Shown: positions 1 to 64,000 of the stretch, piece after piece
How the letters are laid out: every line of letters begins with the position of its first letter
Numbering within the stretch: position 1 is the first letter of the stretch
Source of the DNA: Haloplanus sp. HW8-1
GTDB lineage: Archaea > Halobacteriota > Halobacteria > Halobacteriales > Haloferacaceae
NCBI RefSeq assembly: GCF_023703795.1
Contig: NZ_CP098518.1
Location: 1,550,001 to 1,614,000, forward strand
Length of the DNA stretch: 64,000 nt
Direction of reading: 5' to 3'
Made by a program: the position numbers and the translations under genes
The notes under the pieces: model-generated
What the model was told of the DNA's origin: nothing
What the model saw: the letters and a program-made list of their open reading frames with translations, nothing else
Database searches by the model: none

Positions 1-48
1 GTCGCCGTGGGTGAGGTCGCCTACCTCCGCCGGCGGGGTGATCTCTGA
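1..48 (+). CDS. C-terminal end of an upstream gene (partial)
   Basis: An open frame enters the window at base 1 and ends at a TGA at 46-48. Only its last 15 codons are visible, ending in an arginine-rich cytoplasmic-looking tail. Its stop overlaps the ATG of the next gene (TGATG), so the two are probably co-transcribed and translationally coupled. By its place in front of a VWA membrane gene it may be another Bat-like membrane protein, but this is inference from position only. Confidence 0.6.
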   Translation, partial: VAVGEVAYLRRRGDL

Positions 49-2420
49 TGTGGCTCCTCGCCGTCCGGACGGCGCTGTCCGACGGGACCGTCGTCGGCCT
101 CGAACGACCGCTGGTCCTCGTCGCGCTCCCGCTTGCCGTCGTCGCCTTCGCCCTGTTGATCCGCTATCGGGCGTCGGGCACCGCTTCGGCGCGGAGTCGG
201 CGTCTCCTGCTCGCCTCGCGGCTCGTCGTCGCGACCCTGATCGTCGTCGCGGCCGCCGGTCCCTTCACCGTCGTCACGATGGAGACGCGGGGTGACCCCT
301 CGGTGTCGTTGCTGGTCGACCGCTCGAACAGTACGACCGTCTCCCCCGACGTCGCCGATGACCTCGCGGCCGACATCGAGGCGGCGGGCGTCCCGGCGAC
401 GGTCTCGACCATCGCTCAGGGGACCGACTCCCGCGTCGGGGACGGCATCGCCGCCAACCTCCGCGAGAACGCCTCGGTGGTCGTCGTCTCCGACGGACAG
501 GTGACCGGCGGGACGAGCATCACCGAGACGGCGGAGTTGGCTCGGTCGCTCAACGCGACGATCAGCACCGTCGCCACGGAGCCGACCCGCACCGAGCGAT
601 ACGTCAGCGTCGCGGGACCGAGCAAGGCGAGCGTCGGCGTCGAGAGCCGGTTTCTGGTGCAGGTCGCGGGCGTGCAGGCGGACTCCCCGGTCACCGTCCG
701 CATCGCGGTCGACGGCCAGCCGGTCGCCACCGAACGGATCGACGAGGGGACCGGGAGCGTTCCCGTCACCCACACGTTCGAGGAGACGGGGAGTCACCGG
801 ATCACCGCCGAAATCGACGGCCAGGACGTCTTCGCGATCAACGACGTGGCCCGGAAAACCGTCCGGGTCGTCGAGCAGCCACGTGTCCTCTACGTCTCGC
901 GAGGGAACTACTCCCTGCAGGGGTATCTCGACCAACTGTACGACGTGGAGACGGCGGAGTCGGTCCCCGAGAGCTTGGACCCGTACTACGCGGTGGTGGT
1001 CCAGAACGTCGCCGCCGGTGACCTGGGGAACGTCGACGAACTCCAGCGGTTCGTCATCGACGGCGGCGGCCTGCTGATGACCGGCGGGCCCCAGAGCTTC
1101 GAGAACGGCGGCTACGCCAACTCCTCGGTGGGGTCGATGCTCCCGGTCACCTTCGGGCCGTCGGCGCCCGGCAGCGCCCGCATCGTCATGCTGATCGACG
1201 TCTCCGGGAGCGCGGGCAGCGGGATGCGCATCCAGAAGGCCATCGCGCTCGACGCGCTCTCACAACTCGACGACGACAACGTCGTCGGCGTCGTCGGGTT
1301 CAACCACCAGGCGTACAGCATCGCCCAGCCTGCGCCGCTGAGCGAGAACCGCGGCACGGTAGAAGACCGGATCAGGCGTCTACAGGCGGGCGGGGCGACG
1401 AACATCGCCAACGGTCTCCGAGGCGCCGAGGAGATGCTCGGCGGCGAGCGCGGGACGGTCATCCTCGTCAGCGACGGCGGCGACACCGCGAGTCGGTCGG
1501 CGGTCGTGGCCGGCACCCTCAGCGGTCAGGGCATCCGCGTCATCGCCGTCGGCGCCGGACGGAACGTCAACGAGGGCGTCCTCAGGCGGATCGCCGAGGA
1601 GTCCGGGGGCAACTACTTCCGGGCCGACGAAACCGACCGCCTGCGCCTGCTCTTCGGCGGCGGAACCCGCCAGTTCCAGGGCGAGGGACTCACCGTCGTC
1701 GATTCGGGCCACTTCATCACGAGCGGGGTGACCCTGGAGTCGAACCCCGGGAACCGCAACGACGTGTCGATGCGGCCGGGGGCGGACTTCCTCGTCGCCG
1801 GCCCGGACGGCACGCCGGCGGTCGCCTCGTGGCGATACGGGCTCGGCCGGGTCGCCACCATCACGACCTACGGTCCGAACGGCGGACTGGACGGCCTGCT
1901 CACCCGGCCGGACTCCCTGCTCGTCACCAAGTCGGTCAACTACGCCATCGGCGACCCCGAGCGGAAGGCGTCGGGCGTGACCGACATCGCGGACACGCGG
2001 GTCGGCGAGCCGACGACGGTGATCTACCGGGGCGAGGCGCCACCGAGCGGGACCGACCTCGCGTTCAGCGCCGTCGACGAGGGCGTGTATCGGGCACAGG
2101 TGACGCCCACGGCGGTCGGCTTCGACACGGTCGCCGGCGCGACGTACGCCGCGAACTACCCCGCCGAGTACGCGGGCTTCGGCACGTCGCCGGCGCTGAC
2201 CGAGGCGGTCCGGGCGACCGGCGGCCAGCAGTTCGACCGCGGCGACGCCGCCGAAATCGCCGCGTTCGCCCGCCAGCAGTCGACCCGCGTCCGGGACGTG
2301 CGCCGGACCTGGGACTGGGCGCTGTTGACCGCCGCCCTCCTGCTGTACCTGACCGAGGTGGTCGTCCGGCGGCTTCAAGTGTACAACGGTCGTACCAGAA
2401 CCGAGAGTGGACTGCCATGA
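48..2420 (+). CDS. VWA-domain membrane protein (Bat-like, glutamine amidotransferase-like type)
   Basis: 790 aa. Two hydrophobic segments at about residues 20-37 and 55-76 and one near residues 755-772 make it a membrane protein with a large outer region. The region around residues 275-370 resembles the class I glutamine-amidotransferase-like fold found in this family. A von Willebrand A domain follows, with a MIDAS motif DVSGS at residues 384-388 that should bind a divalent metal. It starts a tight operon with a coiled-coil protein, a membrane protein, MoxR and DUF58. In bacteria such MoxR-DUF58-VWA sets act in envelope stress tolerance or in metal/cofactor loading of partners; the actual client here is unknown. 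The ATG at 48 overlaps the stop of the previous gene. Confidence 0.85.
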   Translation: MWLLAVRTALSDGTVVGLERPLVLVALPLAVVAFALLIRYRASGTASARSRRLLLASRLVVATLIVVAAAGPFTVVTMETRGDPSVSLLVDRSNSTTVSPDVADDLAADIEAAGVPATVSTIAQGTDSRVGDGIAANLRENASVVVVSDGQVTGGTSITETAELARSLNATISTVATEPTRTERYVSVAGPSKASVGVESRFLVQVAGVQADSPVTVRIAVDGQPVATERIDEGTGSVPVTHTFEETGSHRITAEIDGQDVFAINDVARKTVRVVEQPRVLYVSRGNYSLQGYLDQLYDVETAESVPESLDPYYAVVVQNVAAGDLGNVDELQRFVIDGGGLLMTGGPQSFENGGYANSSVGSMLPVTFGPSAPGSARIVMLIDVSGSAGSGMRIQKAIALDALSQLDDDNVVGVVGFNHQAYSIAQPAPLSENRGTVEDRIRRLQAGGATNIANGLRGAEEMLGGERGTVILVSDGGDTASRSAVVAGTLSGQGIRVIAVGAGRNVNEGVLRRIAEESGGNYFRADETDRLRLLFGGGTRQFQGEGLTVVDSGHFITSGVTLESNPGNRNDVSMRPGADFLVAGPDGTPAVASWRYGLGRVATITTYGPNGGLDGLLTRPDSLLVTKSVNYAIGDPERKASGVTDIADTRVGEPTTVIYRGEAPPSGTDLAFSAVDEGVYRAQVTPTAVGFDTVAGATYAANYPAEYAGFGTSPALTEAVRATGGQQFDRGDAAEIAAFARQQSTRVRDVRRTWDWALLTAALLLYLTEVVVRRLQVYNGRTRTESGLP

Positions 2421-3070
2421 GCCTCATCGGCCGATCCATCAACCTCGCGCTCGCCCTCCTCATCTGTCTGGCCGTCGCCGGCACCGCCGGCGCGACGCTG
2501 TTCTACCAGGAGTCCGTCGAGGAACTCGACGCCCAGAACAGCCAACTGCGCCAGCAGAACGAACGCCTGCGCGAGGACCTCCGAACGACCGAAAGCGAAC
2601 TTCAGCGCGCCGAACAGCGCCTGCAGGAACTCAACGAGAGCCTGCAGACGACCAGGAGCGACGTTGGACAGGTCTCGGAGAACCTCGAAGAGACCGAGAG
2701 CCAACTGGAGTCGACCGAAGAGGAACTCACCTCGACCCGACAGGACCTGCGGGCCGCCCAGCAGGAAGTCGAAGAGCTACAGGGCGAGGTGAACACGCTC
2801 GAATCGCGGAACGACCAGCTCCGATCGCGGGTCGGCACCCTCGAATCCACGAACGAGGACCTCCGGGCGGAACGGGACGACCTGCAAGACGAGGTGGACG
2901 ACCTGAACGACGAGGTGAGCCAGTTGGAAAGCGACGTGACGAGCCTCGAGGACCAGCTCGAACGCCGGAACGACCGGATCGATCAACTCCAGCGGGAGAA
3001 CGACCGGCTCCGGAGCGACCTCGCCGCCGTATGTTCCGAGTTCGACGATCCGCCACCGGAGTGTAACTGA
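2417..3070 (+). CDS. Membrane-anchored coiled-coil protein
   Basis: 217 aa. A single N-terminal hydrophobic segment (about residues 8-28) is followed by an almost unbroken, very acidic/polar coiled coil (about residues 33-203) rich in Gln, Glu, Arg and Leu heptads. The tail has two cysteines and a proline cluster. The ATG overlaps the stop of the VWA gene (ATGA), so start and co-translation are well supported. The likely role is a structural or scaffolding partner for the VWA/MoxR membrane complex. No enzymatic motif is visible. The coiled coil makes homology-based naming unreliable. Confidence 0.75.
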   Translation: MSLIGRSINLALALLICLAVAGTAGATLFYQESVEELDAQNSQLRQQNERLREDLRTTESELQRAEQRLQELNESLQTTRSDVGQVSENLEETESQLESTEEELTSTRQDLRAAQQEVEELQGEVNTLESRNDQLRSRVGTLESTNEDLRAERDDLQDEVDDLNDEVSQLESDVTSLEDQLERRNDRIDQLQRENDRLRSDLAAVCSEFDDPPPECN

Positions 3071-3075
3071 GTCCG

Positions 3076-4011
3076 ATGAGCGATTCGACACCCTCCGACG
3101 CCGACCCGCAAGCGAAGGCCGCACCCCCGCCAACCGAGCGCAAGCTCCGTCGCGCCCTGAAACAGATCCGTCGGGAGGGGCTGAAGGTCGCCGTCGTCTA
3201 CGCCGTCGTCGACGCCGCGCTGGCCACCCTGCTCGCGAACCTCGTCGCGACGACCGTGGCGGTCCCCGGGTTGCCGGATCGGGTGCCGATCCCCGCGGCG
3301 CTCCTCGACGCCCTCCGGGAAGCGGGCGTGACGCTCGCGGAGCCGACGGTGTCGAGCGGCGCCGTCGTCGGCGCGGCGGTCGGCCTCGTCGTCCTCGTCG
3401 TCGAGGTGGCGTGGCGGATCCGCCGACCGCTGGTCGAGCAGTTCGCGGCCGCCAACCCGTCGCTCGCGGAGTCGCTGCGGACCGCCCGCGACGCCGTCGA
3501 ACACGACCGCCAGTCGCGGATCGTCCTCCGACTCTACGAGGACGTCCTCGCGGGACTGGGGGACGCCTCGAGCATCGGCCTCGTCTCGATCCGTCGGGTC
3601 GCGGTGACCGTACTGCTCGTCTCGCTGATCAGCGTCGCGACCATCCATCTCGCGGTAGTCGACCTCTCGCTGACGGGCCTCGGCAACTCGCCGACGGCGG
3701 AGCCGGCCAACGGGAATCAGGAGGACTACACGGGACTGCAGGACGGGTCGTCGATCCTCGGCGAACCGGAGGACGTCCCTCCGGGTAGCGAGGAGCTAGA
3801 GGCCGGCATCGACACCAGCGGATCGGGGAGTGGCAACGGGACCGACACGGGAGACGCGACGTCGTACGAGAACAGCGGCCTCGGTTCGTCGACCGCCGTC
3901 GAGAGCCAGCGCGCGGGGTTCGACGAACGGGACCGCCTCGAAGACGCGGAGTTGATCCGCGAGTACAATCTCCGGATTCGACAGCAGACTGATTCCGACT
4001 CAGACACATGA
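3076..4011 (+). CDS. Conserved haloarchaeal membrane protein of the MoxR operon
   Basis: 311 aa. The basic N-terminal region (residues 20-40) leads into hydrophobic segments at about 37-60, 94-112 and 172-196. Residues 205-290 form a long, low-complexity, Gly/Ser/Asp/Glu-rich segment that looks disordered and probably extracellular. It lies 5 bp after the coiled-coil gene and its stop overlaps the MoxR start (ATGA). I do not recognise a named domain with certainty. Its fixed place between the VWA/coiled-coil genes and MoxR suggests it is a subunit of the same membrane assembly. Confidence 0.75.
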   Translation: MSDSTPSDADPQAKAAPPPTERKLRRALKQIRREGLKVAVVYAVVDAALATLLANLVATTVAVPGLPDRVPIPAALLDALREAGVTLAEPTVSSGAVVGAAVGLVVLVVEVAWRIRRPLVEQFAAANPSLAESLRTARDAVEHDRQSRIVLRLYEDVLAGLGDASSIGLVSIRRVAVTVLLVSLISVATIHLAVVDLSLTGLGNSPTAEPANGNQEDYTGLQDGSSILGEPEDVPPGSEELEAGIDTSGSGSGNGTDTGDATSYENSGLGSSTAVESQRAGFDERDRLEDAELIREYNLRIRQQTDSDSDT

Positions 4012-4958
4012 GCGAACCAACGACCGACATCGACACGCTACAGGAACGGCTCGGCCGCGTCCGCCAGGAGGTCGGCAAGCGCATCGTGGGCCAGCGGGCG
4101 GTCCTCGAACACCTCCTCGTGTGCATCCTCGCCGACGGCAACGCCCTCCTCGAGAGCAACCCCGGGCTGGGAAAGACCACGATGGTCCGGACCGTCGCGG
4201 ACGCGATCGACCTCGACTTCTCGCGGGTGCAGAACACCCCCGATCTGATGCCCTCCGACATCACCGGGACGGAGATCATCCGCGAGGCGGGCGGCGAACG
4301 CGACTTCGTCTTCGAGAAGGGTCCGATCTTCGCGAACGTCGTCCTCGCCGACGAGATCAACCGGGCGACGCCGAAGACCCAGGCCGCGCTCCTGGAGGCG
4401 ATGCAGGAAAAGCAGGTGACTGCGGCCGGGGAGACCTACCAACTCCCCCGGCCCTTCTTCGTGCTCGCGACCCAGAACCCGATCGACCAGGAGGGTACCT
4501 ACCCACTTCCCGAGGCCCAGACCGACCGCTTCCTCCTGAAGCTCGTCCTCGATTACCCCTCCTTCGAGGAGGAACGTGACATCGTCGACCTTTACACCGT
4601 GGGCGGGGCGGCCCCGCCGGTCGAGAAGGTGCTGACGCTCGAAGAACTCCGGGAGATCCAATCGCTCGTCCGGGAGGTACCCCTCGCCGACGACGTGCGC
4701 GATCGGGCGATCCGGCTGGTGCGGGCGACCCGCGAGGCCGAGACAGTCGATTTCGGCGCCAGTCCCCGGGCGAGCATGGGACTCATCCTCACCGCGAAGG
4801 CCCGGGCGTTCCTCCGCGGGCGCAACCACGTCTCTTGGGAGGACGTCGAGGCGATGGCACCGCCCGTCCTCCGACACCGGATCCTCCTCGATTTCCGCGC
4901 CGAGCGCGAGGGGTTGACCACCGACGACGTGGTCGAGCAACTGCTGTCCGAGGTCTGA
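4008..4958 (+). CDS. MoxR-family AAA+ ATPase
   Basis: 316 aa, the usual length for MoxR. The Walker A motif NPGLGKTT is at residues 51-58 and Walker B with LADEINRA at about 113-120. A sensor-1 type ATQNP motif follows and a C-terminal helical lid is present from about residue 240. MoxR proteins are chaperone-like ATPases that work with VWA-domain partners to activate or load cofactors into client complexes. The gene sits directly before a DUF58 gene (1 bp gap) and after the VWA/membrane genes, the classic partnership. The start ATG overlaps the upstream stop. Confidence 0.95.
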   Translation: MSEPTTDIDTLQERLGRVRQEVGKRIVGQRAVLEHLLVCILADGNALLESNPGLGKTTMVRTVADAIDLDFSRVQNTPDLMPSDITGTEIIREAGGERDFVFEKGPIFANVVLADEINRATPKTQAALLEAMQEKQVTAAGETYQLPRPFFVLATQNPIDQEGTYPLPEAQTDRFLLKLVLDYPSFEEERDIVDLYTVGGAAPPVEKVLTLEELREIQSLVREVPLADDVRDRAIRLVRATREAETVDFGASPRASMGLILTAKARAFLRGRNHVSWEDVEAMAPPVLRHRILLDFRAEREGLTTDDVVEQLLSEV

Positions 4959-4959
4959 G

Positions 4960-5826
4960 ATGCCCATCGATCCCGGCTTCCTGGACGAACTCGACCGCTT
5001 CGAGGCGTCGCTGAACCAGCAGTCGACGGCGATCAAGCAGGGCGAACAGGAGTCGCCGAGCGTCGGCGAGGGGCTGACCTTCAGCGACTACCGCCGCTAC
5101 TCTCCCGGCGACGACACCCGTCTCATCGACTGGCGCCTCTATGCCCGCACCGAGGAGTTCTTCATCAAGCAGTTCGAGGAGGAGCGCAACCTGACGGTGC
5201 ACATCCTCCTGGACGCGAGCGCGTCCATGGACTTCGGCGACGGCGACGGCGACGAACACAAGTTCGAGTTCGGCGCCAAACTGGGCCTCGGGTACGCCTA
5301 CCTCACCGCCGAGGAACACGACGACTTCCAGTTTTCCCTCTTCAGGGACCGAACGGAGCGGATCGACACCGGGAAGTCGACCCGGGGGGAGGTGCTGGCG
5401 CTTGTCGACCGCCTCAACGAGACGACGCCTGACGGCACGGCCGACTTCCGGACGGCGCTGGAGGAGTACGCCGCCGCCATTCGGTCACGGTCGCTGGTGA
5501 TCGTCATCACCGACTGCATCGGCGACCTCGACGGTCTAGAGACGGGACTCGCATCCCTCGCGCGCAACGAGGTCGTCCTCGTACAGCCCCTCTCGCCGGA
5601 CGAACTCGATCCGAGTGTCGGCGGCGACACCATCTTCGAGGACCTGGAGTCCGACCTGACCCGGCGGACCTACTTCGGCGGTCGCCTCGCCGAGCGGTAC
5701 CGGTCCCGTGTCGACGCGTTCGTCGACGACGTGAGCGACCGCACACAGGACCTCGGGATCACCCACGAACTCGTGGCGACCGACGAGGACTTCTTCGATG
5801 CGTTCTCGTCGGTGTGGATCGGCTGA
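4960..5826 (+). CDS. DUF58 domain-containing protein (MoxR partner)
   Basis: 288 aa. The N-terminal part contains the DUF58 signature (a GLTFSDYRRYSPGDD-type block at about residues 40-55 followed by an IDWRLYAR motif). A VWA-like fold follows, with a DASASM metal-site motif near residue 87. It has no membrane segment, so it should act in the cytoplasm next to MoxR. It closes the Bat-like operon. In haloarchaea and bacteria DUF58 and MoxR are nearly always adjacent and thought to interact physically. Confidence 0.93.
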   Translation: MPIDPGFLDELDRFEASLNQQSTAIKQGEQESPSVGEGLTFSDYRRYSPGDDTRLIDWRLYARTEEFFIKQFEEERNLTVHILLDASASMDFGDGDGDEHKFEFGAKLGLGYAYLTAEEHDDFQFSLFRDRTERIDTGKSTRGEVLALVDRLNETTPDGTADFRTALEEYAAAIRSRSLVIVITDCIGDLDGLETGLASLARNEVVLVQPLSPDELDPSVGGDTIFEDLESDLTRRTYFGGRLAERYRSRVDAFVDDVSDRTQDLGITHELVATDEDFFDAFSSVWIG

Positions 5827-5882
5827 TCGCGTCGTCGGTGACGTCCGTCGGGGTTTTGCGCCCGGACGCCGTACCGTCGAGG

Positions 5883-6908
5883 GTGGCGTACGCGGACCTC
5901 CTCGCCCGACTGCGGGCCGGCCTCGACCCGGTGACCGTCGGGGCCTTCCCCGATGGGAGTGTCGACGACTACTACCGACTCCGCGACGGAGCGACGACGG
6001 TGGCGTCCCGCGAGGCGTTCGCCACGGCGATCACTGCGGGTCGTGATTCCTTCCAGTTGGCTCACGTGAGGACCGAGGCGGGGGGGCAGGCGGTCAACGC
6101 GGCGCGACAGGCGGCTGCCCTCGGCGACGACGTGACCCTCATCGGCCACCTCGACCACCCGGCTTTCGACGCCGACTTCGGCTTCGAGACGGCGTCGATG
6201 GGCGCCCCTGCACGCGTCAGGGTCTGCCTGTTCGACGCCGACGACGTGATGTTCGTCGAGGAGTCGGCCGACCTCTCGGCGTGGACCTTCGCGGACCTGC
6301 GGACGGTGCTCGCGGAACCGGTCGCGGATTTCCTCGAACGCGACGCGCTCTGCTGTACGAACTGGGCGTCGACGCCGGGACTCGGCGACGCGATGCACGA
6401 AATCGCTGCCCGTGATCCGGACGGTGGAGTCTTCTGTGTGGATCCCGGCCCCCTCACGACGGCCGGCGCACGGAACCTCCTCGACGCCCTCCGACCGCTC
6501 GGCGACGCGTACGAGGTAGTGGTGAGCGTAAACGAGGACGAGGCGTCGCGACTCGCAGCGGCGACCGACGGCGGGGCGAGCGAGGATCCGACCGCCGCGG
6601 GAACGCTCGATGCCGTCCGCTCGGCGGCGGGAGCGACGGGCGTCGTCGTCCACGGGACGGCGGCGGCCGTCGCGGCGACGCCAGCCGGCCGGACGGCGGT
6701 GCCGACCCTCGACGTGTCGCGAGCCCTGACGGAGACGGGGGCTGGCGACCGGTTCAGCGCCGCGCTCGCACGATCGCTGGCGGACGGGTGGGAGTGGGAC
6801 CTCGCCGTGGCTGCGGGCAACGCCTGTGCCTCACATTACGTCACGGGAGCGGGGACCGCCACGCCGGCGACGCTCGCGGACCACGTGGCGACCCACCGGC
6901 CGACGTGA
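5883..6908 (+). CDS. PfkB/ribokinase-family carbohydrate kinase
   Basis: 341 aa from the GTG at 5883. The upstream reading frame stays open to 5814, but that start would overlap the DUF58 gene. A TTTT-rich element at about 5853 lies the right distance for a leaderless GTG start, so I prefer 5883. The protein has the N-terminal GGQAVNAA sugar-binding motif and the C-terminal ETGAGDRFSA motif, with the catalytic aspartate and anion hole of the PfkB superfamily. It should phosphorylate a sugar or nucleoside with ATP in the cytoplasm. The substrate cannot be read from the sequence. Confidence 0.85.
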   Translation: MAYADLLARLRAGLDPVTVGAFPDGSVDDYYRLRDGATTVASREAFATAITAGRDSFQLAHVRTEAGGQAVNAARQAAALGDDVTLIGHLDHPAFDADFGFETASMGAPARVRVCLFDADDVMFVEESADLSAWTFADLRTVLAEPVADFLERDALCCTNWASTPGLGDAMHEIAARDPDGGVFCVDPGPLTTAGARNLLDALRPLGDAYEVVVSVNEDEASRLAAATDGGASEDPTAAGTLDAVRSAAGATGVVVHGTAAAVAATPAGRTAVPTLDVSRALTETGAGDRFSAALARSLADGWEWDLAVAAGNACASHYVTGAGTATPATLADHVATHRPT

Positions 6909-6924
6909 GGGGTGAACCGAAACC

Positions 6925-6930
6925 ATATAC
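6925..6930 (+). promoter_or_regulatory. TATA element of the EamA gene
   Basis: ATATAC centred about 26 bases before the ATG at 6954. This spacing implies that transcription starts at or very near the start codon (leaderless mRNA). It supports choosing 6954 over the upstream in-frame start at 6912. Confidence 0.6.
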
Positions 6931-6953
6931 TGGTTGCCCCGTGGCGTGAGGAT

Positions 6954-7379
6954 ATGGGTTATCTCCAGTGGGCGCTCGTGGCACTGCTGTCGTACTCGGC
7001 GGTGGCACCGCTGGTCGGGTTCGCGACGACGGGCGAACCGAAGGTCCCGAGTTTCGTCGCCGCGCTCATCACCAACGGCATCCTCCTGGTGGCGACCGTC
7101 GCCGTCGTCCTCTACCAGGGCCAGTCGGTGTCGGCATACCTCGGCCACCCCAAGGCACCTTATCTCTACCTCGCGGGGATCTTTCTCGCCGTGGGCATCC
7201 TCGCGTACTACCGCGCGCTCGCACTCGGCCCCGTCAGCGCGGTGGTCCCCATCTTCGGCACCTTCCTCGTGATCAGTTCCGCCATCGGCGTCGTCTTCCT
7301 CGACGAGACGATCACCCTTCGCAAGGTCGCGGGCATCGGGTGTGCGGTCCTCGGCATCTACCTCGTCTCGGTGGAGTGA
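6954..7379 (+). CDS. Small EamA/DMT-superfamily transporter
   Basis: 141 aa with four predicted transmembrane helices (about residues 4-22, 33-52, 65-88, 92-115) and a short final helix. This is one EamA repeat rather than the usual ten-helix duplicated protein, so it should work as a dimer, like EmrE/SMR proteins. The PVSAVVPIFGT and LDETIT segments are typical of the family. The substrate is unknown. The start at 6954 is chosen because it matches the TATA element at 6925. Confidence 0.85.
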   Translation: MGYLQWALVALLSYSAVAPLVGFATTGEPKVPSFVAALITNGILLVATVAVVLYQGQSVSAYLGHPKAPYLYLAGIFLAVGILAYYRALALGPVSAVVPIFGTFLVISSAIGVVFLDETITLRKVAGIGCAVLGIYLVSVE

Positions 7380-7432
7380 CGCCGGTTGCCGTCGGCGGGG
7401 AGTATTTGACCGACGCGCCGTTACGATCCCTC

Positions 7433-7984
7433 ATGGCACTCCAAGAATCCGACTCAGAGCTCGAATCCGGCGATCCAGCACCCGACTTCGAACTCCCCGG
7501 TGTCGACGGCGAGACGTACAGCCTCGATTCCTTCGAGACCGACGCCCTGCTCGTCGTGTTCACCTGCAACCACTGTCCGTACGCGCAGGCGAAGTTCGAC
7601 CTGTTGAACGACCTGGCGGCCGACGAGTCGGTGACGGTCGTCGGCATCAACCCCAACGACGCCGAGGAGTATCCCGAGGACTCGGTCGAGAAGATGCGAG
7701 AACACGTCGCCGACGGGACGATCGCGTACGACGCCTACCTCCGCGACGAGTCGGCGGACGTGGCCCGCGCCTACGGCGCGGTCTGTACCCCCGACCCGTT
7801 CCTCTTCCGGCGCGAGGACGGCGAGTACCGACTGGCGTACCACGGCCGCCTCGACGACGCCATGGGGCCCGACCAAGAGGCCACCGAGAACTACGCCCGC
7901 GAGGCGATCGACGCCGTCCTCGCGGGCGAGGCGGTCGACCTCGACCCTGGCCCGTCGCGAGGCTGTGGGATCAAGTGGCCGTAG
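7433..7984 (+). CDS. Thioredoxin-fold peroxiredoxin-like protein (CNHCPYA type)
   Basis: 183 aa. AhpC/TSA-type thioredoxin fold with the motif TCNHCPYAQAKF at about residues 43-54, typical of the cytoplasmic redoxin family in which CxxC replaces the single peroxidatic cysteine. A DPFLF segment precedes the final beta hairpin and the C-terminus is Cys-containing (GCGIKWP). It lacks a signal peptide. It probably reduces thiols or peroxides in the cytoplasm. It lies among several other thioredoxin-fold genes (8.0, 9.1 and 9.8 kb). Confidence 0.88.
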   Translation: MALQESDSELESGDPAPDFELPGVDGETYSLDSFETDALLVVFTCNHCPYAQAKFDLLNDLAADESVTVVGINPNDAEEYPEDSVEKMREHVADGTIAYDAYLRDESADVARAYGAVCTPDPFLFRREDGEYRLAYHGRLDDAMGPDQEATENYAREAIDAVLAGEAVDLDPGPSRGCGIKWP

Positions 7985-8021
7985 CCGAACGACTCAGGTG
8001 GATGGGTCGCGTACGTGGTGT

Positions 8022-8348
8022 ATGCCGGACACGGAAGCAATCACCCCGCGCCGGGTCGATTCGGCCACCGAACTCGCCGCCGCCGTCGACGGGAACGACC
8101 GCCTCCTCGTGGCGTTTCACACGGAGGGCTGTAGCGCCTGTGCCGCGATGGAGCCGGTCCTCGGTATCGTCGCCCGAGAGACGGAGACACCCGTCGTGAC
8201 GGTGAATCCGCGGGACGACCCGGTCCTGATCGAGGAGTATCAAATCGAGAGCGTCCCGGCGCTCGTCCTCTTCGAGGACGGCAGCCCGGTCCGACGGCTG
8301 GCCGAGGGATTCGTCGGCGCGGAGCGAGTGATCGACTTCTTGGACTAG
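8022..8348 (+). CDS. Thioredoxin-family protein
   Basis: 108 aa. Single thioredoxin domain with active-site CSAC (about residues 37-40), the cis-proline loop SVPALVLF and no signal peptide. Altered residues between the active cysteines suggest a redox potential different from classical thioredoxin (CGPC). It follows the peroxiredoxin-like gene by 37 bp, so it may be its electron donor. Its stop overlaps the 3' end of the convergent gene on the minus strand. Confidence 0.88.
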   Translation: MPDTEAITPRRVDSATELAAAVDGNDRLLVAFHTEGCSACAAMEPVLGIVARETETPVVTVNPRDDPVLIEEYQIESVPALVLFEDGSPVRRLAEGFVGAERVIDFLD

Positions 8349-8776
8349 TCCCGGGTCGCTTCGAACGCCTCGCGGGCGTTCTCGACGGCCGACTCGCGTT
8401 CGGCGGGGTAGGCCTCGACTTTTCCCCGGAGCGTGATCCCGTCTCCCCGGCGCACGTCGCCCCGGAAGGCAGCCTGTTTGTCCAGCGTGAGATACAGCGA
8501 GCAGTCCTCGGCGACGCGGTCGTCGAGTTCGGCGAGGAAGGCGTCGTAGTCCGGCAGGTCGACCAGTCGGCCGAGAACGTGCCGCACGTCGTCGGCGTTC
8601 TCCAGCCGGGCCGAGAGGACGGCGATCCGGTCGCCGTGGTGGCCCTCCGTCATCTGCCGGTCGATCTCGTGGTCCGCCGGGAGGTAGGTGCGGAGCGCGC
8701 GTTCGACGCGCTTCTCGTCCTCGGTGGCATAACAGAACGTTCGCAGGTCGACGTAGTGAAAGGGGACGTTCGACAT
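8345..8776 (-). CDS. Predicted exosome-associated RNA-binding protein (COG1325 type)
   Basis: 143 aa. It begins with the characteristic segment PFHYVDLRTFCYATED and matches the archaeal COG1325 family, proposed on comparative grounds to be an exosome-linked RNA-binding protein. The fold is alpha/beta with an acidic, helical C-terminus. No catalytic motif is visible. It is encoded on the strand opposite the thioredoxin gene and overlaps its stop by 4 bp. Confidence 0.8.
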   Translation of the reverse strand: MSNVPFHYVDLRTFCYATEDEKRVERALRTYLPADHEIDRQMTEGHHGDRIAVLSARLENADDVRHVLGRLVDLPDYDAFLAELDDRVAEDCSLYLTLDKQAAFRGDVRRGDGITLRGKVEAYPAERESAVENAREAFEATRD

Positions 8777-8794
8777 TCGGGGCGGCCGTCCGGG

Positions 8795-8989
8795 TTACTC
8801 GTCCGCGTCAGCGTCGGCGTGTTCGAGAGCGTCCTCCGGGACGCCGGTCTCCTGTCCGTCCTCGAAGCTGACCGTGTACGTAGCGTCGCCGAACATCGTC
8901 TCCATCACCTGCGTAACCGTCCCGACGTCTCCGTCGTACTCGCTGTGTTTGTCGTGGAGTACGACCGAATCCTCCTTCTCGAAGCTCAT
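8795..8989 (-). CDS. Small conserved haloarchaeal protein (SH3/KOW-like)
   Basis: 64 aa, very acidic at the C-terminus. The core (VVLHDKHSEYDGDVGTVTQV then YTVSFEDG) looks like a small beta-barrel of the DUF1918/KOW type that often binds nucleic acid or protein. The start at 8989 was chosen because the extended frame upstream is arginine-rich and non-haloarchaeal in character. It is followed at 18 bp by the exosome-associated gene on the same strand, so the two may be co-transcribed. Function unknown. Confidence 0.7.
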   Translation of the reverse strand: MSFEKEDSVVLHDKHSEYDGDVGTVTQVMETMFGDATYTVSFEDGQETGVPEDALEHADADADE

Positions 8990-9098
8990 GACACGACGTT
9001 CCGCCGGCGCACATTTAAGCGCGCTGATTCGCCGACCCGGCCCGGCACGCGTGTCCGCGAATCGGGGATGATAAGAGCGTGAGCCACCACGTCCACGC

Positions 9099-9740
9099 AT
9101 GCCACACACCAGACGCGAGTACCTCACTGCGACCGTCGGGGTGGCCGGCCTCGCAGCGACCGCCGGCTGTCTCGGCGGCGAGAGCGCCGGGACCGACGAC
9201 TGCACCATCGAGACGGAACCGACCGTCTCGTCCCTGTCGGCGCCGTCGCTCGGGCCGGCGGATGCAGACGTGAGTGTCGTCGCGTTCGAGGATTTCTCGT
9301 GCCCGCACTGTGCCACCTTCAGCCTAGATGTCCTCCCCGAAATCCGGTCGGAGTACGTCGAACCCGGCGCCGCCCGGTTCGAACACCGCGACTTCCCCAT
9401 CCCGGTCGACGAGCGGTGGTCGTGGCAGGCAGCCAGCGCCGCCCGTGGGGTGCAAGACGAGACCGACGACACGACGTTTTTCGAGTACGCACACGACCTC
9501 TTTGCCAACCAGGGCGACTACTCGCCGCGGTTGATAACCGACCTCGCGAACGACGCCGGAGCACCGGGGTGTGCGATCCAGGCCGACGCACTCAACGAGA
9601 CCTACCGCCCCGTGGTGTCGGCCGACCGGGAGTCGGGCATCGAGAGCGGGGTCGAGGCCACGCCGACGGTGTTCGTCGCCGGCCGGCCGGTCGAGGCGAC
9701 CGTCGACGCCATCGCGGCGGCCATCGACGCCGAGCGGTAG
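9099..9740 (+). CDS. DsbA-family lipoprotein (secreted thioredoxin-fold oxidoreductase)
   Basis: 213 aa. The N-terminus has a hydrophobic stretch and a lipobox (TAGCLGG, Cys at about residue 24), so it should be anchored outside the cell. The DsbA fold carries CPHC in FSCPHCATF (about residues 66-74), and the cis-proline loop ATPTVFV is near residue 187. It resembles the haloarchaeal thiol:disulfide interchange proteins that oxidise or isomerise exported cysteines. A TATA-like element at about 9068 fits a leaderless ATG at 9099. It heads a cluster with TlpA, CcdA and SCO1. Confidence 0.9.
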   Translation: MPHTRREYLTATVGVAGLAATAGCLGGESAGTDDCTIETEPTVSSLSAPSLGPADADVSVVAFEDFSCPHCATFSLDVLPEIRSEYVEPGAARFEHRDFPIPVDERWSWQAASAARGVQDETDDTTFFEYAHDLFANQGDYSPRLITDLANDAGAPGCAIQADALNETYRPVVSADRESGIESGVEATPTVFVAGRPVEATVDAIAAAIDAER

Positions 9741-9792
9741 TTCGACGCACGCACCACGTCACACTTATCCATCCGGGGCGAACGTCGACCCG

Positions 9793-10344
9793 ATGACCGA
9801 CGAAACCGGCCGGACGCTCGGTCGCCGACACCTCCTCGCCGGCGTCGCGGGCGCCGGCCTCGTGGGTGCCGGCCTCGTCGGGACGGGGGTCGCCGACCTC
9901 GTCGGGAGTGACGGCGCCACCCGCCTCCCGGTCGAGGTGACGACCCTCGACGCCCCGGGATCGACCGCCGGCACACGGCGGGTTCCCGTCCCCGGGACGC
10001 CGACCGTGATCGACTGTTTCGCGACCTGGTGTGGCCCCTGTATCGAGCAGATGGACGCCCTGGGGACGGTCCACGACCGCTACACGGACCGCGTCGCGTT
10101 CGTGTCGGTCACCAACGAACGGCTGGGCGGCGGCCTCACCCGCGAAGACCTTCGGTCGTGGTGGCGCAACAACGACGGAGCCTGGACGCTCGGGCACGAC
10201 CCCGAGGGTGACCTGCTGGCCGCCCTCGGAGCGAACGGCCTCCCGTATCTGGCCGTGGCCGACGCGACGGGATCGGTCGTCTGGACACACGGTGGCGTCG
10301 CCTCCGTCGAGACGCTGGACGCCGAAATCGCGGCGGTCCTGTGA
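9793..10344 (+). CDS. TlpA-like thioredoxin with twin-arginine signal
   Basis: 183 aa. The N-terminus has a twin-arginine segment (GRRHLLAG) followed by a Gly/Ala/Val-rich hydrophobic helix, so it is probably exported and membrane-tethered. The redox domain contains the classical WCGPC motif (about residues 77-81) and the cis-proline GLPYLAV. The TlpA/ResA family keeps apo-cytochrome c or copper-site cysteines reduced. The next gene, CcdA, starts inside its stop codon (TGATG), strong evidence for a shared reducing pathway. Confidence 0.9.
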   Translation: MTDETGRTLGRRHLLAGVAGAGLVGAGLVGTGVADLVGSDGATRLPVEVTTLDAPGSTAGTRRVPVPGTPTVIDCFATWCGPCIEQMDALGTVHDRYTDRVAFVSVTNERLGGGLTREDLRSWWRNNDGAWTLGHDPEGDLLAALGANGLPYLAVADATGSVVWTHGGVASVETLDAEIAAVL

Positions 10345-11006
10345 TGACCGACGCCGGCTTTCTCGGCACGCTCACCTTCGCCGTCGGCGCCGGCCTCGCC
10401 ACCTTCTTCGCCCCCTGTGCGTACCCGCTCTTGCCCGGCTACGTCGGATACGCCGTCCGGAGCGACGACACCGGCATCGCGAGGGCGGCCGTTCGCGGCG
10501 TCGCCGCGTCGGCTGGCGCCGTCGTCGTCCTCGCCGTCCTCGGCGCCCTGCTGTTCTCGGTGGGCGGGTGGCTGACCCGGCACCTCCCCCTACTCGAACC
10601 ACTCGTCGGCGTGGTGCTCGTCGTTCTCGGCGCTCTCCTTTTCTTTGACCGGGCGCCGGCGCTTCACCTCCGACTGCCCGAGCGCCGGACCTCCGTCCTC
10701 GGCTCGGTCGTCTTCGGTGGCGGGTACGCGCTCGCGGCCGCCGGCTGTGTCGTGCCCGTGGTGCTGGGCGTCGTCACGCAGTCCCTGACCTTTCCGGCGC
10801 CACGGGCGGCCGCCGTCCTCGGCGGATACGCCGCCGCAACGGCGCTCCCGCTGACGGGTGTGACGCTGCTGTCGGCCGTCGGAAGCGACGCCGCTCGGGC
10901 GTGGAGCGACCGTATCGGGACGGTCAACCGCCTCGCCGCCGTCGTCATGATACTCGCCGGCGCCGCACAGATCGTCGCCTCCCTTCGCTACCTCGGCGTC
11001 CTCTAG
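10344..11006 (+). CDS. ccdA: CcdA/DsbD-like transmembrane electron carrier
   Basis: 220 aa with six predicted membrane helices. The two conserved cysteines of CcdA are visible in FAPCAYPLLPGY (helix 1) and AAGCVVPVVLG (helix 4). CcdA takes electrons from cytoplasmic thioredoxin and passes them across the membrane to exported thioredoxin-fold proteins. Its translational coupling to the upstream TlpA gene identifies the likely acceptor. An in-frame GTG lies one codon upstream, but the ATG at 10344 gives the typical overlap. Confidence 0.92.
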   Translation: MTDAGFLGTLTFAVGAGLATFFAPCAYPLLPGYVGYAVRSDDTGIARAAVRGVAASAGAVVVLAVLGALLFSVGGWLTRHLPLLEPLVGVVLVVLGALLFFDRAPALHLRLPERRTSVLGSVVFGGGYALAAAGCVVPVVLGVVTQSLTFPAPRAAAVLGGYAAATALPLTGVTLLSAVGSDAARAWSDRIGTVNRLAAVVMILAGAAQIVASLRYLGVL

Positions 11007-11052
11007 ACGGACGGACCACACGGACTTTGACCCTGTAGCCCCGCGAGTCGGT

Positions 11053-11727
11053 ATGAATCGGCGAACGTACCTTCGGGGGATCGGACTGGCGGGAGTCGGT
11101 GCGACCGCGGGCTGTCTGGGCGGCGACCCCAACACGACGCTCGGGAAACCCGACCGGCGGGGCGGCGTGACGAGCGAGGCACTCGCCTATCCGGCGTGGG
11201 GCGAGCGCGTCCCGGACGTGACGCTGCCCGACCCGCTCACCGGGGCGTCGATTTCGCTCCGCGAGGTGGACGAGCCGGCGCTCGTGACGTTCTTTTACTC
11301 ACACTGCAACAGCATCTGTCCGCGTCTCATCTCGTCGCTCCGCGAGGTGCAGATCCACAGCCTCGACGGGGACTACGCCGACGAGGTGGGTTTCTATCCG
11401 ATCACGTTCGACCCACAGCGGGACACCGCGGACCGACTCCGCGAGTACGGAACCGACATGAACGTCGCCCTCGACGCCGACAACTGGCACTTCCTGCGGC
11501 CGTCGAGTCGCGACCGAGCGAAGGCGGTGCTCGAAGACGAGTTCGGGTTCCGCTTCCAGCGGACACACCCCGAGGACATGGATATGTACATGTTCACCCA
11601 CATCGGCCTCGTCCTCCTGGTGAACGGCGACGGCTACGTCGAGCGCGCCTACCGCGGCCAGGAGGGCCGCGAGGGGCAGTATATCGAGGACCTGGAGACG
11701 GTGCGGACCGGCGGTGGCCTCCTCTAG
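11053..11727 (+). CDS. SCO1/SenC-family copper lipoprotein
   Basis: 224 aa. Lipobox TAGCLGG near residue 22, then a thioredoxin fold with the copper-binding CxxxC in HCNSICPRL (about residues 87-95) and a downstream histidine in FTHIGLVLLV. SCO proteins deliver copper to the CuA centre of haem-copper oxidases. It follows the CcdA gene by 46 bp, consistent with a cytochrome oxidase assembly role for the 9.1-11.7 kb cluster. Its TAG overlaps the stop of the convergent aldo/keto reductase. Confidence 0.92.
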   Translation: MNRRTYLRGIGLAGVGATAGCLGGDPNTTLGKPDRRGGVTSEALAYPAWGERVPDVTLPDPLTGASISLREVDEPALVTFFYSHCNSICPRLISSLREVQIHSLDGDYADEVGFYPITFDPQRDTADRLREYGTDMNVALDADNWHFLRPSSRDRAKAVLEDEFGFRFQRTHPEDMDMYMFTHIGLVLLVNGDGYVERAYRGQEGREGQYIEDLETVRTGGGLL

Positions 11728-12698
11728 AGCTGGCCGGAGGCGGGGACCGGTTCGTACGGCTCCTCCAGATACTCGATGTCGCTGTCGCTGAGGTCGATCT
11801 CCAGCGCCTCGACCGCATCCTCCAGGTGCTCGACGGAGGTGGTGCCGACGATGGGAGCGTCCACGGCGTCCTTGTGGAGTACCCAAGAGAGCGCGATCTG
11901 GGCCATCTTCACGCCGCGCTCCTCGGCGAGTTGCCGGACGCGTTCGTTGATCTCCGGTCCGCCGCCCTCGCGGTAGGGGTGTTCGTACAGGCGTTCCTCG
12001 CTCGCGCCCCGGGCAGTCGCCTCGACGTCCTCGTCCGGTCGGGTGAGATACCCCCGGGCCATCGGTGACCACGGCATGACGCCGATCCCCTCCTTTTCAC
12101 AGAACGGGAGCATCTCGCGTTCCTCCTCGCGGTAGACGAGGTTGTAGTGGTTCTGCATGGTGGCGAAGCGGTCGAGTCCCAGCCGATCACTCGTGTGCAA
12201 GGCGTCGGCGAACTGGTAGGCCCACATGGAACTCGCGCCGAAGTGACGCACCTGCCCGCGACGCACCGCGTCGTCGAGGGCGCGGAGCGTGGTCTCGATG
12301 GGCGTGTCGTAATCCCACCGGTGGATCTGATAGAGGTCGATGGTGTCCATCCCCAGCCGCTCCAGCGAGTTCGACAGTTCCTGTTCGATGGCCTTCCGCG
12401 ACAGGCCACCTGAGTTGGGGTCGTCCTCGTTCATCGGGAAGAAACACTTGGTGGCGACGACCTGCTCCTCGCGGCGCCCCTCCAAGGCTTTCCCGAGGAT
12501 GCGTTCCGACTCGCCGTCGGAGTATTTGTTGGCGGTGTCGAAGAAGTTGATCCCGAGTTCGATTGCGCGGTCGACGAGTTCGATGCCCGCCTCCTCGCCG
12601 AGCACCCAGTCCCGCCAGTCGTCCGAGCCGAAGCTCATGCAGCCGAGGCAGATGCGCGACACCTCGATCCCGGTATCACCGAGGGTAGTGTACTCCAT
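11724..12698 (-). CDS. Aldo/keto reductase
   Basis: 324 aa. (beta/alpha)8 NADPH-dependent oxidoreductase. The catalytic Asp/Tyr are in FDTANKYSDG (about residues 50-60), the Lys in VVATKCFF (about 80) and the His in YQIHRWD (about 120). The C-terminal GTTSVEHLEDAVEAL segment binds the cofactor phosphate. It belongs to the general-stress (YghZ/GSP69-like) branch with broad carbonyl substrates. The start at 12698 removes an arginine-rich upstream extension and gives the canonical N-terminus MEYTTLGDTGIEVS. Confidence 0.92.
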   Translation of the reverse strand: MEYTTLGDTGIEVSRICLGCMSFGSDDWRDWVLGEEAGIELVDRAIELGINFFDTANKYSDGESERILGKALEGRREEQVVATKCFFPMNEDDPNSGGLSRKAIEQELSNSLERLGMDTIDLYQIHRWDYDTPIETTLRALDDAVRRGQVRHFGASSMWAYQFADALHTSDRLGLDRFATMQNHYNLVYREEEREMLPFCEKEGIGVMPWSPMARGYLTRPDEDVEATARGASEERLYEHPYREGGGPEINERVRQLAEERGVKMAQIALSWVLHKDAVDAPIVGTTSVEHLEDAVEALEIDLSDSDIEYLEEPYEPVPASGQL

Positions 12699-12880
12699 AC
12701 CCACGCCCTCGTCACCGGTCGGCAAAAATCTAGGCTGACTCCGATCGTCTGGGGATCGAGATCCCGCCAGAACTCGTCGGCCGCCTCGAAACCGGTGAGA
12801 ACGTCGTCGATCAGGTGCGCCGCACGACACCGTCCATGGGAGGGAACGAGATTTTCAACCCGCACGTTCGACGTTATGCC

Positions 12881-14107
12881 ATGGGTATGGATCACGTCAC
12901 GTCGCTGCGGTGTACGCTCTGTGGCGACCGCTACGATCCCGAGTCGGTCGTCTACACCTGCTCGAACCACGAGGGGGTGACTGGCATTCTGGAGGTGGAG
13001 TACGACTACGACCGCGTCCACGACCGGTTCGACGCCGCGTTCGACGGCGTCGTTCCGAGCCAGTGGAAGTATCGGGCGTTCCTGCCGGTCCGCGACGAGA
13101 CGGAGCCGGTCACGCTACACGAAGGCGGAACGGAACTGATCGAGACGCCGCGGCTGAGCGCCGAACTCGGCGTCGAGACGGTCGTCAAGGACGACGGTCA
13201 CTGTCCGACGGGCGTGTTGAAAGACCGGGCCAGCAGCGTCTCGACGACCAAGGCCCGCGAACACGGCCGCGACGTCGTCACCTGTGCCTCGACGGGCAAC
13301 GCCGCGGCGTCGCTCGCCGGCTACGCGGCCCGGGCCGGCCTCGACTGTCGGCTCTTCGTTCCCGGGGACGCCCCCGAGGGGAAACTCGCTCAGCCGCTCG
13401 TCTACGGCGCGGACGTGCTTGCCGTCGACGGCACCTACGACGAGGCGTACGATCTCAGCATGGCGGTCACGGAGACGTTCGGCTGGTACAACCGCAACGC
13501 GGCCGTCAACCCGTTCCAGGTCGAGGGCAAGCGCACCGTGGGTTTGGAACTCGCCGAACAGACGCGGACGGATCCGCCCGACTGGGTCGTCGTCTCGATG
13601 GGCGACGGCTGTACGATCTACGGCGCGTGGAAGGGGCTGCGCGAGAGCCACGAACTCGGCTTCGTCGACGACACGCCGAAGATGCTCGGCGTGCAGTCGG
13701 CGGGGGCGAGCGCCATCCACGACGCGTTCCACGACCACGACGACGTGGCCGACGTGGCCGACACCGTCGCCGACAGCATCGCGGTGGGGCGTCCCCGCAA
13801 CACGGTCAAGGCGTGCACGGCGCTCTCGGAGAGCGGCGGCACCTCTGTCGTCGTCTCCGACGACGAGATCCTCCGGGCGGAGCGGACCCTCGGCTCGACG
13901 GAGGGCATCTACGCCGAACCCGCGGGTGCAGCCCCCGTCGCCGGCGTTCGAAAAGCCCTCGCGGCTGGCATCGTCGAGGAAGACGAACGGGTCTGTCTCG
14001 TCGTCACCGGCAACGGACTCAAGGACACCGAAAGCGCGATGGCGGCCACCGGTGGGATCGAGCACATCGCACCGGACCTCGAGGACGTGACGGAGCGGTA
14101 CGCCTGA
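12881..14107 (+). CDS. thrC: Threonine synthase
   Basis: 408 aa, PLP fold type II. A small N-terminal zinc-ribbon-like piece (CTLCGDRY then YTCSNHEG) is typical of archaeal ThrC. The PLP lysine is in PTGVLKDRAS (about residues 110-119), the phosphate-binding loop in CASTGNAAAS, and the C-terminal half has VVVSMGDGCTIYG. It should convert O-phosphohomoserine to threonine. The first ATG follows an ATTTTCAA box at 12851 by 30 bp; a second ATG two codons later is also possible. Confidence 0.9.
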   Translation: MGMDHVTSLRCTLCGDRYDPESVVYTCSNHEGVTGILEVEYDYDRVHDRFDAAFDGVVPSQWKYRAFLPVRDETEPVTLHEGGTELIETPRLSAELGVETVVKDDGHCPTGVLKDRASSVSTTKAREHGRDVVTCASTGNAAASLAGYAARAGLDCRLFVPGDAPEGKLAQPLVYGADVLAVDGTYDEAYDLSMAVTETFGWYNRNAAVNPFQVEGKRTVGLELAEQTRTDPPDWVVVSMGDGCTIYGAWKGLRESHELGFVDDTPKMLGVQSAGASAIHDAFHDHDDVADVADTVADSIAVGRPRNTVKACTALSESGGTSVVVSDDEILRAERTLGSTEGIYAEPAGAAPVAGVRKALAAGIVEEDERVCLVVTGNGLKDTESAMAATGGIEHIAPDLEDVTERYA

Positions 14108-14267
14108 CGGCGGCCGTCGGGGCGTCCCGGAACCGTCGCCGGTCCGATCCCGACGTGGTGACCGGTTTGCGTCGTCCACCGCTCGGCCGACCAGGACACG
14201 GCCGACCAACCGCAGGCCGCCCATGGAAGGGTACGAACTGAACTGTGGCGCCCCCGTAGGCACGATC

Positions 14268-15515
14268 ATGGCGACCGACGGGACACGCGACGGGCTAGCC
14301 GTCGACGGCGACCGACTCCGACGGCGGTTCGACGCGTTCAACGAGATCGGCGCGACCGATCGGGGCGGGGTGAACCGGCCCGCGCTCTCGGACGCGAACG
14401 CGAGGGCACGGGATCGGCTCGTGGAGTGGCTCCGCGAGGCGGGCCTCGACGTGCGGATCGACGAGATGGGAAACGTCTTCGGGCGGCGCGCGGGGAGCGA
14501 GGACGCCGCACCGGTCCTTCTCGGCTCGCACGTCGACAGTCAGTACAACGGCGGCCGATTCGACGGCGTCGTCGGCGTCCTCGGCGCCCTGGAGGTCGTC
14601 GAGACGCTCGACGACGAGGGCATCGAGACGCGACGGCCGATCGAGGTCGTCGCCTGGAGCAACGAGGAGGGCGTCCGTTTCCAGCCCGACATGCTCGGCA
14701 GCGGCGTCTACACCGGGCGGTTCGACCTCGACTACGCCCACGACCGGACGGACAAGTCCGGACGGCGGTTCGGGGACGAACTCGACCGCATCGGCTACCG
14801 CGGCGACGGACCGTGCGTGGCCGACGACCTCCACTGTTATCTCGAACTCCACGTCGAGCAGGGGCCGTACCTCGCCGAACGTGATCTGAGCGTGGGCGTC
14901 GTCGAGGGAGTCTACGGATTCTCGTGGCTGAACGCGCGGTTCACGGGTGCGGCCGATCATGCGGGTCCAACGCCGATGGACCGCCGCACCGATGCGCTCG
15001 TGGCGACGGCAGAGGTGATCCTCGCGACGCGCCGTCTCACCGCGACGGGGGGCGACGACCTCGTCGGAACCGTCGGGTCGGTCGACGTGTCGCCGAACGC
15101 GATCAACGTCATCCCCGAGACGGTCGAGTTCACGCTGGATGTCCGGTCGTACGACAACGCGGCGGTCGACGAGGCAGTCGACCGGATCGAGCGCGAGATC
15201 GAGTGGGCGGGGGAGCGCGAGGGCGCCGACTGGGCGGTCGAGGAGATTATGCGCGTCGACGCGAGCACCTTCGACGACGACTGTGTGGCGACCATCGAGG
15301 CCGCCGCCGAGACAGTCGGCGTCGACCACGTGCGCATGGTGAGCGGGGCCGGTCACGACGCCAACTACCTCAACGAGATCTGTCCGACTGGCATGATCTT
15401 CGTCCCGAGCGAGGGCGGCGTGAGCCACACCGAGGCGGAGTACACCGAATGGACGGACGTGGTCGGCGGCGTCGACGTCCTCCTGCACGCGACGCTCTCG
15501 AAGGCTCGGGAGTGA
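14268..15515 (+). CDS. M20-family amidohydrolase (N-carbamoyl-amino-acid hydrolase/allantoate amidohydrolase type)
   Basis: 415 aa. Metal ligands typical of the AmaB/hydantoinase branch of M20 are visible: GSHVDSQYNGGRFDG (about residues 86-100), SNEEGVRF (about 129-136) and the final GHDANYL and SHTEAEYT (about residues 364-395). The dimerisation domain with the DHAGPTPM motif interrupts the catalytic domain. It hydrolyses an N-carbamoyl or ureido amide; the exact substrate is not predictable. An earlier in-frame ATG at 14223 would add 15 residues; neither start has a clear promoter. Confidence 0.88.
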   Translation: MATDGTRDGLAVDGDRLRRRFDAFNEIGATDRGGVNRPALSDANARARDRLVEWLREAGLDVRIDEMGNVFGRRAGSEDAAPVLLGSHVDSQYNGGRFDGVVGVLGALEVVETLDDEGIETRRPIEVVAWSNEEGVRFQPDMLGSGVYTGRFDLDYAHDRTDKSGRRFGDELDRIGYRGDGPCVADDLHCYLELHVEQGPYLAERDLSVGVVEGVYGFSWLNARFTGAADHAGPTPMDRRTDALVATAEVILATRRLTATGGDDLVGTVGSVDVSPNAINVIPETVEFTLDVRSYDNAAVDEAVDRIEREIEWAGEREGADWAVEEIMRVDASTFDDDCVATIEAAAETVGVDHVRMVSGAGHDANYLNEICPTGMIFVPSEGGVSHTEAEYTEWTDVVGGVDVLLHATLSKARE

Positions 15516-15580
15516 CCGTCGGGCCACACCGTTTTGTCGGCCAGGTCCCAACGGGTGGGCATGCATTCGGGAGGGTGGCG

Positions 15581-17074
15581 ATGACCGTCTGGCTCCTCGG
15601 CGACCAACTCCACCCCGAGAGCCACGTCCTCGACGACGCGGAGCGCGTCCTGCTGATCGAAGCGACGGCGTTCGCCGATCGACGACCGTATCATCCCCAG
15701 AAACTCGGTCTGGTGTTCGCGGCCATGCGTCACGCCCGCGACGCCCTGCGGGAGGCGGGCTATACCGTCGAGTACCGGCGGGCCGAAACGTTCGGCGACG
15801 GTCTCGATTCCCACTTCGCGGCCCACTCCGGCGACGACCTCCGGGTCATGCGTCCGCCGAGTCACGGCGCCGCCGATCGGCTCCGCGAACTCGTGACCGA
15901 ACGCGGTGGGAGCCTCTCGATCGTCGACGACGATCGGTTCCTCTGTTCGCCCGCCGCCTTCGACGAGTGGGCCGGTGAGGGAGAGGGACTCCGACACGAA
16001 CCGTTCTACCGCTGGATGCGTCGGCGAGCGGACGTGTTGATGGACGGCGACGACCCGGTGGGCGGCGAGTGGAACTACGACGAGTCGAACCGGAAGACGC
16101 CACCGGAGGGGTGGTCGCCACCGCCGGTCCCCGCGTACCCGCCCGACGCCCTGACCCGCGAGACGCTCGACTGGGTGGACGACCGGTTCGACACCTGGGG
16201 GGAGATCGAGGGGTTCGCGTGGCCGGTGACGCGCGCCGACGCGCTGGAGGCCCTCGATCATTTCATCACCCATCGCCTGCCCGCGTTCGGCCCCTACCAG
16301 GACGCGATGGTGGGCGACGAACACGCGCTCGCCCACTCGCTGCTGTCGTCGTCGCTGAACCTCGGACTCCTCGGTCCGCAGGAGGTGATCGACGCGGCCG
16401 TCGACGCCTGGGAGCGCGACGCGGCGCCGATCGAGAGCGTCGAGGGGTTCGTCCGGCAGGTGCTCGGATGGCGGGAGTTCATGCGACACGCCTACCGGCG
16501 GACGATGCCCGACCTCGTCGAGACGGACCTGCTGGATCGGTCTCGGGATCTGCCGCCGCTCTACTACGATGGCGAGACGGAGATGCGCTGTCTCGACGCC
16601 GCGGTCTCGCACGTCTACGAACGGGGGTACGCCCACCACATCGAGCGACTGATGGTGCTGTCGAACTTCGCGCTCGTCTTCGGTGCCGACCCGCACGAAC
16701 TGACCGAGTGGTTCCACTTCGGGTTCGTCGACGCCTTCCACTGGGTGACGGCGCCGAACGTCCTCGGGATGGGGACTTTCGCGACCGACGCGTTCACCTC
16801 GAAGCCGTACGCCTCCTCGGGGAGTTACGTCGACCGGATGAGCGACCACTGTGCCGACTGTGCGTACGACGTGGACGCGACGACCGGCGAGAACGCCTGT
16901 CCGTTCAACGCGCTGTACTGGGATTTCCTCGACAGGAACGAGGAGCGTCTCCGAGGGACCGGTCGCATGGGCCTGATGTACTCACACGTGGACCGCAAGT
17001 CCGACGCCGAGTGGGCGGCCATCCGGGACCGGGTGGCGACCGTTCGGCGTCGGGCACGCGACGGACGACTGTAG
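15581..17074 (+). CDS. Photolyase-related flavoprotein (FeS-BCP/PhrB type)
   Basis: 497 aa. The N-terminal MTVWLLGDQLHP segment and the C-terminal helical FAD domain (with GWREFMRHAY and the HHIERLMVLSNFAL block) place it in the deoxyribodipyrimidine photolyase-related family. Cysteines in DHCADCAYD and NACPFNALYWDF match the [4Fe-4S] cluster ligands of bacterial (6-4) photolyases such as PhrB. Known members repair (6-4) photoproducts or act as light receptors, fitting a sun-exposed halophile. An in-frame GTG lies two codons upstream. Confidence 0.9.
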   Translation: MTVWLLGDQLHPESHVLDDAERVLLIEATAFADRRPYHPQKLGLVFAAMRHARDALREAGYTVEYRRAETFGDGLDSHFAAHSGDDLRVMRPPSHGAADRLRELVTERGGSLSIVDDDRFLCSPAAFDEWAGEGEGLRHEPFYRWMRRRADVLMDGDDPVGGEWNYDESNRKTPPEGWSPPPVPAYPPDALTRETLDWVDDRFDTWGEIEGFAWPVTRADALEALDHFITHRLPAFGPYQDAMVGDEHALAHSLLSSSLNLGLLGPQEVIDAAVDAWERDAAPIESVEGFVRQVLGWREFMRHAYRRTMPDLVETDLLDRSRDLPPLYYDGETEMRCLDAAVSHVYERGYAHHIERLMVLSNFALVFGADPHELTEWFHFGFVDAFHWVTAPNVLGMGTFATDAFTSKPYASSGSYVDRMSDHCADCAYDVDATTGENACPFNALYWDFLDRNEERLRGTGRMGLMYSHVDRKSDAEWAAIRDRVATVRRRARDGRL

Positions 17075-17144
17075 CCGCCGCTGGGCGGCGTGAAAAAGGA
17101 AGGTCTGATCCAGCGCCGGTTCGAGCGGTCGGGATGACCCGGAC

Positions 17145-17339
17145 TTACAGTCGCTGGAGGTTGGTCGCCCGCGGGCCCTTGTCGGCCTGCTCGATGTCGA
17201 ATTCGACTTCCTGTCCCTCTTCGAGGTCCGGGCCGCCGATGTCTTCCATGTGGAAGAACACGTCTTCGTCGGAATCTTCGGACTCGATGAACCCGTAACC
17301 GCCGGTGTCGTTAAAGAACGCAACCGTACCTGTCGCCAT
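17145..17339 (-). CDS. cspA: Cold-shock domain protein
   Basis: 64 aa, a single cold-shock domain. RNP1-like GGYGFIE and RNP2-like DVFFHMED motifs are present and the protein is acidic, as haloarchaeal CspA proteins are. It binds single-stranded nucleic acid and is thought to act as an RNA chaperone. The ATG lies about 30 bases from a strong TATA element (17364-17373), so its mRNA should be leaderless. Confidence 0.95.
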
Positions 17340-17363
17340 TGCGTTGCGAAACACGAAAAGGAG

Positions 17364-17373
17364 AAATATAAGG
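17364..17373 (-). promoter_or_regulatory. TATA element of cspA
   Basis: The A/T-rich run CCTTATATTT on the minus strand sits 25-34 bases before the cspA ATG. This is the spacing of an archaeal TATA box feeding a leaderless transcript. It stands out clearly from the GC-rich surroundings. Confidence 0.65.
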
Positions 17374-17485
17374 ATTGTGGCACTCCTCGAAAAGACATAG
17401 CTCGGTCGATAATTTTGGATAGAATACACGATATGCAGTTTGGAACCGAAGTCGGGTCGACGCACGTCCGGGATGCCGAGCGGGG

Positions 17486-18067
17486 TCAGTCGCCGGCACC
17501 GTCGCGGCCGAGCGTATGGAACTCGTCGTTCGGGCGCATGTCTGCGAAACTCGCCAGTCGGTTGCTGAGGTTGAAGAAGGCGGTTACGGCGCCGACATCC
17601 CAGATCTCGCGCTCGGAGAACCCCGCCTCGCGCAGAGCGTCGAGATCGGCGTCAGTTACCTCGGCCGGTCGCTCGGTGAGTGTTACGGCCACGTCGAGCA
17701 TGACCAGTCGCTCGTCGCTGACGTCAGCCGTCCGGTAGTTGGCGACGAGTTGGTCGGCCAGCGTCGGATCGTCGGCGTAGAGTCGGACGAGCGCCCCGTG
17801 GGCGACGTTGCAGTAATAACAGTGGTTGACGCCGGAGACGGCGACCACGATCATCTCCACCTCCTCGCGGTCGAGGCTCGTTCCGTCGACGAGGGCGTCG
17901 TGGTAGTCGACGAAGGCGCGAAACTGGTCGGGGGCGTAGGCCATGGCCGCGAAGACGTTGGGGGTGAATCCCGCCCGCTCCGTCTCGGCGTCGATGCGCT
18001 CTCGCAGGTCGTCGGGCAGGGTCTCGCGATCCGGGACCGGGAACCGGGTCATCGCGTCGTCGTTCAT
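17486..18067 (-). CDS. AhpD-like carboxymuconolactone decarboxylase-family protein
   Basis: 193 aa. All-helical AhpD fold with the redox CxxC followed by His in [13 protein letters not shown] (about residues 81-93), the pattern of peroxidase-related enzymes. A second conserved block ([14 protein letters not shown]) lies near residue 165. It probably reduces alkyl hydroperoxides or supports an AhpC-like partner. The start at 18067 excludes an arginine-rich upstream extension. Confidence 0.88.
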
Positions 18068-18098
18068 ACACTCTCCTCGGTCCCGGGACGGCAAAAAC

Positions 18099-18587
18099 TC
18101 ACCCCACCCGCGTCGCGAGGAGGGCCGCGACTGCGGTGATACAGACGCCGACCGCGAGGAGGACGTAGTTGGCGACGGTGTTGTCCGCGCGGGTGAGATA
18201 CACGGAGAAATCACGGCCGGAGAGGGGCCACAGGAACGGGACCCCCGCGGGCGTCAGTGCGTCGGCGAGGAGGTGGGCGATCACCGCGAGCGCACCGATC
18301 GCGAAGCCGAAGGGGACGAGCGTTTCGTGGCCGCCCTGAAAGACCGTCGCGAGACCGACGCCGGCCCCGGCGCCGGCGACGCCGACGAGGGCGGCGAACG
18401 CGAGAGTGTGGGTCGGGCCGCGATGGGAGAGGCCGGGAATTCGGTGGTCGTAGTCGGGGAGCATCGAGAGCCAGAGCATCGCGACGCCGCCGGCAACGGC
18501 AAGTGCCGGTCGGCCGACGAGGACGAGGCCGAAGCCGACCGGCGCGAACACGAGCAGGGTGACACCCCAGTGGCCACGGCGGTACAC
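18099..18587 (-). CDS. Membrane-bound metal-dependent hydrolase (YdjM/DUF457 type)
   Basis: 162 aa from a GTG start at 18587; no ATG is available at the right place. Four to five hydrophobic helices and the conserved polar motifs MLPDYDHRIP, HRGPTHTL and HLLADALTPAG mark the LexA-regulated YdjM family of predicted metal-dependent membrane hydrolases. The His/Asp residues could form a metal site in the membrane. It is encoded 31 bp upstream of the AhpD-like gene on the same strand. Physiological substrate unknown. Confidence 0.8.
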   Translation of the reverse strand: MYRRGHWGVTLLVFAPVGFGLVLVGRPALAVAGGVAMLWLSMLPDYDHRIPGLSHRGPTHTLAFAALVGVAGAGAGVGLATVFQGGHETLVPFGFAIGALAVIAHLLADALTPAGVPFLWPLSGRDFSVYLTRADNTVANYVLLAVGVCITAVAALLATRVG

Positions 18588-18751
18588 GGCCGACGGTGGG
18601 GCGGGGACCGACCAGAACCTTTCGGCCGACGGTGACGGTGCCGTCGCTGGCAGTGGGTGAGCGCATCGACGAAAGGGAGGGTGTCCGGTACCGTGCCCAC
18701 GGTAGCAGGGACGTGGATCGCCGGCGCGGTCAGGGCACACCGCGCGTCGAC

Positions 18752-21232
18752 TCACTCCTCGACGACGACCGTTCCCTCCATTCCCGCCGCCTCGTGCGGG
18801 ATGCAGACGTAGGCGTGTTCGCCCGCCGTCTCGAAGGTGTGGACGTAAGACTGGCCGGCGGCGACGGCACCCTCACCGTTCTCCCACCCGGTACGGGCGG
18901 CCTCCTCGGAGTCGAAGCCGCCGGAGGCCCAGTAGGTCGCCCCCTCCGGAATCCCGCTGCCGGAGGCGGTGACGCTGTGGGGTTCGCCCCCGGCGTGGCT
19001 CCAGGCCACCGTGTCGCCGACGGAGACGGTGAGTTCGGCCGGATCGTACGCGACGGCGTTCATATCGACGACGTGGTCGGCGTCGTCGGGGACGCCGGAG
19101 ACGACGTTGGGGCCGCCGGACATCTCGGGTTCGCCACCACCGCCGCCGCCCTCGTCGCCGACGGACATCTCGGGCGCCGCGTCCGGCGTGCCCGCGACGG
19201 CGAAGAAGGCCGTCCGGATCGCTTGCGCGAACCGTTCGCCCGCGGCGTCGACGTCGCCGTCCGCTTCGAGCGCGGTGGTGTAGTCCGAGAGCGCCTTCTC
19301 GAACGTCTCGTAGGCCCCCCGGTCGCCCTCCTCTAGGGCCTCGTGGACGCGCGCGCTCTCGAAGGCCGCGAACACGTCCGCGACGAGCGGTGCGGCGTTC
19401 ACGTCGCCGCCGGAGCCACCGTTTTCGACGACGGCGTAGACGGCGGCGGTCGCCTCGTCGGCGAACGTCGTCGCGGCGTCGTAGGCGTCGGCGTCGCCGG
19501 TCGTCGCGCCCTGGACGGCCCCGAGAGCCTCCTCGAAGGAGTGATAGCGCTCCTCGCTGGCCGCCTCGACCGCTTCGTGGAAGCCGTTGGCACCGCCCTC
19601 GAAGTAGGCGAAGGCGTCGCTGGCGACCGCCTCGGCGCGGTCCGTCGCGCCGACCGTCGCGAGGGTGCCGGCGTCACCGGCCCGGCCGGTCATATACGTC
19701 GCGGCGGCGGCGCTCGCGACCGGCGTCGATCCGGCACCGGCCTCGAACGCCACGAGGGCGTCCGTCGCGCCGGCGACGTGAGTCGCCACCGCGTCGTCGT
19801 CGCCCGCACGGAAGGCGTCGGGCAGGGCCGCGAGGTGTTCCTCCTCGAAGGTGTGATAGAGGTTCTCGCCCTCCGCCTCCAGCGCCTCGTGGAAGCCGGC
19901 CTCGTTCGCCTCGAAGCGGGCGAAAAGGCTCTCCGCCACCGTCGCGGCGACCTCCCCCTCGCCTCGGAGGTAGCGCTCGTGGGCGTCGCCCAGGCGGGCG
20001 CGGAAGAATCCGGACTCGAGGACCGGCGCGGCGTCACCGGCCAGCGCCGTGATGCCCGTCGTCAGGCCGTCGTGGACGGTCGTGACGGCCTCGTCGACGC
20101 CGGCGTCGTCGCCGTCCTCGATGGCCGAGACGAGGGCTTCTAGCCCCTCGTGTTCGAACGTCTCGTAGGCGGACTCGCTGGCCGCCTCTAGGGCCTCGTG
20201 GGCGCGGGCACCCTCGAAGTGCTGGAAGATGGACTGGGCGGCGGCCTTCGCGGCGTCGGGGTAGCCGGCATCGTAGAGCCACGCTGCGTCGCGGACGCGG
20301 ACCCGGTAGCCGTTGAGGCCGGCGGCGTGGGCGACGCCGAGGCCGTGACCGCCCGTGCCGGTGGCCATCTCGGCGTCGAAGCCGACCGCCCCCATCAAGG
20401 AGAGGTGGCCGATCCCTGCGATGGGGTCGGTCGTGAGTTCGTACGCGGCGTCGACGACGCCCTGTGACGCCGACAGCGCGGCCTCGTGGACCGCCCCGGC
20501 GTCGCCGGACTGTGCGGCGGCGACGGCGTCTTCGAGTCCGCCCTCGAAGGCCTGGTAATACGCCTCGCCGGCCGACTCGATGGTGTCGTGGACCGCGGCT
20601 TCCTCGAAGTCGGCGAGAACCGCCCGTCCGACCGTCGCCGCCGCGTCGGTCGCGCCGGCCATCGCCAGCGCGTCGACGTTTCGCGCGCGGGAGCCGTAGA
20701 CGTAGAGCGTGAACACCTCGGCGACGTCGCCAGAGGTCCGCCCACGCTGGGCCGCGAGCAGATTCGTCTCCGCCTCCGCGGCCGCCTCGACGGCGTCCTC
20801 GGGTGTGCCCTCCTCGAAGCCCGTACGGGCCGCGCCGAGATGTTCCTCGAAGGACTCGTAGGCCGACTCGCTGGTCGATTCCAGCCCCTCGTGGGCACCC
20901 CACTCGCCGCCGGCGTTCTCGAAACGGGCGAACACGTCGCCGACGAGCGTCGCCGCCGCGGCTTGGTGGCCGGCGCGCCCGAGCGCCGTCGCGTCGTGGA
21001 GTCGTGCTCGCATCACGTTCCACTCGGCGGCGAGAGCGGTCGCGGCCGACGCCTCCGCCGTGGGCGTCTCGGTCGCGGTCGGGTCCGCAGTGTCAGCCGC
21101 GGTCGGGCCCACGGTGTCCGTCGCGGTGGGATCGCTCCCGTCGGAACCGCTCCGTCCGCCACAGCCGGCGAGCCCGACGCCGCCGAGTGCGACGCCGGTG
21201 GTCTTGAGTAGTCGTCGTCTGGTGTGTCGCAT
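18752..21232 (-). CDS. Large exported six-repeat protein with C-terminal cupredoxin (DUF5059/halocyanin)
   Basis: 826 aa. Twin-arginine start (RRRLLKTTG) and lipobox LAGCGG (Cys 24), then a Thr/Asp-rich linker. Residues 100-650 hold six related units, each with an FxxFE motif, HExxE-like residues and a Y..FE motif (starts near residues 100, 205, 335, 436, 540 and 620). A Gly/Glu linker leads to a halocyanin-like cupredoxin (720-826) with copper ligands His752, Cys810, His813 and Met818. The repeats look like an alpha-helical metal-binding array; the cupredoxin should transfer electrons. Two DtxR-like palindromes sit in the promoter, so metal (probably iron) availability is likely to control it. 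Confidence 0.85.
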   Translation of the reverse strand: MRHTRRRLLKTTGVALGGVGLAGCGGRSGSDGSDPTATDTVGPTAADTADPTATETPTAEASAATALAAEWNVMRARLHDATALGRAGHQAAAATLVGDVFARFENAGGEWGAHEGLESTSESAYESFEEHLGAARTGFEEGTPEDAVEAAAEAETNLLAAQRGRTSGDVAEVFTLYVYGSRARNVDALAMAGATDAAATVGRAVLADFEEAAVHDTIESAGEAYYQAFEGGLEDAVAAAQSGDAGAVHEAALSASQGVVDAAYELTTDPIAGIGHLSLMGAVGFDAEMATGTGGHGLGVAHAAGLNGYRVRVRDAAWLYDAGYPDAAKAAAQSIFQHFEGARAHEALEAASESAYETFEHEGLEALVSAIEDGDDAGVDEAVTTVHDGLTTGITALAGDAAPVLESGFFRARLGDAHERYLRGEGEVAATVAESLFARFEANEAGFHEALEAEGENLYHTFEEEHLAALPDAFRAGDDDAVATHVAGATDALVAFEAGAGSTPVASAAAATYMTGRAGDAGTLATVGATDRAEAVASDAFAYFEGGANGFHEAVEAASEERYHSFEEALGAVQGATTGDADAYDAATTFADEATAAVYAVVENGGSGGDVNAAPLVADVFAAFESARVHEALEEGDRGAYETFEKALSDYTTALEADGDVDAAGERFAQAIRTAFFAVAGTPDAAPEMSVGDEGGGGGGEPEMSGGPNVVSGVPDDADHVVDMNAVAYDPAELTVSVGDTVAWSHAGGEPHSVTASGSGIPEGATYWASGGFDSEEAARTGWENGEGAVAAGQSYVHTFETAGEHAYVCIPHEAAGMEGTVVVEE

Positions 21233-21236
21233 CAGA

Positions 21237-21254
21237 TTTTAGGCTGGCCTAAAA
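21237..21254 (-). promoter_or_regulatory. Perfect 18-bp palindrome: DtxR/SirR-type metal box
   Basis: TTTTAGGC-CA-GCCTAAAA read on the minus strand, a perfect 8+8 inverted repeat with a 2-base centre. It lies 4 to 22 bases before the ATG of the cupredoxin-repeat gene. The TTAGGC...GCCTAA core is that of DtxR/IdeR/Idr operators. In this position it would overlap the transcription start and block RNA polymerase. Confidence 0.8.
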
Positions 21255-21271
21255 ATACAAAAACGCTCCGG

Positions 21272-21290
21272 TTTTTAGGTCAGCCAAAAA
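21272..21290 (-). promoter_or_regulatory. Second, imperfect copy of the metal box
   Basis: On the plus strand this reads as TTTTAGGT-CA-GCCAAAAA, matching 16 of 18 positions of the palindrome at 21237-21254. Its centre is 35-36 bases away, about three to four helical turns. Two regulator dimers could therefore flank the TATA region (about 21251-21268). Confidence 0.7.
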
Positions 21291-21366
21291 CATCGGTCGT
21301 CGAGGACTATCGCATCGCTCCTCAAAAGTGGGTCGATCGGTCGAGGGGGCCGGCCGCCACGCCGGA

Positions 21367-22872
21367 CTAGTCGCGCAGGAACCGATCGAACGCCGACGCG
21401 AAGGCCGTCTCGTCCTCGGTGGCCTGTTCCCACTCGACGAGGCCGCGTTCCTCTCGGGTTCCCTCGATGGTGTTGTCGAGGACGAACGCGACGAGGCCGC
21501 CGACGGCCATGCCCGTCGAGCCGATGACGTAGATCGTGTCGGCGACAGCGCGGGCGCCGAGGGCCGGCCCGAGGACGCTGACGCTCCGCATGCCCTCCCG
21601 GAAGGCCGCGGCGCTCCCGACGTTGCCCATGTACGCCGGCACCGCGAGGCCGGCAAACAGCGCGATGCCGACGACGAAGACGTTCCGCGAGGAGTCCAGA
21701 TCGACGTACTCCAGGTTCGAGAGGCCGACCGCGACGATCTGTCCGAACATGGCGACGTAGAGGCCGCCGACGATGGGGTCGGGGATGGTGGCGATGAGTT
21801 GGCCGAAGTAGCCGACGAACCCGACCACTAGCATCACCGCAGCCCCGATCTGGACGACGTAGCGCGAGGCGACGCCGGTCAGGCCGATGGCACCGATGTT
21901 CTCGGAGTAGGAGGTGGAGCCGCCGGTGCCCATCAGCCCCGCGAAGACGTTCATCAGCCCCTCCATACCGATGCCGTGGTTGATCCGCTCCTCGCTCGGC
22001 GCGCCGATCCCCGAGAGGCGCGCGACGGCGTGGTAGTCGCCGAACGACTCCAGCATCGAGGCCGCGACGCCCGCGAGCATGCCGATCACGAACGCCGTCT
22101 CGATCCGCGGCATCCCCCACTGGAGCGGGGCGATGGGCATCAGTGCCGGTGCCGACGCCACCGAGGCGAGGTCGACGAACCCCGAGGTACCCTGGGTGTA
22201 GACGCCCGTGACCGACAGAACGGCGGCGACCACCCACGCGACGACGACGCCGAGGAGGACCGGAAAGAGCTGAAACGCCCGGGATCGGTCACCGAGATAC
22301 TGCGAGAAGAGGACGATCAACCCGAGGGTGAGCCCCAGCAGCCACCAGTTTCCCGTCGCACTCGTCACCTGCGGCGTGTTAAAGAGGGCGAGACCGATCA
22401 ACGCGATCGTCGGGGCGATGATGACCGGGGAGATGTACGACCGCAAGCGCCCGAGCAAGCCCAGGTAGCCAACCGCCAGCTCGACGACTGCGGCGACCAC
22501 GATGGCACCCTGCAACTGGAGGAGTGCGGCCTCCCACGCCGGCCCCGTTGGATCGCTCGCCTGGACGACGCCGATCACCGCGAGCGCCGGCGCGAGCATC
22601 GAGAAGGGTGCACCCTGCACGATCGGGTAGCGGTTGCCGAAGGTGGTCTGTGCGAGCGTCGCGACCCCCGAGACGACGAAGAAGGTCCCGACGAACCGCG
22701 GGACCACCGCGTCCGGCATTCCCAGTGCCCCCGCGAGGATCAGCGGCACCGCCACGTTGGCCCCCACCATCGTCAGGTAGTGCTGGACGCCCAGCAGGAT
22801 CGACGTGACGATCGGTGGCCTGTCCTCGATCCCGTACTCCACGAACCCGGAGCGGCCGTCCGAGCCGCTCAT
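21367..22872 (-). CDS. NCS2-family uracil/xanthine permease
   Basis: 501 aa with about 13-14 membrane helices. The NCS2 N-terminal block with QHYLTMVGANVAVP (about residues 30-43) and the TM10 motif GLMGTGGSTSYSENIG (about residues 314-329) are clear. It should import a nucleobase in symport with a cation. It has no enzyme partner beside it, so uracil or xanthine specificity is not resolved. Start at 22872 is the first ATG and gives the usual acidic N-terminus. Confidence 0.93.
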   Translation of the reverse strand: MSGSDGRSGFVEYGIEDRPPIVTSILLGVQHYLTMVGANVAVPLILAGALGMPDAVVPRFVGTFFVVSGVATLAQTTFGNRYPIVQGAPFSMLAPALAVIGVVQASDPTGPAWEAALLQLQGAIVVAAVVELAVGYLGLLGRLRSYISPVIIAPTIALIGLALFNTPQVTSATGNWWLLGLTLGLIVLFSQYLGDRSRAFQLFPVLLGVVVAWVVAAVLSVTGVYTQGTSGFVDLASVASAPALMPIAPLQWGMPRIETAFVIGMLAGVAASMLESFGDYHAVARLSGIGAPSEERINHGIGMEGLMNVFAGLMGTGGSTSYSENIGAIGLTGVASRYVVQIGAAVMLVVGFVGYFGQLIATIPDPIVGGLYVAMFGQIVAVGLSNLEYVDLDSSRNVFVVGIALFAGLAVPAYMGNVGSAAAFREGMRSVSVLGPALGARAVADTIYVIGSTGMAVGGLVAFVLDNTIEGTREERGLVEWEQATEDETAFASAFDRFLRD

Positions 22873-22983
22873 ACTACTGTCTCACCGAGTGCCATACTGC
22901 GCCCGTCGTCCTGCCGCGCGTTAAAACCGATCGAAACGAGGTGGCCGAAAGCGTAAGGACCGGGGCGGTCCTGCGTTCGGTCG

Positions 22984-23592
22984 ATGGACGACGGGGTCGT
23001 AAGCGAGCGCGTGGGAACCGAACGGGCCGACGTCGACGCCGAAGCGGCCCGCCACTGTTACGAGGGAGAGCAGGTCGTCACGTCGGCGCCACTCGGCGCC
23101 GGATGGGCGGCGGTCACCAGCCACCGGGTGCTCGCGTACAATCCGGCGGCCGAGGGACGCCGGTTCGAGGCGGTCGACCGACCGAACGTCGCGGGGGTCG
23201 ACGTCGACGCCGCGGGCGACCGACGGCTGCTCGGCTGGGGACTCCGCGGCCTGCTCTACGGCCTGGCGGCGGTCGGCGGTGGGGTCGCGCTCCGCGCGAT
23301 GCGTATCGGCGAGACGCTGTCGGTGGACGCGGCGGGGTCGGCGCCCGTGGGGGGCGTCCGCGCGATCACCGACGCGCTGGCGGCCGCGGTCACGACGCTC
23401 GCGGCGCTCCTTTTGGTCGGCGGCGTCGCTCTCGCCGTCGGTGGTCTCGGTCTGGTGGGGCGATATCTCCACACCCGACAGCCGGCCCTAGTGATCGAGC
23501 GCTTCGGCGACGAGTCGGTCACACTGTCCACCCCTCGGAGCGACGGGGAACACGCCGCACGGACGCTTTCGGAGGCGCTACGGGAGCGATAG
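22984..23592 (+). CDS. Hypothetical membrane protein with PH-like N-terminal domain
   Basis: 202 aa. Residues 20-75 resemble the bacterial PH-like (bPH) fold (YEGEQVV, then AAVTSHRVLAYNP). Two hydrophobic helices at about 84-103 and 132-158 follow, and a soluble C-terminal tail repeats beta-type features. No catalytic residues are visible. Such proteins are common in haloarchaea without an assigned role. The gene at 24682 has a related PH-like look, but the two are not adjacent. Confidence 0.65.
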   Translation: MDDGVVSERVGTERADVDAEAARHCYEGEQVVTSAPLGAGWAAVTSHRVLAYNPAAEGRRFEAVDRPNVAGVDVDAAGDRRLLGWGLRGLLYGLAAVGGGVALRAMRIGETLSVDAAGSAPVGGVRAITDALAAAVTTLAALLLVGGVALAVGGLGLVGRYLHTRQPALVIERFGDESVTLSTPRSDGEHAARTLSEALRER

Positions 23593-23607
23593 TCACGGCG
23601 GCCAATG

Positions 23608-23613
23608 ATATAT
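23608..23613 (+). promoter_or_regulatory. TATA element of the RIO-like kinase gene
   Basis: ATATAT 27-32 bases before the ATG at 23640. The spacing implies a leaderless mRNA and fixes the start codon. Confidence 0.6.
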
Positions 23614-23639
23614 CCCGCCCGGTCGCGTACGGTGTGGCG

Positions 23640-24437
23640 ATGGAAGTCAGGCGGTTTCTACGCGGTCGGCTCGACGACGACCGACTCGACCGGGTCATCG
23701 CGGAGGTCGCGGAGCGGTACGACCGTGAGGACCCGTCGGTCCGGTGTCTCGACGCCGACAACTGGCTCTCGACCCCGCTCGTCCTCGACGGCGACCTCTT
23801 TTTGAAGGTGATCTCCAAGCAGAACTCCCTCGTTCACGCGCTCATCACGACCGGGCGCAACCTCGGCGTCTTCTCGGCGGGCACCGAGGGTTTCTTCGAG
23901 CATTTCGGGACGCCCTACCAGATGGCGAAACACGAACTCGAAGCGACCGAGCGGATGCGCGAAATCGGCCTGAACGCGCCCGAACCGCTCGAAGCGCTCG
24001 AAATCGACGACCTGGGCGTCGTCGTCCTCGAATATCTCCCGGAGTTTCGACCGCTCGACGAACTCGATCGGGAAACCGAACGGGAACTCGCGCCCGAACT
24101 GTTCGCCGCCCTCCGGACGATGCACGACCACGGCCTCGCCCACGGCGACCTCCGTGCCGAGAACGTCCTCATCCTCGACGGCGACCTCTATTTCATCGAC
24201 GCGACGAACGTCGGAACGGGTGGGCGCAAGGATGCCCGATCGTACGACATGGCGTGTGGCCTCGCTGCGCTCGAACCACTCATCGGCGCACCCGCGGCCG
24301 TCGAGGCCGCCGCAACAGCCTACACGACGGAGGAACTCCTCGCCGCGCTCGACTTCCTCGATTTCGTCAACATCCGCCCGGACCACGACTGCGACGCCGC
24401 GGCGCTCAAAGGAGAGATCGAGAAGCGGGCCGCGTGA
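23640..24437 (+). CDS. RIO-like serine/threonine protein kinase
   Basis: 265 aa. N-terminal lobe with a lysine in LFLKVIS (about residues 57-63), catalytic loop HGDLRAENVL (about 166-175) and a metal-binding FIDATN in place of DFG (about 182-187). It lacks the activation loop and C-lobe substrate region of eukaryotic kinases, which is the RIO-like condition. Archaeal RIO kinases act in ribosome maturation. This one has no ribosomal neighbours, so it could equally be a RIO-like small-molecule kinase. Confidence 0.82.
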   Translation: MEVRRFLRGRLDDDRLDRVIAEVAERYDREDPSVRCLDADNWLSTPLVLDGDLFLKVISKQNSLVHALITTGRNLGVFSAGTEGFFEHFGTPYQMAKHELEATERMREIGLNAPEPLEALEIDDLGVVVLEYLPEFRPLDELDRETERELAPELFAALRTMHDHGLAHGDLRAENVLILDGDLYFIDATNVGTGGRKDARSYDMACGLAALEPLIGAPAAVEAAATAYTTEELLAALDFLDFVNIRPDHDCDAAALKGEIEKRAA

Positions 24438-24681
24438 GGAAGGGGTGGACGAGGAGTGGGAGTCGAGAAAGCGACCCGTCCCTGCCGGGCGAAGGGAGGG
24501 GCCGTCCCGAGGCGAGCGACGACGTGGTGGATTTTGAGTGCCGAGTCTCGACGAGAAAAGCGTCGATGCGTCGGCATCGACCGATAACATCCTCTGGGTG
24601 ATAAACCCTCCGACCACCGGTCCCGCAACACCGTACGCGGAGCCGGCAGTCGCGACGCCGCGGCCGGCACCGGCGGCCGAC
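24438..24681. other. Intergenic stretch without a gene
   Basis: 244 bp between convergent genes. I see no ORF with haloarchaeal amino-acid bias, no tRNA and no clear repeat. A short A/T-enriched patch (about 24535-24610) is the only compositional feature. Confidence 0.5.
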
Positions 24682-25182
24682 TCACTCGCCCCGGAGGCGA
24701 CCCATCCAGTCCCGGGACGCTGCCGTCACGTCGAAGCCAGCGTCCTCGTAGAGCCGACCGAGGCGGCGACGGAGCCCGTCGACGTCGTAGCGCCGCGAGC
24801 TGTGATGGAAGGTATGCTCCGTGGTGGTCGTGTCGACGGTCAACGTCGGCTTCGCGAGCAGCGATCCCGGCACCGTGCGGACCGCCGTGATCTCCGTGAT
24901 GGGAATCCCGAAGCTCCGCTCGTCGTCGAGTAGGCGGTCCGCAGACGCGGTGAGCGCCCGCGAGCCCACCTCGCGGGCGGCTCGGTTTCGGCCGTCCCGT
25001 CGCAGGAGCAGCGACTTGAACGACTCCTCCGCGAAGACGGCGTAGACGGCGTCGGGCTGGAAGAACAGTTCGAAGTGCTCGAACGTCTGGGGGGCGATCC
25101 GGTACCACTCGCTCACCCAGAGGCGGTCGGTTCCGTCCGGTGCCGACACGACGGTCGGGGGTGTGGGATCGCTCTCGGCCAT
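24682..25182 (-). CDS. Conserved hypothetical protein, PH-like
   Basis: 166 aa, soluble. A block of alternating hydrophobic residues (WVSEWYRIAPQTFEHFELFF, then GIPITEITAVRT) suggests a beta-sheet domain related to bacterial PH-like folds. A His/Ser/Arg stretch (TFHHSSRRYDVDGLR) precedes a final helix. No catalytic motif or signal peptide. It lies 2 bp beyond the stop of the AtuA C-terminal gene on the same strand, so it may be the last gene of that operon. Function unknown. Confidence 0.65.
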   Translation of the reverse strand: MAESDPTPPTVVSAPDGTDRLWVSEWYRIAPQTFEHFELFFQPDAVYAVFAEESFKSLLLRRDGRNRAAREVGSRALTASADRLLDDERSFGIPITEITAVRTVPGSLLAKPTLTVDTTTTEHTFHHSSRRYDVDGLRRRLGRLYEDAGFDVTAASRDWMGRLRGE

Positions 25183-25184
25183 CG

Positions 25185-25559
25185 TCAGTCGGCCTCCACG
25201 AGCGGCGGGAGGGTCATCGTGAGCAGCGCCGCCGCGTAGGTCTTCCCCTGCGTGTCGTATCGGAGGCTGGTCTGCCCACCTCCGTCGAGCCCCCGTTCGC
25301 AGACGAAGTTGAACGCGCGGACGTTCGACAACGGGTAGCGCCGGACCTCGCCGTCGACCAGGTCCCCGAAGAAGGCGGCGACCCGGTCGGCGGTGAGCTG
25401 TGAGTGGAGCCGGCGATATCCCGCGTCGGTCCAGGCGACCACCCCCACGTTGAATCGGTCGCCCTTGTCGCCGGATCTGGCGTGGGCGAGTTCGCCGAGA
25501 CGGACGGGGCGGGAGGGGTCGTGATCGTCCGACTCCACGTCGCCGGCGGGCTCATTCAT
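25185..25559 (-). CDS. AtuA-associated small subunit (AtuA C-terminal-like protein)
   Basis: 124 aa. The segment LAHARSGDKGDRFNVGVVAW (about residues 25-44) is the signature of the small domain that is either fused to or encoded beside DUF1446/AtuA. Its ATG overlaps the end of the AtuA gene by 8 bp. The pair therefore looks like a two-subunit enzyme. In bacteria such genes occur in terpenoid and branched-chain acid breakdown clusters. The reaction is not established. Confidence 0.85.
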   Translation of the reverse strand: MNEPAGDVESDDHDPSRPVRLGELAHARSGDKGDRFNVGVVAWTDAGYRRLHSQLTADRVAAFFGDLVDGEVRRYPLSNVRAFNFVCERGLDGGGQTSLRYDTQGKTYAAALLTMTLPPLVEAD

Positions 25560-26898
25560 ACAGGGTCACCTCCGGCGTCGCCCAGCCTTTCGACACCAGC
25601 GTCGGCCAGGCGTCGACGATCCGCTGGGGCGACGGCCGCCCCTGGTCGGTCAACCCCGCGACCGCCGGGGGGCCGGCGAGCGAGAGGGGGGCGAACTCCA
25701 TCGCCAGTCGTCGGAGGTCGTCCCGCGAGTCGCTTTTCGCGACGTACCGGAGGAGGATCTCGTTGTAGGCGTCCCGCGTCGGCGCGACGGGGCCGTGTGC
25801 GGCATCGTGCCCGACGTAGTCCACGTGCGTGCGGTCGATCGACAGGTCGAGGGCGTCGACGCGCGCATCGAGGATCGACGCTGCCTCCCTCGCTTTCTCG
25901 AGGGCGTCCGGTCTGGAGTAGAGCAACTGCCCGGCAAGCTTGAACCCGGCGGGGTAATGGATCGTCACCTTGTACTCCTCCGGCGGTTCCGTCCCCTTCG
26001 TGCCGCTGAGTTTCACCCGGTCGTCGTCGGCCTGTGTCACGGTCGGGCTGGTGAAATCGGCGACAACGTCGGGCGTCACGTACCACTCCGGATCGTCGAT
26101 CTCGTAGACGAGTTGCTCCGCGACCGTTCCCGTGGTCACCGTCCCGCCCGTCCCGGGCGGTTTCGTGATCGTCACCGTCCCCTCGGCGGTCACCTCGGCG
26201 ATCGGGAAGCCGATATCCTCGAACGGGACGTCACGCCACTCACCGAGGTAGTTTCCGCCGGTTACCTGTGGCCCACATTCGGTCAGGTGACCCGCGAGCG
26301 TGCCGGCCGCGAGTCTGTCGTGGTCGGCCCGAGTCCATCCGAACTCGTGGATCAGCGGGCCGAGCGCGAGCGCCGGATCCGCCACCCGGCCCGTGACGAC
26401 GACGTCCGCCCCCTCGTCGAGTGCGTCCGCGATGGGGAACGCCCCGAGATAGGCGACCGCGGCGTCCGCGGCCGCGACGTCCTCGAAGGGCTCGCCGGAG
26501 TCGACGTTCGCGAGGTCGTTCCCGGCCGCCCGGATCTCGGGCAACCGATCGCGGACGTCGTCGCCGGTGACGTCGGCCACCCGAACGTCGACGTCGCGTT
26601 CGCCCGCCAGATCCGTGATCGCCTCCGCACACCCCGACGGATCCAGGCCGCCGGCGTTCGTCACGACCGTCACGTCCCGATCCACGAGGGTTTCGAGGTG
26701 GTTCTCGACGACGAACTCTATGAAGTCCGTCACGTAGCCCGGCCGGTCGGCCGCCCTGAGACGGGCGAGGACGCCGATCGACACCTCGGCCAGATACTCG
26801 AGGGTGAGGTAGTCGAACTCGCCGTACTCGAGGAGTCGCGCGGGGGCGTCCGGGGAGTCCCCCCAGAACCCCGCGCCGTTCGCGATGTCGACGGTCAT
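25552..26898 (-). CDS. AtuA/DUF1446-family protein (acyclic terpene utilisation type)
   Basis: 448 aa. Starts with the family signature IANGAGFWGD and contains YLTLEYLAEVSIGV (about residues 30-43), a TNAGGLDP turn (about 81-88) and a cofactor-like VVVTGRVADPALAL block. The family is named for acyclic terpene utilisation in Pseudomonas; the enzymatic step is not defined. It overlaps the degradative HMG-CoA reductase upstream (ATGA) and the small subunit downstream. This ties it to metabolism of mevalonate-like or branched acyl compounds. Confidence 0.88.
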   Translation of the reverse strand: MTVDIANGAGFWGDSPDAPARLLEYGEFDYLTLEYLAEVSIGVLARLRAADRPGYVTDFIEFVVENHLETLVDRDVTVVTNAGGLDPSGCAEAITDLAGERDVDVRVADVTGDDVRDRLPEIRAAGNDLANVDSGEPFEDVAAADAAVAYLGAFPIADALDEGADVVVTGRVADPALALGPLIHEFGWTRADHDRLAAGTLAGHLTECGPQVTGGNYLGEWRDVPFEDIGFPIAEVTAEGTVTITKPPGTGGTVTTGTVAEQLVYEIDDPEWYVTPDVVADFTSPTVTQADDDRVKLSGTKGTEPPEEYKVTIHYPAGFKLAGQLLYSRPDALEKAREAASILDARVDALDLSIDRTHVDYVGHDAAHGPVAPTRDAYNEILLRYVAKSDSRDDLRRLAMEFAPLSLAGPPAVAGLTDQGRPSPQRIVDAWPTLVSKGWATPEVTLYE

Positions 26899-28169
26899 TC
26901 CGAGAGTTCGTCCACGAGTTCGGCCGCGCGGTCCTCGCGGATCGCGTCCTCCTCGACCAGCCGCTCGGCGACCTCGTCGACGAGGTCGCTCGGCGCCCCG
27001 GCCTGAATGGCGATGTTCTTGGCGTGCAAGCTCATGTGCCCGTGCTGGATGCCCTCGCTCACGAGCGCCCGAAGGCCGGCGAGATTCTGAGCGAGTCCGA
27101 CGGCCGCGAGGACGCCGGCGAACTCGTCGGCCGAGTCGACGTCGAGGATCTCCATAGCTGCCCCGGCGACCGGCTGGAGCTGGGTCGCACCGCCGACGGT
27201 TCCGATCTGGATCGGGAGTTCGACGCTACAGGAGAGGTCGCCCTCGGCGTTCACCTCGTAGGTCGAGAGGGGGGCGTAGCCGTCGAGGGCGGCGTAGGCG
27301 TGGGCCCCCGCCTCGATGGCCCGCCAGTCGTTGAACGTCGCAGTGGTGACGGCGTCGATACCGTTCATGATGCCCTTGTTGTGGGTGGCCGCCCGATAGG
27401 GATCGCTCCCGGCGAACGCCCCGGCGTCGACGATCCGATCCCGGACCTCCGTCCCGTCGAGTTCCCAGTCGTCGTCGGCCAGCACTTCGGGTGGGACGGT
27501 ACACCGGGCGCGCGCGATCCGCCGGTCCGCGAGGTTCGAGAGGATGCGGAGCTGGACGGTACCGCCGGTGAGCGCCTCGATCTCCGGGGCGAGCGCCTCC
27601 GCCATCGAGTTCACGGCGTTGCCACCCATCGCGTCCTGCACGTTCACGACGAGGTGAGTGACGACCATCGGCCCGCGGTCAGTATCGAGGACGCGGGCTT
27701 GGACCGCCTCACAGCCACCGCCGTGGTCGACGAGGACCGGATCTTCCTCGTTCGCCAGGTCGACCAGGCGGTCCTCGGCGTCGAGGACGCGCTGTTTCGC
27801 GGCGAAGGGGTCGTCGACGCCGACCGCCTGGATCTGGGCGATCATGTGCGGTCCCGTGACCTGGGTGGAGAATCCGCCGTGCTCGCGGGCCATCCGCGCG
27901 CCGTAGGAGGCGGCGGCGACGACGCTCGTCTCCTCGACGGCCATCGGGATCAGTCGATCCTCGCCGTCGATGCGGAAGTTCGTCGCGATGGAGAGCGGAT
28001 ATTCGAGCGTGCCCACGACGTTCTCGCTGATCGTGTCGGCGCGGACGGGATCGAGGCCGCGCCCCTCGATCGCGGCGACCGCATCGGCAGCGAGGTTCGC
28101 GCGTTCCGCCACGGAATGTCGACGCTCGTCGACATCCTGCTTGTAGAATCCGGGGATGCGGGAGTCCAT
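26895..28169 (-). CDS. mvaA: Class II (degradative-type) 3-hydroxy-3-methylglutaryl-CoA reductase
   Basis: 424 aa, close to the length of class II HMG-CoA reductase. Catalytic Glu lies in VEETSVVAA (about residues 78-86), the DAMGGNAVNSMAEAL cofactor segment near 178-192, the catalytic Lys in THNKGIMNGIDA (about 262-273) and the final catalytic His in HMSLHAKNIA. Class II enzymes typically oxidise mevalonate to HMG-CoA in mevalonate catabolism, although some act in synthesis. Haloarchaea normally make mevalonate with a class I enzyme, so a second, class II copy beside AtuA and a symporter suggests a catabolic role. Confidence 0.9.
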   Translation of the reverse strand: MDSRIPGFYKQDVDERRHSVAERANLAADAVAAIEGRGLDPVRADTISENVVGTLEYPLSIATNFRIDGEDRLIPMAVEETSVVAAASYGARMAREHGGFSTQVTGPHMIAQIQAVGVDDPFAAKQRVLDAEDRLVDLANEEDPVLVDHGGGCEAVQARVLDTDRGPMVVTHLVVNVQDAMGGNAVNSMAEALAPEIEALTGGTVQLRILSNLADRRIARARCTVPPEVLADDDWELDGTEVRDRIVDAGAFAGSDPYRAATHNKGIMNGIDAVTTATFNDWRAIEAGAHAYAALDGYAPLSTYEVNAEGDLSCSVELPIQIGTVGGATQLQPVAGAAMEILDVDSADEFAGVLAAVGLAQNLAGLRALVSEGIQHGHMSLHAKNIAIQAGAPSDLVDEVAERLVEEDAIREDRAAELVDELSE

Positions 28170-28184
28170 GCGTCACCGGTATCG

Positions 28185-28205
28185 AACGATCGTTATTTAA
28201 AATTA
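28185..28205 (-). promoter_or_regulatory. Promoter and palindrome of the HMG-CoA reductase operon
   Basis: A TATA-like run (28193-28205; TTTTAAATAA on the minus strand) lies 24-36 bases from the ATG at 28169, giving a leaderless transcript. It overlaps a perfect 10-bp palindrome AACGATCGTT at 28185-28194, which could be an operator placed just downstream of the TATA box. The palindrome is short, so a chance match is possible. Confidence 0.5.
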
Positions 28206-28327
28206 CTGTCGTCGCGCGGATACGGGCCGCTCCGTCACGGTCGCGGCCGACGGGCGGAGTGTACGACAACTGTCGAGTATTTTCGCTGGGAGTTAGAGTT
28301 TACTGTGTCGCGACGCCTCGGTCTGAC

Positions 28328-29344
28328 ATGGCTGTAACCGCGTCCGTCCCCGGCCGCATCTTCGTCGGCGGCGACCACGCGACCCTCCTCGGCGGCCCGC
28401 GTATCGCCGGTGCGCTCGACCTCCGCCTCCGGGTCACCGTCACCGAACGCGACGACGACCGCGTCGTCGTCAGCGGGCCCCTGGGCCGGCGGGACACCAC
28501 GCTCGACGCGCTTCTCGAATCCACCGACACCAGCGCCGTCCTGACGGTCAGCAAGTCCGGACGCCGCCTCCCGGTCTACACGCTCCTGCGACGGCTCCTC
28601 CGGACGATCGGTCGGGACGATCCGGCCGACATCCCGGGGTTCGGGATCGAGATCGACGTCGACGACGCGTTCCCGGTGGGCGTCGGCCTCGCCTCCTCGA
28701 CGGCGACGACGGTGGCGCTCACGGCCGCCCTCGCGGACACCTTCGGCGACCGGCGGTCGGATCGGGAGGTGATCGACCTCGTCACCGCCGTCGAGGACGA
28801 CCTCTACGAGGACGCCGTCGCCATCGATCCGGCGGTGATCGTCTCGGGCGGACTGGTGGTCGGCGAGTCGACTGTCACCGACCGAACCACGGCCGACTTG
28901 CCGGTACTCGTCGCCGCCACCGAGACCCGTCCCAGTCGAGCGGAGATCCGCTCTCAGGTCGAGCGACGTCGGACGATCACCGGCCCCCTGTACGACGACG
29001 TGCGGGCGGCGAGCGACGCGACGACCGACCGACTCTGGGCACACATCACGGACGGCGACCGCGCGGAGATGCGCGAACTGATCACCTTCTACGGGGAGTT
29101 GCTCGACGCGCTCGGCTTCTCGAGTTGGCCGATGCCCCGGCTCCGATCGACGGAACTCCTCCAGCATCCTCACGATCTCGGGGTGAAACAGTCGGACTTC
29201 GGCAAGCGTGCGACCCTGGTCACGTTCCCGGACGCGGGGAGCGACACGGCCGAACTCGAGCGGATCCTCGGCCGAACTGCGGAACACGTGGTCGCGACGA
29301 CCACCACCGATCGGGGACTCGAATACGGGACTCCCTCCCGCTGA
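28328..29344 (+). CDS. GHMP-family kinase, mevalonate-kinase-like
   Basis: 338 aa. Carries the N-terminal PGRIFVGGDHATLLGGP (about residues 7-23) and the ATP-binding motif PVGVGLASSTATT (about 116-128) of the GHMP superfamily. The N-terminal pattern matches mevalonate kinase more than homoserine or galactokinase. It is divergent from the class II HMG-CoA reductase operon, sharing the 158-bp intergenic region. It may phosphorylate mevalonate or a related compound. It differs enough from housekeeping mevalonate kinase that the substrate is uncertain. Confidence 0.75.
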   Translation: MAVTASVPGRIFVGGDHATLLGGPRIAGALDLRLRVTVTERDDDRVVVSGPLGRRDTTLDALLESTDTSAVLTVSKSGRRLPVYTLLRRLLRTIGRDDPADIPGFGIEIDVDDAFPVGVGLASSTATTVALTAALADTFGDRRSDREVIDLVTAVEDDLYEDAVAIDPAVIVSGGLVVGESTVTDRTTADLPVLVAATETRPSRAEIRSQVERRRTITGPLYDDVRAASDATTDRLWAHITDGDRAEMRELITFYGELLDALGFSSWPMPRLRSTELLQHPHDLGVKQSDFGKRATLVTFPDAGSDTAELERILGRTAEHVVATTTTDRGLEYGTPSR

Positions 29345-29420
29345 CGGACGACCGTGAGGAGGGCCGTCGGGGCGACGAACGGTCGCCGGGGACACGGTGC
29401 GCGACGACCGACGAGGATAC

Positions 29421-29430
29421 TTTTATAAAA
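29421..29430 (+). promoter_or_regulatory. TATA element of the symporter operon
   Basis: TTTTATAAAA, a perfect A/T palindrome 26-35 bases before the ATG at 29456. It supports 29456 as a leaderless start rather than the ATG at 29435. It is one of the strongest promoters visible in the window. Confidence 0.7.
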
Positions 29431-29455
29431 TTAGATGATATTGTTGCGGGGTGCC

Positions 29456-29923
29456 ATGGCTATACAATGGCAACGTGACAAGACGGTTATCGGTGCGCTC
29501 GTGGTACTGGTCGTCATGTTAGTCGCGATGCTGGCGGGTGGACCGACGGGACAGATCCTGTTTTCGTACGCCACCATCGCGATCTTCGGCATCTACATCC
29601 TCCTTGGCGTGGAGGGGACGGCGAAGCGACACTCGTACAGGCCGTTTCTCGCCGTCGTCGGCGTGGTCGCCCTGATCCTCGGTGTGGGGTTCGCGCTGTT
29701 GTGGCACTTCCACTTCGCGAACCCGTCGTACACCGATCCGGTGTACTGGCTCGGATTCCCGCGGGCCACGTCCGTCCTCGTGTACGTCCTCTGGATGCCG
29801 CCGGCACTGGTCCTGATGTTCGCGTACCCCTATCTGTTCGAGAAGTACATCTGGAGTGCGGAGGAAGCCGAGGAGTTCCGGCAGATGGACGGCCCCGACG
29901 CGACCGAGGGGGGTGAGCCCTGA
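29456..29923 (+). CDS. Small membrane subunit of a sodium:solute symporter
   Basis: 155 aa with four predicted helices (about residues 11-30, 36-53, 62-84, 99-126) and an acidic cytoplasmic tail. It overlaps the large SSS symporter gene by 3 bp (TGATG), the arrangement of DUF485/DUF3311-like accessory subunits. It probably stabilises or targets the transporter. The start is placed at 29456 because of the TATA element at 29421. Confidence 0.75.
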   Translation: MAIQWQRDKTVIGALVVLVVMLVAMLAGGPTGQILFSYATIAIFGIYILLGVEGTAKRHSYRPFLAVVGVVALILGVGFALLWHFHFANPSYTDPVYWLGFPRATSVLVYVLWMPPALVLMFAYPYLFEKYIWSAEEAEEFRQMDGPDATEGGEP

Positions 29924-31404
29924 TGGCGGCCGATCCCCTCATCACCGGCATCGTCGTGGTCTACCTGCTGTTGGTACTCGGCATCGGCGTCTGGGGCTAC
30001 CGGCAGACGGAATCCACCGAGGACTTCCTCATCAGCGGGAAGCGGTTCGGCATCTGGGCGGTCGCGTTCTCCGCGTTCGCGTCGATCATGAGTGGGTTCG
30101 GCTTCATCGGCGGGCCGGGGCTGTTCTACAGCGGCGGCTACGCCTTCCTCTGGATCGCCATCGTCGCCCCGCTTGCCTTCCCTATCTCGTGGTTCGTCCT
30201 CGGGAAGAAGATGCGTCTGATGGCGGAGGTCGAACGGATCCTGACGATTCCGGACGCGGCAGACGCACGCTACGACAGCGACGCGGTACGCTTTTTCGTC
30301 GCCCTCTCGGTCCTGCTCGGCGTCATTTCGTATCTGGCCGTCCAACTCAAGGCGATGGGGTTCGTCCTCGCCGACATCCTCGGGACGAGCGAACTCGTCG
30401 CCGTCGTCCTCGCGACGGTCGTCATCGCCGCGTACACGATCGGTGGGGGGATGATCGCCGGCGTGTTCACCGACCTCGTCCAGGGCGGGATCATGGTCGT
30501 CGGCAGCATCCTCGTGTTCTTTTTTGCCCTCGATTACGGGGGCGGCTTCCAGCAGATGAGTCGGGAGATCGCGACCAACAACCCCGAGTTCGCCGGTGCG
30601 TTCGGCTCCTTCCCCGTGATGCTCGCCCTGAGCTGGTATTTCCTGTTCACGATCGGGAACTCCGGCCAACCCCACATGGCACACAAACTGTACATGATCC
30701 GTGACGTCAAACTGCTGAAGTGGGGGGCACCCATCGCAGGGCTCTCGTATTTCCTCTCCTCGCTCATGATGCTCGGCATCGGCATCTCGGTGCGGGCGGG
30801 GGTCGAGACCGGCGCCCTCGACTCGCTCTCGAATCCGGACATGGCCGCGCCCTTCTTCCTCTCGAATTTCGTGTCGCCGGTCCTCGCCGGCATCGTCTTC
30901 GCCGCCGCCCTCGGGGCGATCATGAGCACCAGCGACGCGTTCATCAACATCGGCGCGGCGAACCTCGCCCGCGACATCCCCGAGAGTCTGGGGATGGAGT
31001 ACGACTCGGACCGACAGGAACTCTGGGTGAACCGCCTCGGGAGCGCCGCGATCATCGTCCTCTCTCTGTTCCTTGCGTACTTCGTCCAGATCCTCGTCGG
31101 GATCCTCGGCGTCGTCGGCTGGGCGCTGTTCGCAGCCCCGATCGTTCCGCTCCTCGGTATCGGCCTCAACTGGAGCGGCGCCACCCGTGAGGGGGCCCTC
31201 GCCGCCGTCGTCGTCTCACTGCTGGTCAACCTGGGGCTGGCCGTCGGGAGTTCGCTCTACGGCGTCTCGCTCCCGCACGGCGTCGTCGCCGGAGCGTTCT
31301 CCCTCGTCGCGTCGTCGATCACGCTCATCGTCGTGAGCCTACTGACGAACACCTACTCCGGCGAAGACATCGCCGAGGAGATCTACCGGGTCGTCGTCGC
31401 CTGA
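29923..31404 (+). CDS. Sodium:solute symporter (SSS family)
   Basis: 493 aa with about 13 membrane helices and the SSS hallmark GFGFIGGPGLFYSGGYAFLW (about residues 62-81). It should import an organic solute with sodium. The substrate is unknown. The location next to the GHMP kinase, class II HMG-CoA reductase and AtuA suggests an organic acid such as mevalonate or a related branched acid (inference). It is co-transcribed with its small subunit. Confidence 0.9.
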   Translation: MAADPLITGIVVVYLLLVLGIGVWGYRQTESTEDFLISGKRFGIWAVAFSAFASIMSGFGFIGGPGLFYSGGYAFLWIAIVAPLAFPISWFVLGKKMRLMAEVERILTIPDAADARYDSDAVRFFVALSVLLGVISYLAVQLKAMGFVLADILGTSELVAVVLATVVIAAYTIGGGMIAGVFTDLVQGGIMVVGSILVFFFALDYGGGFQQMSREIATNNPEFAGAFGSFPVMLALSWYFLFTIGNSGQPHMAHKLYMIRDVKLLKWGAPIAGLSYFLSSLMMLGIGISVRAGVETGALDSLSNPDMAAPFFLSNFVSPVLAGIVFAAALGAIMSTSDAFINIGAANLARDIPESLGMEYDSDRQELWVNRLGSAAIIVLSLFLAYFVQILVGILGVVGWALFAAPIVPLLGIGLNWSGATREGALAAVVVSLLVNLGLAVGSSLYGVSLPHGVVAGAFSLVASSITLIVVSLLTNTYSGEDIAEEIYRVVVA

Positions 31405-31452
31405 CCGTCACGTCGACGACTCGGACGACGACCCCGCGATCCGGTCGTCCGA

Positions 31453-32264
31453 TCAGTCCCGGCGATCCCGAAGCGCCGGAAACTCCTCGCGGACGGCCGC
31501 GATCCGGTCGGGATCGACGTCGGCGACGACGAGCGTTGCCTCGTCGCCCGCACTCGCGAGCTTCGTTCCCCAAGGATCGTAGACGGTCGAGCGCCCGAGG
31601 AGGGTGGCCTCCTCGAATTCCGCGGCGCCGTTCGCGGCCGCGAGGTAGGTGAGGTTCTCGATCGCGCGCGCGCCCGTGCCAGGGTCCGCCAGTGTTCGAC
31701 CCGGGGGTACGGCCACGCGCTCGGCACGCAGACGAGCGTCGCACCGCGGTCGGCGAGTCGGCGGTAGAGTTCCGGAAACCGCAGGTCGTAACACGTCGAC
31801 ATCCCGACGGTAAATCCCTCGAAATCGACGGTCGAGAGGGTGTCGCCGGGCGTGAGGAGCCGAGTCTCGGCGGACTGGTAGCCAAAGAGGTGGTGTTTGC
31901 GGTAGACGCCCCGGCGCCCCCCGCCGCGGTCGTAGAAGACGCAGGTGTTGGCGAGACCCTCGGCCGCGGGCACGTCGGCGCCGGCCGCGGCGCTCTCGGC
32001 CAGGTCCTCGACGTGGCTGCCGGCCAAGAGACCGATGCCGTGGTCGGCCGCCACGTCGGCGAGACGCCCGAAGGTCGGGCCGTCGAGACCCTCCGCGGCG
32101 CGGGCGTAGCTGTCGAACGCGAAGTAGCCGACGGTGAACAGTTCCGGGAGGACGACGAGGTCGGCGCCGCGAGCGGCGGCGTCGGCGACGGCCCGTTCCG
32201 CCCGATCGAGGTTGGCGTCCACGTCGCCCGCCGTCGCGTCGAGTTGGGCGAGGGCGAGTCTCAT
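31453..32264 (-). pseudogene. Nitrilase-family carbon-nitrogen hydrolase, frameshifted at a CG repeat
   Basis: Residues 1-194 from the ATG at 32264 match a nitrilase superfamily enzyme: catalytic Glu in VVLPELF (about 38-44), Lys in VYRKHHLFG (about 119-127) and Cys in STCYDLRFPELY (about 155-166). The frame is then lost in a (CG)5 tract at 31663-31672. Removing one CG joins LARARA to IENLTYLAAANGAAEF in another frame, which continues to a stop at 31453. Reconstructed length is about 269 aa, normal for the family. Either a real mutation, a slippage-prone phase switch, or a sequencing error in the tract. The ATG overlaps the SRPBCC gene upstream. Confidence 0.85.
31663..31672. repeat. (CG)5 dinucleotide tract in the nitrilase gene
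   Basis: Five CG units in a row followed by CCC. The coding frame of the nitrilase breaks exactly here. One unit fewer restores the conserved RARAIEN motif. Confidence 0.85.
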
Positions 32265-32686
32265 GCGGGCAGTTCCAGATCCCGTCTGAGCGCCGCTTCG
32301 AGGTTGTCGAGTTCGGCGTCGAGGCGTTTCTTGAAGAAGCGTTCGACGCCCGGGAGGCGGCCGTCGACGATGAACTCGTTGTGGAGGCGGGTGCCCGTCT
32401 CCGCGTCCTCGACCCGGTGTTCGCCGGTGACTCGCATGACGCTCGATCGGCCGACGAACTTCACGTATCTGGGTTCCTCACGCTCGACGTCCTCGGTTTC
32501 GACCGTGGCCGTACGGTCGATCAGCGGCAGGTCGAGATCGATCTCCCAGGTGGCGCAGTTGCCGTCGACCTCGTAATCCCGGACGACGCTGATCGCACCG
32601 GCTCGCTTGCCGGGATCGGCGATGAAGTCCCAGACCCGTTCGGCCGGTGCATCGAACTCGAATGTCCGACGAACACGGACAGTCAT
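32261..32686 (-). CDS. SRPBCC/polyketide cyclase-family protein
   Basis: 141 aa. START-like helix-grip fold: N-terminal TFEFDAPAERVWDFIADP, central ATWEIDLDLPL and a C-terminal amphipathic helix (FFKKRLDAELDNLEAAL). Members bind hydrophobic ligands in a deep cavity. It is the first gene of a two-gene unit with the frameshifted nitrilase (overlapping ATGA). No catalytic site is evident. Confidence 0.85.
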   Translation of the reverse strand: MTVRVRRTFEFDAPAERVWDFIADPGKRAGAISVVRDYEVDGNCATWEIDLDLPLIDRTATVETEDVEREEPRYVKFVGRSSVMRVTGEHRVEDAETGTRLHNEFIVDGRLPGVERFFKKRLDAELDNLEAALRRDLELPA

Positions 32687-32723
32687 GAATCGAGGTCCCC
32701 TCGTACGCTAAAAAATCCGTGGG

Positions 32724-32948
32724 TCACCCTTGTGTGACACGCCACGTCGTCGACCTGGCGCGGCCCCACTTTTCGATTTCGACGTCCTCGGACTTCTCGG
32801 CCAGTCGTGGGAGCCGAGAACCGACCTGTTTGGCCGTCAGCCCGATCGCGTCGGCGATGTTTTTCGCGCGGAAGTAGCGTTCACCCCGAGAGACACTGTC
32901 GTGGAGGTACGCGAGGATCCGCCGCTCCTCTTCGGTCAGAGAGGTCAT
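32724..32948 (-). CDS. Small winged-helix protein (DUF7123-like)
   Basis: 74 aa, a single winged-helix domain: helix (EEERRILAYLHDSV), a basic turn (RGERYFRAKNIADAIGL), recognition helix (TAKQVGSRLPRLAEK) and a beta wing ending in WGRARSTTWRV. It should bind DNA. This small wHTH family is widespread in haloarchaea and usually stands alone. The family name is from memory, the fold from the sequence. Confidence 0.75.
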   Translation of the reverse strand: MTSLTEEERRILAYLHDSVSRGERYFRAKNIADAIGLTAKQVGSRLPRLAEKSEDVEIEKWGRARSTTWRVTQG

Positions 32949-33020
32949 CGTTCACTCCGAGTAGGGGATTCAGCGTCTTAACTCTTTCAAGCCCGTGCGA
33001 GCCCGCCGGACCCGTTGGCG

Positions 33021-33203
33021 TCAGGCGTACGCCTGGGTCGCCACGACCGCCAGCAGGCCCGCGACGACGGCGAGGGCGAAGCCGCCCGCCTTGGTCAACT
33101 GCCCGGGCGCCGCGAGCATCGCCAGCGCGCCGACGAGCGCGAAGATGGAAAACAGCACGCCGAACCCGACTCCTCTGTCCGTCACGGCGGCGTCGTGTGC
33201 CAT
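33021..33203 (-). CDS. Small two-helix membrane protein
   Basis: 60 aa. Two hydrophobic helices (about residues 12-31 and 37-58) with a short polar N-terminus. It resembles small uncharacterised haloarchaeal membrane proteins. The ATG at 33203 is preferred over an upstream start. Function unknown. Confidence 0.6.
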
Positions 33204-33270
33204 ACTCCACCCTCCGTCGGGGTGCACTTAGCTCATTCGACTCCGGCAGGGTCCCGGTGGGGGCACGGAC

Positions 33271-33278
33271 AATATAAG
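33271..33278 (+). promoter_or_regulatory. TATA element of the acyl-CoA dehydrogenase gene
   Basis: AATATAAG 25-32 bases before the ATG at 33303, implying a leaderless mRNA. Confidence 0.65.
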
Positions 33279-33302
33279 ACGACGGGGGGCCGTACGGACC
33301 GT

Positions 33303-34442
33303 ATGGACTTCAGCCTCTCCGCCGAACAGTCCCAGATGCGTGAGATGGTGGCCGACTTCGTCGACGAGGAGATCGTCCCTGCGGCGGCCGACATCGACGA
33401 GACCGACGAGTTCCCGGCCGACCTCGTCGACGACATGGCCGATCTCGGGCTCATGGGAATGCCCTTCGACGAGGAGTACGGCGGCGCAGGGCTCGATTAC
33501 CACGCCTACGCCGCCTGTCTCGCGGAGATCAGCCGTGGGAGCGGCGGGCTCGGTACCGTCGTCGCCGCCCACACCAGCCTCGCCGGCGGGATGCTCGATG
33601 CCTTCGCCGCTCCCGACCAGAAAGAGCGGTTCCTGACGCCGCTGAACGAGGGAACCGACATCGGCGCCTTCGCCCTCTCGGAGGCGGGCGCCGGGAGCGA
33701 CGTGTCCGCGATGGAGACGACCGCCGTCCGCGATGGCGACGAGTACGTCGTCGACGGTGAGAAACTCTGGATCTCCAACGGCTCCGTCGCCGACACGGTG
33801 ATCCTCTTCGCGAAGACCGATCCCGACGCGGGCCGGAAGGGCATCTCCGCGTTCGTCGTTCGGCCGGACGAGGATCCGGGGTTCCACATCGAGGGTACCG
33901 AGCACAAACTCGGGGACAAGGGCTGTCCGACGGCGGAACTCCGCTTCGACGACCTCCGGGTCCCCGCCGATCGGCGACTCGGCGAGGAAGGAGACGGGTT
34001 CGTCCAGGCGCTCAAGACCCTCAACGCGGGACGGATCACCATCGCCGCCCGCGGCGTCGGCATCGCGCGGGCCGCCCTCGAGGAGGCCGTCGCGTACGCG
34101 AACGAACGCGAGCAGTTCGGTCGGCCCATCGGCGACTTCCAAGCGATCGGCCACAAACTCGCGGACATGGACACGAAGGTGCAGGCCGCGCGGCTGTTGA
34201 TGCACCGGGCGGCAGACCGAAAGATGCGCGGCGAGCGGTTCGTCAAGGCGGCCGCTCAGGCCAAACTCTACGCCAGCGAGGTGAGCCGGGAGGTGGCCAA
34301 CGAGGCGATTCAAGTCCACGGTGGCTACGGCTACACCAAAGACTTCCCCGTCGAACGGTTCTACCGCGACGCCAAACTCAACGAGATCTACGAGGGTACC
34401 AGCGAGGTACTCCGCAACACCATCGCCGACGAACTGCGCTAG
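33303..34442 (+). CDS. Acyl-CoA dehydrogenase
   Basis: 379 aa, the standard family length. Flavin and substrate motifs are present: [20 protein letters not shown] (about residues 122-141), [11 protein letters not shown] (about 156-166) and the C-terminal [20 protein letters not shown] (about 339-358), followed by the catalytic Glu region [14 protein letters not shown]. It should catalyse the FAD-dependent alpha,beta-dehydrogenation of an acyl-CoA. The exact chain type is not determined. The leaderless start is supported by the TATA box at 33271. Confidence 0.95.
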
Positions 34443-34483
34443 TCGACCGGAAGGTTCGACAGGCAGGACGCCAAGTGGGTAGT

Positions 34484-34747
34484 ATGGCCGACACCGACGA
34501 CGTCGTCGCCAACTACTACGAACGGGGTGGCGAGCGTGTCCTGACGTTCAGACGTGACGGACGGACGGCCGCCATCGCCCAGAACAGCGAAGGGTACGCG
34601 ATGGTGCGGGTGCGCCGCGACCCGGAAGGCGAGGAACTGGAGAAATATTACGGGTTCGACATGGCCCTCGATCACGCGGCCGAACTCCTCGACGTGCACG
34701 CCGGGAACCTGCCCGTCCCGGACGAGGCGACCGACATGGGGATGTAG
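34484..34747 (+). CDS. Small conserved haloarchaeal protein
   Basis: 87 aa, acidic, soluble. Residues 10-60 form an alternating beta pattern (ANYYERGGERVLTFRRDGRTAAI, split by charged turns) and the tail LDVHAGNLPVPD is conserved-looking. No domain is recognised. It lies 41 bp after the acyl-CoA dehydrogenase and in the same direction. Function unknown. Confidence 0.65.
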   Translation: MADTDDVVANYYERGGERVLTFRRDGRTAAIAQNSEGYAMVRVRRDPEGEELEKYYGFDMALDHAAELLDVHAGNLPVPDEATDMGM

Positions 34748-34753
34748 GCGGGG

Positions 34754-35434
34754 CTATCCCGTCCAGTAGAACCGCGGCCCGAGCGAGAGATAGGCGAGGG
34801 AGAGAAAGAGGAGCGCGAACGCGAACACCTCGCCCGGCCGTCCCTGGAGGAGGATGGCAAGCGCCTGGACGATGCCCATCACGAGGGCGTCCTGTGGGTG
34901 GAGATCGGGGTACGTGATCCGGGTCACCATGAGCGCCGCGAGCAGGCCGGAGAGCGCGACCAACAGGAGGGGACCGACGAAGCCTGCGAGGATGCCGGCC
35001 GAGAGGATGGTCGCCGCGAGCGTCGAGGGGGCGCCTCTGGTCTCCGAGGCGTCGCTGTCGTAGGCGGTGTAGAGTCCGAGGCGGGTGACGGCCATCGCGA
35101 CGTAGACGGCCGGGAGAAGGATCCCGAGGACATAGAGGAACGGCCGGTCGGCGAGCGTCCAGGCGTCGGCCGCCCGCGACGCGATCAGCATGGCGGGGGC
35201 GACGCCGAAGGAGGCGACGTCGGCGAGGGAATCGAGGTACGGCCCGGCGGGCGTCCCCCCACGCTTGCGGGCGACGACGCCGTCGAGCCCATCCGCTACG
35301 GCCGCCAGGAGGACGATCCGGGCGGCGAGCGGGGCGTCCCGCGTCGCGACGAACGCGGCCAGAAAGCCGAGCATCGCGTTACCGACGGTCACGGCGTCGG
35401 CGAGCCCCAGGCGCCCGACGAACCGCGGTTGCAT
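34754..35434 (-). CDS. pssA: CDP-alcohol phosphatidyltransferase, archaetidylserine synthase type
   Basis: 226 aa with six to eight membrane helices. The CDP-alcohol phosphotransferase motif D-G-x2-A-R-x8-G-x3-D-x3-D is complete (ADGLDGVVARKRG, then GPYLDSLADV, about residues 47-72). Haloarchaeal homologues are annotated as archaetidylserine synthase, which joins L-serine to CDP-archaeol. The start at 35434 gives the usual short polar N-terminus before helix 1. Confidence 0.85.
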   Translation of the reverse strand: MQPRFVGRLGLADAVTVGNAMLGFLAAFVATRDAPLAARIVLLAAVADGLDGVVARKRGGTPAGPYLDSLADVASFGVAPAMLIASRAADAWTLADRPFLYVLGILLPAVYVAMAVTRLGLYTAYDSDASETRGAPSTLAATILSAGILAGFVGPLLLVALSGLLAALMVTRITYPDLHPQDALVMGIVQALAILLQGRPGEVFAFALLFLSLAYLSLGPRFYWTG

Positions 35435-35503
35435 AGCCCCAACCTCTGGGACCGAGGATTTACGTCTTTATATCGGCCGTTTCGACCGTCGAACCAGTCC
35501 ACA

Positions 35504-35509
35504 TTTATT
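35504..35509 (+). promoter_or_regulatory. TATA element of the halocyanin gene
   Basis: TTTATT 23-28 bases before the ATG at 35532 within an otherwise GC-rich region, consistent with a leaderless transcript. Confidence 0.55.
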
Positions 35510-35531
35510 CGTTGCTCCCCGAGGGCGGCGT

Positions 35532-35948
35532 ATGCGCAGACGCCGGCTGCTCGCGGCGCTCGGGACGGGACTCGCCGTCGGGACCGCCGGGTGTACCGCC
35601 GGCGGCACCGTCGACGGTGTCGACGGCGACGTCGGCATGACCGCCCAGGCGTTCGAACCGACGACGATCACGGTTGCGACGGGCGAGGAGGTCGTCTGGT
35701 ACAACAACAGCGCCCGCGCCCACTCCGTCACCGCCTACGACGACGGTATCCCCTCGGCGGGCGAGTTCTTCGCCACCGGCGGATACGAGTCCACGGCGGC
35801 GGCCCGCGAGGCGTGGGACGGAATGAGCGGCGCCATCACCAGCGGGGAGACCTTCAGCCACACATTCGACGTCCCCGGCCGGTACAACTACTTCTGTATC
35901 CCCCACGAGCGGGCGGGGATGGTCGGCCAGGTCGTCGTCGAGGGGTGA
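35532..35948 (+). CDS. Halocyanin-like blue copper lipoprotein
   Basis: 138 aa. RRRRLLAAL signal with lipobox GTAGCTAGG (Cys about 21) and a single cupredoxin domain. Copper ligands are the His in AHSVTAYDDG and Cys-x2-His-x4-Met in FCIPHERAGM. It should shuttle electrons at the outer membrane face. The domain is closely similar to the last 110 residues of the large repeat protein at 18.75-21.23 kb, including the GIP..AxY/FF..GGY/F insert. Confidence 0.9.
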   Translation: MRRRRLLAALGTGLAVGTAGCTAGGTVDGVDGDVGMTAQAFEPTTITVATGEEVVWYNNSARAHSVTAYDDGIPSAGEFFATGGYESTAAAREAWDGMSGAITSGETFSHTFDVPGRYNYFCIPHERAGMVGQVVVEG

Positions 35949-36086
35949 TCACGCGGCGGGGGTCGGGGACGGGGCCCTCACCGGCCGCTACCCGGATCAG
36001 CCGAACGCCCGACACACTACGCTAGTCAGTCTGGACGGTCCGGCGTCAGTCGCACGCAGTCCGTCGAAAAAGTCGGGCGTCGGGAC

Positions 36087-36731
36087 TCAGTCCTCGTCGA
36101 CGGCGATGTCGTCCTCGTCGACGTCGACGGCCGCCTCCTCCTCGGCGGCGACCTCTTCGGGTCGCGCTTCGAGGGTGAGTTTCTGAACCTCGACCCGCCG
36201 AAGCGGGTAGATGGTCTTCGCCTCGCCGTAGATGGCCGAGGAGAGGCGCCCCTCGACACAGCTCTCGACGAAGGACTCGAAGCCGCGCTCGGCGGCCGCT
36301 TCCTCGACGAGGTCGATCATGACCCGCCGGATGGCCTGCTCTTGGCTGCGGTCGGCCTTCTTCGTCGTGAACGCGACGGGCTGGACGCGGACGCGGTAGT
36401 CGTCCGTCGTCAGGACCGTCACGGTCGCGTCGACCTTCGAGGCGCCGCGACGCACGAGGCTCCGCAGGTAGTCCCGCGTGAGTTCGTGTTTGACGAACTC
36501 CGTGTAGGCGGAGTCCGATCCCACGTCCGTGATCTTGAACGTGAGTTTGGTGTTGTTCGCCCCGGCGTCGTCGGTGAGGTCGCCGAGGGTCGTCTCGATG
36601 GTTCGTCCGATGATCTTCTCCGGTTCGTCGGCAACCGTCTGGCCGAGTTCCGCCCGGTCGTACTGCTCCGGGGCGAAGACCGTATACCAGCGCTTGCCGC
36701 GTTTCTGCTTGGATACTGAGCGTTCACTCAT
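36087..36731 (-). CDS. rps3ae: 30S ribosomal protein S3Ae (eS1)
   Basis: 214 aa. Typical S3Ae N-terminus (RGKRWYTVFAPEQY) and central RRMRRV-type block replaced here by RRVMIDLVEEAAAERGF. The acidic C-terminal tail (EEVAAEEEAAVDVDEDD) is a haloarchaeal feature. It is an archaeal/eukaryotic small-subunit protein. It overlaps the Pcc1 stop by 8 bp and is the last gene of the S15-RecJ-Pcc1-S3Ae operon. Confidence 0.97.
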   Translation of the reverse strand: MSERSVSKQKRGKRWYTVFAPEQYDRAELGQTVADEPEKIIGRTIETTLGDLTDDAGANNTKLTFKITDVGSDSAYTEFVKHELTRDYLRSLVRRGASKVDATVTVLTTDDYRVRVQPVAFTTKKADRSQEQAIRRVMIDLVEEAAAERGFESFVESCVEGRLSSAIYGEAKTIYPLRRVEVQKLTLEARPEEVAAEEEAAVDVDEDDIAVDED

Positions 36732-36966
36732 GGTTGTGTCTGTGTTCGCGTGCCGTTCGTGCGACGGTCTCCGCGACCGTCAGGTTCACCACGTAGTCGT
36801 CCACGGTCGACTGCAGTCCGCCCACAGTCTCGCGTTCGACGGTCGTGCGGACGACGTCGTCCGCCACGTCGGTCGCCATCGACGGCGTGTTGTCCGGCCG
36901 GAGCGCGGCCGCCACCGTCGACGCGTCGTCGTGTGTCGTCTCTACGCAGGCGCGTCTTTCGCTCAT
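36724..36966 (-). CDS. pcc1: KEOPS complex subunit Pcc1
   Basis: 80 aa. Small Pcc1/CTAG fold: an N-terminal strand (RRACVETTHDDASTVAAAL) and the C-terminal helix with ETVARTAREHRHNH. Pcc1 is the dimerisation subunit of the KEOPS complex that makes t6A on tRNA. It overlaps the RecJ-like gene upstream and S3Ae downstream, the order commonly found in haloarchaea. Confidence 0.88.
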   Translation of the reverse strand: MSERRACVETTHDDASTVAAALRPDNTPSMATDVADDVVRTTVERETVGGLQSTVDDYVVNLTVAETVARTAREHRHNHE

Positions 36967-38114
36967 AGCGCCTCCCTGAACGCCGTGATCAACCGCGATA
37001 CCTCCACTGTGTCGTCGAACGTCGCCGTCGCCCGCCGGGGACCACCCCTGCTTTGCCCGTCCGCGTCGACCGACCGACGCGCCTCGGCCATCGTCCGGCC
37101 GAGAGCCACGCCGCTCGTGCTCGCCGCCGCGGCTGCGTCGTCCGCGACCACCAACACGACGGGCTCCGGGGACCGAAAGTCCCGACAGAGCCTCGCGATC
37201 GTGCCGAGCCGCCCCGGGTCCTCGTCCGCGACGCGTGCGACGAAGACGCCGTCGTACCGACCCGTCGTCGCGTCCGCGAGCGCGGTGTGAGTCCCGGTCG
37301 CGTGGGCCCGCCAGGCGTCGAGGACGGCCGACCGTCGCTCCGCGCCGTCGCGGATGGCGAGGGCGACGCCCGCCCCCGGTTGCTCCCGGGCCGCTGCGTC
37401 GAGGACGTCGCCGAACCCCTCGACGGTCGCGAACCGGCCGTCGGGGATCGCGTGCGGACGGAGTGCCCGCTCGACCGCCTCGGCGGCCCGCGACGACGAC
37501 GACGTCGAGGCCTCGATTGCCAGCCACGACGCGAGTCGCCGGTGGCCTTCGTCGCTCGGCTCGACCGACACGCCGAGAGCCGCGAGCGTCTCCTCGGCCA
37601 GTTCGGGATCACCCGACTGCGGCGCATGCACCAGCGTCGAGTGGGCGAGACCCTCGGCCAGGTCGGCCGTTGGGATGGCCACGCCCGGTCGCCGGTCGAT
37701 CGTCCTCCGGCGTGCCGCTGCCTCCAGCAGCGACGCCGCGTCGCCGACGGGACGATCCGCAGCGGCCACGCCGGCCAGCGCGAGCACCGGATCGGGGTCG
37801 ACGCCGAGTTCGCGTGCCGTCTCGGCGGCCGCGGCGCTCGCCGGCCGCCGGTGGCCGGCCAGCGCGAGGTCGCCGCCCGTCACGCCGAGGCCGACGACGA
37901 GGTCGTCGCCGTCGCCGGGCAGCGGATCGGGGACCGGATCGACGCGGATCTGGAAGGGGGTGGATCGTTCCCTGAGCGCCCGCGCGAGGACGCCACTGGC
38001 GGCCAGCGAGTCACCGTTCGCGGCCGAGACGACCCCGACGAACGGGGCCTCGCGGAGCGCGGCGGCGAGTTCGCCGGCGTCGGCGTCCTCGACGGTTTCG
38101 GGCGCGGTGGACAT
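36963..38114 (-). CDS. RecJ-like DHH-family protein with degenerate catalytic motifs
   Basis: 383 aa. It occupies the place of the RecJ-like (DHH) exonuclease between S15 and Pcc1, and its alternating Val/Ala strands fit a DHH/DHHA1 fold. The classical DHH active-site residues are not evident: the position expected for the first Asp motif reads ANGDSLAASGVLA, and no DHH triplet occurs. It may be a structural GINS-associated partner rather than a nuclease. The strongest evidence is genomic position; the sequence itself is divergent. Confidence 0.7.
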   Translation of the reverse strand: MSTAPETVEDADAGELAAALREAPFVGVVSAANGDSLAASGVLARALRERSTPFQIRVDPVPDPLPGDGDDLVVGLGVTGGDLALAGHRRPASAAAAETARELGVDPDPVLALAGVAAADRPVGDAASLLEAAARRRTIDRRPGVAIPTADLAEGLAHSTLVHAPQSGDPELAEETLAALGVSVEPSDEGHRRLASWLAIEASTSSSSRAAEAVERALRPHAIPDGRFATVEGFGDVLDAAAREQPGAGVALAIRDGAERRSAVLDAWRAHATGTHTALADATTGRYDGVFVARVADEDPGRLGTIARLCRDFRSPEPVVLVVADDAAAAASTSGVALGRTMAEARRSVDADGQSRGGPRRATATFDDTVEVSRLITAFREAL

Positions 38115-38582
38115 CTACTCCTCCAGCAGGTCGACGGCGACGTCGTAGCTGTAGGTGAACTCCGCGTCGAGTTCGTCGCCCCGGTAGTAGTCCACCAGCC
38201 GGCGAATCTTCGACTCCGTGTTCTGGAGCGCGCGCTTGTTCTGGTGGTCCTGCGGGTTTTCTGCCATGTGCTCGCGCAGACCGATCGCCCGCTCCATCAG
38301 GTTCCGCAGATCCTCCGGTAGGTCCGGGGCGGCGTCGTGGGCCTCGAGGATCTCCGTGATCTTCTGTCCCGTCGCTAGCTTCACGTCGGGGATCGGCGTG
38401 CCCTTCACGCCCTCGTCACGCAGTTTCATCCCGATGACGCTCGGGTCGTGACCCTGCTCGGCGAGTTCGACCACGCGTGCTTCGATCTCCGATTCGTCTA
38501 CGTCGCTCCACTCCGGGGGTTCGTCTGCCACCGGCTTGTCCGAACCGGACGAGCCTCGGCGGCGGGTGTGCATTCGTGCCAT
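38115..38582 (-). CDS. rps15: 30S ribosomal protein S15
   Basis: 155 aa. Archaeal-type S15 with an N-terminal basic extension (MARMHTRRRGSSGSDKP), the WSDVDESEIEARVVELAEQG block, and the rRNA-binding helices around LRNLMERAIGLREHM and KRALQNTESKIRRLVDYYR. It heads the four-gene informational operon. The next gene starts 1 bp past its stop. Confidence 0.97.
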   Translation of the reverse strand: MARMHTRRRGSSGSDKPVADEPPEWSDVDESEIEARVVELAEQGHDPSVIGMKLRDEGVKGTPIPDVKLATGQKITEILEAHDAAPDLPEDLRNLMERAIGLREHMAENPQDHQNKRALQNTESKIRRLVDYYRGDELDAEFTYSYDVAVDLLEE

Positions 38583-38948
38583 AGATCGATTGGAACCGCA
38601 CAGACCGCAGAAGCGAATCCGCGACCGACGGCTGTCGGCCGCGCACTACCGCAATCCCAAGCCCGAAGGCGAGTCGGATTTGCGGTCGTGCTGTTCCCGT
38701 CGAGACCAACGCGCTCCACCACTAAACCGTTTCGAATCCGACACGCGGCGGCGAGCCGTGGCGCGTGTGAGACGATGCCGAGGTGGCCCACGTTACCTCC
38801 TCGGCGCGTTCGGCGAGGATGGTCACGACGAAGTCGATCGCCCCTGGTCGCCGAGACCACGGTGGGATCAACGGGAGCGGCCGACGACGAGTCGAGAGCC
38901 GATTCGAAGCCCTTATTACTCGTACCGCGGTACGGATCGGTGCGTCGC
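38583..38948. other. Intergenic region between rps15 and tRNA-Ala
   Basis: 366 bp. It must hold the divergent promoters of the S15 operon (minus) and tRNA-Ala (plus). A CCCTTATTACT-type A/T patch at about 38910-38920 is a plausible tRNA promoter. I see no ORF with haloarchaeal character. Confidence 0.5.
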
Positions 38949-39020
38949 GGGCTCGTAGATCAGGGGTAGATCACTCCCTTGGCATGGGAGAGGCCCCGGG
39001 TTCAAATCCCGGCGAGTCCA
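38949..39020 (+). tRNA. tRNA-Ala (GGC)
   Basis: 72 nt cloverleaf. The acceptor stem GGGCTCG pairs with CGAGTCC (one G-T pair) and the discriminator is A. D-arm GATC/GATC, anticodon stem CTCCC/GGGAG with loop TTGGCAT and anticodon GGC at 38981-38983. T-arm CCGGG/CCCGG around TTCAAAT. No intron and CCA is not encoded. Its 3' end is duplicated at 39153-39166 at the edge of an accessory island. Confidence 0.95.
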
Positions 39021-39408
39021 CTCACTTCTTCGCTCACTCCGTTCGCTCAGTCGTTCGTTCCCTCCCCGTAGTCCCCCTCGCCCCCTGTGGTCGTCGCCGG
39101 CGCTCCGCGCCGGCTGCCCGGGGGATCTCCGATCCCTCGCTGCTCGCGGGACTCCCGGCGAGTCCATAGATTTCTCAGGATTCGTTGAATTCAGACGGAA
39201 CCATCGCCGGTCGCCACTTGCGGAACCACGAGTAGGGCCATGCGATACTGATTACCGGCAAACATTTGAGATCGGATTTGCTACTTGCTCGGTAGTCGAC
39301 ACGGCGTCGGCTCCTGATTAGGTTGATACTATTCTACATTGCACCGTTTTTCTCCCACTCCTCGGAGTTGACGACAGTTTGATACGGTTTGGGAAAGGGC
39401 TGGTTTCC
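39021..39408. other. Gene-free left edge of accessory island 1
   Basis: 388 bp. The first 130 bases contain a haloarchaeal spacer palindrome (TTCGCTCACTCCGTTCGCTC) and a GC-rich hairpin (CCGGCGCTCCGCGCCGG). A copy of the tRNA-Ala 3' end follows, and from about 39167 the composition turns A/T-richer. No gene is evident. Confidence 0.6.
39153..39166 (+). repeat. Direct repeat of the tRNA-Ala 3' end (attachment-site-like)
   Basis: TCCCGGCGAGTCCA is identical to 39007-39020, the last 14 bases of tRNA-Ala. Such duplications are left by tyrosine-recombinase elements that integrate into tRNA genes. Base composition changes just past this copy. Confidence 0.75.
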
Positions 39409-39831
39409 ATGAACGCGCCGCCCGATGGCATTTCGGTCGGAACCCGCCTCACAAAAGAAGACATTGAAGAGGCGTTTGAGACAGGGTTCGGATACCGAAT
39501 CTCCGGCATCAATCCGCGGCGGGACAATCAAGATAGACGCTACGTATTGGTATTCGCAAACGAGGACGGACCCTACGACGACTCCGTAACGCAGGGCCGG
39601 TTCGAGTACGTCGGAGAGGGACTGACCGGCGACCAGAGCGAAACGTCGCCCGATAATTCCACCCTCATCGACGCCATCGGCGGAGGCATCCCCGTCCATT
39701 TCTTCTACCGATCCGAGAGCGACGGCAGGTGGGAGTATCGGAGGTTAGTTGACGTGTTGGACTACGATTTTGTGGAGCGGGACGGTCGGGATGTTCTTGT
39801 GTTCGGCTCTGATGGGATGAAAGCCTGCTAA
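39409..39831 (+). pseudogene. N-terminal part of an SRA-HNH restriction endonuclease, cut by a transposon
   Basis: The first 132 codons (39409-39805) encode an SRA/YDG-like domain: GYRISGINPRRDNQDRRYVL, FEYVGEGLTGDQ, NSTLIDAIGGGIPVHFFYRS. SRA domains flip out modified cytosine. At 39805 the frame passes into transposon DNA and stops eight codons later. The same 10 bp (CTTGTGTTCG) recur at 42930-42939 in the reading frame of the HNH gene. Joining the two gives one 385-residue open frame. It was probably a modification-dependent (McrA-like) restriction enzyme. Confidence 0.85.
39796..39805 (+). repeat. Left target-site duplication of the transposon
   Basis: CTTGTGTTCG, identical to 42930-42939. 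Reads Leu-Val-Phe in the SRA frame and the same in the HNH frame. The bases on either side differ, so the duplication is exactly 10 bp. Confidence 0.8.
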
Positions 39832-39840
39832 GTCCCCAGC

Positions 39841-40007
39841 GTGCGTGAAGAGGTACTGGGGTGGTCAAAGGCCGATGATTCAACAGCGTCAGAGAACGCG
39901 TGGCTCTGATTGGCCTACCTGCCAAGGACGCACTATCATGGGAGGCCGCCCGGATGCTAGCGGCATCCGGGCGGCGAGCCCGAATAGGTGTGGCTCCCTT
40001 CACGCAC
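39841..40007 (+). ncRNA. Candidate bridge RNA (seekRNA) of the IS110 element
   Basis: The 167-base non-coding region before the transposase is closed by a perfect 10-bp stem (GTGCGTGAAG at 39841-39850 with CTTCACGCAC at 39998-40007). Inside are an outer AGGTA/TACCT and GGCC/GGCC arm and a 13-bp hairpin (39945-39957 with 39963-39975). IS110 transposases are guided by such structured RNAs that pair with donor and target DNA. Structure is seen directly; function is inferred. Confidence 0.6.
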
Positions 40008-40026
40008 TTCCCACTCCAGAGGAACC

Positions 40027-41034
40027 ATGTACTACCTCGGAATCGACCTTCATAAAGATGAGTCGCACGTCGCTGTTTTGGACGACGATGCCGAGGTCGT
40101 CGAAGAGATTCGCGTCAAAAACGCGAATCTCGACGACGTTGCCGAAGAATACGCTGGAGCCAAAGCGGCGCTCGAAGCAACCAGCAACTACTACACGGTC
40201 TACGACACCCTCGACGAACACCTCGACGTGGTTGTCGCAGATCCCACACAAACCAAGGCGATCGGCTATGCTGAGGTGAAAAACGACCGGCTCGACGCGA
40301 AGTTGCTCGCGCAACTTCGCCGAGCCGGCATGATCGCTGAGAGTTACGTTCCGTCCGAAGAGCTCCGGGAGCGCCGCGCACTTGTGCGCGGCCGGAAGCG
40401 ATTGGTCGAAAAGCGCACGGACTTCAAAAACGAAGTCCACGCCCTGCTCGACAAACACGGGATCACCTACGACTGGGATCCGTTCAGCGTGAACGGGCGA
40501 GAAATCCTCGCCGGCGAGGATTTCTCGCTCGGTGTGGTCGGCGATCAGCTGATGGAGTCGTTCCTCTCGATCATCGACGAGTTAACCAGTCAAATCGAGG
40601 AACTCGAAACGTTGATCGAGGAAACCGCTGCGTCTCTCGAGGAGACGCAGCTGTTGATGACGATTCCGGGCGTGAGTTTCTACTCGTCGCTGCTGATCAC
40701 CTCGGAGATCGGTGAGATCGACCGATTCGACGAGGCGAAGCAGGTGGTGAGTTACGCGGGATTGGATCCGGTCGTCCGCGAGTCAGGCGACTCGCGGACG
40801 GAAGGATCAATCTCGAAGCGCGGAAGTGGAGACTTACGCTGGATCCTCGTTCAGTGTGTTCAAACGGCGGTTCACCGGTGTAACGATCCGTATCTTGGAC
40901 GGTTTTACGCTCGGTTGAAACAGCGGAAGAACCACCAGATAGCGATTGTCGCAACGGCGCGAAAACTGCTCGTGTCGATCTTCCATATGCTGGAGCGTGA
41001 GGAGGTGTACGATCCACCAGAGGTGAGTGCCTGA
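40027..41034 (+). CDS. IS110-family transposase (RNA-guided DEDD recombinase)
   Basis: 335 aa. N-terminal RuvC-like domain with YYLGIDLHKDESHVAVLD (first acidic residue about 6), ALEATSNYYTVYD and KNDRLDAKLLAQL (final acidic residues). The C-terminal Transposase_20 domain has the helix-hairpin region MTIPGVSFYSSLLI and the serine-containing block EGSISKRGSGDLRWILV. It appears intact. The protein excises and integrates the IS as a circle, guided by its bridge RNA. Followed by a strong hairpin at 41035. Confidence 0.93.
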   Translation: MYYLGIDLHKDESHVAVLDDDAEVVEEIRVKNANLDDVAEEYAGAKAALEATSNYYTVYDTLDEHLDVVVADPTQTKAIGYAEVKNDRLDAKLLAQLRRAGMIAESYVPSEELRERRALVRGRKRLVEKRTDFKNEVHALLDKHGITYDWDPFSVNGREILAGEDFSLGVVGDQLMESFLSIIDELTSQIEELETLIEETAASLEETQLLMTIPGVSFYSSLLITSEIGEIDRFDEAKQVVSYAGLDPVVRESGDSRTEGSISKRGSGDLRWILVQCVQTAVHRCNDPYLGRFYARLKQRKNHQIAIVATARKLLVSIFHMLEREEVYDPPEVSA

Positions 41035-41055
41035 GGGCCGCCGAGCCGGCGGCCC
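41035..41055 (+). terminator. GC hairpin after the IS110 transposase
   Basis: GGGCCGCC-GAGCC-GGCGGCCC, a perfect 8-bp stem beginning directly after the stop codon. No T-run follows, so it may stabilise the mRNA 3' end or belong to the element's end structure rather than terminate transcription. Confidence 0.45.
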
Positions 41056-41382
41056 TCATCGGGCGGTCGCAGCGGGTGTGAGCCACAGCTAACGCGTTCA
41101 CGTTCTGACCGCCTGCCGGCTGGTTCCTGAGCCATCACCGTTCCTGCTTGTAATTTTCTCTCGTGACCAAGCTCGGCATCGATCCCGGCGAAAAATATAG
41201 TATCGCAGACGTGGTTTGTTGAGCTAGCAGGCTTTCATAGGTGTTGAAATCCTATTGGTTCGACACCTTTTCCACTGAAACAGCTGTTAGGTAGGACTGC
41301 GTACTGATTTCACATATTCATCAGCTAAGAATATCTTGAAGCGGGGATTTTATGCTTTTTCACTCGTGGGATATCCAATACA

Positions 41383-42042
41383 ATGAAACGTCGGGCAATA
41401 CTCGGACTTTTCGGTTCCGCTTTTTCGGGAATAGTCGCTGGATGTAGTTCTAACAACGAGCCGAGCGGATCGTCGGATAACACCCCGACACAAACCACTA
41501 TTTCTACGCCTACAAATAGCCCAACGGCCACACCGACACCGACTGCCACACCGACACCGACTGCCACACCGACACCGACTGCCACACCGACTGCCACACC
41601 CACACCAAGTACTGAGTTAGAAGAGGACTCACTAGTAGAGTACCGAGCCGGGGATGAGGACTTCGAAAGCGCGAGTCGATCAGGGGAGACCGCCAGTCGA
41701 TTGTACGGCGAAGAGGGGTATAAGGAAGCGGAAGAAGAGTTCAGCCACACGGTTGAGAGGGCAGAGGCAGCAATTGACCATTTCAATCAAGCAGCGGATC
41801 TCGCATCAGAAACAAACCACTCAGAAGCATACAACTTGGCGGATGAGGCAGCGACATACGTTACCGAATACTGGGTGAGATGGGCCGAAAAAGGGATTGA
41901 GGCAGCGCAGGCGGCACAGGATGAACGCTTTGATGATGCCGAAGAACATGCAGCAGAAGCGGCGTCGATTTCAGATGCCTCTGAAGATGCTGCGGTCGAG
42001 ATAACTGCGATTGATGAGTACAGAGAAGCACTCGGTCTTTGA
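41383..42042 (+). CDS. Passenger lipoprotein of the transposon
   Basis: 219 aa. Lipobox VAGCSSNN (Cys about 21), a Thr/Pro-rich stalk with TPTPTA repeats (about residues 43-77) and an alpha-helical, acidic, Ala/Glu-rich domain (80-219). The body has several helices of the AxxAxxEAxxHxxxA type resembling DUF4398/haloarchaeal surface proteins, but I do not recognise a family. It lies between the IS110 element and the IS5 transposase and converges on the latter with 14 bp between stops. Confidence 0.75.
   Translation: MKRRAILGLFGSAFSGIVAGCSSNNEPSGSSDNTPTQTTISTPTNSPTATPTPTATPTPTATPTPTATPTATPTPSTELEEDSLVEYRAGDEDFESASRSGETASRLYGEEGYKEAEEEFSHTVERAEAAIDHFNQAADLASETNHSEAYNLADEAATYVTEYWVRWAEKGIEAAQAAQDERFDDAEEHAAEAASISDASEDAAVEITAIDEYREALGL
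41529..41606 (+). repeat. 18-bp tandem repeat in the lipoprotein stalk
   Basis: A unit like CACACCGACACCGACTGC is repeated about four times with the last copies shortened. Each unit adds TPTPTA to the protein, so copy-number changes keep the frame. Likely a glycosylated spacer of variable length. Confidence 0.7.
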
Positions 42043-42056
42043 ACTATATTGAACGT

Positions 42057-42878
42057 TCAGAGCGCCTTGTCGATGTTATGAGTGAGACAGCCGACAACGA
42101 GTTCACGAAACTGCTTCCACCAACGTCGTGAGCGGACGAATGCGCCATATTTCCGTTTAATACGAGAGTTCACCGTCTCGTTCTGACTCCGTTGCCCGTA
42201 GATGTCGGCGTCCAGCCGAGCGTTCCACGCCTTGTGGAGCGGCGAAAATTCTCGATGTTTGATGACCGGACGAATACCATCTTCACGAGCTAACGTGCGA
42301 ATCTTCTGGTCGTCGTATCCCTTGTCACCGAGGAGAATCGCTACTTCATCGGTATTCCGCTGGATGAGCGACGGCGCGATCTGTGAGTCGTGCTTTCTGG
42401 TCGTAGTCACGTGTAAGTCGATGATTGCGTTCACTCTCGTGTCCACGAGAAGTGTAACTTTCAACTGTTGAATCGTCAGCTTCGTTCGTTTCGTGTAGTG
42501 TTTCGAGGCGTGACTGCGGTCGAATCCAGAGGCGTCAATCCCGACGACACCGTTGGTCGGGAGAAGCGTGACTGAGAGATTGAGAAGAACCCGCCAAACA
42601 GCCATACCAAGGCGGTTAAACGCCTTACACAATGTCGAAGGAGACGGGAGTTCCTCAAGATCGATGGCTTTCCGAATGCGGGGCATCTCGATGAGTTCGT
42701 CGAGAAGCGTCCGGTACGTCGTATTCTTCCGCACTTTGAGACAGAGCAGAACGATGTGCTGGTGGAGTGTGTACCGGCGTTTAGAGAACTTCGAGGAGTA
42801 TCGAGTGACAGCTCGCCGAGCCAAGTGCATCGCTTGCTCAACAAACCGGAGTAACCGCGACTTCGGGAGGGCATCCAT
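42057..42878 (-). CDS. IS5-family transposase
   Basis: 273 aa and apparently intact. DDE catalytic residues: Asp in GIDASGFDRSHA (about residues 114-125), Asp in LLGDKGYDDQK (about 195-205) and Glu in QRSQNETVNSRIKRKYG (about 233-249). The basic, helical N-terminus binds the terminal repeats. The start lies close to the right end of the transposon, as expected for IS5 elements. It should mobilise the whole 3.1-kb unit. Confidence 0.93.
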   Translation of the reverse strand: MDALPKSRLLRFVEQAMHLARRAVTRYSSKFSKRRYTLHQHIVLLCLKVRKNTTYRTLLDELIEMPRIRKAIDLEELPSPSTLCKAFNRLGMAVWRVLLNLSVTLLPTNGVVGIDASGFDRSHASKHYTKRTKLTIQQLKVTLLVDTRVNAIIDLHVTTTRKHDSQIAPSLIQRNTDEVAILLGDKGYDDQKIRTLAREDGIRPVIKHREFSPLHKAWNARLDADIYGQRSQNETVNSRIKRKYGAFVRSRRWWKQFRELVVGCLTHNIDKAL

Positions 42879-42929
42879 TCGGTCAGACTACTAGACGAAC
42901 CTGTAAGTCTCTGAGGATTTCAACAGAGC

Positions 42930-42939
42930 CTTGTGTTCG
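42930..42939 (+). repeat. Right target-site duplication of the transposon
   Basis: CTTGTGTTCG, the second copy of 39796-39805. It leads directly into the HNH coding sequence in frame. Confidence 0.8.
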
Positions 42940-42941
42940 CA

Positions 42942-43700
42942 ATGGAACATCGGGACATCGGGATGACACGCGGTGCCGAAGACTGGCTTGATGCCGTAAG
43001 AAAGGAACTTGCACAGTATCAGGAACAGAACGATGAACGAGTCGTCCATCTCGGAGAGATCTACGACTTCTCGGAGCAACGACTGGTATCGAAGTTTCCG
43101 GAAAACGACCATGTGAGGGCAAAGATCAGGCAAATGCTTCAGCGACTGCGTGATAGGGGGGAAGTCGATTTTCTGGACGAAGATGGGACCTACCGAATCA
43201 ACGACTTGGACCTCAACGACGAAATCGACCGGGAGAGTTCGGAAGCCGATGAGTCACGTACACCGGACCCCGATTCGGAACCGCAACTGACCGAAGATGA
43301 AGAACGTTTTACGGAAACTCTCCGTCGGGCACGCGATTCCGATTTCATCGAGGCTGTCAGAGAAGCGTACAATCGGACCTGCGTAGTCTGTGGCAGTAGC
43401 CGAGAGACTCCCGACGGACAGCCCGAAGTCGAAGCCGCCCACATCTATCCGAAATCAGAGGGCGGTGCGGACGACGTTCGTAACGGCGTCGCTCTGTGCC
43501 GACTCCACCATTGGGCGTTCGACACCGGCTGGCTCGCGTTTACTGACGACCACGAGGTTCTGGTGAAGGATGTACCCGAACGCGAAGGGTACTACGAGTT
43601 CAAGCAGTTAGAAGGGAACTCGCTGGTGCTTCCCGAGGAGGGTGGCGTGGAACCCCACCCGACGTATCTACAAGAACACCGCGAACTGCACGGGTTTTGA
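42942..43700 (+). pseudogene. C-terminal part of the SRA-HNH restriction endonuclease (wHTH + HNH)
   Basis: 252 codons open from the ATG at 42942 (another ATG at 42963). Residues 20-90 form a winged-helix-like domain (VRAKIRQMLQRLRDRGEVDFL). The HNH domain contains CVVCGSSRET, VEAAHIYPKSEGGADD and VALCRLHHWAFDTGWL, with all zinc and catalytic His residues in place. The frame extends upstream through the target duplication and joins the SRA domain once the transposon is removed. This part could still be translated alone, but without its modified-base reader. Confidence 0.8.
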
Positions 43701-43706
43701 CCGCCG

Positions 43707-44770
43707 CTACATGTTGTCCAAGAACTCCCGCTGTAATCCTCGCTTGTCCTCCTCGGTCTGCGCGTTGTAGTGTTCCCGAAGCACCTCCGGCGACATGTCC
43801 AGTCGGTCACTCGCCATCTCCTCCGGCATCCCGTCGTTCAAGTCCCGAGTCGCGGAACCGCGCCGAAGCGCGTGCGGCGAGTGTGACGACGGACACTTCG
43901 AGGCAGTATTGTATTCACCGACTTCCTCGCACTCATCGAGGTCGCGGTCGCGCGGGCACTCGTTCGTGTAGTAGCACGGTCGCGTCACGGCGTACACGTT
44001 CCGCTGAATCGTAGACCGCGCCGGGCGACCCTGCTCCGTCGTCAGAAGCGGCTCACGTCCATACTCGTCGGTCACGTCGTGCCGAGTCCGGTCGATGTAG
44101 TCCACCAACAGGTCGCGCAGGTCGTCACGAATCGGCGGCTTGCGCTCGGAGCGCCACTTGTTCTTGAGCGGGGTCCTCGCGTCGGGCCGATGGACAAATT
44201 CGATGAAGGGGCCATCAGGACCGTCCTCGTGGAAGTCTCCAAGGTCAAGCGCCCGGACGCCGCCGATGCGACAGCCGAGGTTCCACAGCAGGTGGAATAG
44301 GACGTGCCGGAGCGAGCCGTACTCGTAGGTGCCGAGGTAGTCGAGGATACGCTCGGCGCGCTGTTCGGAGAGCGAGACGTCCCGTGATCGCTCGTGGCGA
44401 CCCGCCTTCGGGATAGAGAGACTGGAGGTCACGCCGTCAGCGACGCCGTTGATGTTCTCGCAGAACCGCAGCAAGATACGGAAGGTACGCATCTCGTGTT
44501 CGAGCGTCGTCGGCGCGACCCCATCGGGGCGGTACGTTTGTAGGCGTGGGCCCTCCGGCGCGTCACCTCGTTCATGTCCTCCACGCCCTCCTCGGGGCAC
44601 CACTCCAGAAAGCGGTTGAGTCTGCACTTGTGTTCGTAGAGCGTGGTGTGGCTCGGGCTTTCGGTCGTCGGGGGACATCTGTACTGCTTCGGTCGGGTCG
44701 ATTGAGTCGAGACATCGACCTGTGGCGCGGACGGGACGCAGTCGGGTGTTCCCGTGACGGCGACTTTCAA
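43707..44770 (-). pseudogene. Tyrosine-recombinase integrase, frameshifted
   Basis: Catalytic residues are present in the downstream frame: Arg in CRIGGVRALDL, His-x2-Arg in SPHALRRGSATRDL and Tyr in VLREHYNAQT. The N-terminal core-binding domain (TTLYEHKCRLNRFLEWCPEEG) is in another frame. The switch lies at a TTT run at 44536-44538 (AAA on the coding strand): one more A joins HAYK to TYRPDGVAPTTLEHEMR, the usual sequence. The 5' end is unclear; a TTG at 44770 is the best start. The island it served is probably no longer self-mobile. Confidence 0.8.
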
Positions 44771-44823
44771 TACGTGACAATCGGGGATACCACTATTTTC
44801 GTCTGCGGAGACGTCCGAAACGA

Positions 44824-44962
44824 GGACACGTAGTTCCAACCGGTAGAACGCCCAGGTGGGTGTAGAGTGGGCGGCAGGGGAACGTGAGTCCGCGCGGCAC
44901 GTTCCCACGGTGGAGTTCGTCGGCCGCGTGGGAGGCTCTGGGTTCGAACCCCAGCGTGTCCA
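44824..44962 (+). other. Interrupted tRNA-like sequence at the far end of island 1
   Basis: A perfect 7-bp acceptor stem (GGACACG/CGTGTCC plus A), a D-arm (GTTC/GAAC with GG in the loop) and a perfect T-arm (CTGGG-TTCGAAC-CCCAG) are in the right order over 139 bases. The anticodon region is replaced by about 85 bases with a 9-bp hairpin (GGGAACGTG/CACGTTCCC). No convincing anticodon arm can be drawn, and it does not match the known haloarchaeal intron-bearing tRNAs that I can recall. It may be a tRNA with an unusual intron, an insertion-disrupted tRNA, or an attachment-site relic. Confidence 0.45.
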
Positions 44963-45073
44963 GATCTACGGCCCCGACCGTACGCGGTTCGGCGCGGACG
45001 ACCTCCGACTCTCCTACCCCGATCCCGTCGACCACGGTGGACCCCAACGGCTCGTCGCCCGGGCCGTCGGTCC

Positions 45074-45859
45074 CTATCGGCCCTCGGTCGTGTGCTCCGC
45101 GGCCCCTGCCTCGTACACGACCTGAACGGTCGCCCGGACGGTGACGGGGCCGGATTCGAGATCCGAGGGTGGGGCGCCGGTGGCGGCGGGCGTCTCGGTC
45201 ATGTATGCGCCCTCCTCCGCGGGACGGGGGTCGCCGACGCTCGACGTCCGGATCACGGTCACGCCCGTGACGGTGAGGTTGGCGTCGTCGGCGAGCGTCT
45301 CGGCTTTGGCCCGGGCGTCGGCCATCGCGGCGCTCCGGGCCCGCCGTTCGAGTTCGCGCCGGCGCTCGGTCGAGAGCGTGAACGTCACGTCGTCGACCTC
45401 GGTGGCGCCGTTGGCGACGGCCGTGTCGACGACGTCGCCCACGCGGTCCGGGTCGGACACGGTGATCTCGAAGTCGTGGGAGGCCCGGTACTGGATGCGG
45501 GGGTCGTCACCCTCCTCGCGCGGCCGACGGCGATCCTGATAGATGTCGTACCGCTGGGTGACGATCCGATCTTCGCCGACGCCGATCTCCCGGAGGGCGC
45601 CCCGCATTCGCGAGGTGTTCTCGGCGAGACGGCGACGAGCGGTCGCCGCGTCCTCACCCCTCGCGACGACGGACACTCTGACGACCGCTTGGTTCGGTTC
45701 CGCATCGGCGCTCCCGCTACCGGCGACGTGAATGGTACTGTCCGAGGCCGGCGTACCCGTCGCGTCGGTCGCCGTCGAGGGTGACGACGAACCGGCCGAA
45801 CAGCCGGCGACCACGAGTAGGACTGCGAGTCCCGCCGCGACCAGTGCGTGTCGTTGCAT
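45074..45859 (-). CDS. SIMPL-domain (DUF541) lipoprotein
   Basis: 261 aa. Lipobox VVAGCSAG (Cys about 20), then a SIMPL/DUF541 domain: IHVAGSGSADAEPNQAVVRV near residue 44 and the long helix ARRRLAENTSRM, ending in VTVRATVQVVYE. The fold is found in bacterial periplasmic stress proteins of unclear mechanism. Anchored outside the cell here. It stands alone, upstream of the decayed antiporter region on the opposite strand. Confidence 0.88.
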   Translation of the reverse strand: MQRHALVAAGLAVLLVVAGCSAGSSSPSTATDATGTPASDSTIHVAGSGSADAEPNQAVVRVSVVARGEDAATARRRLAENTSRMRGALREIGVGEDRIVTQRYDIYQDRRRPREEGDDPRIQYRASHDFEITVSDPDRVGDVVDTAVANGATEVDDVTFTLSTERRRELERRARSAAMADARAKAETLADDANLTVTGVTVIRTSSVGDPRPAEEGAYMTETPAATGAPPSDLESGPVTVRATVQVVYEAGAAEHTTEGR

Positions 45860-46083
45860 GACGGACTCTCCTCGATCGTGTGGTCACAAAGTAGTCCGCA
45901 AAACACAAACGGTCGTTTGACGTTCGGCCGCCGGCAGCGGCCACGGGACGGACGGCTCGGAATAAGAGAGGCACGCCGTCGGGGAGTGGTCCGACGGGCG
46001 GTCGGGCCGCCACCGCGTTCCAAGACAGCAACGGCGGAACGACGTCGAAAGTGAGTGAAGTTCCGTCAGCCGGGGGCGAACCG

Positions 46084-46650
46084 ATGGCTGAGACCGCGCT
46101 GCTCGAAATCGGAGTGCCGGTCGCGGTCCTCGCGGTCGTCGGCGTGCCGCCGCCCGGGCGGACCGCTCGCCCTTCGTATTTCGTCCTGCGGGTGGTCGGT
46201 GTGACGGTCCTGCTGGCGGGGGCGGCGCTAGCCGTCGGCGTCGGCGAGGCGGTCGCCGCGTTCTTCGTCGGCATGGCGTTCAGCGCGACGGCCTACGCTC
46301 ACGACCAAGCACGCTCTCCTCGATCCGGGACGTCTCCGCAGTCGTCTTTTCGTTTTGGATCGGCCTCGTCACCGACCTCTTCGAGATCGTAACGGCGCTC
46401 GACTGGATCGCCGTCGTCGTCGCGGAGACGGTGTCGAGGAAACTCTGCGGTGGCTTCCACTGGGGTCGGGTGTGCGGCCTCGGCGACCGTCGATCGCTCC
46501 GTGTCGGACTACCCACGCGCGGAGTTCTCGCCGATCATCACCGCGGCGGCGCTCGCGGACGCCGGGAGCGCTCCCCCGGCGGTGACCTAACATCAACGCG
46601 ACGGCAGTCGGGCAGGTCCTCGTCGTGAGCGCGCCCGGGGCGACACTGAG
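46084..46650 (+). pseudogene. Decayed KefB-type cation:proton antiporter
   Basis: The first frame encodes membrane helices VVGVTVLLAGAALAVGVGEA and AAFFVGMAFSATAYAHD. A frameshift near 46310 is needed to reach SSIRDVSAVVFSFWIGLVTD and LGDRRSLRVGLPTRG. Another near 46520 reaches EFSPIITAAALADAG. These are recognisable pieces of a Kef-type antiporter, but the N-terminal half is largely deleted and at least two frameshifts are present. A short TrkA-C remnant follows. Confidence 0.75.
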
Positions 46651-46760
46651 GGGTGCGTCCGGTCGGCCCGAACGCCTTCTCCCGTGGGTCGCGAACTGAG
46701 CCGCGAGGCGTCCCGACCGACGACGGAGTCATCCCCAGAGGGGTCGGAACGTCGGCAAGG

Positions 46761-46946
46761 GTGTACGAGTCGGAGATGCCCGGCGTCGCCCACACGTGCG
46801 AACTCGCCGGGGGAGAAAGCGTGGGAGTGGTGGTCCACCACGACGGGCGCTGTGAACTCTTCTGTCGGAAAGGTCCCGGCGCGGACGGCGAGCGGAGACT
46901 CGATCAGAAGGGCCAACTGACCCGTGTGGAACCACGGTCTGAGTGA
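46761..46946 (+). pseudogene. Remnant of a TrkA-C (KhtT-like) antiporter regulatory subunit
   Basis: 61 codons from a GTG: VYESEMPGVAHTCELAGGES, then VVVHHDGRCELF. This is the start of the KhtT/TrkA-C family that gates KefB-type antiporters. The rest of the domain is missing. It lies after the decayed antiporter, so the whole transporter module has been lost. Confidence 0.65.
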
Positions 46947-46994
46947 GGCGTGACCGACGGCGGCTTTTTGACAATGCCGGCCGTATCGCTGACC

Positions 46995-47318
46995 ATGCCA
47001 CAGACACACACGCTCGTCGGCTACGAGGACGTCGATCCGGTCGGTGGCGGCCTGCATCTCCTGCGTGACGCGCTCGACTGTACGAACCTCGGCGTATCGG
47101 TACTGGACGTCGAGTCCGGGTGGAGCGGCAAAGCACACGATCACGCCGACGACGGTCAGGAGGAAGTGTACGTCCTCGTCGAGGGGGCGGCGACGGCGAC
47201 CGTCGACGGCGAGACGGTGTCAATGTCGGCGGGCGACGCGCTGCGTGTCGGCCCCGACGCGACTCGACGGATCGACGCCGAGGCGGACTCGGTGTTCGTG
47301 ATCGCGGGTGCGCCCTAG
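46995..47318 (+). CDS. Small cupin-domain protein
   Basis: 107 aa, one cupin barrel. Motif 1 has HDHADDGQEEVYVLVEG (metal-binding His/Glu pattern) and motif 2 the DALRVGPDATRRI segment. A TTTTTGAC box about 27 bases upstream supports the ATG at 46995. Probably a metal-dependent small-molecule binding protein or enzyme. Substrate unknown. Confidence 0.85.
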   Translation: MPQTHTLVGYEDVDPVGGGLHLLRDALDCTNLGVSVLDVESGWSGKAHDHADDGQEEVYVLVEGAATATVDGETVSMSAGDALRVGPDATRRIDAEADSVFVIAGAP

Positions 47319-47503
47319 AGGCGCGCGTCGAGGTCGACGAGCGACGTCTCGTCGTCGACGTCGGCGTCGACGAGGTGTCGCCTACTGACCGAGCGGGGGC
47401 GCTTCGCCCGTCGCCGGCCCAGCCACCGCCAGCCGAGGTTTCGAAGTTTCCGACGCTGTGCGCGGTCCAGTCGGGATCGGTGGGTGTCGCTCGTATCGCT
47501 CAT
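47315..47503 (-). CDS. Small basic hypothetical protein
   Basis: 62 aa, strongly basic in the first half (RSRLDRAQRRKLRNLGWRWL) and acidic at the end. It converges on the cupin gene with a 4-bp overlap. No domain recognised; basic proteins are rare in haloarchaea, so nucleic-acid or ribosome binding is possible. Confidence 0.5.
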   Translation of the reverse strand: MSDTSDTHRSRLDRAQRRKLRNLGWRWLGRRRAKRPRSVSRRHLVDADVDDETSLVDLDARL

Positions 47504-47656
47504 GGCTCGGTCACCCGGATCGGCTCGTCGTCGGTCGATCCGGGCGGAACGTCGGTCACTCCGACCCCGACCGACTTCAATCTGTGGGTATCTGTCACAC
47601 GGGCTCGGTGTTCGGCCGCCGGTCTGAGCGATACGGTAGACCATCCACAAAAACAG

Positions 47657-47662
47657 TTATAG
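47657..47662 (+). promoter_or_regulatory. TATA element of the acyl-CoA synthetase gene
   Basis: TTATAG 24-29 bases before the ATG at 47686 within an A-rich stretch, implying a leaderless mRNA. Confidence 0.6.
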
Positions 47663-47685
47663 ACTGTCGCCGGGACCGTCACGAC

Positions 47686-49299
47686 ATGCAGAAACCGCTC
47701 TTGGTGACCGACTTCCTCGACAGGGCCCGTAACTACTACGGCGACCACGAGGCGGTAGTGGCGACGACCGGAGAACGGTACACGTACGACGAACTCGGCG
47801 AGCGCGCGGATCGGTTCTCGGCCGCCCTCCAGGCCCGCGGAATCGAGAAGGGCGACCGGGTGGCGGTGCTCGATCCGAACACGCACTACCACCTCGAAGC
47901 GGCCTACGGGATCATGCAACTGGGCGCGATTCACACCCCGCTCAACTACCGTCTGACGCCCGACGACTTCGAGTACATCCTCGACGACGCGGGGGTCGAC
48001 GCCATCTACGCCGATCACGAGTACGCGGAGAAGATAGCGGCCATCAGGGACGACGTCCCGACGGAGACGTTCGTTACGAACGACCCCGAGGCCGTCGACG
48101 GCGACTGGGAGGGGTTCGACGCTGTCGTCTCGGCGGCCGGAACCGCCTACGACCGCCCCGAGATGGACGAAACCGAGGTGATCACCATCAACTACACCTC
48201 GGGAACCACGGGCGATCCGAAAGGCGTGATGCGAAGCCACCGGTGTGAGACCCTCCACGCTTACCTCACGACGATCCACCAGGGGATCGCGGACGACGAC
48301 GTCTATCTCTGGACGCTCCCGATGTTCCACGTCAACGGCTGGGGACATATCTTCGCGATCACGGGCATGGGCGCGAAGCACGTCTGCACCCGCGGGATCG
48401 ACGCCGAGTGGATCCTCGAGACGATCGCCGCGGAGGACGTCTCCTATCTCTGTGGTGCCCCGACGGTGTTGAACATGCTGAGCGACTACTACCACGACAA
48501 CGACGTCCCCACGAGCGGCGACAACGACGTCCGCATCGCAACGGCGGGATCGGCGCCGCCGGAGGCCACCATCCGCACCGTCGAAGACGAGTTCGGCTGG
48601 TATCTCAAACACGTCTACGGCGCCACCGAGACCGGGCCGCTGGTCACCACCTCCGACGCCCGTCGCCTGTTCGACGACGCGAGCGGCGACCGTTTCGCGG
48701 TCAAGAAGCGACAGGGGCTCGGCTTCCTGGGGACGGAGATTCGGGTCGTCGACGAGGACGGCGAGGACGTTCCCCCGGACGACGAGACGATCGGGGAAGT
48801 GGTCGTCCGTGGCAACCAGGTGATGGAGGGCTACTGGGAGAACCCCGAGGCCACCGAGGAGGCGTTCAGCGACCGGATCGACGGCTACTACCACATGGGC
48901 GATCTGGCGACGGTCGACGAGAACGGCATGATCGCCATTCAGGACCGCAAGAAAGATATCATCGTCTCGGGCGGGGAGAACATCTCCAGCATCGAACTGG
49001 AGGACACGCTGTTCGAGCATCCGCAGGTGTCGGACGTCGCGGTGATCCCCGCCCCGAGCGAGAAGTGGGGTGAGGAGCCGAAGGCGTTCGTCGTCCCGGA
49101 GGGTGGCGACCCCAACGCACCCGGAGTCACCGCGGCGGAACTGATCGCGTTCACCCGCGACAACCTCGCGGGCTTCAAGACCGTCGGGCAGGTCGAGTTC
49201 GTCGCCGGTCTCCCCACCACCGCCACGGGCAAGGTCCAGAAGTACGAACTCCGGTCCGAGGAGTGGGAGGACGAGGATCGGATGATCGGCGAAGGGTGA
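47686..49299 (+). CDS. AMP-forming acyl-CoA synthetase
   Basis: 537 aa, ANL superfamily. P-loop-like motif NYTSGTTGDPKGVM (about residues 166-179), LPMFHVNGWG (about 210-219), the YGATETGPL motif (about 310-318), GDLATVDENG (about 405-414) and the C-terminal catalytic Lys in TATGKVQKYEL. It activates a carboxylic acid to its CoA thioester using ATP. The MFHVNGWG segment is typical of the medium/long-chain fatty acid branch. It has no partner enzyme beside it. Confidence 0.93.
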   Translation: MQKPLLVTDFLDRARNYYGDHEAVVATTGERYTYDELGERADRFSAALQARGIEKGDRVAVLDPNTHYHLEAAYGIMQLGAIHTPLNYRLTPDDFEYILDDAGVDAIYADHEYAEKIAAIRDDVPTETFVTNDPEAVDGDWEGFDAVVSAAGTAYDRPEMDETEVITINYTSGTTGDPKGVMRSHRCETLHAYLTTIHQGIADDDVYLWTLPMFHVNGWGHIFAITGMGAKHVCTRGIDAEWILETIAAEDVSYLCGAPTVLNMLSDYYHDNDVPTSGDNDVRIATAGSAPPEATIRTVEDEFGWYLKHVYGATETGPLVTTSDARRLFDDASGDRFAVKKRQGLGFLGTEIRVVDEDGEDVPPDDETIGEVVVRGNQVMEGYWENPEATEEAFSDRIDGYYHMGDLATVDENGMIAIQDRKKDIIVSGGENISSIELEDTLFEHPQVSDVAVIPAPSEKWGEEPKAFVVPEGGDPNAPGVTAAELIAFTRDNLAGFKTVGQVEFVAGLPTTATGKVQKYELRSEEWEDEDRMIGEG

Positions 49300-49340
49300 A
49301 AACACGGACTCGATCGGATCCGTCGTACGAGCCGATCGCT

Positions 49341-49640
49341 ATGCCAGCCAGAACCGCGGACGCGACGTGAGAAGGCGACCTGCGGACGGGTGGCGGGACC
49401 GTCGGCCTCGGTAGCGGCGCGTACCAGGGCCCGTACGCGTTCGGCGCCCGCTACGAGGACGCCGACGGAACGGATCCCGAGGAACTCGTCGGCGCGGCCG
49501 AGGCGGGCTGTTTCGCCATGGCGCTGGCGAACGCCCTCGCCGAGGACGGCTTCACGCCCGAGAGCATCCACACCACGGTGAGTGTCGACCCCGACGCTAG
49601 GCCACACCGTCGACGGGATCGGACCGGCGGTCGACCCGAA
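49341..49640 (+). pseudogene. OsmC/Ohr-family peroxidase, inactivated by a nonsense codon
   Basis: From the ATG at 49341 the frame reads nine codons, then a TGA at 49368-49370 where the family has Trp (ATW-EG). Beyond it the same frame continues with GGGTVGLGSGAYQGPYAFGARYEDADG and EELVGAAEAGCFAMALANAL, containing the peroxidatic Cys. At about 49598 the frame is lost again and the second half is missing. Recently decayed: most of the first domain is still well conserved. Confidence 0.78.
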
Positions 49641-49648
49641 CCGAGCGG

Positions 49649-50173
49649 TCAGTCGCTCCCCGTCCTCTCCTCGTCCTCGACGACCGTCGACGTCCCGGCG
49701 TAGAGGTCGGCCTTCTCGACGTAGTGGTCCGCCGCTTCCTGCCACGACGAGTCGGGAATCTCCTTGATTACCTCGGCGGGTGTCCCCGCGACCAGCGTCT
49801 CGGGGGGAACGTCGGTCCCCTCGGTGACGACGCTTCCGGCGGCGACGATAGCCCTCTCCCCGACCGTCGCATCGTCGAGGACGATCGCACCCATCCCGAC
49901 CAGTGCCCGCTCTTCGACCGTCGCCGCGTGGACGATGGCGGTGTGGCCGACGGTGGCGTGCCGGCCGACGACCGCGTCCTCGTGACAGACGGCGTTGTCC
50001 TGTACGTTCGCCCCCTCGCGAATCACGATCGGCTGGTCGCCACGGAGCGTGGCGTTCGGCCAGACGGAGGCGTCGGGTTCGAGAGTCACGTCGCCGATCA
50101 CGACCGCCGCATCGTCGACGTACGCGTCCTCGTGGATCGTCGGTTCGACGCCATCGACTGCTCTCAGTACCAT
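49649..50173 (-). CDS. Gamma-carbonic-anhydrase-like hexapeptide-repeat protein
   Basis: 174 aa. Left-handed beta-helix of hexapeptide repeats (VVIGDVTLEPDASVWPNATL onward). The three metal His residues appear in VCHEDAVVGRH and VGHTAIVH, and a C-terminal helix caps the trimer. The family includes the archaeal carbonic anhydrase Cam and related Zn-dependent trimers. Activity is not guaranteed because many members are inactive paralogues. Confidence 0.88.
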   Translation of the reverse strand: MVLRAVDGVEPTIHEDAYVDDAAVVIGDVTLEPDASVWPNATLRGDQPIVIREGANVQDNAVCHEDAVVGRHATVGHTAIVHAATVEERALVGMGAIVLDDATVGERAIVAAGSVVTEGTDVPPETLVAGTPAEVIKEIPDSSWQEAADHYVEKADLYAGTSTVVEDEERTGSD

Positions 50174-50270
50174 GCGGACGCCTCGGACCGGGGGCGGATA
50201 AAATCCCCCCGACCGCGAACCGTCGGCGCCGACGGCAATCCCTTTCACCTCCGCCCCCCGAAGCCTCGAC

Positions 50271-50765
50271 ATGAGCGACACCATCGAGGTGGTGTGGGGC
50301 CACGGCGACGCCGGCACGCCGCTGAGCGCGTTCGACGCCGCGCTGGCCGGCGCGGGCATCCACAACTACAACCTCGTCACCTACTCCTCCGTCATCCCGC
50401 CCGGGCGAGCGGTCGCCCGCACCGGCCGGACCGAGGCCGCGTACGGCGTCGGGGCGCCGGTCGGGGTGGTGCTCGCGGCCGCCGAGACGACGCGGCCGAG
50501 CGACACCGTCGCCGCCGGCCTCGGGTGGGCCCGCGCCGAAGAGGGCGGCGTCCTCATGGAGAGCACCGCGGGATCGGCGGAGGCGGTACGGGCCGACCTC
50601 CGGGAGAAACTCGCCGACGCCCGCCGACTCCGGGACTGGAACTGGGAGGAGGAACGGCGACTGGAGGTGCGCGAACACACTGTCGACCGGACGGGAGCGG
50701 TGGTCGTCGCCGCGGTGTACGGGCCGCTGGCGTACGCCGAGGACGACGCGGCCCCCGTCCGCTGA
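50271..50765 (+). CDS. pdaD: Pyruvoyl-dependent arginine decarboxylase
   Basis: 164 aa. The self-cleavage site for pyruvoyl formation lies in LVTYSSVIPPG (Ser-Ser, about residues 39-43). A GHGDAGTPLSAFDAAL loop and EEGGVLMES segment build the active site. The enzyme makes agmatine from arginine, the entry to archaeal polyamine and agmatidine synthesis. Length and motifs fit the archaeal family well. Confidence 0.92.
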   Translation: MSDTIEVVWGHGDAGTPLSAFDAALAGAGIHNYNLVTYSSVIPPGRAVARTGRTEAAYGVGAPVGVVLAAAETTRPSDTVAAGLGWARAEEGGVLMESTAGSAEAVRADLREKLADARRLRDWNWEEERRLEVREHTVDRTGAVVVAAVYGPLAYAEDDAAPVR

Positions 50766-50773
50766 CCGGGCGA

Positions 50774-51095
50774 TCACTCCAGTCGCTCGGCGTACTCGTA
50801 GTCCACCGCCGTTGCCTCCGGGCGCTCCCCGTCGAGTGCGATCCGCCAGCCGTCGATCGCTCCGGGATCGTCCAGCGCCGCGCGGAGGCGTCCTCGCACC
50901 TCCTCGACGTCGATCCCGTAGTAGTCGCCAGGCACCCCGTGGAGGTACTGGAGCGCCGTCTCGAACAGGCTCCGCATTCCGTCGTCGTTCTCGAAGTCGA
51001 CGTGTTTGTACGCGCCGGCCGCGACCTGGACCATCCCGTGGAGGAAGGCGCTTTCGGTGGAGCCGGAACCGTAGTTGTACCACTCGTCCTCGAAG
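50774..51095 (-). pseudogene. C-terminal half of the resident DUF309 gene
   Basis: Encodes the last 106 or so residues of a DUF309 protein: [20 protein letters not shown], then [19 protein letters not shown] and the C-terminal YEYAERLE. Its frame begins abruptly at the left edge of the 6.3-kb element. The matching N-terminal half lies at 57379-57561 on the same strand. Together they form one complete gene. An internal ATG at 51034 could give an 86-aa product, but it would lack the first helices. Confidence 0.88.
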
Positions 51096-51099
51096 ATTG
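51092..51099. repeat. Left attachment site of element 2
   Basis: GAAGATTG; its core GAAG is shared with the right site (57387-57390). The outer side is DUF309 coding DNA and the inner side element DNA. Joined to the right end it rebuilds the near-palindrome CAATCTT-C-AAGATTG. Confidence 0.75.
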
Positions 51100-51169
51100 T
51101 TTGGATAAGTGTAATTAGTCCCTAGCTATAAGAGAGCAGAGTGACTCTCTTGGAGAGAGGCGTGCCACC

Positions 51170-52465
51170 ATGGCGAAATCAATGCGGGAGCGATACGAAA
51201 CCGCCCGAAAGCGAATCGAGAATGACGAGGACGTGAGCGACGAGGAGAGGCAGCTAATACTCGAATTTGTAGATGCGAACGACTCCCGTCGGAACACCTA
51301 CCAAATGCCCGATGGAAAGGTCAAGGAAGACGGGACGCTCGCTCGCTACGCACGGGCGCTCTGCCGCGTGGCACGGGACTTGGAACCGGCGCTGACCGAA
51401 GCTACTGCCTACGACATCAACTCCCTGATGGACGCCTATCTCAACGGTAATGTTGCTGGCGTCAAGGACGATGGATTAGAAAGTAGCACTGTGCGGAACT
51501 TTCAGGGCCCTACTCGCCGCTTCTACCTCTACCACGATGAGTTAGGAGTTGACCGGGAGGAGATTCACTTTGCTGAACAAGACGAGTCTTCCGTCGACGA
51601 GCGGGATATGTTCTCCAAGGAGGATGTGCAGGCCCTCCGCGAAGAAGCCAAACGCCGCGGTTCTCGGGACATCTGTCTCGTCGATCTACTCCTCTACACC
51701 GGTCAACGACGGAGCGCGATTTTAAATCTCAGGCTCAAGGACGTGAAACCGGAAGATGGGATCTTCTATCTCAACGACGACGATGGTGACCTCAAGGGTG
51801 CGAAAGGCAAACGACCCCTCTTAGGTGCCAATAAGACCGTTCGTGACTGGGTTCGACAACATCCGACCGGCGATCCGGACGATTATCTCATCACGCACAA
51901 ACACGATCAGAGCAATCGCGACGGCGTGGAGCCGGGAGACAAGCTAGATCCGAGTACCTTGTATCGACAGCTCCAGCGAATCGGGGACGCAGCCGGTGTG
52001 GACAAGCCAGTGAACGCTCACAACTTCCGCCACTACTTCGTGACGGTGTGTAAGCGGGACTATGGCATGGACAACGACAACATAAAGCACCTGATCGGAC
52101 ACGAACCCGACAGCAAGGTGATGGAACGCACCTATGCTCACCTCACTGATGAGGATCACATTGAGGCCGCCGAGGTGGCTCGAGGACTCCGCGATCCCGA
52201 CAAGGACAGTCCGCTCACGCCGCCGGTGTGTGATCGTTGCGGGGAACCACTAGAGGGCGATTGGAAGTCCTGCCCCTATTGTGGGTTGGTGTACTCACCG
52301 GACGCCAAAGAGGTGGAGGACAAGGTCAGCACCGATGTAAAAGAGTCCTACAGGCAAACAGATCCCGACGATACGGAGACGCAAGCGAAGATAGACAAGC
52401 TGGATGAACTGTTGGATGATCCCGACGTGAAAGCTGCACTTTTGGACAAATTGGCCGACAAATGA
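51170..52465 (+). CDS. Tyrosine recombinase (integrase) of element 2 with zinc ribbon
   Basis: 431 aa, intact. An N-terminal SAM-like core-binding domain is followed by the catalytic domain: Arg in YTGQRRSAILNLRL (about 182-195), His-x2-Arg in NAHNFRHYFVTVC (about 282-294), His in LIGHEPDSKVM and the nucleophile Tyr in ERTYAHL (about 323). A zinc ribbon (CDRCGEPL then CPYCGLV) and an acidic tail follow. It lies 75 bp from the left attachment site, the usual place for an element's integrase. A TATA-like CTATAAG lies at about 51125. Confidence 0.95.
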   Translation: MAKSMRERYETARKRIENDEDVSDEERQLILEFVDANDSRRNTYQMPDGKVKEDGTLARYARALCRVARDLEPALTEATAYDINSLMDAYLNGNVAGVKDDGLESSTVRNFQGPTRRFYLYHDELGVDREEIHFAEQDESSVDERDMFSKEDVQALREEAKRRGSRDICLVDLLLYTGQRRSAILNLRLKDVKPEDGIFYLNDDDGDLKGAKGKRPLLGANKTVRDWVRQHPTGDPDDYLITHKHDQSNRDGVEPGDKLDPSTLYRQLQRIGDAAGVDKPVNAHNFRHYFVTVCKRDYGMDNDNIKHLIGHEPDSKVMERTYAHLTDEDHIEAAEVARGLRDPDKDSPLTPPVCDRCGEPLEGDWKSCPYCGLVYSPDAKEVEDKVSTDVKESYRQTDPDDTETQAKIDKLDELLDDPDVKAALLDKLADK

Positions 52466-52618
52466 ATATCTAAGCGTCACTCCGGACGAGGTAAACAGGT
52501 AGAGTAGCTCATTCTCCAGAATCCGTTTCTGTTATCCAATCTCTATTCAGTACGACTGTCAACACCGGTCACTACTGAGAATCTCACCGATGTTCTCCAA
52601 GCAGAATTAGCGAATCGG

Positions 52619-53313
52619 TTATTCCCAAACTTCCTCGTACTGCCCGACCTCCAGGAAGTACTCCTCGTCGTCAACGATAGGACGTGGCACCATCCCCCCG
52701 TCGAACTCTCGTAGGTGCCCGAGGTGAACAGGAAGATAACCGTCAGCGGGATCGTCCGTCGAACTGGTGGCGACCAGTCGACGATTGACGAGGCGAAGCG
52801 TACTGGCGTCACCGCGAGCTTCGGCGTCTTGTTTCCAAGCGGCGACGGCGTTTTCGATCTCGGATCGTTTGTCGGGCATCACGTCGTCGTATGGAACGTT
52901 CACCCAGACGTGACCGTGTTCCGTGACGTACAGTCGGCCCGGATTCGGCCGATAGTCACCGTATGCGGCTATCAGTTCCGCGAGGTCTTCACGTCGATCT
53001 CGTACCCGAACACTTCGAAATCGTAGGCCGAGAAACTCTCGGGGTTGCACTTGCGGATCGCCCCCTCGTTCTCCCACTCCCACATCTCCACTGGGAGATA
53101 CTCCCGACAGAACTGTTCGAACGCGAGTTCACCGAGGTTACCCCGGCGTTTGGTGGGCACGTCGTCAGCATCCTGTTTCACGACTTGGTGGTGTGCGCGC
53201 TTGCGGTCGACATCGTCGGGCGTATAGAGGTACACTAATTCGACATCTGAAACTCGAGTGATGAATTTATCGGCCACCTCCCATCGTCGACTTTTTCGAT
53301 AGTATACGTTCAC
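52619..53313 (-). pseudogene. PD-(D/E)XK nuclease-like protein, probable frameshift
   Basis: The first frame (from GTG 53313) encodes YLYTPDDVDRKRAHHQ, LGELAFEQFCREYLP and a nuclease-like FSAYDFEVFGYEIDVKTS with the D...ExK pattern, then stops at 52972. The next frame (ELIAAYGDYRPNPGRLYVTE to the stop at 52619) has no good start near the junction. It continues the domain naturally, with a VWVNVPYDDV strand. One frameshift near 52985 would fuse them into about 230 aa. Alternatively the two are separate overlapping genes. Confidence 0.55.
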
Positions 53314-53377
53314 GAACAGCGAGAAGTGAACTCCGAACGGGGAAACACGATTGTAGCTTCGGTTGAATATTTCCCCT

Positions 53378-54112
53378 ATGAATATTCTCGTGATCTCGGG
53401 CTGCTCCGGCGACAAGCAGTTCGACGAGGCGCCGATCGGTTGCGAGGAGCTCGACTCAACCAGTCGAGACGACTTACTGGAAACGTATCCCGACTACGTT
53501 GCCCCTGCAGCCGAAATGTACACCGGGGACGAACACGAACGTGTCCGGCAAGCGGTAGCGAATCTGCGATCTTACGCGAACGTAACGTGGCGAATCGTTT
53601 CGGCCGGATACGGGGTGGTGGCTGAAAACGAGCGGATCGTCGCGTACGATTGCACACTCAGCGACATCAACGCTGTCCGTGATCGTGCGAAACGGATGGG
53701 CCACGATCCTTCAGCACTCACGATCGACGAGACGCGACAGGCCGTTGGTCGGGAATTGAACCTCTCGGCGGATTTGAAGGGGGAATTGGCTGAAGGCTAC
53801 GATCTCGTATTCGTCACGCTCAGTGAGCCGTACCTCGTGGCGACCGGTGAGGCGTTCACCGAGTTGCTGGAAAGGGCGGTTGTGTTCGTGTTCGCGTCGA
53901 AGGGAGCCAAACCGTACGTCGGTGACGGGTACTGGGTACCCGCGACGGAGGAGGTAAGGGCTTCGCTCGGGACGACATGGTTCGAGCTTCGCGGGGAATT
54001 GCTCTGGACATTCTCGGAGAGCGTGGATGAAACGGCGTTAGCACAGCTCGCGGCGACGCCCGAGTCTGTGGAAGAGTTCGTCTCACCGATCAGCGTTCAC
54101 GAAAGCGAGTGA
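53378..54112 (+). CDS. DUF6884/YaaA-like protein
   Basis: 244 aa. The N-terminus MNILVISGCSGDKQ matches the DUF6884/YaaA-like group (strand, then S/GCSGDK loop). Further blocks are RIVSAGYGVVAENERIVAYD (about residues 72-91), DLVFVTLSEPYL and FASKGAKPYVGDGYWV. YaaA-like proteins bind DNA and limit iron/oxidative damage, and DUF6884 members often sit in mobile or DNA-modification islands. It is divergent from the nuclease-like gene. The start ATG at 53378 overlaps the possible 5' end of that gene. Confidence 0.75.
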   Translation: MNILVISGCSGDKQFDEAPIGCEELDSTSRDDLLETYPDYVAPAAEMYTGDEHERVRQAVANLRSYANVTWRIVSAGYGVVAENERIVAYDCTLSDINAVRDRAKRMGHDPSALTIDETRQAVGRELNLSADLKGELAEGYDLVFVTLSEPYLVATGEAFTELLERAVVFVFASKGAKPYVGDGYWVPATEEVRASLGTTWFELRGELLWTFSESVDETALAQLAATPESVEEFVSPISVHESE

Positions 54113-55434
54113 GTCTAGTTGCTGTGGCGCACTTGACGGGGATGATGGGCGACGACCGTGTGACTCTCAGCAGTTGATCGAACGTGTGCTGTGGAGAGAG
54201 CTATGCACCACGGCTGTTGACCTGTGCTCCGTTCGCGGGATCGCCAACTGCTCTCGCCGCAGCGATTGGAATGTCGGGCGCACAGGGAATTCATACTCGG
54301 TGGAGTGGGATGAGGTGGGCGTATAGGAGTGCTAGCGATCGGAGTGCCGGTTAGCTGCGTTTCATAATCGGGATCTACGACCGCAAGAACAGCGGTGTTA
54401 CGGAAATTGAGTATCAGATGTCCCGTGACTGCGACGATCGGGGTTCGATCCCGTGTCGCGTAAGTGACCCGCTCGCCGTCGCTATCGGCCAATCTGCGAC
54501 TGTTCTCAACGAAGCGATCGGTCAGGCTTCCGTTGAGTGAAGCTAATCACCAGACGGAGACCAATTATGAACACGACGCTCGCTCTGAGAGTGGGCGGTG
54601 TCGCATCGTCCCCTACGCTCGTCGGTACTCACGACCCGTGTGCCAGCCGAATTCGACGGTTGTGAATCCGGCTGATTACAGCGGTTCAAGGAGAAAGCCC
54701 ACGGCTTCAGCCGTGGGATGAATCCGACAACAGCCGAAACAACTACCACGGTTCGTATCGTCGGTTGTGCTACCGAGTCTCGGGTAAGGATATGCACGCC
54801 AGCGCGGCGGTAGATGAAGCCCGCTATCCGAGTCGGGGGCCGGACTGGCACGGCCCACAACCCCACCGAACGACGCGAGTGGGGAACCTCTCCGTCGTGG
54901 GCACGGTCTGTGACCGTGGAACCCCACGACTTCAGTCGTGGGAGGATGTCAGGTCAGCTGCCCGACCTAGTTCTGGTGTTAGCGGGTAGACTGGTGCTTC
55001 TTGCGGATACTACGGACGAGTATGATACCATGTGAGCAGCTCTAACCTTGATGAAAACGGCGCTTCACCCCGTTTTAATGCCTGAATCCGATTATGAAGA
55101 CAGACTCATTCGAACCAATCGAAACGTGACGAAACTAAGATACTGAACACAGTCTGGGAATAGAGTTCCAAGAGAACAGCTATACTTCGAGACGCCATCG
55201 AGTCGCGAGCACAAAATCCAGTTGACTGATGTTTCCAACCAGTGGCCGTGGAGCACGGGAGGGCGAGCAAAAGTCAGTGGAACAGGCACCCAGTTACCGT
55301 ACCAAGCGGCGTCGACTGATCTCCGCGCAATTCCGACGCTCTAATTCATAAGGGGAGTCTGGTCATTTGACTCCAAGAGAGCAATCGTGTAGAACTGACG
55401 AGTGCGACCATGCATCCACCGAGGTGAGCGACTG
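54113..55434. other. Gene-poor middle of element 2
   Basis: 1.3 kb with lower GC and no convincing gene. A minus-strand frame at 54115-54492 has an unusual composition and no recognisable domain. Two hairpins typical of IS200/IS605 ends lie at 54698-54717 and 54923-54942. The rest (55000-55430) is A/T-rich and may hold promoters or decayed genes. Confidence 0.55.
54698..54952 (+). mobile_element. IS200/IS605-like end remnants (mini-element without a transposase)
   Basis: Two hairpins in the same orientation, CCCACGGC-TTCA-GCCGTGGG (54698-54717) and CCCACGAC-TTCA-GTCGTGGG (54923-54942). The second is followed by GAGGATGTCAG. Such palindromes end haloarchaeal IS200/IS605 and TnpB-type elements. 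No transposase or TnpB frame lies between them, so this is a 250-bp miniature or a decayed copy, like the palindrome-associated elements described in Haloquadratum. Confidence 0.7.
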
Positions 55435-55641
55435 ATGACTGCTGGCCTCAGTTGCCCAACTTGTGATCGGTCGACACTTGAGTCAGTCTCTGAAGATGCT
55501 ATGTACGAGTGTACGAACTGTGGGCAACGGACTCACGTCGTCAGGGCTGCCCGCGAGGATCTAGAAGATTTAGCGACTTCCGATCTACCCTGTTCAGATA
55601 TCGCTGAAACGCTGTTAGCGATCGTTCAAGAGAATGGATAA
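55435..55641 (+). CDS. Small zinc-ribbon protein
   Basis: 68 aa. Two CxxC knuckles (SCPTCDRS and YECTNCGQRTHVV) form a zinc ribbon, followed by an acidic helix. This is a common accessory protein on haloarchaeal mobile elements. The start at 55435 is used because it begins directly before the ribbon; an upstream extension is basic and unlikely. Function unknown. Confidence 0.7.
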   Translation: MTAGLSCPTCDRSTLESVSEDAMYECTNCGQRTHVVRAAREDLEDLATSDLPCSDIAETLLAIVQENG

Positions 55642-55743
55642 CCGTCGTCTGCGTGCTAATGAGGCCGTGCTGGGTCTGACCTGGAACGGCAACTCTGCTT
55701 CCGTGTTTCGCTTTCGTAGCTGGTCAACACGAGATTCCACTAA

Positions 55744-56094
55744 TCAGAAGCTGTCTTGGACGGCATCCATCTTACACTGAACACAGAGGTTGTCGAAGAT
55801 ACAGCCGGCGTTGTCGTAGGGGCAGACGTGGTCTTCAGTTTCGACCGAGAGGCGGCGTTTCTGCTGTCGCCATTCGACCTCCCAAGCGTCGATAGACATC
55901 TCGCTGGAGGTGAAGACGATCTCGCCATCGCGGTTCTCGATTTTCGCGACCGTCCCTGGCGCGAGTTCCTCTTTCACGACCGCGATGGCTTCCTCGTAGG
56001 ACTGACAGTCGCGCCGTTCTCGGTCCGTGTCGAGCAAGACGACCGTGATCGAACGATCAGTCGTCTCGGTTGGTTTGGGGCCTCGTGTCACCAT
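55744..56094 (-). CDS. Cys-rich hypothetical protein
   Basis: 116 aa. N-terminal alpha/beta part (RSITVVLLDTDRERRDC, then EEAIAVVKEELAPGTVAKIE) and a C-terminal metal-binding-like cluster CPYDNAGCIFDNLCVQCKMD. No known family recognised. Within the element it stands alone on the minus strand. Possibly a zinc-dependent regulator. Confidence 0.6.
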   Translation of the reverse strand: MVTRGPKPTETTDRSITVVLLDTDRERRDCQSYEEAIAVVKEELAPGTVAKIENRDGEIVFTSSEMSIDAWEVEWRQQKRRLSVETEDHVCPYDNAGCIFDNLCVQCKMDAVQDSF

Positions 56095-56250
56095 GTACAG
56101 CCGTCTCTTAGAGAATAATAAATTCTCGCCTGCCAAGACGATCGATCGAAAGGAGACAACAGGAGAAACGGAAATAATACATCGAACGTCGAGCAACAGT
56201 AGATAGACGCCACAGATAGGTATTACACTCGAGCGGTCGATTCATGCACG

Positions 56251-56742
56251 ATGTACAATTTCGCTCCGGCGGCCGAGGACGAACGGATCGTCTTCGGCGC
56301 CTGTCGTCCGAATCACCCACCACGAGCGCCACCCGACAGTTCGGTCGACGATTGGGTGCAATATATGCAGGAACGAGACGTCGAACGCGTCTGCTGTCTA
56401 CTCGACGAGACACAGCTGAGCGAGTACGACGACCCCCTCGACACCTACGCGGCGGCGTTCGGTGAGGATCGCGTGACGCACGCGCCGATCGAGGATTTCA
56501 GCGTCGTCGATCGACGGACGCTCCACGAGACGATCCTGCCGTTTCTCGACGTGTCGAACGCCGCCTCGGAACGAGTCGTCGTCCACTGTTCGGCGGGCTC
56601 GGGTCGAACGGGACACGTACTGGCGCTCTGGCTGGCACACGATCGAGGCTGTAGCATCGAGGACGCCGTCGCCGAAGTACGTCGAATGGGACGCCGACCG
56701 CTCGAGGCCGCGAGTAGGACAGACTTGCGCGCGTTACGGTAG
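56251..56742 (+). CDS. Dual-specificity/tyrosine protein phosphatase
   Basis: 163 aa. Signature HCSAGSGRTGH (about residues 112-122) with catalytic Cys and Arg, and the general-acid Asp in the preceding PIEDFSV loop (about 82-88). The N-terminal FGACRP segment is typical of the family. It should dephosphorylate Tyr/Ser/Thr or another phosphomonoester. It is 118 bp from the element's DUF309 gene and in the same direction. Confidence 0.88.
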   Translation: MYNFAPAAEDERIVFGACRPNHPPRAPPDSSVDDWVQYMQERDVERVCCLLDETQLSEYDDPLDTYAAAFGEDRVTHAPIEDFSVVDRRTLHETILPFLDVSNAASERVVVHCSAGSGRTGHVLALWLAHDRGCSIEDAVAEVRRMGRRPLEAASRTDLRALR

Positions 56743-56860
56743 CAGATTGTCGTGTCAGATGCGGTAACGCCTCTCGACTGTGGAATCCGATATCCTGCCA
56801 ACAGCGCTCACGATAGTATCGGTCGGTGCGATTAGGTGGCTTGGACTACTACTCACCCAC

Positions 56861-57355
56861 ATGGACGACCACACCCGAGACAACACTGTGGGCCCCCCAA
56901 CCTCGGGAGATCCCACCGGGTGGGATAACGGCCGTGGACCGTCTAACGGGTGGGAACACGGAACGCTCCGACGAGCAGTAATTCATGGGGTGCGCCTCTA
57001 CAACGCCGGCGAGTATCATGAGGCGCACGATTGTTTTGAAGCAGAGTGGTTCAACTACGGGAGTGGATCAACGGAAAGTGCCTTCCTCCACGGAATGGTG
57101 CAGGTCGCGGCGGGCGCGTACAAGCACGTCGACTTCGAGAACGATGACGGGATGCGGAGCCTCTTCGAGACGGCGCTTCAGTATCTCCACGGTGTCCCCG
57201 ACGACTACTACGGGGTCGACCTCTGCGACGTGCGGGCCACCCTTCGGGCCGCGCTTGACGACCCGGCTGTTATCGACGGATGGAAAATCGAACTTGATGG
57301 AGAGCATCCGGTTGCGGTGGACTGGGACCGCGAGTACGCCGAGCGATTAGAGTGA
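56861..57355 (+). CDS. Complete DUF309 protein carried by element 2
   Basis: 164 aa, complete. DUF309 helical domain: [22 protein letters not shown] (with the HE..H..FE..W motif near residues 45-65) and [21 protein letters not shown] (about residues 82-102). By eye, about three quarters or more of the residues match the two halves of the resident gene. It ends 25 bp before the right attachment core. It is on the opposite strand from the resident gene, so it is not a simple reconstruction of it. Function of DUF309 is unknown. Confidence 0.9.
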
Positions 57356-57378
57356 TGGATTTATTGGCACATCAGAAA

Positions 57379-57561
57379 TCAATCTTGAAGCTCGTGCGAT
57401 TCGTGGTAGGCGCCGGCGTTGTAGAGGCGGACGCCGTGGACGACCGCTCGCCGGAGCGTGCCGTGTTCCCAGCCGTTCGACGGTGCGCGGTCCGCCCGCC
57501 ACCCGGTCGGGTCGCCCGCCACCGGCGGCCCGACGCTGTAATCCCGGGTGTGGTCGTCCAT
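57379..57561 (-). pseudogene. N-terminal part of the resident DUF309 gene
   Basis: 60 codons starting [21 protein letters not shown] and ending [12 protein letters not shown] before a stop in element DNA. The last residue from the resident gene is the Leu of HEL (57387-57393 region). The C-terminal half continues at 51095 on the same strand. The original promoter should still be upstream, so a 60-residue fragment may be made. Confidence 0.88.
57380..57390. repeat. Right attachment site of element 2
   Basis: CAATCTTGAAG. The core GAAG (57387-57390) matches the left site (51092-51095), and CAATCTT is the inverted partner of AAGATTG at the left end. Confidence 0.75.
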
Positions 57562-57669
57562 ACGGGTACACAGTCGTGCCATCGGCCTAACACCTGCGAT
57601 CGATGAGCACCTGCGGTAGGACGTGACGCGACGGAAACGCACTTTAACACCCGCGGCTAGGAGCGTGTA

Positions 57670-58536
57670 ATGAGGATTCGAGAGTTCGGCGACGACCCCG
57701 AGGTGGCTGTCGTCGCGGCAGTCCACGGCGACGAACCCTGCGGCCCGCGGGCGGTCGACGACCTCCTGTCCGATCCACCCGAGTTTCGACGGCCGGTGAA
57801 GTTCGTCGTCGCCAACGAGCGCGCACTGGAACGGGACGTCCGGTATCTCGACGACGACCTCAACCGGGCGTTCCCCGGCGAGGCGGACGCGGAGAGTCAC
57901 GAGCGACGACTGGCGAAACGGCTCCTGACGGAACTCGACGGCTGTACGACGCTCGCCCTCCACTCGACGCAGTCGTACGCCGATCCCTTCGCCCTGGTCG
58001 ACAGCGTCGGCCCCGAGAAAGCGGCGTTGTGTGCGCAGTTACCCCTCGACGCGGTGGTCGAAACCGACGTGTACGCCGGCGGTCGCCTGATCGACTACCC
58101 CGGAATCGTCGAGGTGGAGTGTGGCCTGCAGTGGTCGGAGACGGCCACGGAGAACGCCCGAGCGGTGATCGACGCCTTCCTCGCGGCGACGGGCGTCTTT
58201 CCCGAGGCGGCCGGCGTGACCCCGGACGACGACGTACCGATCTTCCGTCTCACCGGCCAAGTCCCGAAGGCGCCCGCCGACGACTACGAGGTGTTCGTCG
58301 AGAACTTCGAGCGCGTGCCCGCCGGGGTGCCCTTCGCGTCGGCCGACGGCGAGGAGCGCGTGGCCGAGGATCCGTTCTATCCGGTCCTGATGTCGGCCGA
58401 CGGCTACGAGAGCGTGTTCGGCTACGCCGGGGAGCGTGTGGGACGCCTCGCCGACGTCGAGAGGGACGAGCCGGGCGATCAGTCCTCGCGGGAGGCGAGT
58501 TCGACCAGCGTGAGGTCACGGTCGAGCATACAGTAG
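57670..58536 (+). CDS. M14-family succinylglutamate desuccinylase/aspartoacylase-like enzyme
   Basis: 288 aa. Zinc ligands HGDE in [12 protein letters not shown] (about residues 17-28) and the third ligand His in [10 protein letters not shown] (about 94-103), with the family [10 protein letters not shown] block (about 61-70). It is a metal-dependent amide hydrolase. The natural substrate is not known; haloarchaeal members are rarely characterised. The last 20 or so codons overlap the UPF0179 gene on the other strand, so the true C-terminus of the family is probably at about residue 265. Confidence 0.83.
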
Positions 58537-58928
58537 TCGTGGGGCGGGTCGCCGACGACCTCGTCGATCCGGTATTCGACGTCGAAGTCCGCCCCGTCGG
58601 GGACACAGTAGGCGTGACTCGGACAGTCGGTGTACGGACACGACCCGGCGAGTTTCGCCTTGCTGCCGGCGTAGGCAACCTGCGACGGCACGTTCGCGGG
58701 GATCGGCGCGGGTTCGACCTCGACGGCGCGAACGCCGCCGTCGTGGACGGCACAGTCGAGCGTCTGGGCGTTCTCCCGAACGTCCGTGATCCGATAACGG
58801 GTGCCGGGGGAGAGATCGAGACACTGTCCGCGATACGGACAGCCCTCGCACGCGCTCGATTCGCCGCGAAAGACGAACTCGCGACCGATCTCGGCGAGAC
58901 GAGTTCCGATGAGCGTGACCTCGGACAT
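58479..58928 (-). CDS. UPF0179 family protein
   Basis: 149 aa. Archaeal UPF0179 protein with two Cys clusters, CEGCPYRGQCLDL (about residues 28-40) and CPYTDCPSHAYC (about 100-111), likely metal ligands. The N-terminus MSEVTLIGTRLAEIG is typical. Function unknown; the family is widespread in Euryarchaeota. Its 3' end overlaps the M14 gene by 58 bp. Confidence 0.9.
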   Translation of the reverse strand: MSEVTLIGTRLAEIGREFVFRGESSACEGCPYRGQCLDLSPGTRYRITDVRENAQTLDCAVHDGGVRAVEVEPAPIPANVPSQVAYAGSKAKLAGSCPYTDCPSHAYCVPDGADFDVEYRIDEVVGDPPHDYCMLDRDLTLVELASRED

Positions 58929-58953
58929 GGGCGGTCGTTCTCGTCCCCGGCGG

Positions 58954-59334
58954 TTAAGCCTCGCGACCGAGCAGTTCGTCGAGGCGATCGAAGTACGCCT
59001 CGCGTGGCACCTGATAGGCGCCGCGGTAGTCGATCTCGCCGGCTGTGAAGGCCCGGGCGATCGTGACGGCCGTCGTGACGGCGTCGTCGCGGCTCGCTGC
59101 CGTCGCCACGCGCGCCTCGACCTCGGGTTCGAGATACAGCGTGACGGTCCACCCGTCCTCCGTGACTGCACCGGGACGACGGCGGGGCGATCCCGGCGAG
59201 AGATAGATCGTCGGCAGGCAGGGCGCGGGGAAGGCGTCGGTGTCGAACACGTCCGGGCGGTACGCCAGGATCGCCCGTCCGCCCGCCTCCTCGTGCCAGA
59301 CCGTCCACCCGTCGGGGAGTGATTCGAAGGTCAT
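58954..59334 (-). CDS. Conserved haloarchaeal protein (DUF5820-like)
   Basis: 126 aa, soluble, alpha+beta. The N-terminal LPDGWTVWHEEAGGRAILAY segment and central WTVTLYLEPEVEAR suggest a small sheet packed against a helix. No catalytic motif. The family name is from memory and should be checked. It lies 25 bp upstream of UPF0179 on the same strand. Confidence 0.65.
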   Translation of the reverse strand: MTFESLPDGWTVWHEEAGGRAILAYRPDVFDTDAFPAPCLPTIYLSPGSPRRRPGAVTEDGWTVTLYLEPEVEARVATAASRDDAVTTAVTIARAFTAGEIDYRGAYQVPREAYFDRLDELLGREA

Positions 59335-59788
59335 GTCACCCTGTTCGTCCCGACGGCCCTATACTCCGGTGGTCCCCGCCGCTGTGGGCAACGCCGGACG
59401 CGGCCGTGCGAGATTCACCACGGTGACGACCCAAGTCTCCGGGCACGTGCCGTCACCGTGCGTCCACGAGCGATCCAACTGAACCGGTCGAATCAGCCGT
59501 CTCCGACGGATACGAACCCGAACGCTGCGACGCGAACCCGGTCCCACGAATGTGGGGGAACGACCGCCCCCGAGAAAGGCTTATTTATATGTATTCCTGA
59601 CATGGTTTATAGTCTCGGTTACCAGCGGACCGAGCGGTCGTCGATCGCACCCCCGCCACCCGGCATCTCCGACGGACAACGCGACCATCCACCGGTCGCC
59701 ATCGGACCGTGGTAAGCGAACACATGACACGGCCTCGGCGGCGGGGATGACGTGTCGACGGCACTCGGGTCCGAGACACGAAGAGACA
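59335..59788. other. Long intergenic region and leader before prkA
   Basis: 454 bp. The clearest signal is a TATA-like TTATTTATATG at 59580-59590, about 200 bp before the first PrkA ATG. This implies an unusually long leader for a haloarchaeon. Small frames inside it are proline- or arginine-rich and unconvincing. Confidence 0.55.
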
Positions 59789-61855
59789 ATGACGAAGGAA
59801 ACCCTCGAAGACCTCAGCCAGCACTACAAGGAATCGGTTCCCGCGGACCTCCGCGAAGCGAAGGCGTTCGACTGGTATCTGGACGAGGTGTACGACGACC
59901 CGCGGATCGCCCGTAACGCTCACCAGCGCGTCGCCGACATGTTCGACTACTACGGCACGGAGTACGACGAGGATGCCGGCGTCGTGGAGTATCTCATGGC
60001 TTCGGAGGACCCGTTACACGACGGGGAGAACACCTTCTACGGCCGCGAGGTCCACGAGTCGATCCACGAGTTCGTCAACAAGGTGAAAAGCGGTGCCCGG
60101 GGACTCGGCCCGGAGAAACGTATCAAACTGTTGCTCGGACCAGTCGGCTCCGGGAAGTCGCATTTCGACTGGATGGTCCGTCGGTACTTCGAGGACTACA
60201 CCCTGAACGACGACGGCCGGATGTACACCTTCCAGTGGGTGAATCTCGGCGACATCGTCCGCGATCAGGATCCCGCGGACGACACGGTCCTCTCGCCGAT
60301 GAACCAGGATCCCCTCGTGCTTCTCCCCCAGGAGCAGCGCGACCGGGTACTCGAACGGCTGAACGGTGCCCTCGATGCGCCGTATACGATCCGCAACGAG
60401 CAGTCGCTCGACCCTGCAAGCGAGTTCTACATGGACCGCCTGCTGGCCCACTACGACGACGACCTGAAGGCGGTGCTGGACAACCACGTCGAAATCGTCC
60501 GACTCGTCGCCTCCGAGAACAAGCGCCAGTGCATCGAGACGTTCGAGCCCAAGGACAAGAAGAATCAGGACGAGACGGAGTTGACCGGCGACGTCAACTA
60601 CTCGAAAATTGCCATCTACGGCGAGAGCGATCCGCGGGCGTTCGACTACTCCGGGGCGTTCTGCAACGCCAACCGCGGGCTGTTCAGCGGTGAGGAGTTA
60701 CTGAAACTCCAGCGGGAGTTCCTCTATGACTTCCTGCACGCCTCCCAGGAACAGACGATCAAGCCCAAAAACAACCCCCGGATCGACATCGACCAGGTGA
60801 TCGTCGGCCGCACGAACATGCCCGAGTACCGGGAGAAGAAAGGCGACGAAAAGATGGAGGCGTTCAACGATCGCACCAAGCGCATCGACTTCCCGTACGT
60901 CCTGGAGTACAGCGAGGAGGCCGAAATCTACCGGAAGATGCTCCGAAACGCGGACGTACCGGACATGCACATCGAACCCCACGTCATGGAGATGGCGGGA
61001 CTGTTCGGCGTCCTCACCCGCATCACGGAGCCCAACGGCGAGAACGTCACGCTCGTCCAGAAGGCCAAGGCCTACAACGGGGAGATCGACGAGACCGACG
61101 ACATCGACGTGAAGAAACTGCGCGAGGAGGGCGAGGGGAACGCCGACATCGCGGAGGGGATGGACGGCGTCTCCGCCCGCTTCATCGGCGACGAAATCGC
61201 GGAGGCGATCATGGACGCCACCCACCGCGGCCGCTCGTACCTGTCGCCGCTCTCGGTGTTCACTCACTTCGAACGCAACCTCGAGAACCACGGATCGATC
61301 CCGGAAGAGAACGTGGATCGCTACCACCGGTATCTCGAACTCGTCCGCGAGGAGTACAAGGAGCGCGCCATCGAGGACGTACGCCATGCGCTGGCCTACG
61401 ACGTGGACGAGATCCGCCGGCAGGGCGAGAAGTACATGGACCACGTCATGGCGTACATCGACGACGCCACGGTGACGGACGAACTCACCGGCCGGGAGCA
61501 GGAACCCGACGAGACGTTCCTCCGCTCCGTCGAGGAGAAATTGGAGATCCCGAGCGACCGAAAGGACGACTTCCGTCAGGAGGTGTCGAACTGGGTAAGC
61601 CGCCGTGCCCGCGAGGGCGAGGGGTTCGACCCGCAGGACAACGACCGCCTGCGCCGCGCGCTGGAGCGCAAACTCTGGGAGGACAAGAAACACAACATCA
61701 ACTTCTCGGCGCTGGTGTCGGCGAACGAACTCGACGACGACGAGCGGAGCGCCTGGATCGACGCGTTGATCGAGCAGGACTACTCCCGTGAAGGGGCCAC
61801 CGAAGTTCTGGAGTTCGCCGGCGCGGAGGTCGCAAAGAGCGAACTGGAAGGATGA
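59789..61855 (+). CDS. prkA: PrkA-type AAA+ serine kinase (first copy)
   Basis: 688 aa. The N-terminal PrkA AAA+ domain has the Walker A LLLGPVGSGKSHF (about residues 114-126). The later helical domain and C-terminal PrkA domain are complete. PrkA proteins are stress-linked ATPases/kinases that occur with YeaH (DUF444) and SpoVR partners in bacteria and haloarchaea. Start at 59789 begins the typical MTKETLEDLS. It overlaps the second PrkA gene (ATGA). Confidence 0.9.
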   Translation: MTKETLEDLSQHYKESVPADLREAKAFDWYLDEVYDDPRIARNAHQRVADMFDYYGTEYDEDAGVVEYLMASEDPLHDGENTFYGREVHESIHEFVNKVKSGARGLGPEKRIKLLLGPVGSGKSHFDWMVRRYFEDYTLNDDGRMYTFQWVNLGDIVRDQDPADDTVLSPMNQDPLVLLPQEQRDRVLERLNGALDAPYTIRNEQSLDPASEFYMDRLLAHYDDDLKAVLDNHVEIVRLVASENKRQCIETFEPKDKKNQDETELTGDVNYSKIAIYGESDPRAFDYSGAFCNANRGLFSGEELLKLQREFLYDFLHASQEQTIKPKNNPRIDIDQVIVGRTNMPEYREKKGDEKMEAFNDRTKRIDFPYVLEYSEEAEIYRKMLRNADVPDMHIEPHVMEMAGLFGVLTRITEPNGENVTLVQKAKAYNGEIDETDDIDVKKLREEGEGNADIAEGMDGVSARFIGDEIAEAIMDATHRGRSYLSPLSVFTHFERNLENHGSIPEENVDRYHRYLELVREEYKERAIEDVRHALAYDVDEIRRQGEKYMDHVMAYIDDATVTDELTGREQEPDETFLRSVEEKLEIPSDRKDDFRQEVSNWVSRRAREGEGFDPQDNDRLRRALERKLWEDKKHNINFSALVSANELDDDERSAWIDALIEQDYSREGATEVLEFAGAEVAKSELEG

Positions 61856-64000
61856 CGGACGACTACATCCGCGCGGGCGACGAGGCGCTCGCCGGCGCCT
61901 ACGAGGAGCCGATGAGTCTCGCCGAGTACGTCGAGGCGGCGATGGCCCGACCGTCCATCGCCTCCCACGCGCCGAAGTATCTCCTCGAAGCCATCGAGTC
62001 GATGGGGACGCGTGCGGTGGTCGAAGAGGGCGAGGAGCGGGAGCGCTACCGCTTTTTCGACGACCCGGCCAACGACGGCGAACACGCCGTCCTCGGGAAC
62101 ACCGAGACCCTGAACGGGTTCGTCGACGACCTCCGGACCATCGCCGCCGACCGCGGCAAAAGCGAGAAGATCATCTGGTTCGACGGGCCGACCGCGACGG
62201 GGAAATCGGAGCTCAAGCGGTGTCTGATCAACGGTCTCCGAGAGTACTCCAAGACCGAGGCCGGGCGGCGGTTCACCGTCGAGTGGAACGTCGCCAGCGC
62301 CACCGACGAGCGGGGGTTGAGTTACGGCGACGAGCTCGACCGCGAGGACGACTGGTACGAGAGCCCCGTCCAGTCCCACCCGCTGTCGGTGTTTCCGCCG
62401 GCCGTCCGCGAGTCGATCCTCGACGACCTCGGCGAGGCGGGACACGTGCCGACGCGGGTGGATGCCGACCTCGATCCGTTCTGCCGTGAGGCCTACGACC
62501 ATCTGGAGGAACGATACCGTCGCGCGGGCGGCACCAGCCTGTTCTCCTCGATCACCGACCCTCGCCACCTCCGGGTGAAAAACTACGTCGTCGACGTGGG
62601 ACGCGGGATCGGTGTCCTCCACTCCGAGGACGACGGCTCGCCGAAAGAGCGGCTGGTCGGCTCGTGGATGCCAGGGATGCTTCGCGAACTCGACTCGCGG
62701 GGACGGAAGAACCCGCAGGCGTTCTCGTACGACGGCGTCCTCTCCCAGGGCAACGGCCTGCTGACGATCGTCGAGGACGCCTCCCAGCACGCCGACCTCC
62801 TCCGAAAACTGTTGAACGTCCCCGACGAGGGTCGGGTGAAACTCGACAAGGGGATCGGGATGGACATCGACACGCAGTTGCTCATCATCTCGAACCCCGA
62901 CCTCGACGTCGAACTCGACAAGTACGCCGATCGCAACGGGCGCGATCCGCTGAAGGCGCTGAAGCGCCGTCTCGACAAACACGAGTTCGGCTATCTCACC
63001 AACCTCTCGCTGGAAGCGGAGCTGATTCGACGGGAACTGACGAACGAGACGGCCGTCTGGGAGGCCGAGGGGTACGCCGACCTCGACTCGCGGGTACGGG
63101 AAGGGTTGTCGCTGTCGATGCGCGACGGGGCGGGTGGGGTCGTCGAGCGGGAACTCGCCCCCCACGCCGTCGAGGCGGCGGCACTGTACAGCGTGGTCAC
63201 CCGGTTGGATGGCGAGGACGTGCCCGGCAACCGAAGCCTCGTCGAGAAGGCGCTGCTTTTCGATCAGGGCTACCTCCAAGAGGGTGACGAACGGATCGAC
63301 GCCGACGAGTTCGAGTTCGACGGCGACGACGGGAGTCACGGGATCCCGGTCACGTACACGCGTGACGTGATCGCCGACCTGCTCCAGACCGACGCCGACC
63401 GGCACCACGCCGACCTGCCGGTCGAGCGGGTCGTCATGCCGGACGACATCGTGGACGCGATGGCCGACGGGCTGAGCGGCGCCCCCGTCTTCTCGCGGGC
63501 CGAGGCGGCCGAATACGAGAACCGGCTCGCGGTCGTGAAAAGCTACGTCTTCGACCGACAGGAGGCGGACGTCCTCGACGCGCTGCTGGCCGAAACGGGC
63601 GTCGACGAGGGAACCGTCGCGGAGTACGTCGAACACGTCTTCGCGTGGGCGAACGGCGAGCAGGTTGCGACCGACCGAGGGGCGGCCGATCCCGATCCGT
63701 TGCTGATGAAGGTGTTCGAGACCGAGCATCTCGGCCGGTTCGGCCCCGGCGCGTACGACGGCGGGGAACCGGCCGACCGCGTCGAGACGTTCCGCCGCGA
63801 GAAGGTCATCACGGCCATCAACCGTTACGCCTGGGAGAACCGCGACGAGGACTTCGCCATCGAGAACGTCGACGTGACGGACATCCCGGTCATCCGGGCG
63901 GTGCTCGACGCCCACGACTGGAGCGATGTGAAGCGGCTGTTCGACGGGTTCGATCCGGGCCAGTGGACGGACCCGCCGTCCGATACGGAGACCGAGCGGC
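61852..64000 (+). CDS. Second PrkA-like kinase (partial, runs off the window)
   Basis: At least 716 codons, open to the edge. It contains a Walker A-like WFDGPTATGKSELK (about residues 109-122) and the PrkA conserved blocks LPVERVVMPDDIVDAMADG and FDRQEADVLDALLAETG. It is a divergent paralogue of the upstream prkA and overlaps its stop by 4 bp. In haloarchaea the two PrkA genes are normally followed by a DUF444 and a SpoVR-like gene, which would lie beyond the window. Confidence 0.88.
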   Translation, partial: MTDDYIRAGDEALAGAYEEPMSLAEYVEAAMARPSIASHAPKYLLEAIESMGTRAVVEEGEERERYRFFDDPANDGEHAVLGNTETLNGFVDDLRTIAADRGKSEKIIWFDGPTATGKSELKRCLINGLREYSKTEAGRRFTVEWNVASATDERGLSYGDELDREDDWYESPVQSHPLSVFPPAVRESILDDLGEAGHVPTRVDADLDPFCREAYDHLEERYRRAGGTSLFSSITDPRHLRVKNYVVDVGRGIGVLHSEDDGSPKERLVGSWMPGMLRELDSRGRKNPQAFSYDGVLSQGNGLLTIVEDASQHADLLRKLLNVPDEGRVKLDKGIGMDIDTQLLIISNPDLDVELDKYADRNGRDPLKALKRRLDKHEFGYLTNLSLEAELIRRELTNETAVWEAEGYADLDSRVREGLSLSMRDGAGGVVERELAPHAVEAAALYSVVTRLDGEDVPGNRSLVEKALLFDQGYLQEGDERIDADEFEFDGDDGSHGIPVTYTRDVIADLLQTDADRHHADLPVERVVMPDDIVDAMADGLSGAPVFSRAEAAEYENRLAVVKSYVFDRQEADVLDALLAETGVDEGTVAEYVEHVFAWANGEQVATDRGAADPDPLLMKVFETEHLGRFGPGAYDGGEPADRVETFRREKVITAINRYAWENRDEDFAIENVDVTDIPVIRAVLDAHDWSDVKRLFDGFDPGQWTDPPSDTETER

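Follow-up and report, generated by a model that had tools for sequence, protein, structure and literature searches.

An exported DUF5059-cupredoxin protein of Haloplanus sp. HW8-1 as a probable iron-capture lipoprotein

The window analysed here, a 64-kb stretch of the Haloplanus sp. HW8-1 genome, contains between 18752 and 21290 a single gene, whose product joins helical repeats to a copper domain and whose start codon is preceded by two palindromes. The locus raises the question of whether such a protein captures a metal outside the cell, which metal this would be, and what a redox domain would contribute. The analysis suggests that the DUF5059-cupredoxin protein probably captures iron and is made when this metal is in short supply.

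Domain order and helical repeats of the exported protein

The gene (21232..18752, minus strand, as are all protein features below) encodes 826 aa. Based on its ORF and its PF16502 and PF00127 matches, it belongs to the same family as HVO_1228 of Haloferax volcanii (DUF5059; hcpE), which served as the positive control of the DUF5059 profile search and was matched; the closest named relative was Haloplanus ruber. The N-terminus, MRHTRRRLLKTTGVALGGVGLAGC, consisted of a twin-arginine signal with a lipobox (RRRLLKTT...GLAGC, residues 1–24; 21161..21232), in which R5, R6 and A22-G23-C24 were invariant among 48 homologs, in agreement with the exported protein that the original prediction had described. 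HcpE of Haloferax volcanii has been reported as a putative Tat lipoprotein (PMC6267482). Past the lipid anchor, a Thr/Ser/Asp-rich linker (residues 25–65; 21038..21160) was predicted to be disordered by its sequence and pLDDT, the latter being below 50 for residues 1–57 in the AlphaFold2 model. The full DUF5059 profile (PF16502) was matched at residues 66–687 (E 1.4e-213; 711.6 bits, curated Pfam cut-off 25), followed by the plastocyanin/azurin profile PF00127 at residues 721–825 (E 6e-16; 59.1 bits, Pfam cut-off 21.2).

The cupredoxin domain (residues 721–826; 18755..19072) carries the type-1 copper ligands H752, C810, H813 and M818, all four invariant among the 48 homologs, and its model could be superimposed on plastocyanin 2plt with a Z score of 14.6 and an rmsd of 1.0 Å over 91 aligned residues. 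The proposed fusion of the repeats to a redox copper domain was thus confirmed, with an intact copper site. The name halocyanin held in part: the tail is a cupredoxin of the plastocyanin/halocyanin type by its PF00127 match, but its score against the NCBI halocyanin model TIGR03102 (33.1 bits) did not reach the curated cut-off of 93.8.

The motif FE-x(4-8)-H[ED]xxE-x6-YxxFE occurred exactly six times in the protein, beginning at residues 104, 209, 339, 440, 544 and 624, and was absent from all of 5000 composition shuffles. Its YxxFE part may resemble extracytoplasmic parts of FTR1. In five of the repeats the E/H/E/Y/E set was invariant among the 48 full-length homologs, in support of the repeats described at first: E105, H114, E118, Y125 and E129 in repeat 1 (residues 66–171; 20720..21037); E340, H345, E349, Y356 and E360 in repeat 3 (residues 278–403; 20024..20401); E441, H448, E452, Y459 and E463 in repeat 4 (residues 404–509; 19706..20023); E545, H552, E556, Y563 and E567 in repeat 5 (residues 510–587; 19472..19705); and E625, H630, E634, Y641 and E645 in repeat 6 (residues 588–692; 19157..19471). 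Repeats of one protein were 29–40% identical to each other, and the only residues invariant across 54 aligned repeat copies (repeat 2 excluded) were F39, E40, H49, E53, Y60 and E64.

Repeat 2 (residues 172–277; 20402..20719) was degenerate and the fastest evolving, with the His retained in 30 of the 48 homologs. Homologs lacking this His tended to have lost the other motif residues as well (Fisher p 0.0016, without correction for relatedness), as would be expected if the ligand set is kept or lost as a unit; judged by its sequence, repeat 2 is decaying.

AlphaFold2 predicted each repeat as a four-helix bundle, composed of four long helices and a short one bearing HExxE. The helix list places the motif residues where the second helix finishes, on the short helix and where the next one begins, and hence all at one end of the bundle, a modelled arrangement compatible with clustering of His and Glu. 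Helix 583–607 appears in the model to be shared by repeats 5 and 6, so that the six motifs correspond to slightly fewer than six complete bundles. The predicted six repeats of about 100 residues therefore stand as motifs, with the reservations of the degenerate repeat 2 and of the slightly incomplete bundle count. Taken together, metal binding by the predicted sites in the repeats is strongly suggested.

A fold search with the whole model (mean pLDDT 87.5) was filled by cupredoxins, and repeats 3–4 were therefore folded alone (mean pLDDT 97.0). Foldseek gave no match to this pair at E < 0.9. The top VIA matches were generic four-helix bundles (PsbQ, Z 11.8; NarQ sensor, Z 11.3; alpha-catenin, Z 11.3), and no score of the modelled pair rose above the range in which bundles of helices resemble each other through their arrangement alone. 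A profile of the repeat retrieved only designed or generic helical bundles from the PDB sequences. Its matches beyond the family in 116 genomes were weak (E about 0.002–0.02) and were rejected as composition matches; six of them, when examined, were four arginyl-tRNA synthetase-like proteins, one catalase-peroxidase-like protein and one ATPase. A weak TarH match below the cut-off was set aside as bundle resemblance.

Promoter boxes and the link to iron genes

The near box, TTTTAGGCTGGCCTAAAA (21237..21254), ends 4 bp before the ATG, matches the consensus at 16/16 positions and forms a perfect TTTTAGGC-N2-GCCTAAAA palindrome, while the far box, TTTTAGGTCAGCCAAAAA (21273..21290), lies 36 bp from it and matches at 14/16. 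Both the perfect and the imperfect palindrome attributed to this promoter were thus recovered, and no other site in the window exceeded 12/16. Among 62 homologous loci, a score of 12/16 or more was reached by the near box at every locus and by the far box at 54; both reached at least 11/16 at a spacing of 33–37 bp in 57, and this two-box arrangement was conserved in many genera. The pattern TT.GG....CC.AA was fixed in 116/116 boxes counted at these loci, and 0.9% of random 75-nt pieces of the same loci reached 12/16 as background. The form of the boxes resembles Corynebacterium DtxR sites such as TTAGG...CCTAA (PMC524172), and two DtxR-family regulators (PF02742) were found in the Haloplanus genome. 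The assignment of the boxes to the DtxR/iron type is accordingly well supported by their conservation, by the two regulators and by their occurrence at iron transporter genes. A third box was observed about 90–150 bp upstream of the start codon in six Haloplanus-like and Haloferax loci.

Perfect TTTAGGNNNNCCTAAA sites occurred eight times in the Haloplanus genome, one of them 8 bp before the SBP_bac_6 binding-protein gene of an FbpABC-type operon. In Haloterrigena, Natrinema hispanicum and Halobellus clavatus, a FecCD-family ABC transporter locus lies immediately before the DUF5059 gene; the same boxes run through this siderophore-type cluster in the first two, and the cluster of Halobellus clavatus has boxes further upstream. 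Clustering of the neighbourhoods of DUF5059 loci revealed no conserved partner overall, and none in most genomes.

Published expression data point in the same direction. HVO_1228 rose by log2 +4.2 together with iucA, iucB, iucD and Fe(III) substrate-binding protein genes upon CRISPRi repression of endA (PMC7714728), and changed by −2.92 together with iucA and one Fe(III) substrate-binding protein gene in a cas1 fen1 double mutant (dcas1 dfen1; PMC9051519). That the gene moved in opposite directions in two unrelated experiments, each time in company with these iron genes, is good evidence that they share a regulon. In the portion of the H. volcanii iron-starvation proteome report that was available, HVO_1228 was absent among the 19 strongest changes, of 10-fold or more (PMC11349517), and a published experiment directly varying iron for the DUF5059 gene was not found. 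Iron control of the DUF5059 gene is very likely. No IucA/IucC protein was detected in the Haloplanus genome, and the role of the DUF5059 protein therefore does not need an iucA-type siderophore pathway.

Boxes were also observed at other genes. Perfect iron-type boxes precede two glycosyltransferase-like genes (L060:3844-3859 and L061:5756-5771; G000:C1:705843 and 2113255); one encodes a Glycos_transf_2 protein, and the other, as read from its ORF, adjoins the FbpABC-type operon. In Ca. Halobonum, a Glycos_transf_2-like gene neighbours the DUF5059 gene and FbpBC-like genes. An iron-regulated link to surface sugars is possible. A further pair of boxes in the Haloplanus genome, 34 bp apart as in the DUF5059 pair (L063:3845-3860 and 3879-3894), sits between a ParA-like ATPase gene and a translation release factor-like gene.

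Proposed mechanism and its alternatives

The reading that we prefer, at a probability of roughly 55%, is that of a Tat-exported, lipid-anchored protein, induced by iron starvation, which captures iron outside the cytoplasmic membrane, uses copper redox chemistry and hands the iron over to an ABC transporter. Under iron-replete conditions, the two boxes, which span the promoter and the start of the gene, would be occupied by a DtxR-family repressor loaded with iron; once iron falls, the gene would be expressed together with iron ABC transporters. Each of the five intact bundles may then hold one iron ion or a few at a Glu/His/Glu/(Tyr)/Glu site, and the tethered type-1 copper domain could exchange single electrons with the iron bound there. 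The captured iron would be passed to an ABC transporter, of the FbpABC type in the Haloplanus genome and of the siderophore type in others. We infer repressor binding at the boxes, metal binding, the identity of the metal and the hand-over partner; the redox coupling between the copper domain and the repeats is suggested by their fusion, and its direction is likewise a proposal.

As to this direction, Fe(II) would be oxidised and retained as Fe(III). Sites rich in carboxylates favour Fe(III), and the potential of type-1 copper is high, so that oxidation of Fe(II) should be easier than reduction of Fe(III). Halocyanins hand electrons to the respiratory chain, and the copper may be re-oxidised through this chain. 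Given this general chemistry, and since the co-regulated transporter is of a ferric type, oxidative capture with hand-over to a ferric ABC transporter appears to fit somewhat better than reductive capture.

The main rival to oxidative capture is a pure binding role, in which the repeats form a multi-site iron sponge at the surface, and the copper domain serves for docking to a membrane partner, or simply holds copper, with no redox chemistry on iron. This is unlikely, yet it deserves attention, as the number of repeats varies: long forms have six, and short forms, about 500 residues in length, have three (repeats 1 and 6 and a degenerate repeat 2) and keep the copper domain and the boxes. However, the four copper ligands are all invariant, and among the loci examined no full-length family member devoid of the cupredoxin was noted; together these findings suggest that the copper site works with the repeats.

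Reductive capture, as originally proposed, would have the copper domain donate electrons to Fe(III) at the repeats or on chelates and so free Fe(II) for uptake. In aerobic brine, iron should be present mostly as Fe(III), and a redox domain is indeed fused to a putative metal array under iron control. Specific support for the reductive direction was not found, and a His/Glu site beside a high-potential copper fits oxidation of Fe(II) at least equally well; the box-bearing transporter of the Haloplanus genome is of the ferric FbpABC type, and no link to an Fe(II) transporter was seen. The chance that the protein works in this manner is accordingly small.

A slimmer chance is given to an iron-sparing role, whereby the copper protein, produced under iron shortage, would replace an iron-containing electron carrier and the helical array would serve as a spacer through the S-layer. 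Halocyanins are one-electron carriers of haloarchaea (PMC8305020), and respiratory iron proteins fall under iron starvation in the available part of the H. volcanii proteome report (PMC11349517). A mere spacer, however, would not keep E/H/E/Y/E invariant in five repeats of 48 homologs.

Uptake of manganese, zinc or copper under a DtxR-type metal regulator is improbable: regulators of this family also sense manganese and the structural model does not distinguish metals, but the same box stands at siderophore-type and ferric transporters, and the ortholog HVO_1228 moved with siderophore synthesis genes in both datasets, so that iron is favoured and manganese less so between the two metals initially named. 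Heme capture by the invariant His/Tyr pair of each bundle, as in some hemophores, is highly improbable: heme is a frequent ligand of helical bundles, but the three invariant Glu of each site speak against it, and no heme-uptake gene adjoined the DUF5059 gene in the loci examined.

Distribution and comparison with known iron systems

DUF5059 was detected in 100 of 391 Halobacteria-class genomes, about a quarter, including Haloferax volcanii and Halobacterium salinarum, and in a broader draw from the phylum all 11 DUF5059 matches fell in the order of Haloplanus sp. HW8-1. One genome carried two full-length paralogs (G231:C1:3309894-3311762 and G231:C1:11989-13857). Frames that looked interrupted or altered, with odd ORF lengths and split profile matches, were observed in Haloferax massiliensis (L146), Halobacteriales QS_9 (L141 and L078) and one further genome (G287); these copies are possibly pseudogenes or sequencing errors.

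Iron capture by the DUF5059 protein would offer a testable function for a catalogued domain of unknown function, one that also occurs in Haloferax volcanii and Halobacterium salinarum, both open to genetic work. If true, it would connect the homeostasis of copper with that of iron in archaea and would represent copper-linked iron capture that does without an FTR1 permease and arose independently of EfeO. A bolder and less likely reading is that haloarchaea, devoid of FTR1 and EfeUOB, evolved an independent copper-linked iron-capture lipoprotein in which five Glu/His sites hold iron, a tethered type-1 copper domain wired to the respiratory chain sets the redox state of these sites, and ABC transporters are fed.

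EfeO of the EfeUOB system is likewise exported and under iron control, and combines a cupredoxin with helical bundles bearing His/Glu sites. The domain order is reversed, however, and EfeO has one M75/imelysin domain where the DUF5059 protein has five to six short bundles and a lipid anchor. The bundle folds may be broadly alike, their scores lying in the generic-bundle range (E. coli EfeO, 7wgu_B, Z 7.0 over 101 aa; imelysin 3n8u, Z 9.6 over 105 aa). M75 (PF09375) gave no match in the 826-aa protein at E <= 10 and none over the curated cut-off in the 391 Halobacteria-class genomes, and hhalign of DUF5059 with E. coli EfeO, a weak comparison with a single-sequence target, gave a probability below 1%. 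FTR1 permease was likewise absent from the 391 genomes, while E. coli and other positive controls were matched; any redox-driven transport in the class must therefore differ from Ftr/Efe. The description as EfeO-like in logic and different in build proved apt on these grounds, and the likeness to EfeO is one of analogy only.

In FtrAB/P19 systems, too, iron uptake involves a copper protein together with acidic iron sites, both outside the membrane, but these systems need an FTR1-type permease and have no helical repeat array. Ferric FbpABC transporters with DtxR/IdeR-type boxes have the iron box in common with the DUF5059 gene in the Haloplanus genome; DUF5059 is not a periplasmic-binding-protein fold and would be an upstream partner of such a transporter. 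The closest counterparts are the HcpE/HcpG proteins, and it is under these halocyanin names that the family, catalogued as a domain of unknown function, is already known. Full-length members such as HVO_1228 have the same domain order and export signal, with no structural difference from the Haloplanus protein, and those of Haloferax species have the same double boxes. Earlier regulon papers may already list the gene; to this known family the present analysis adds the conserved double iron box, the invariant ligand set per repeat and the link to iron transporters.
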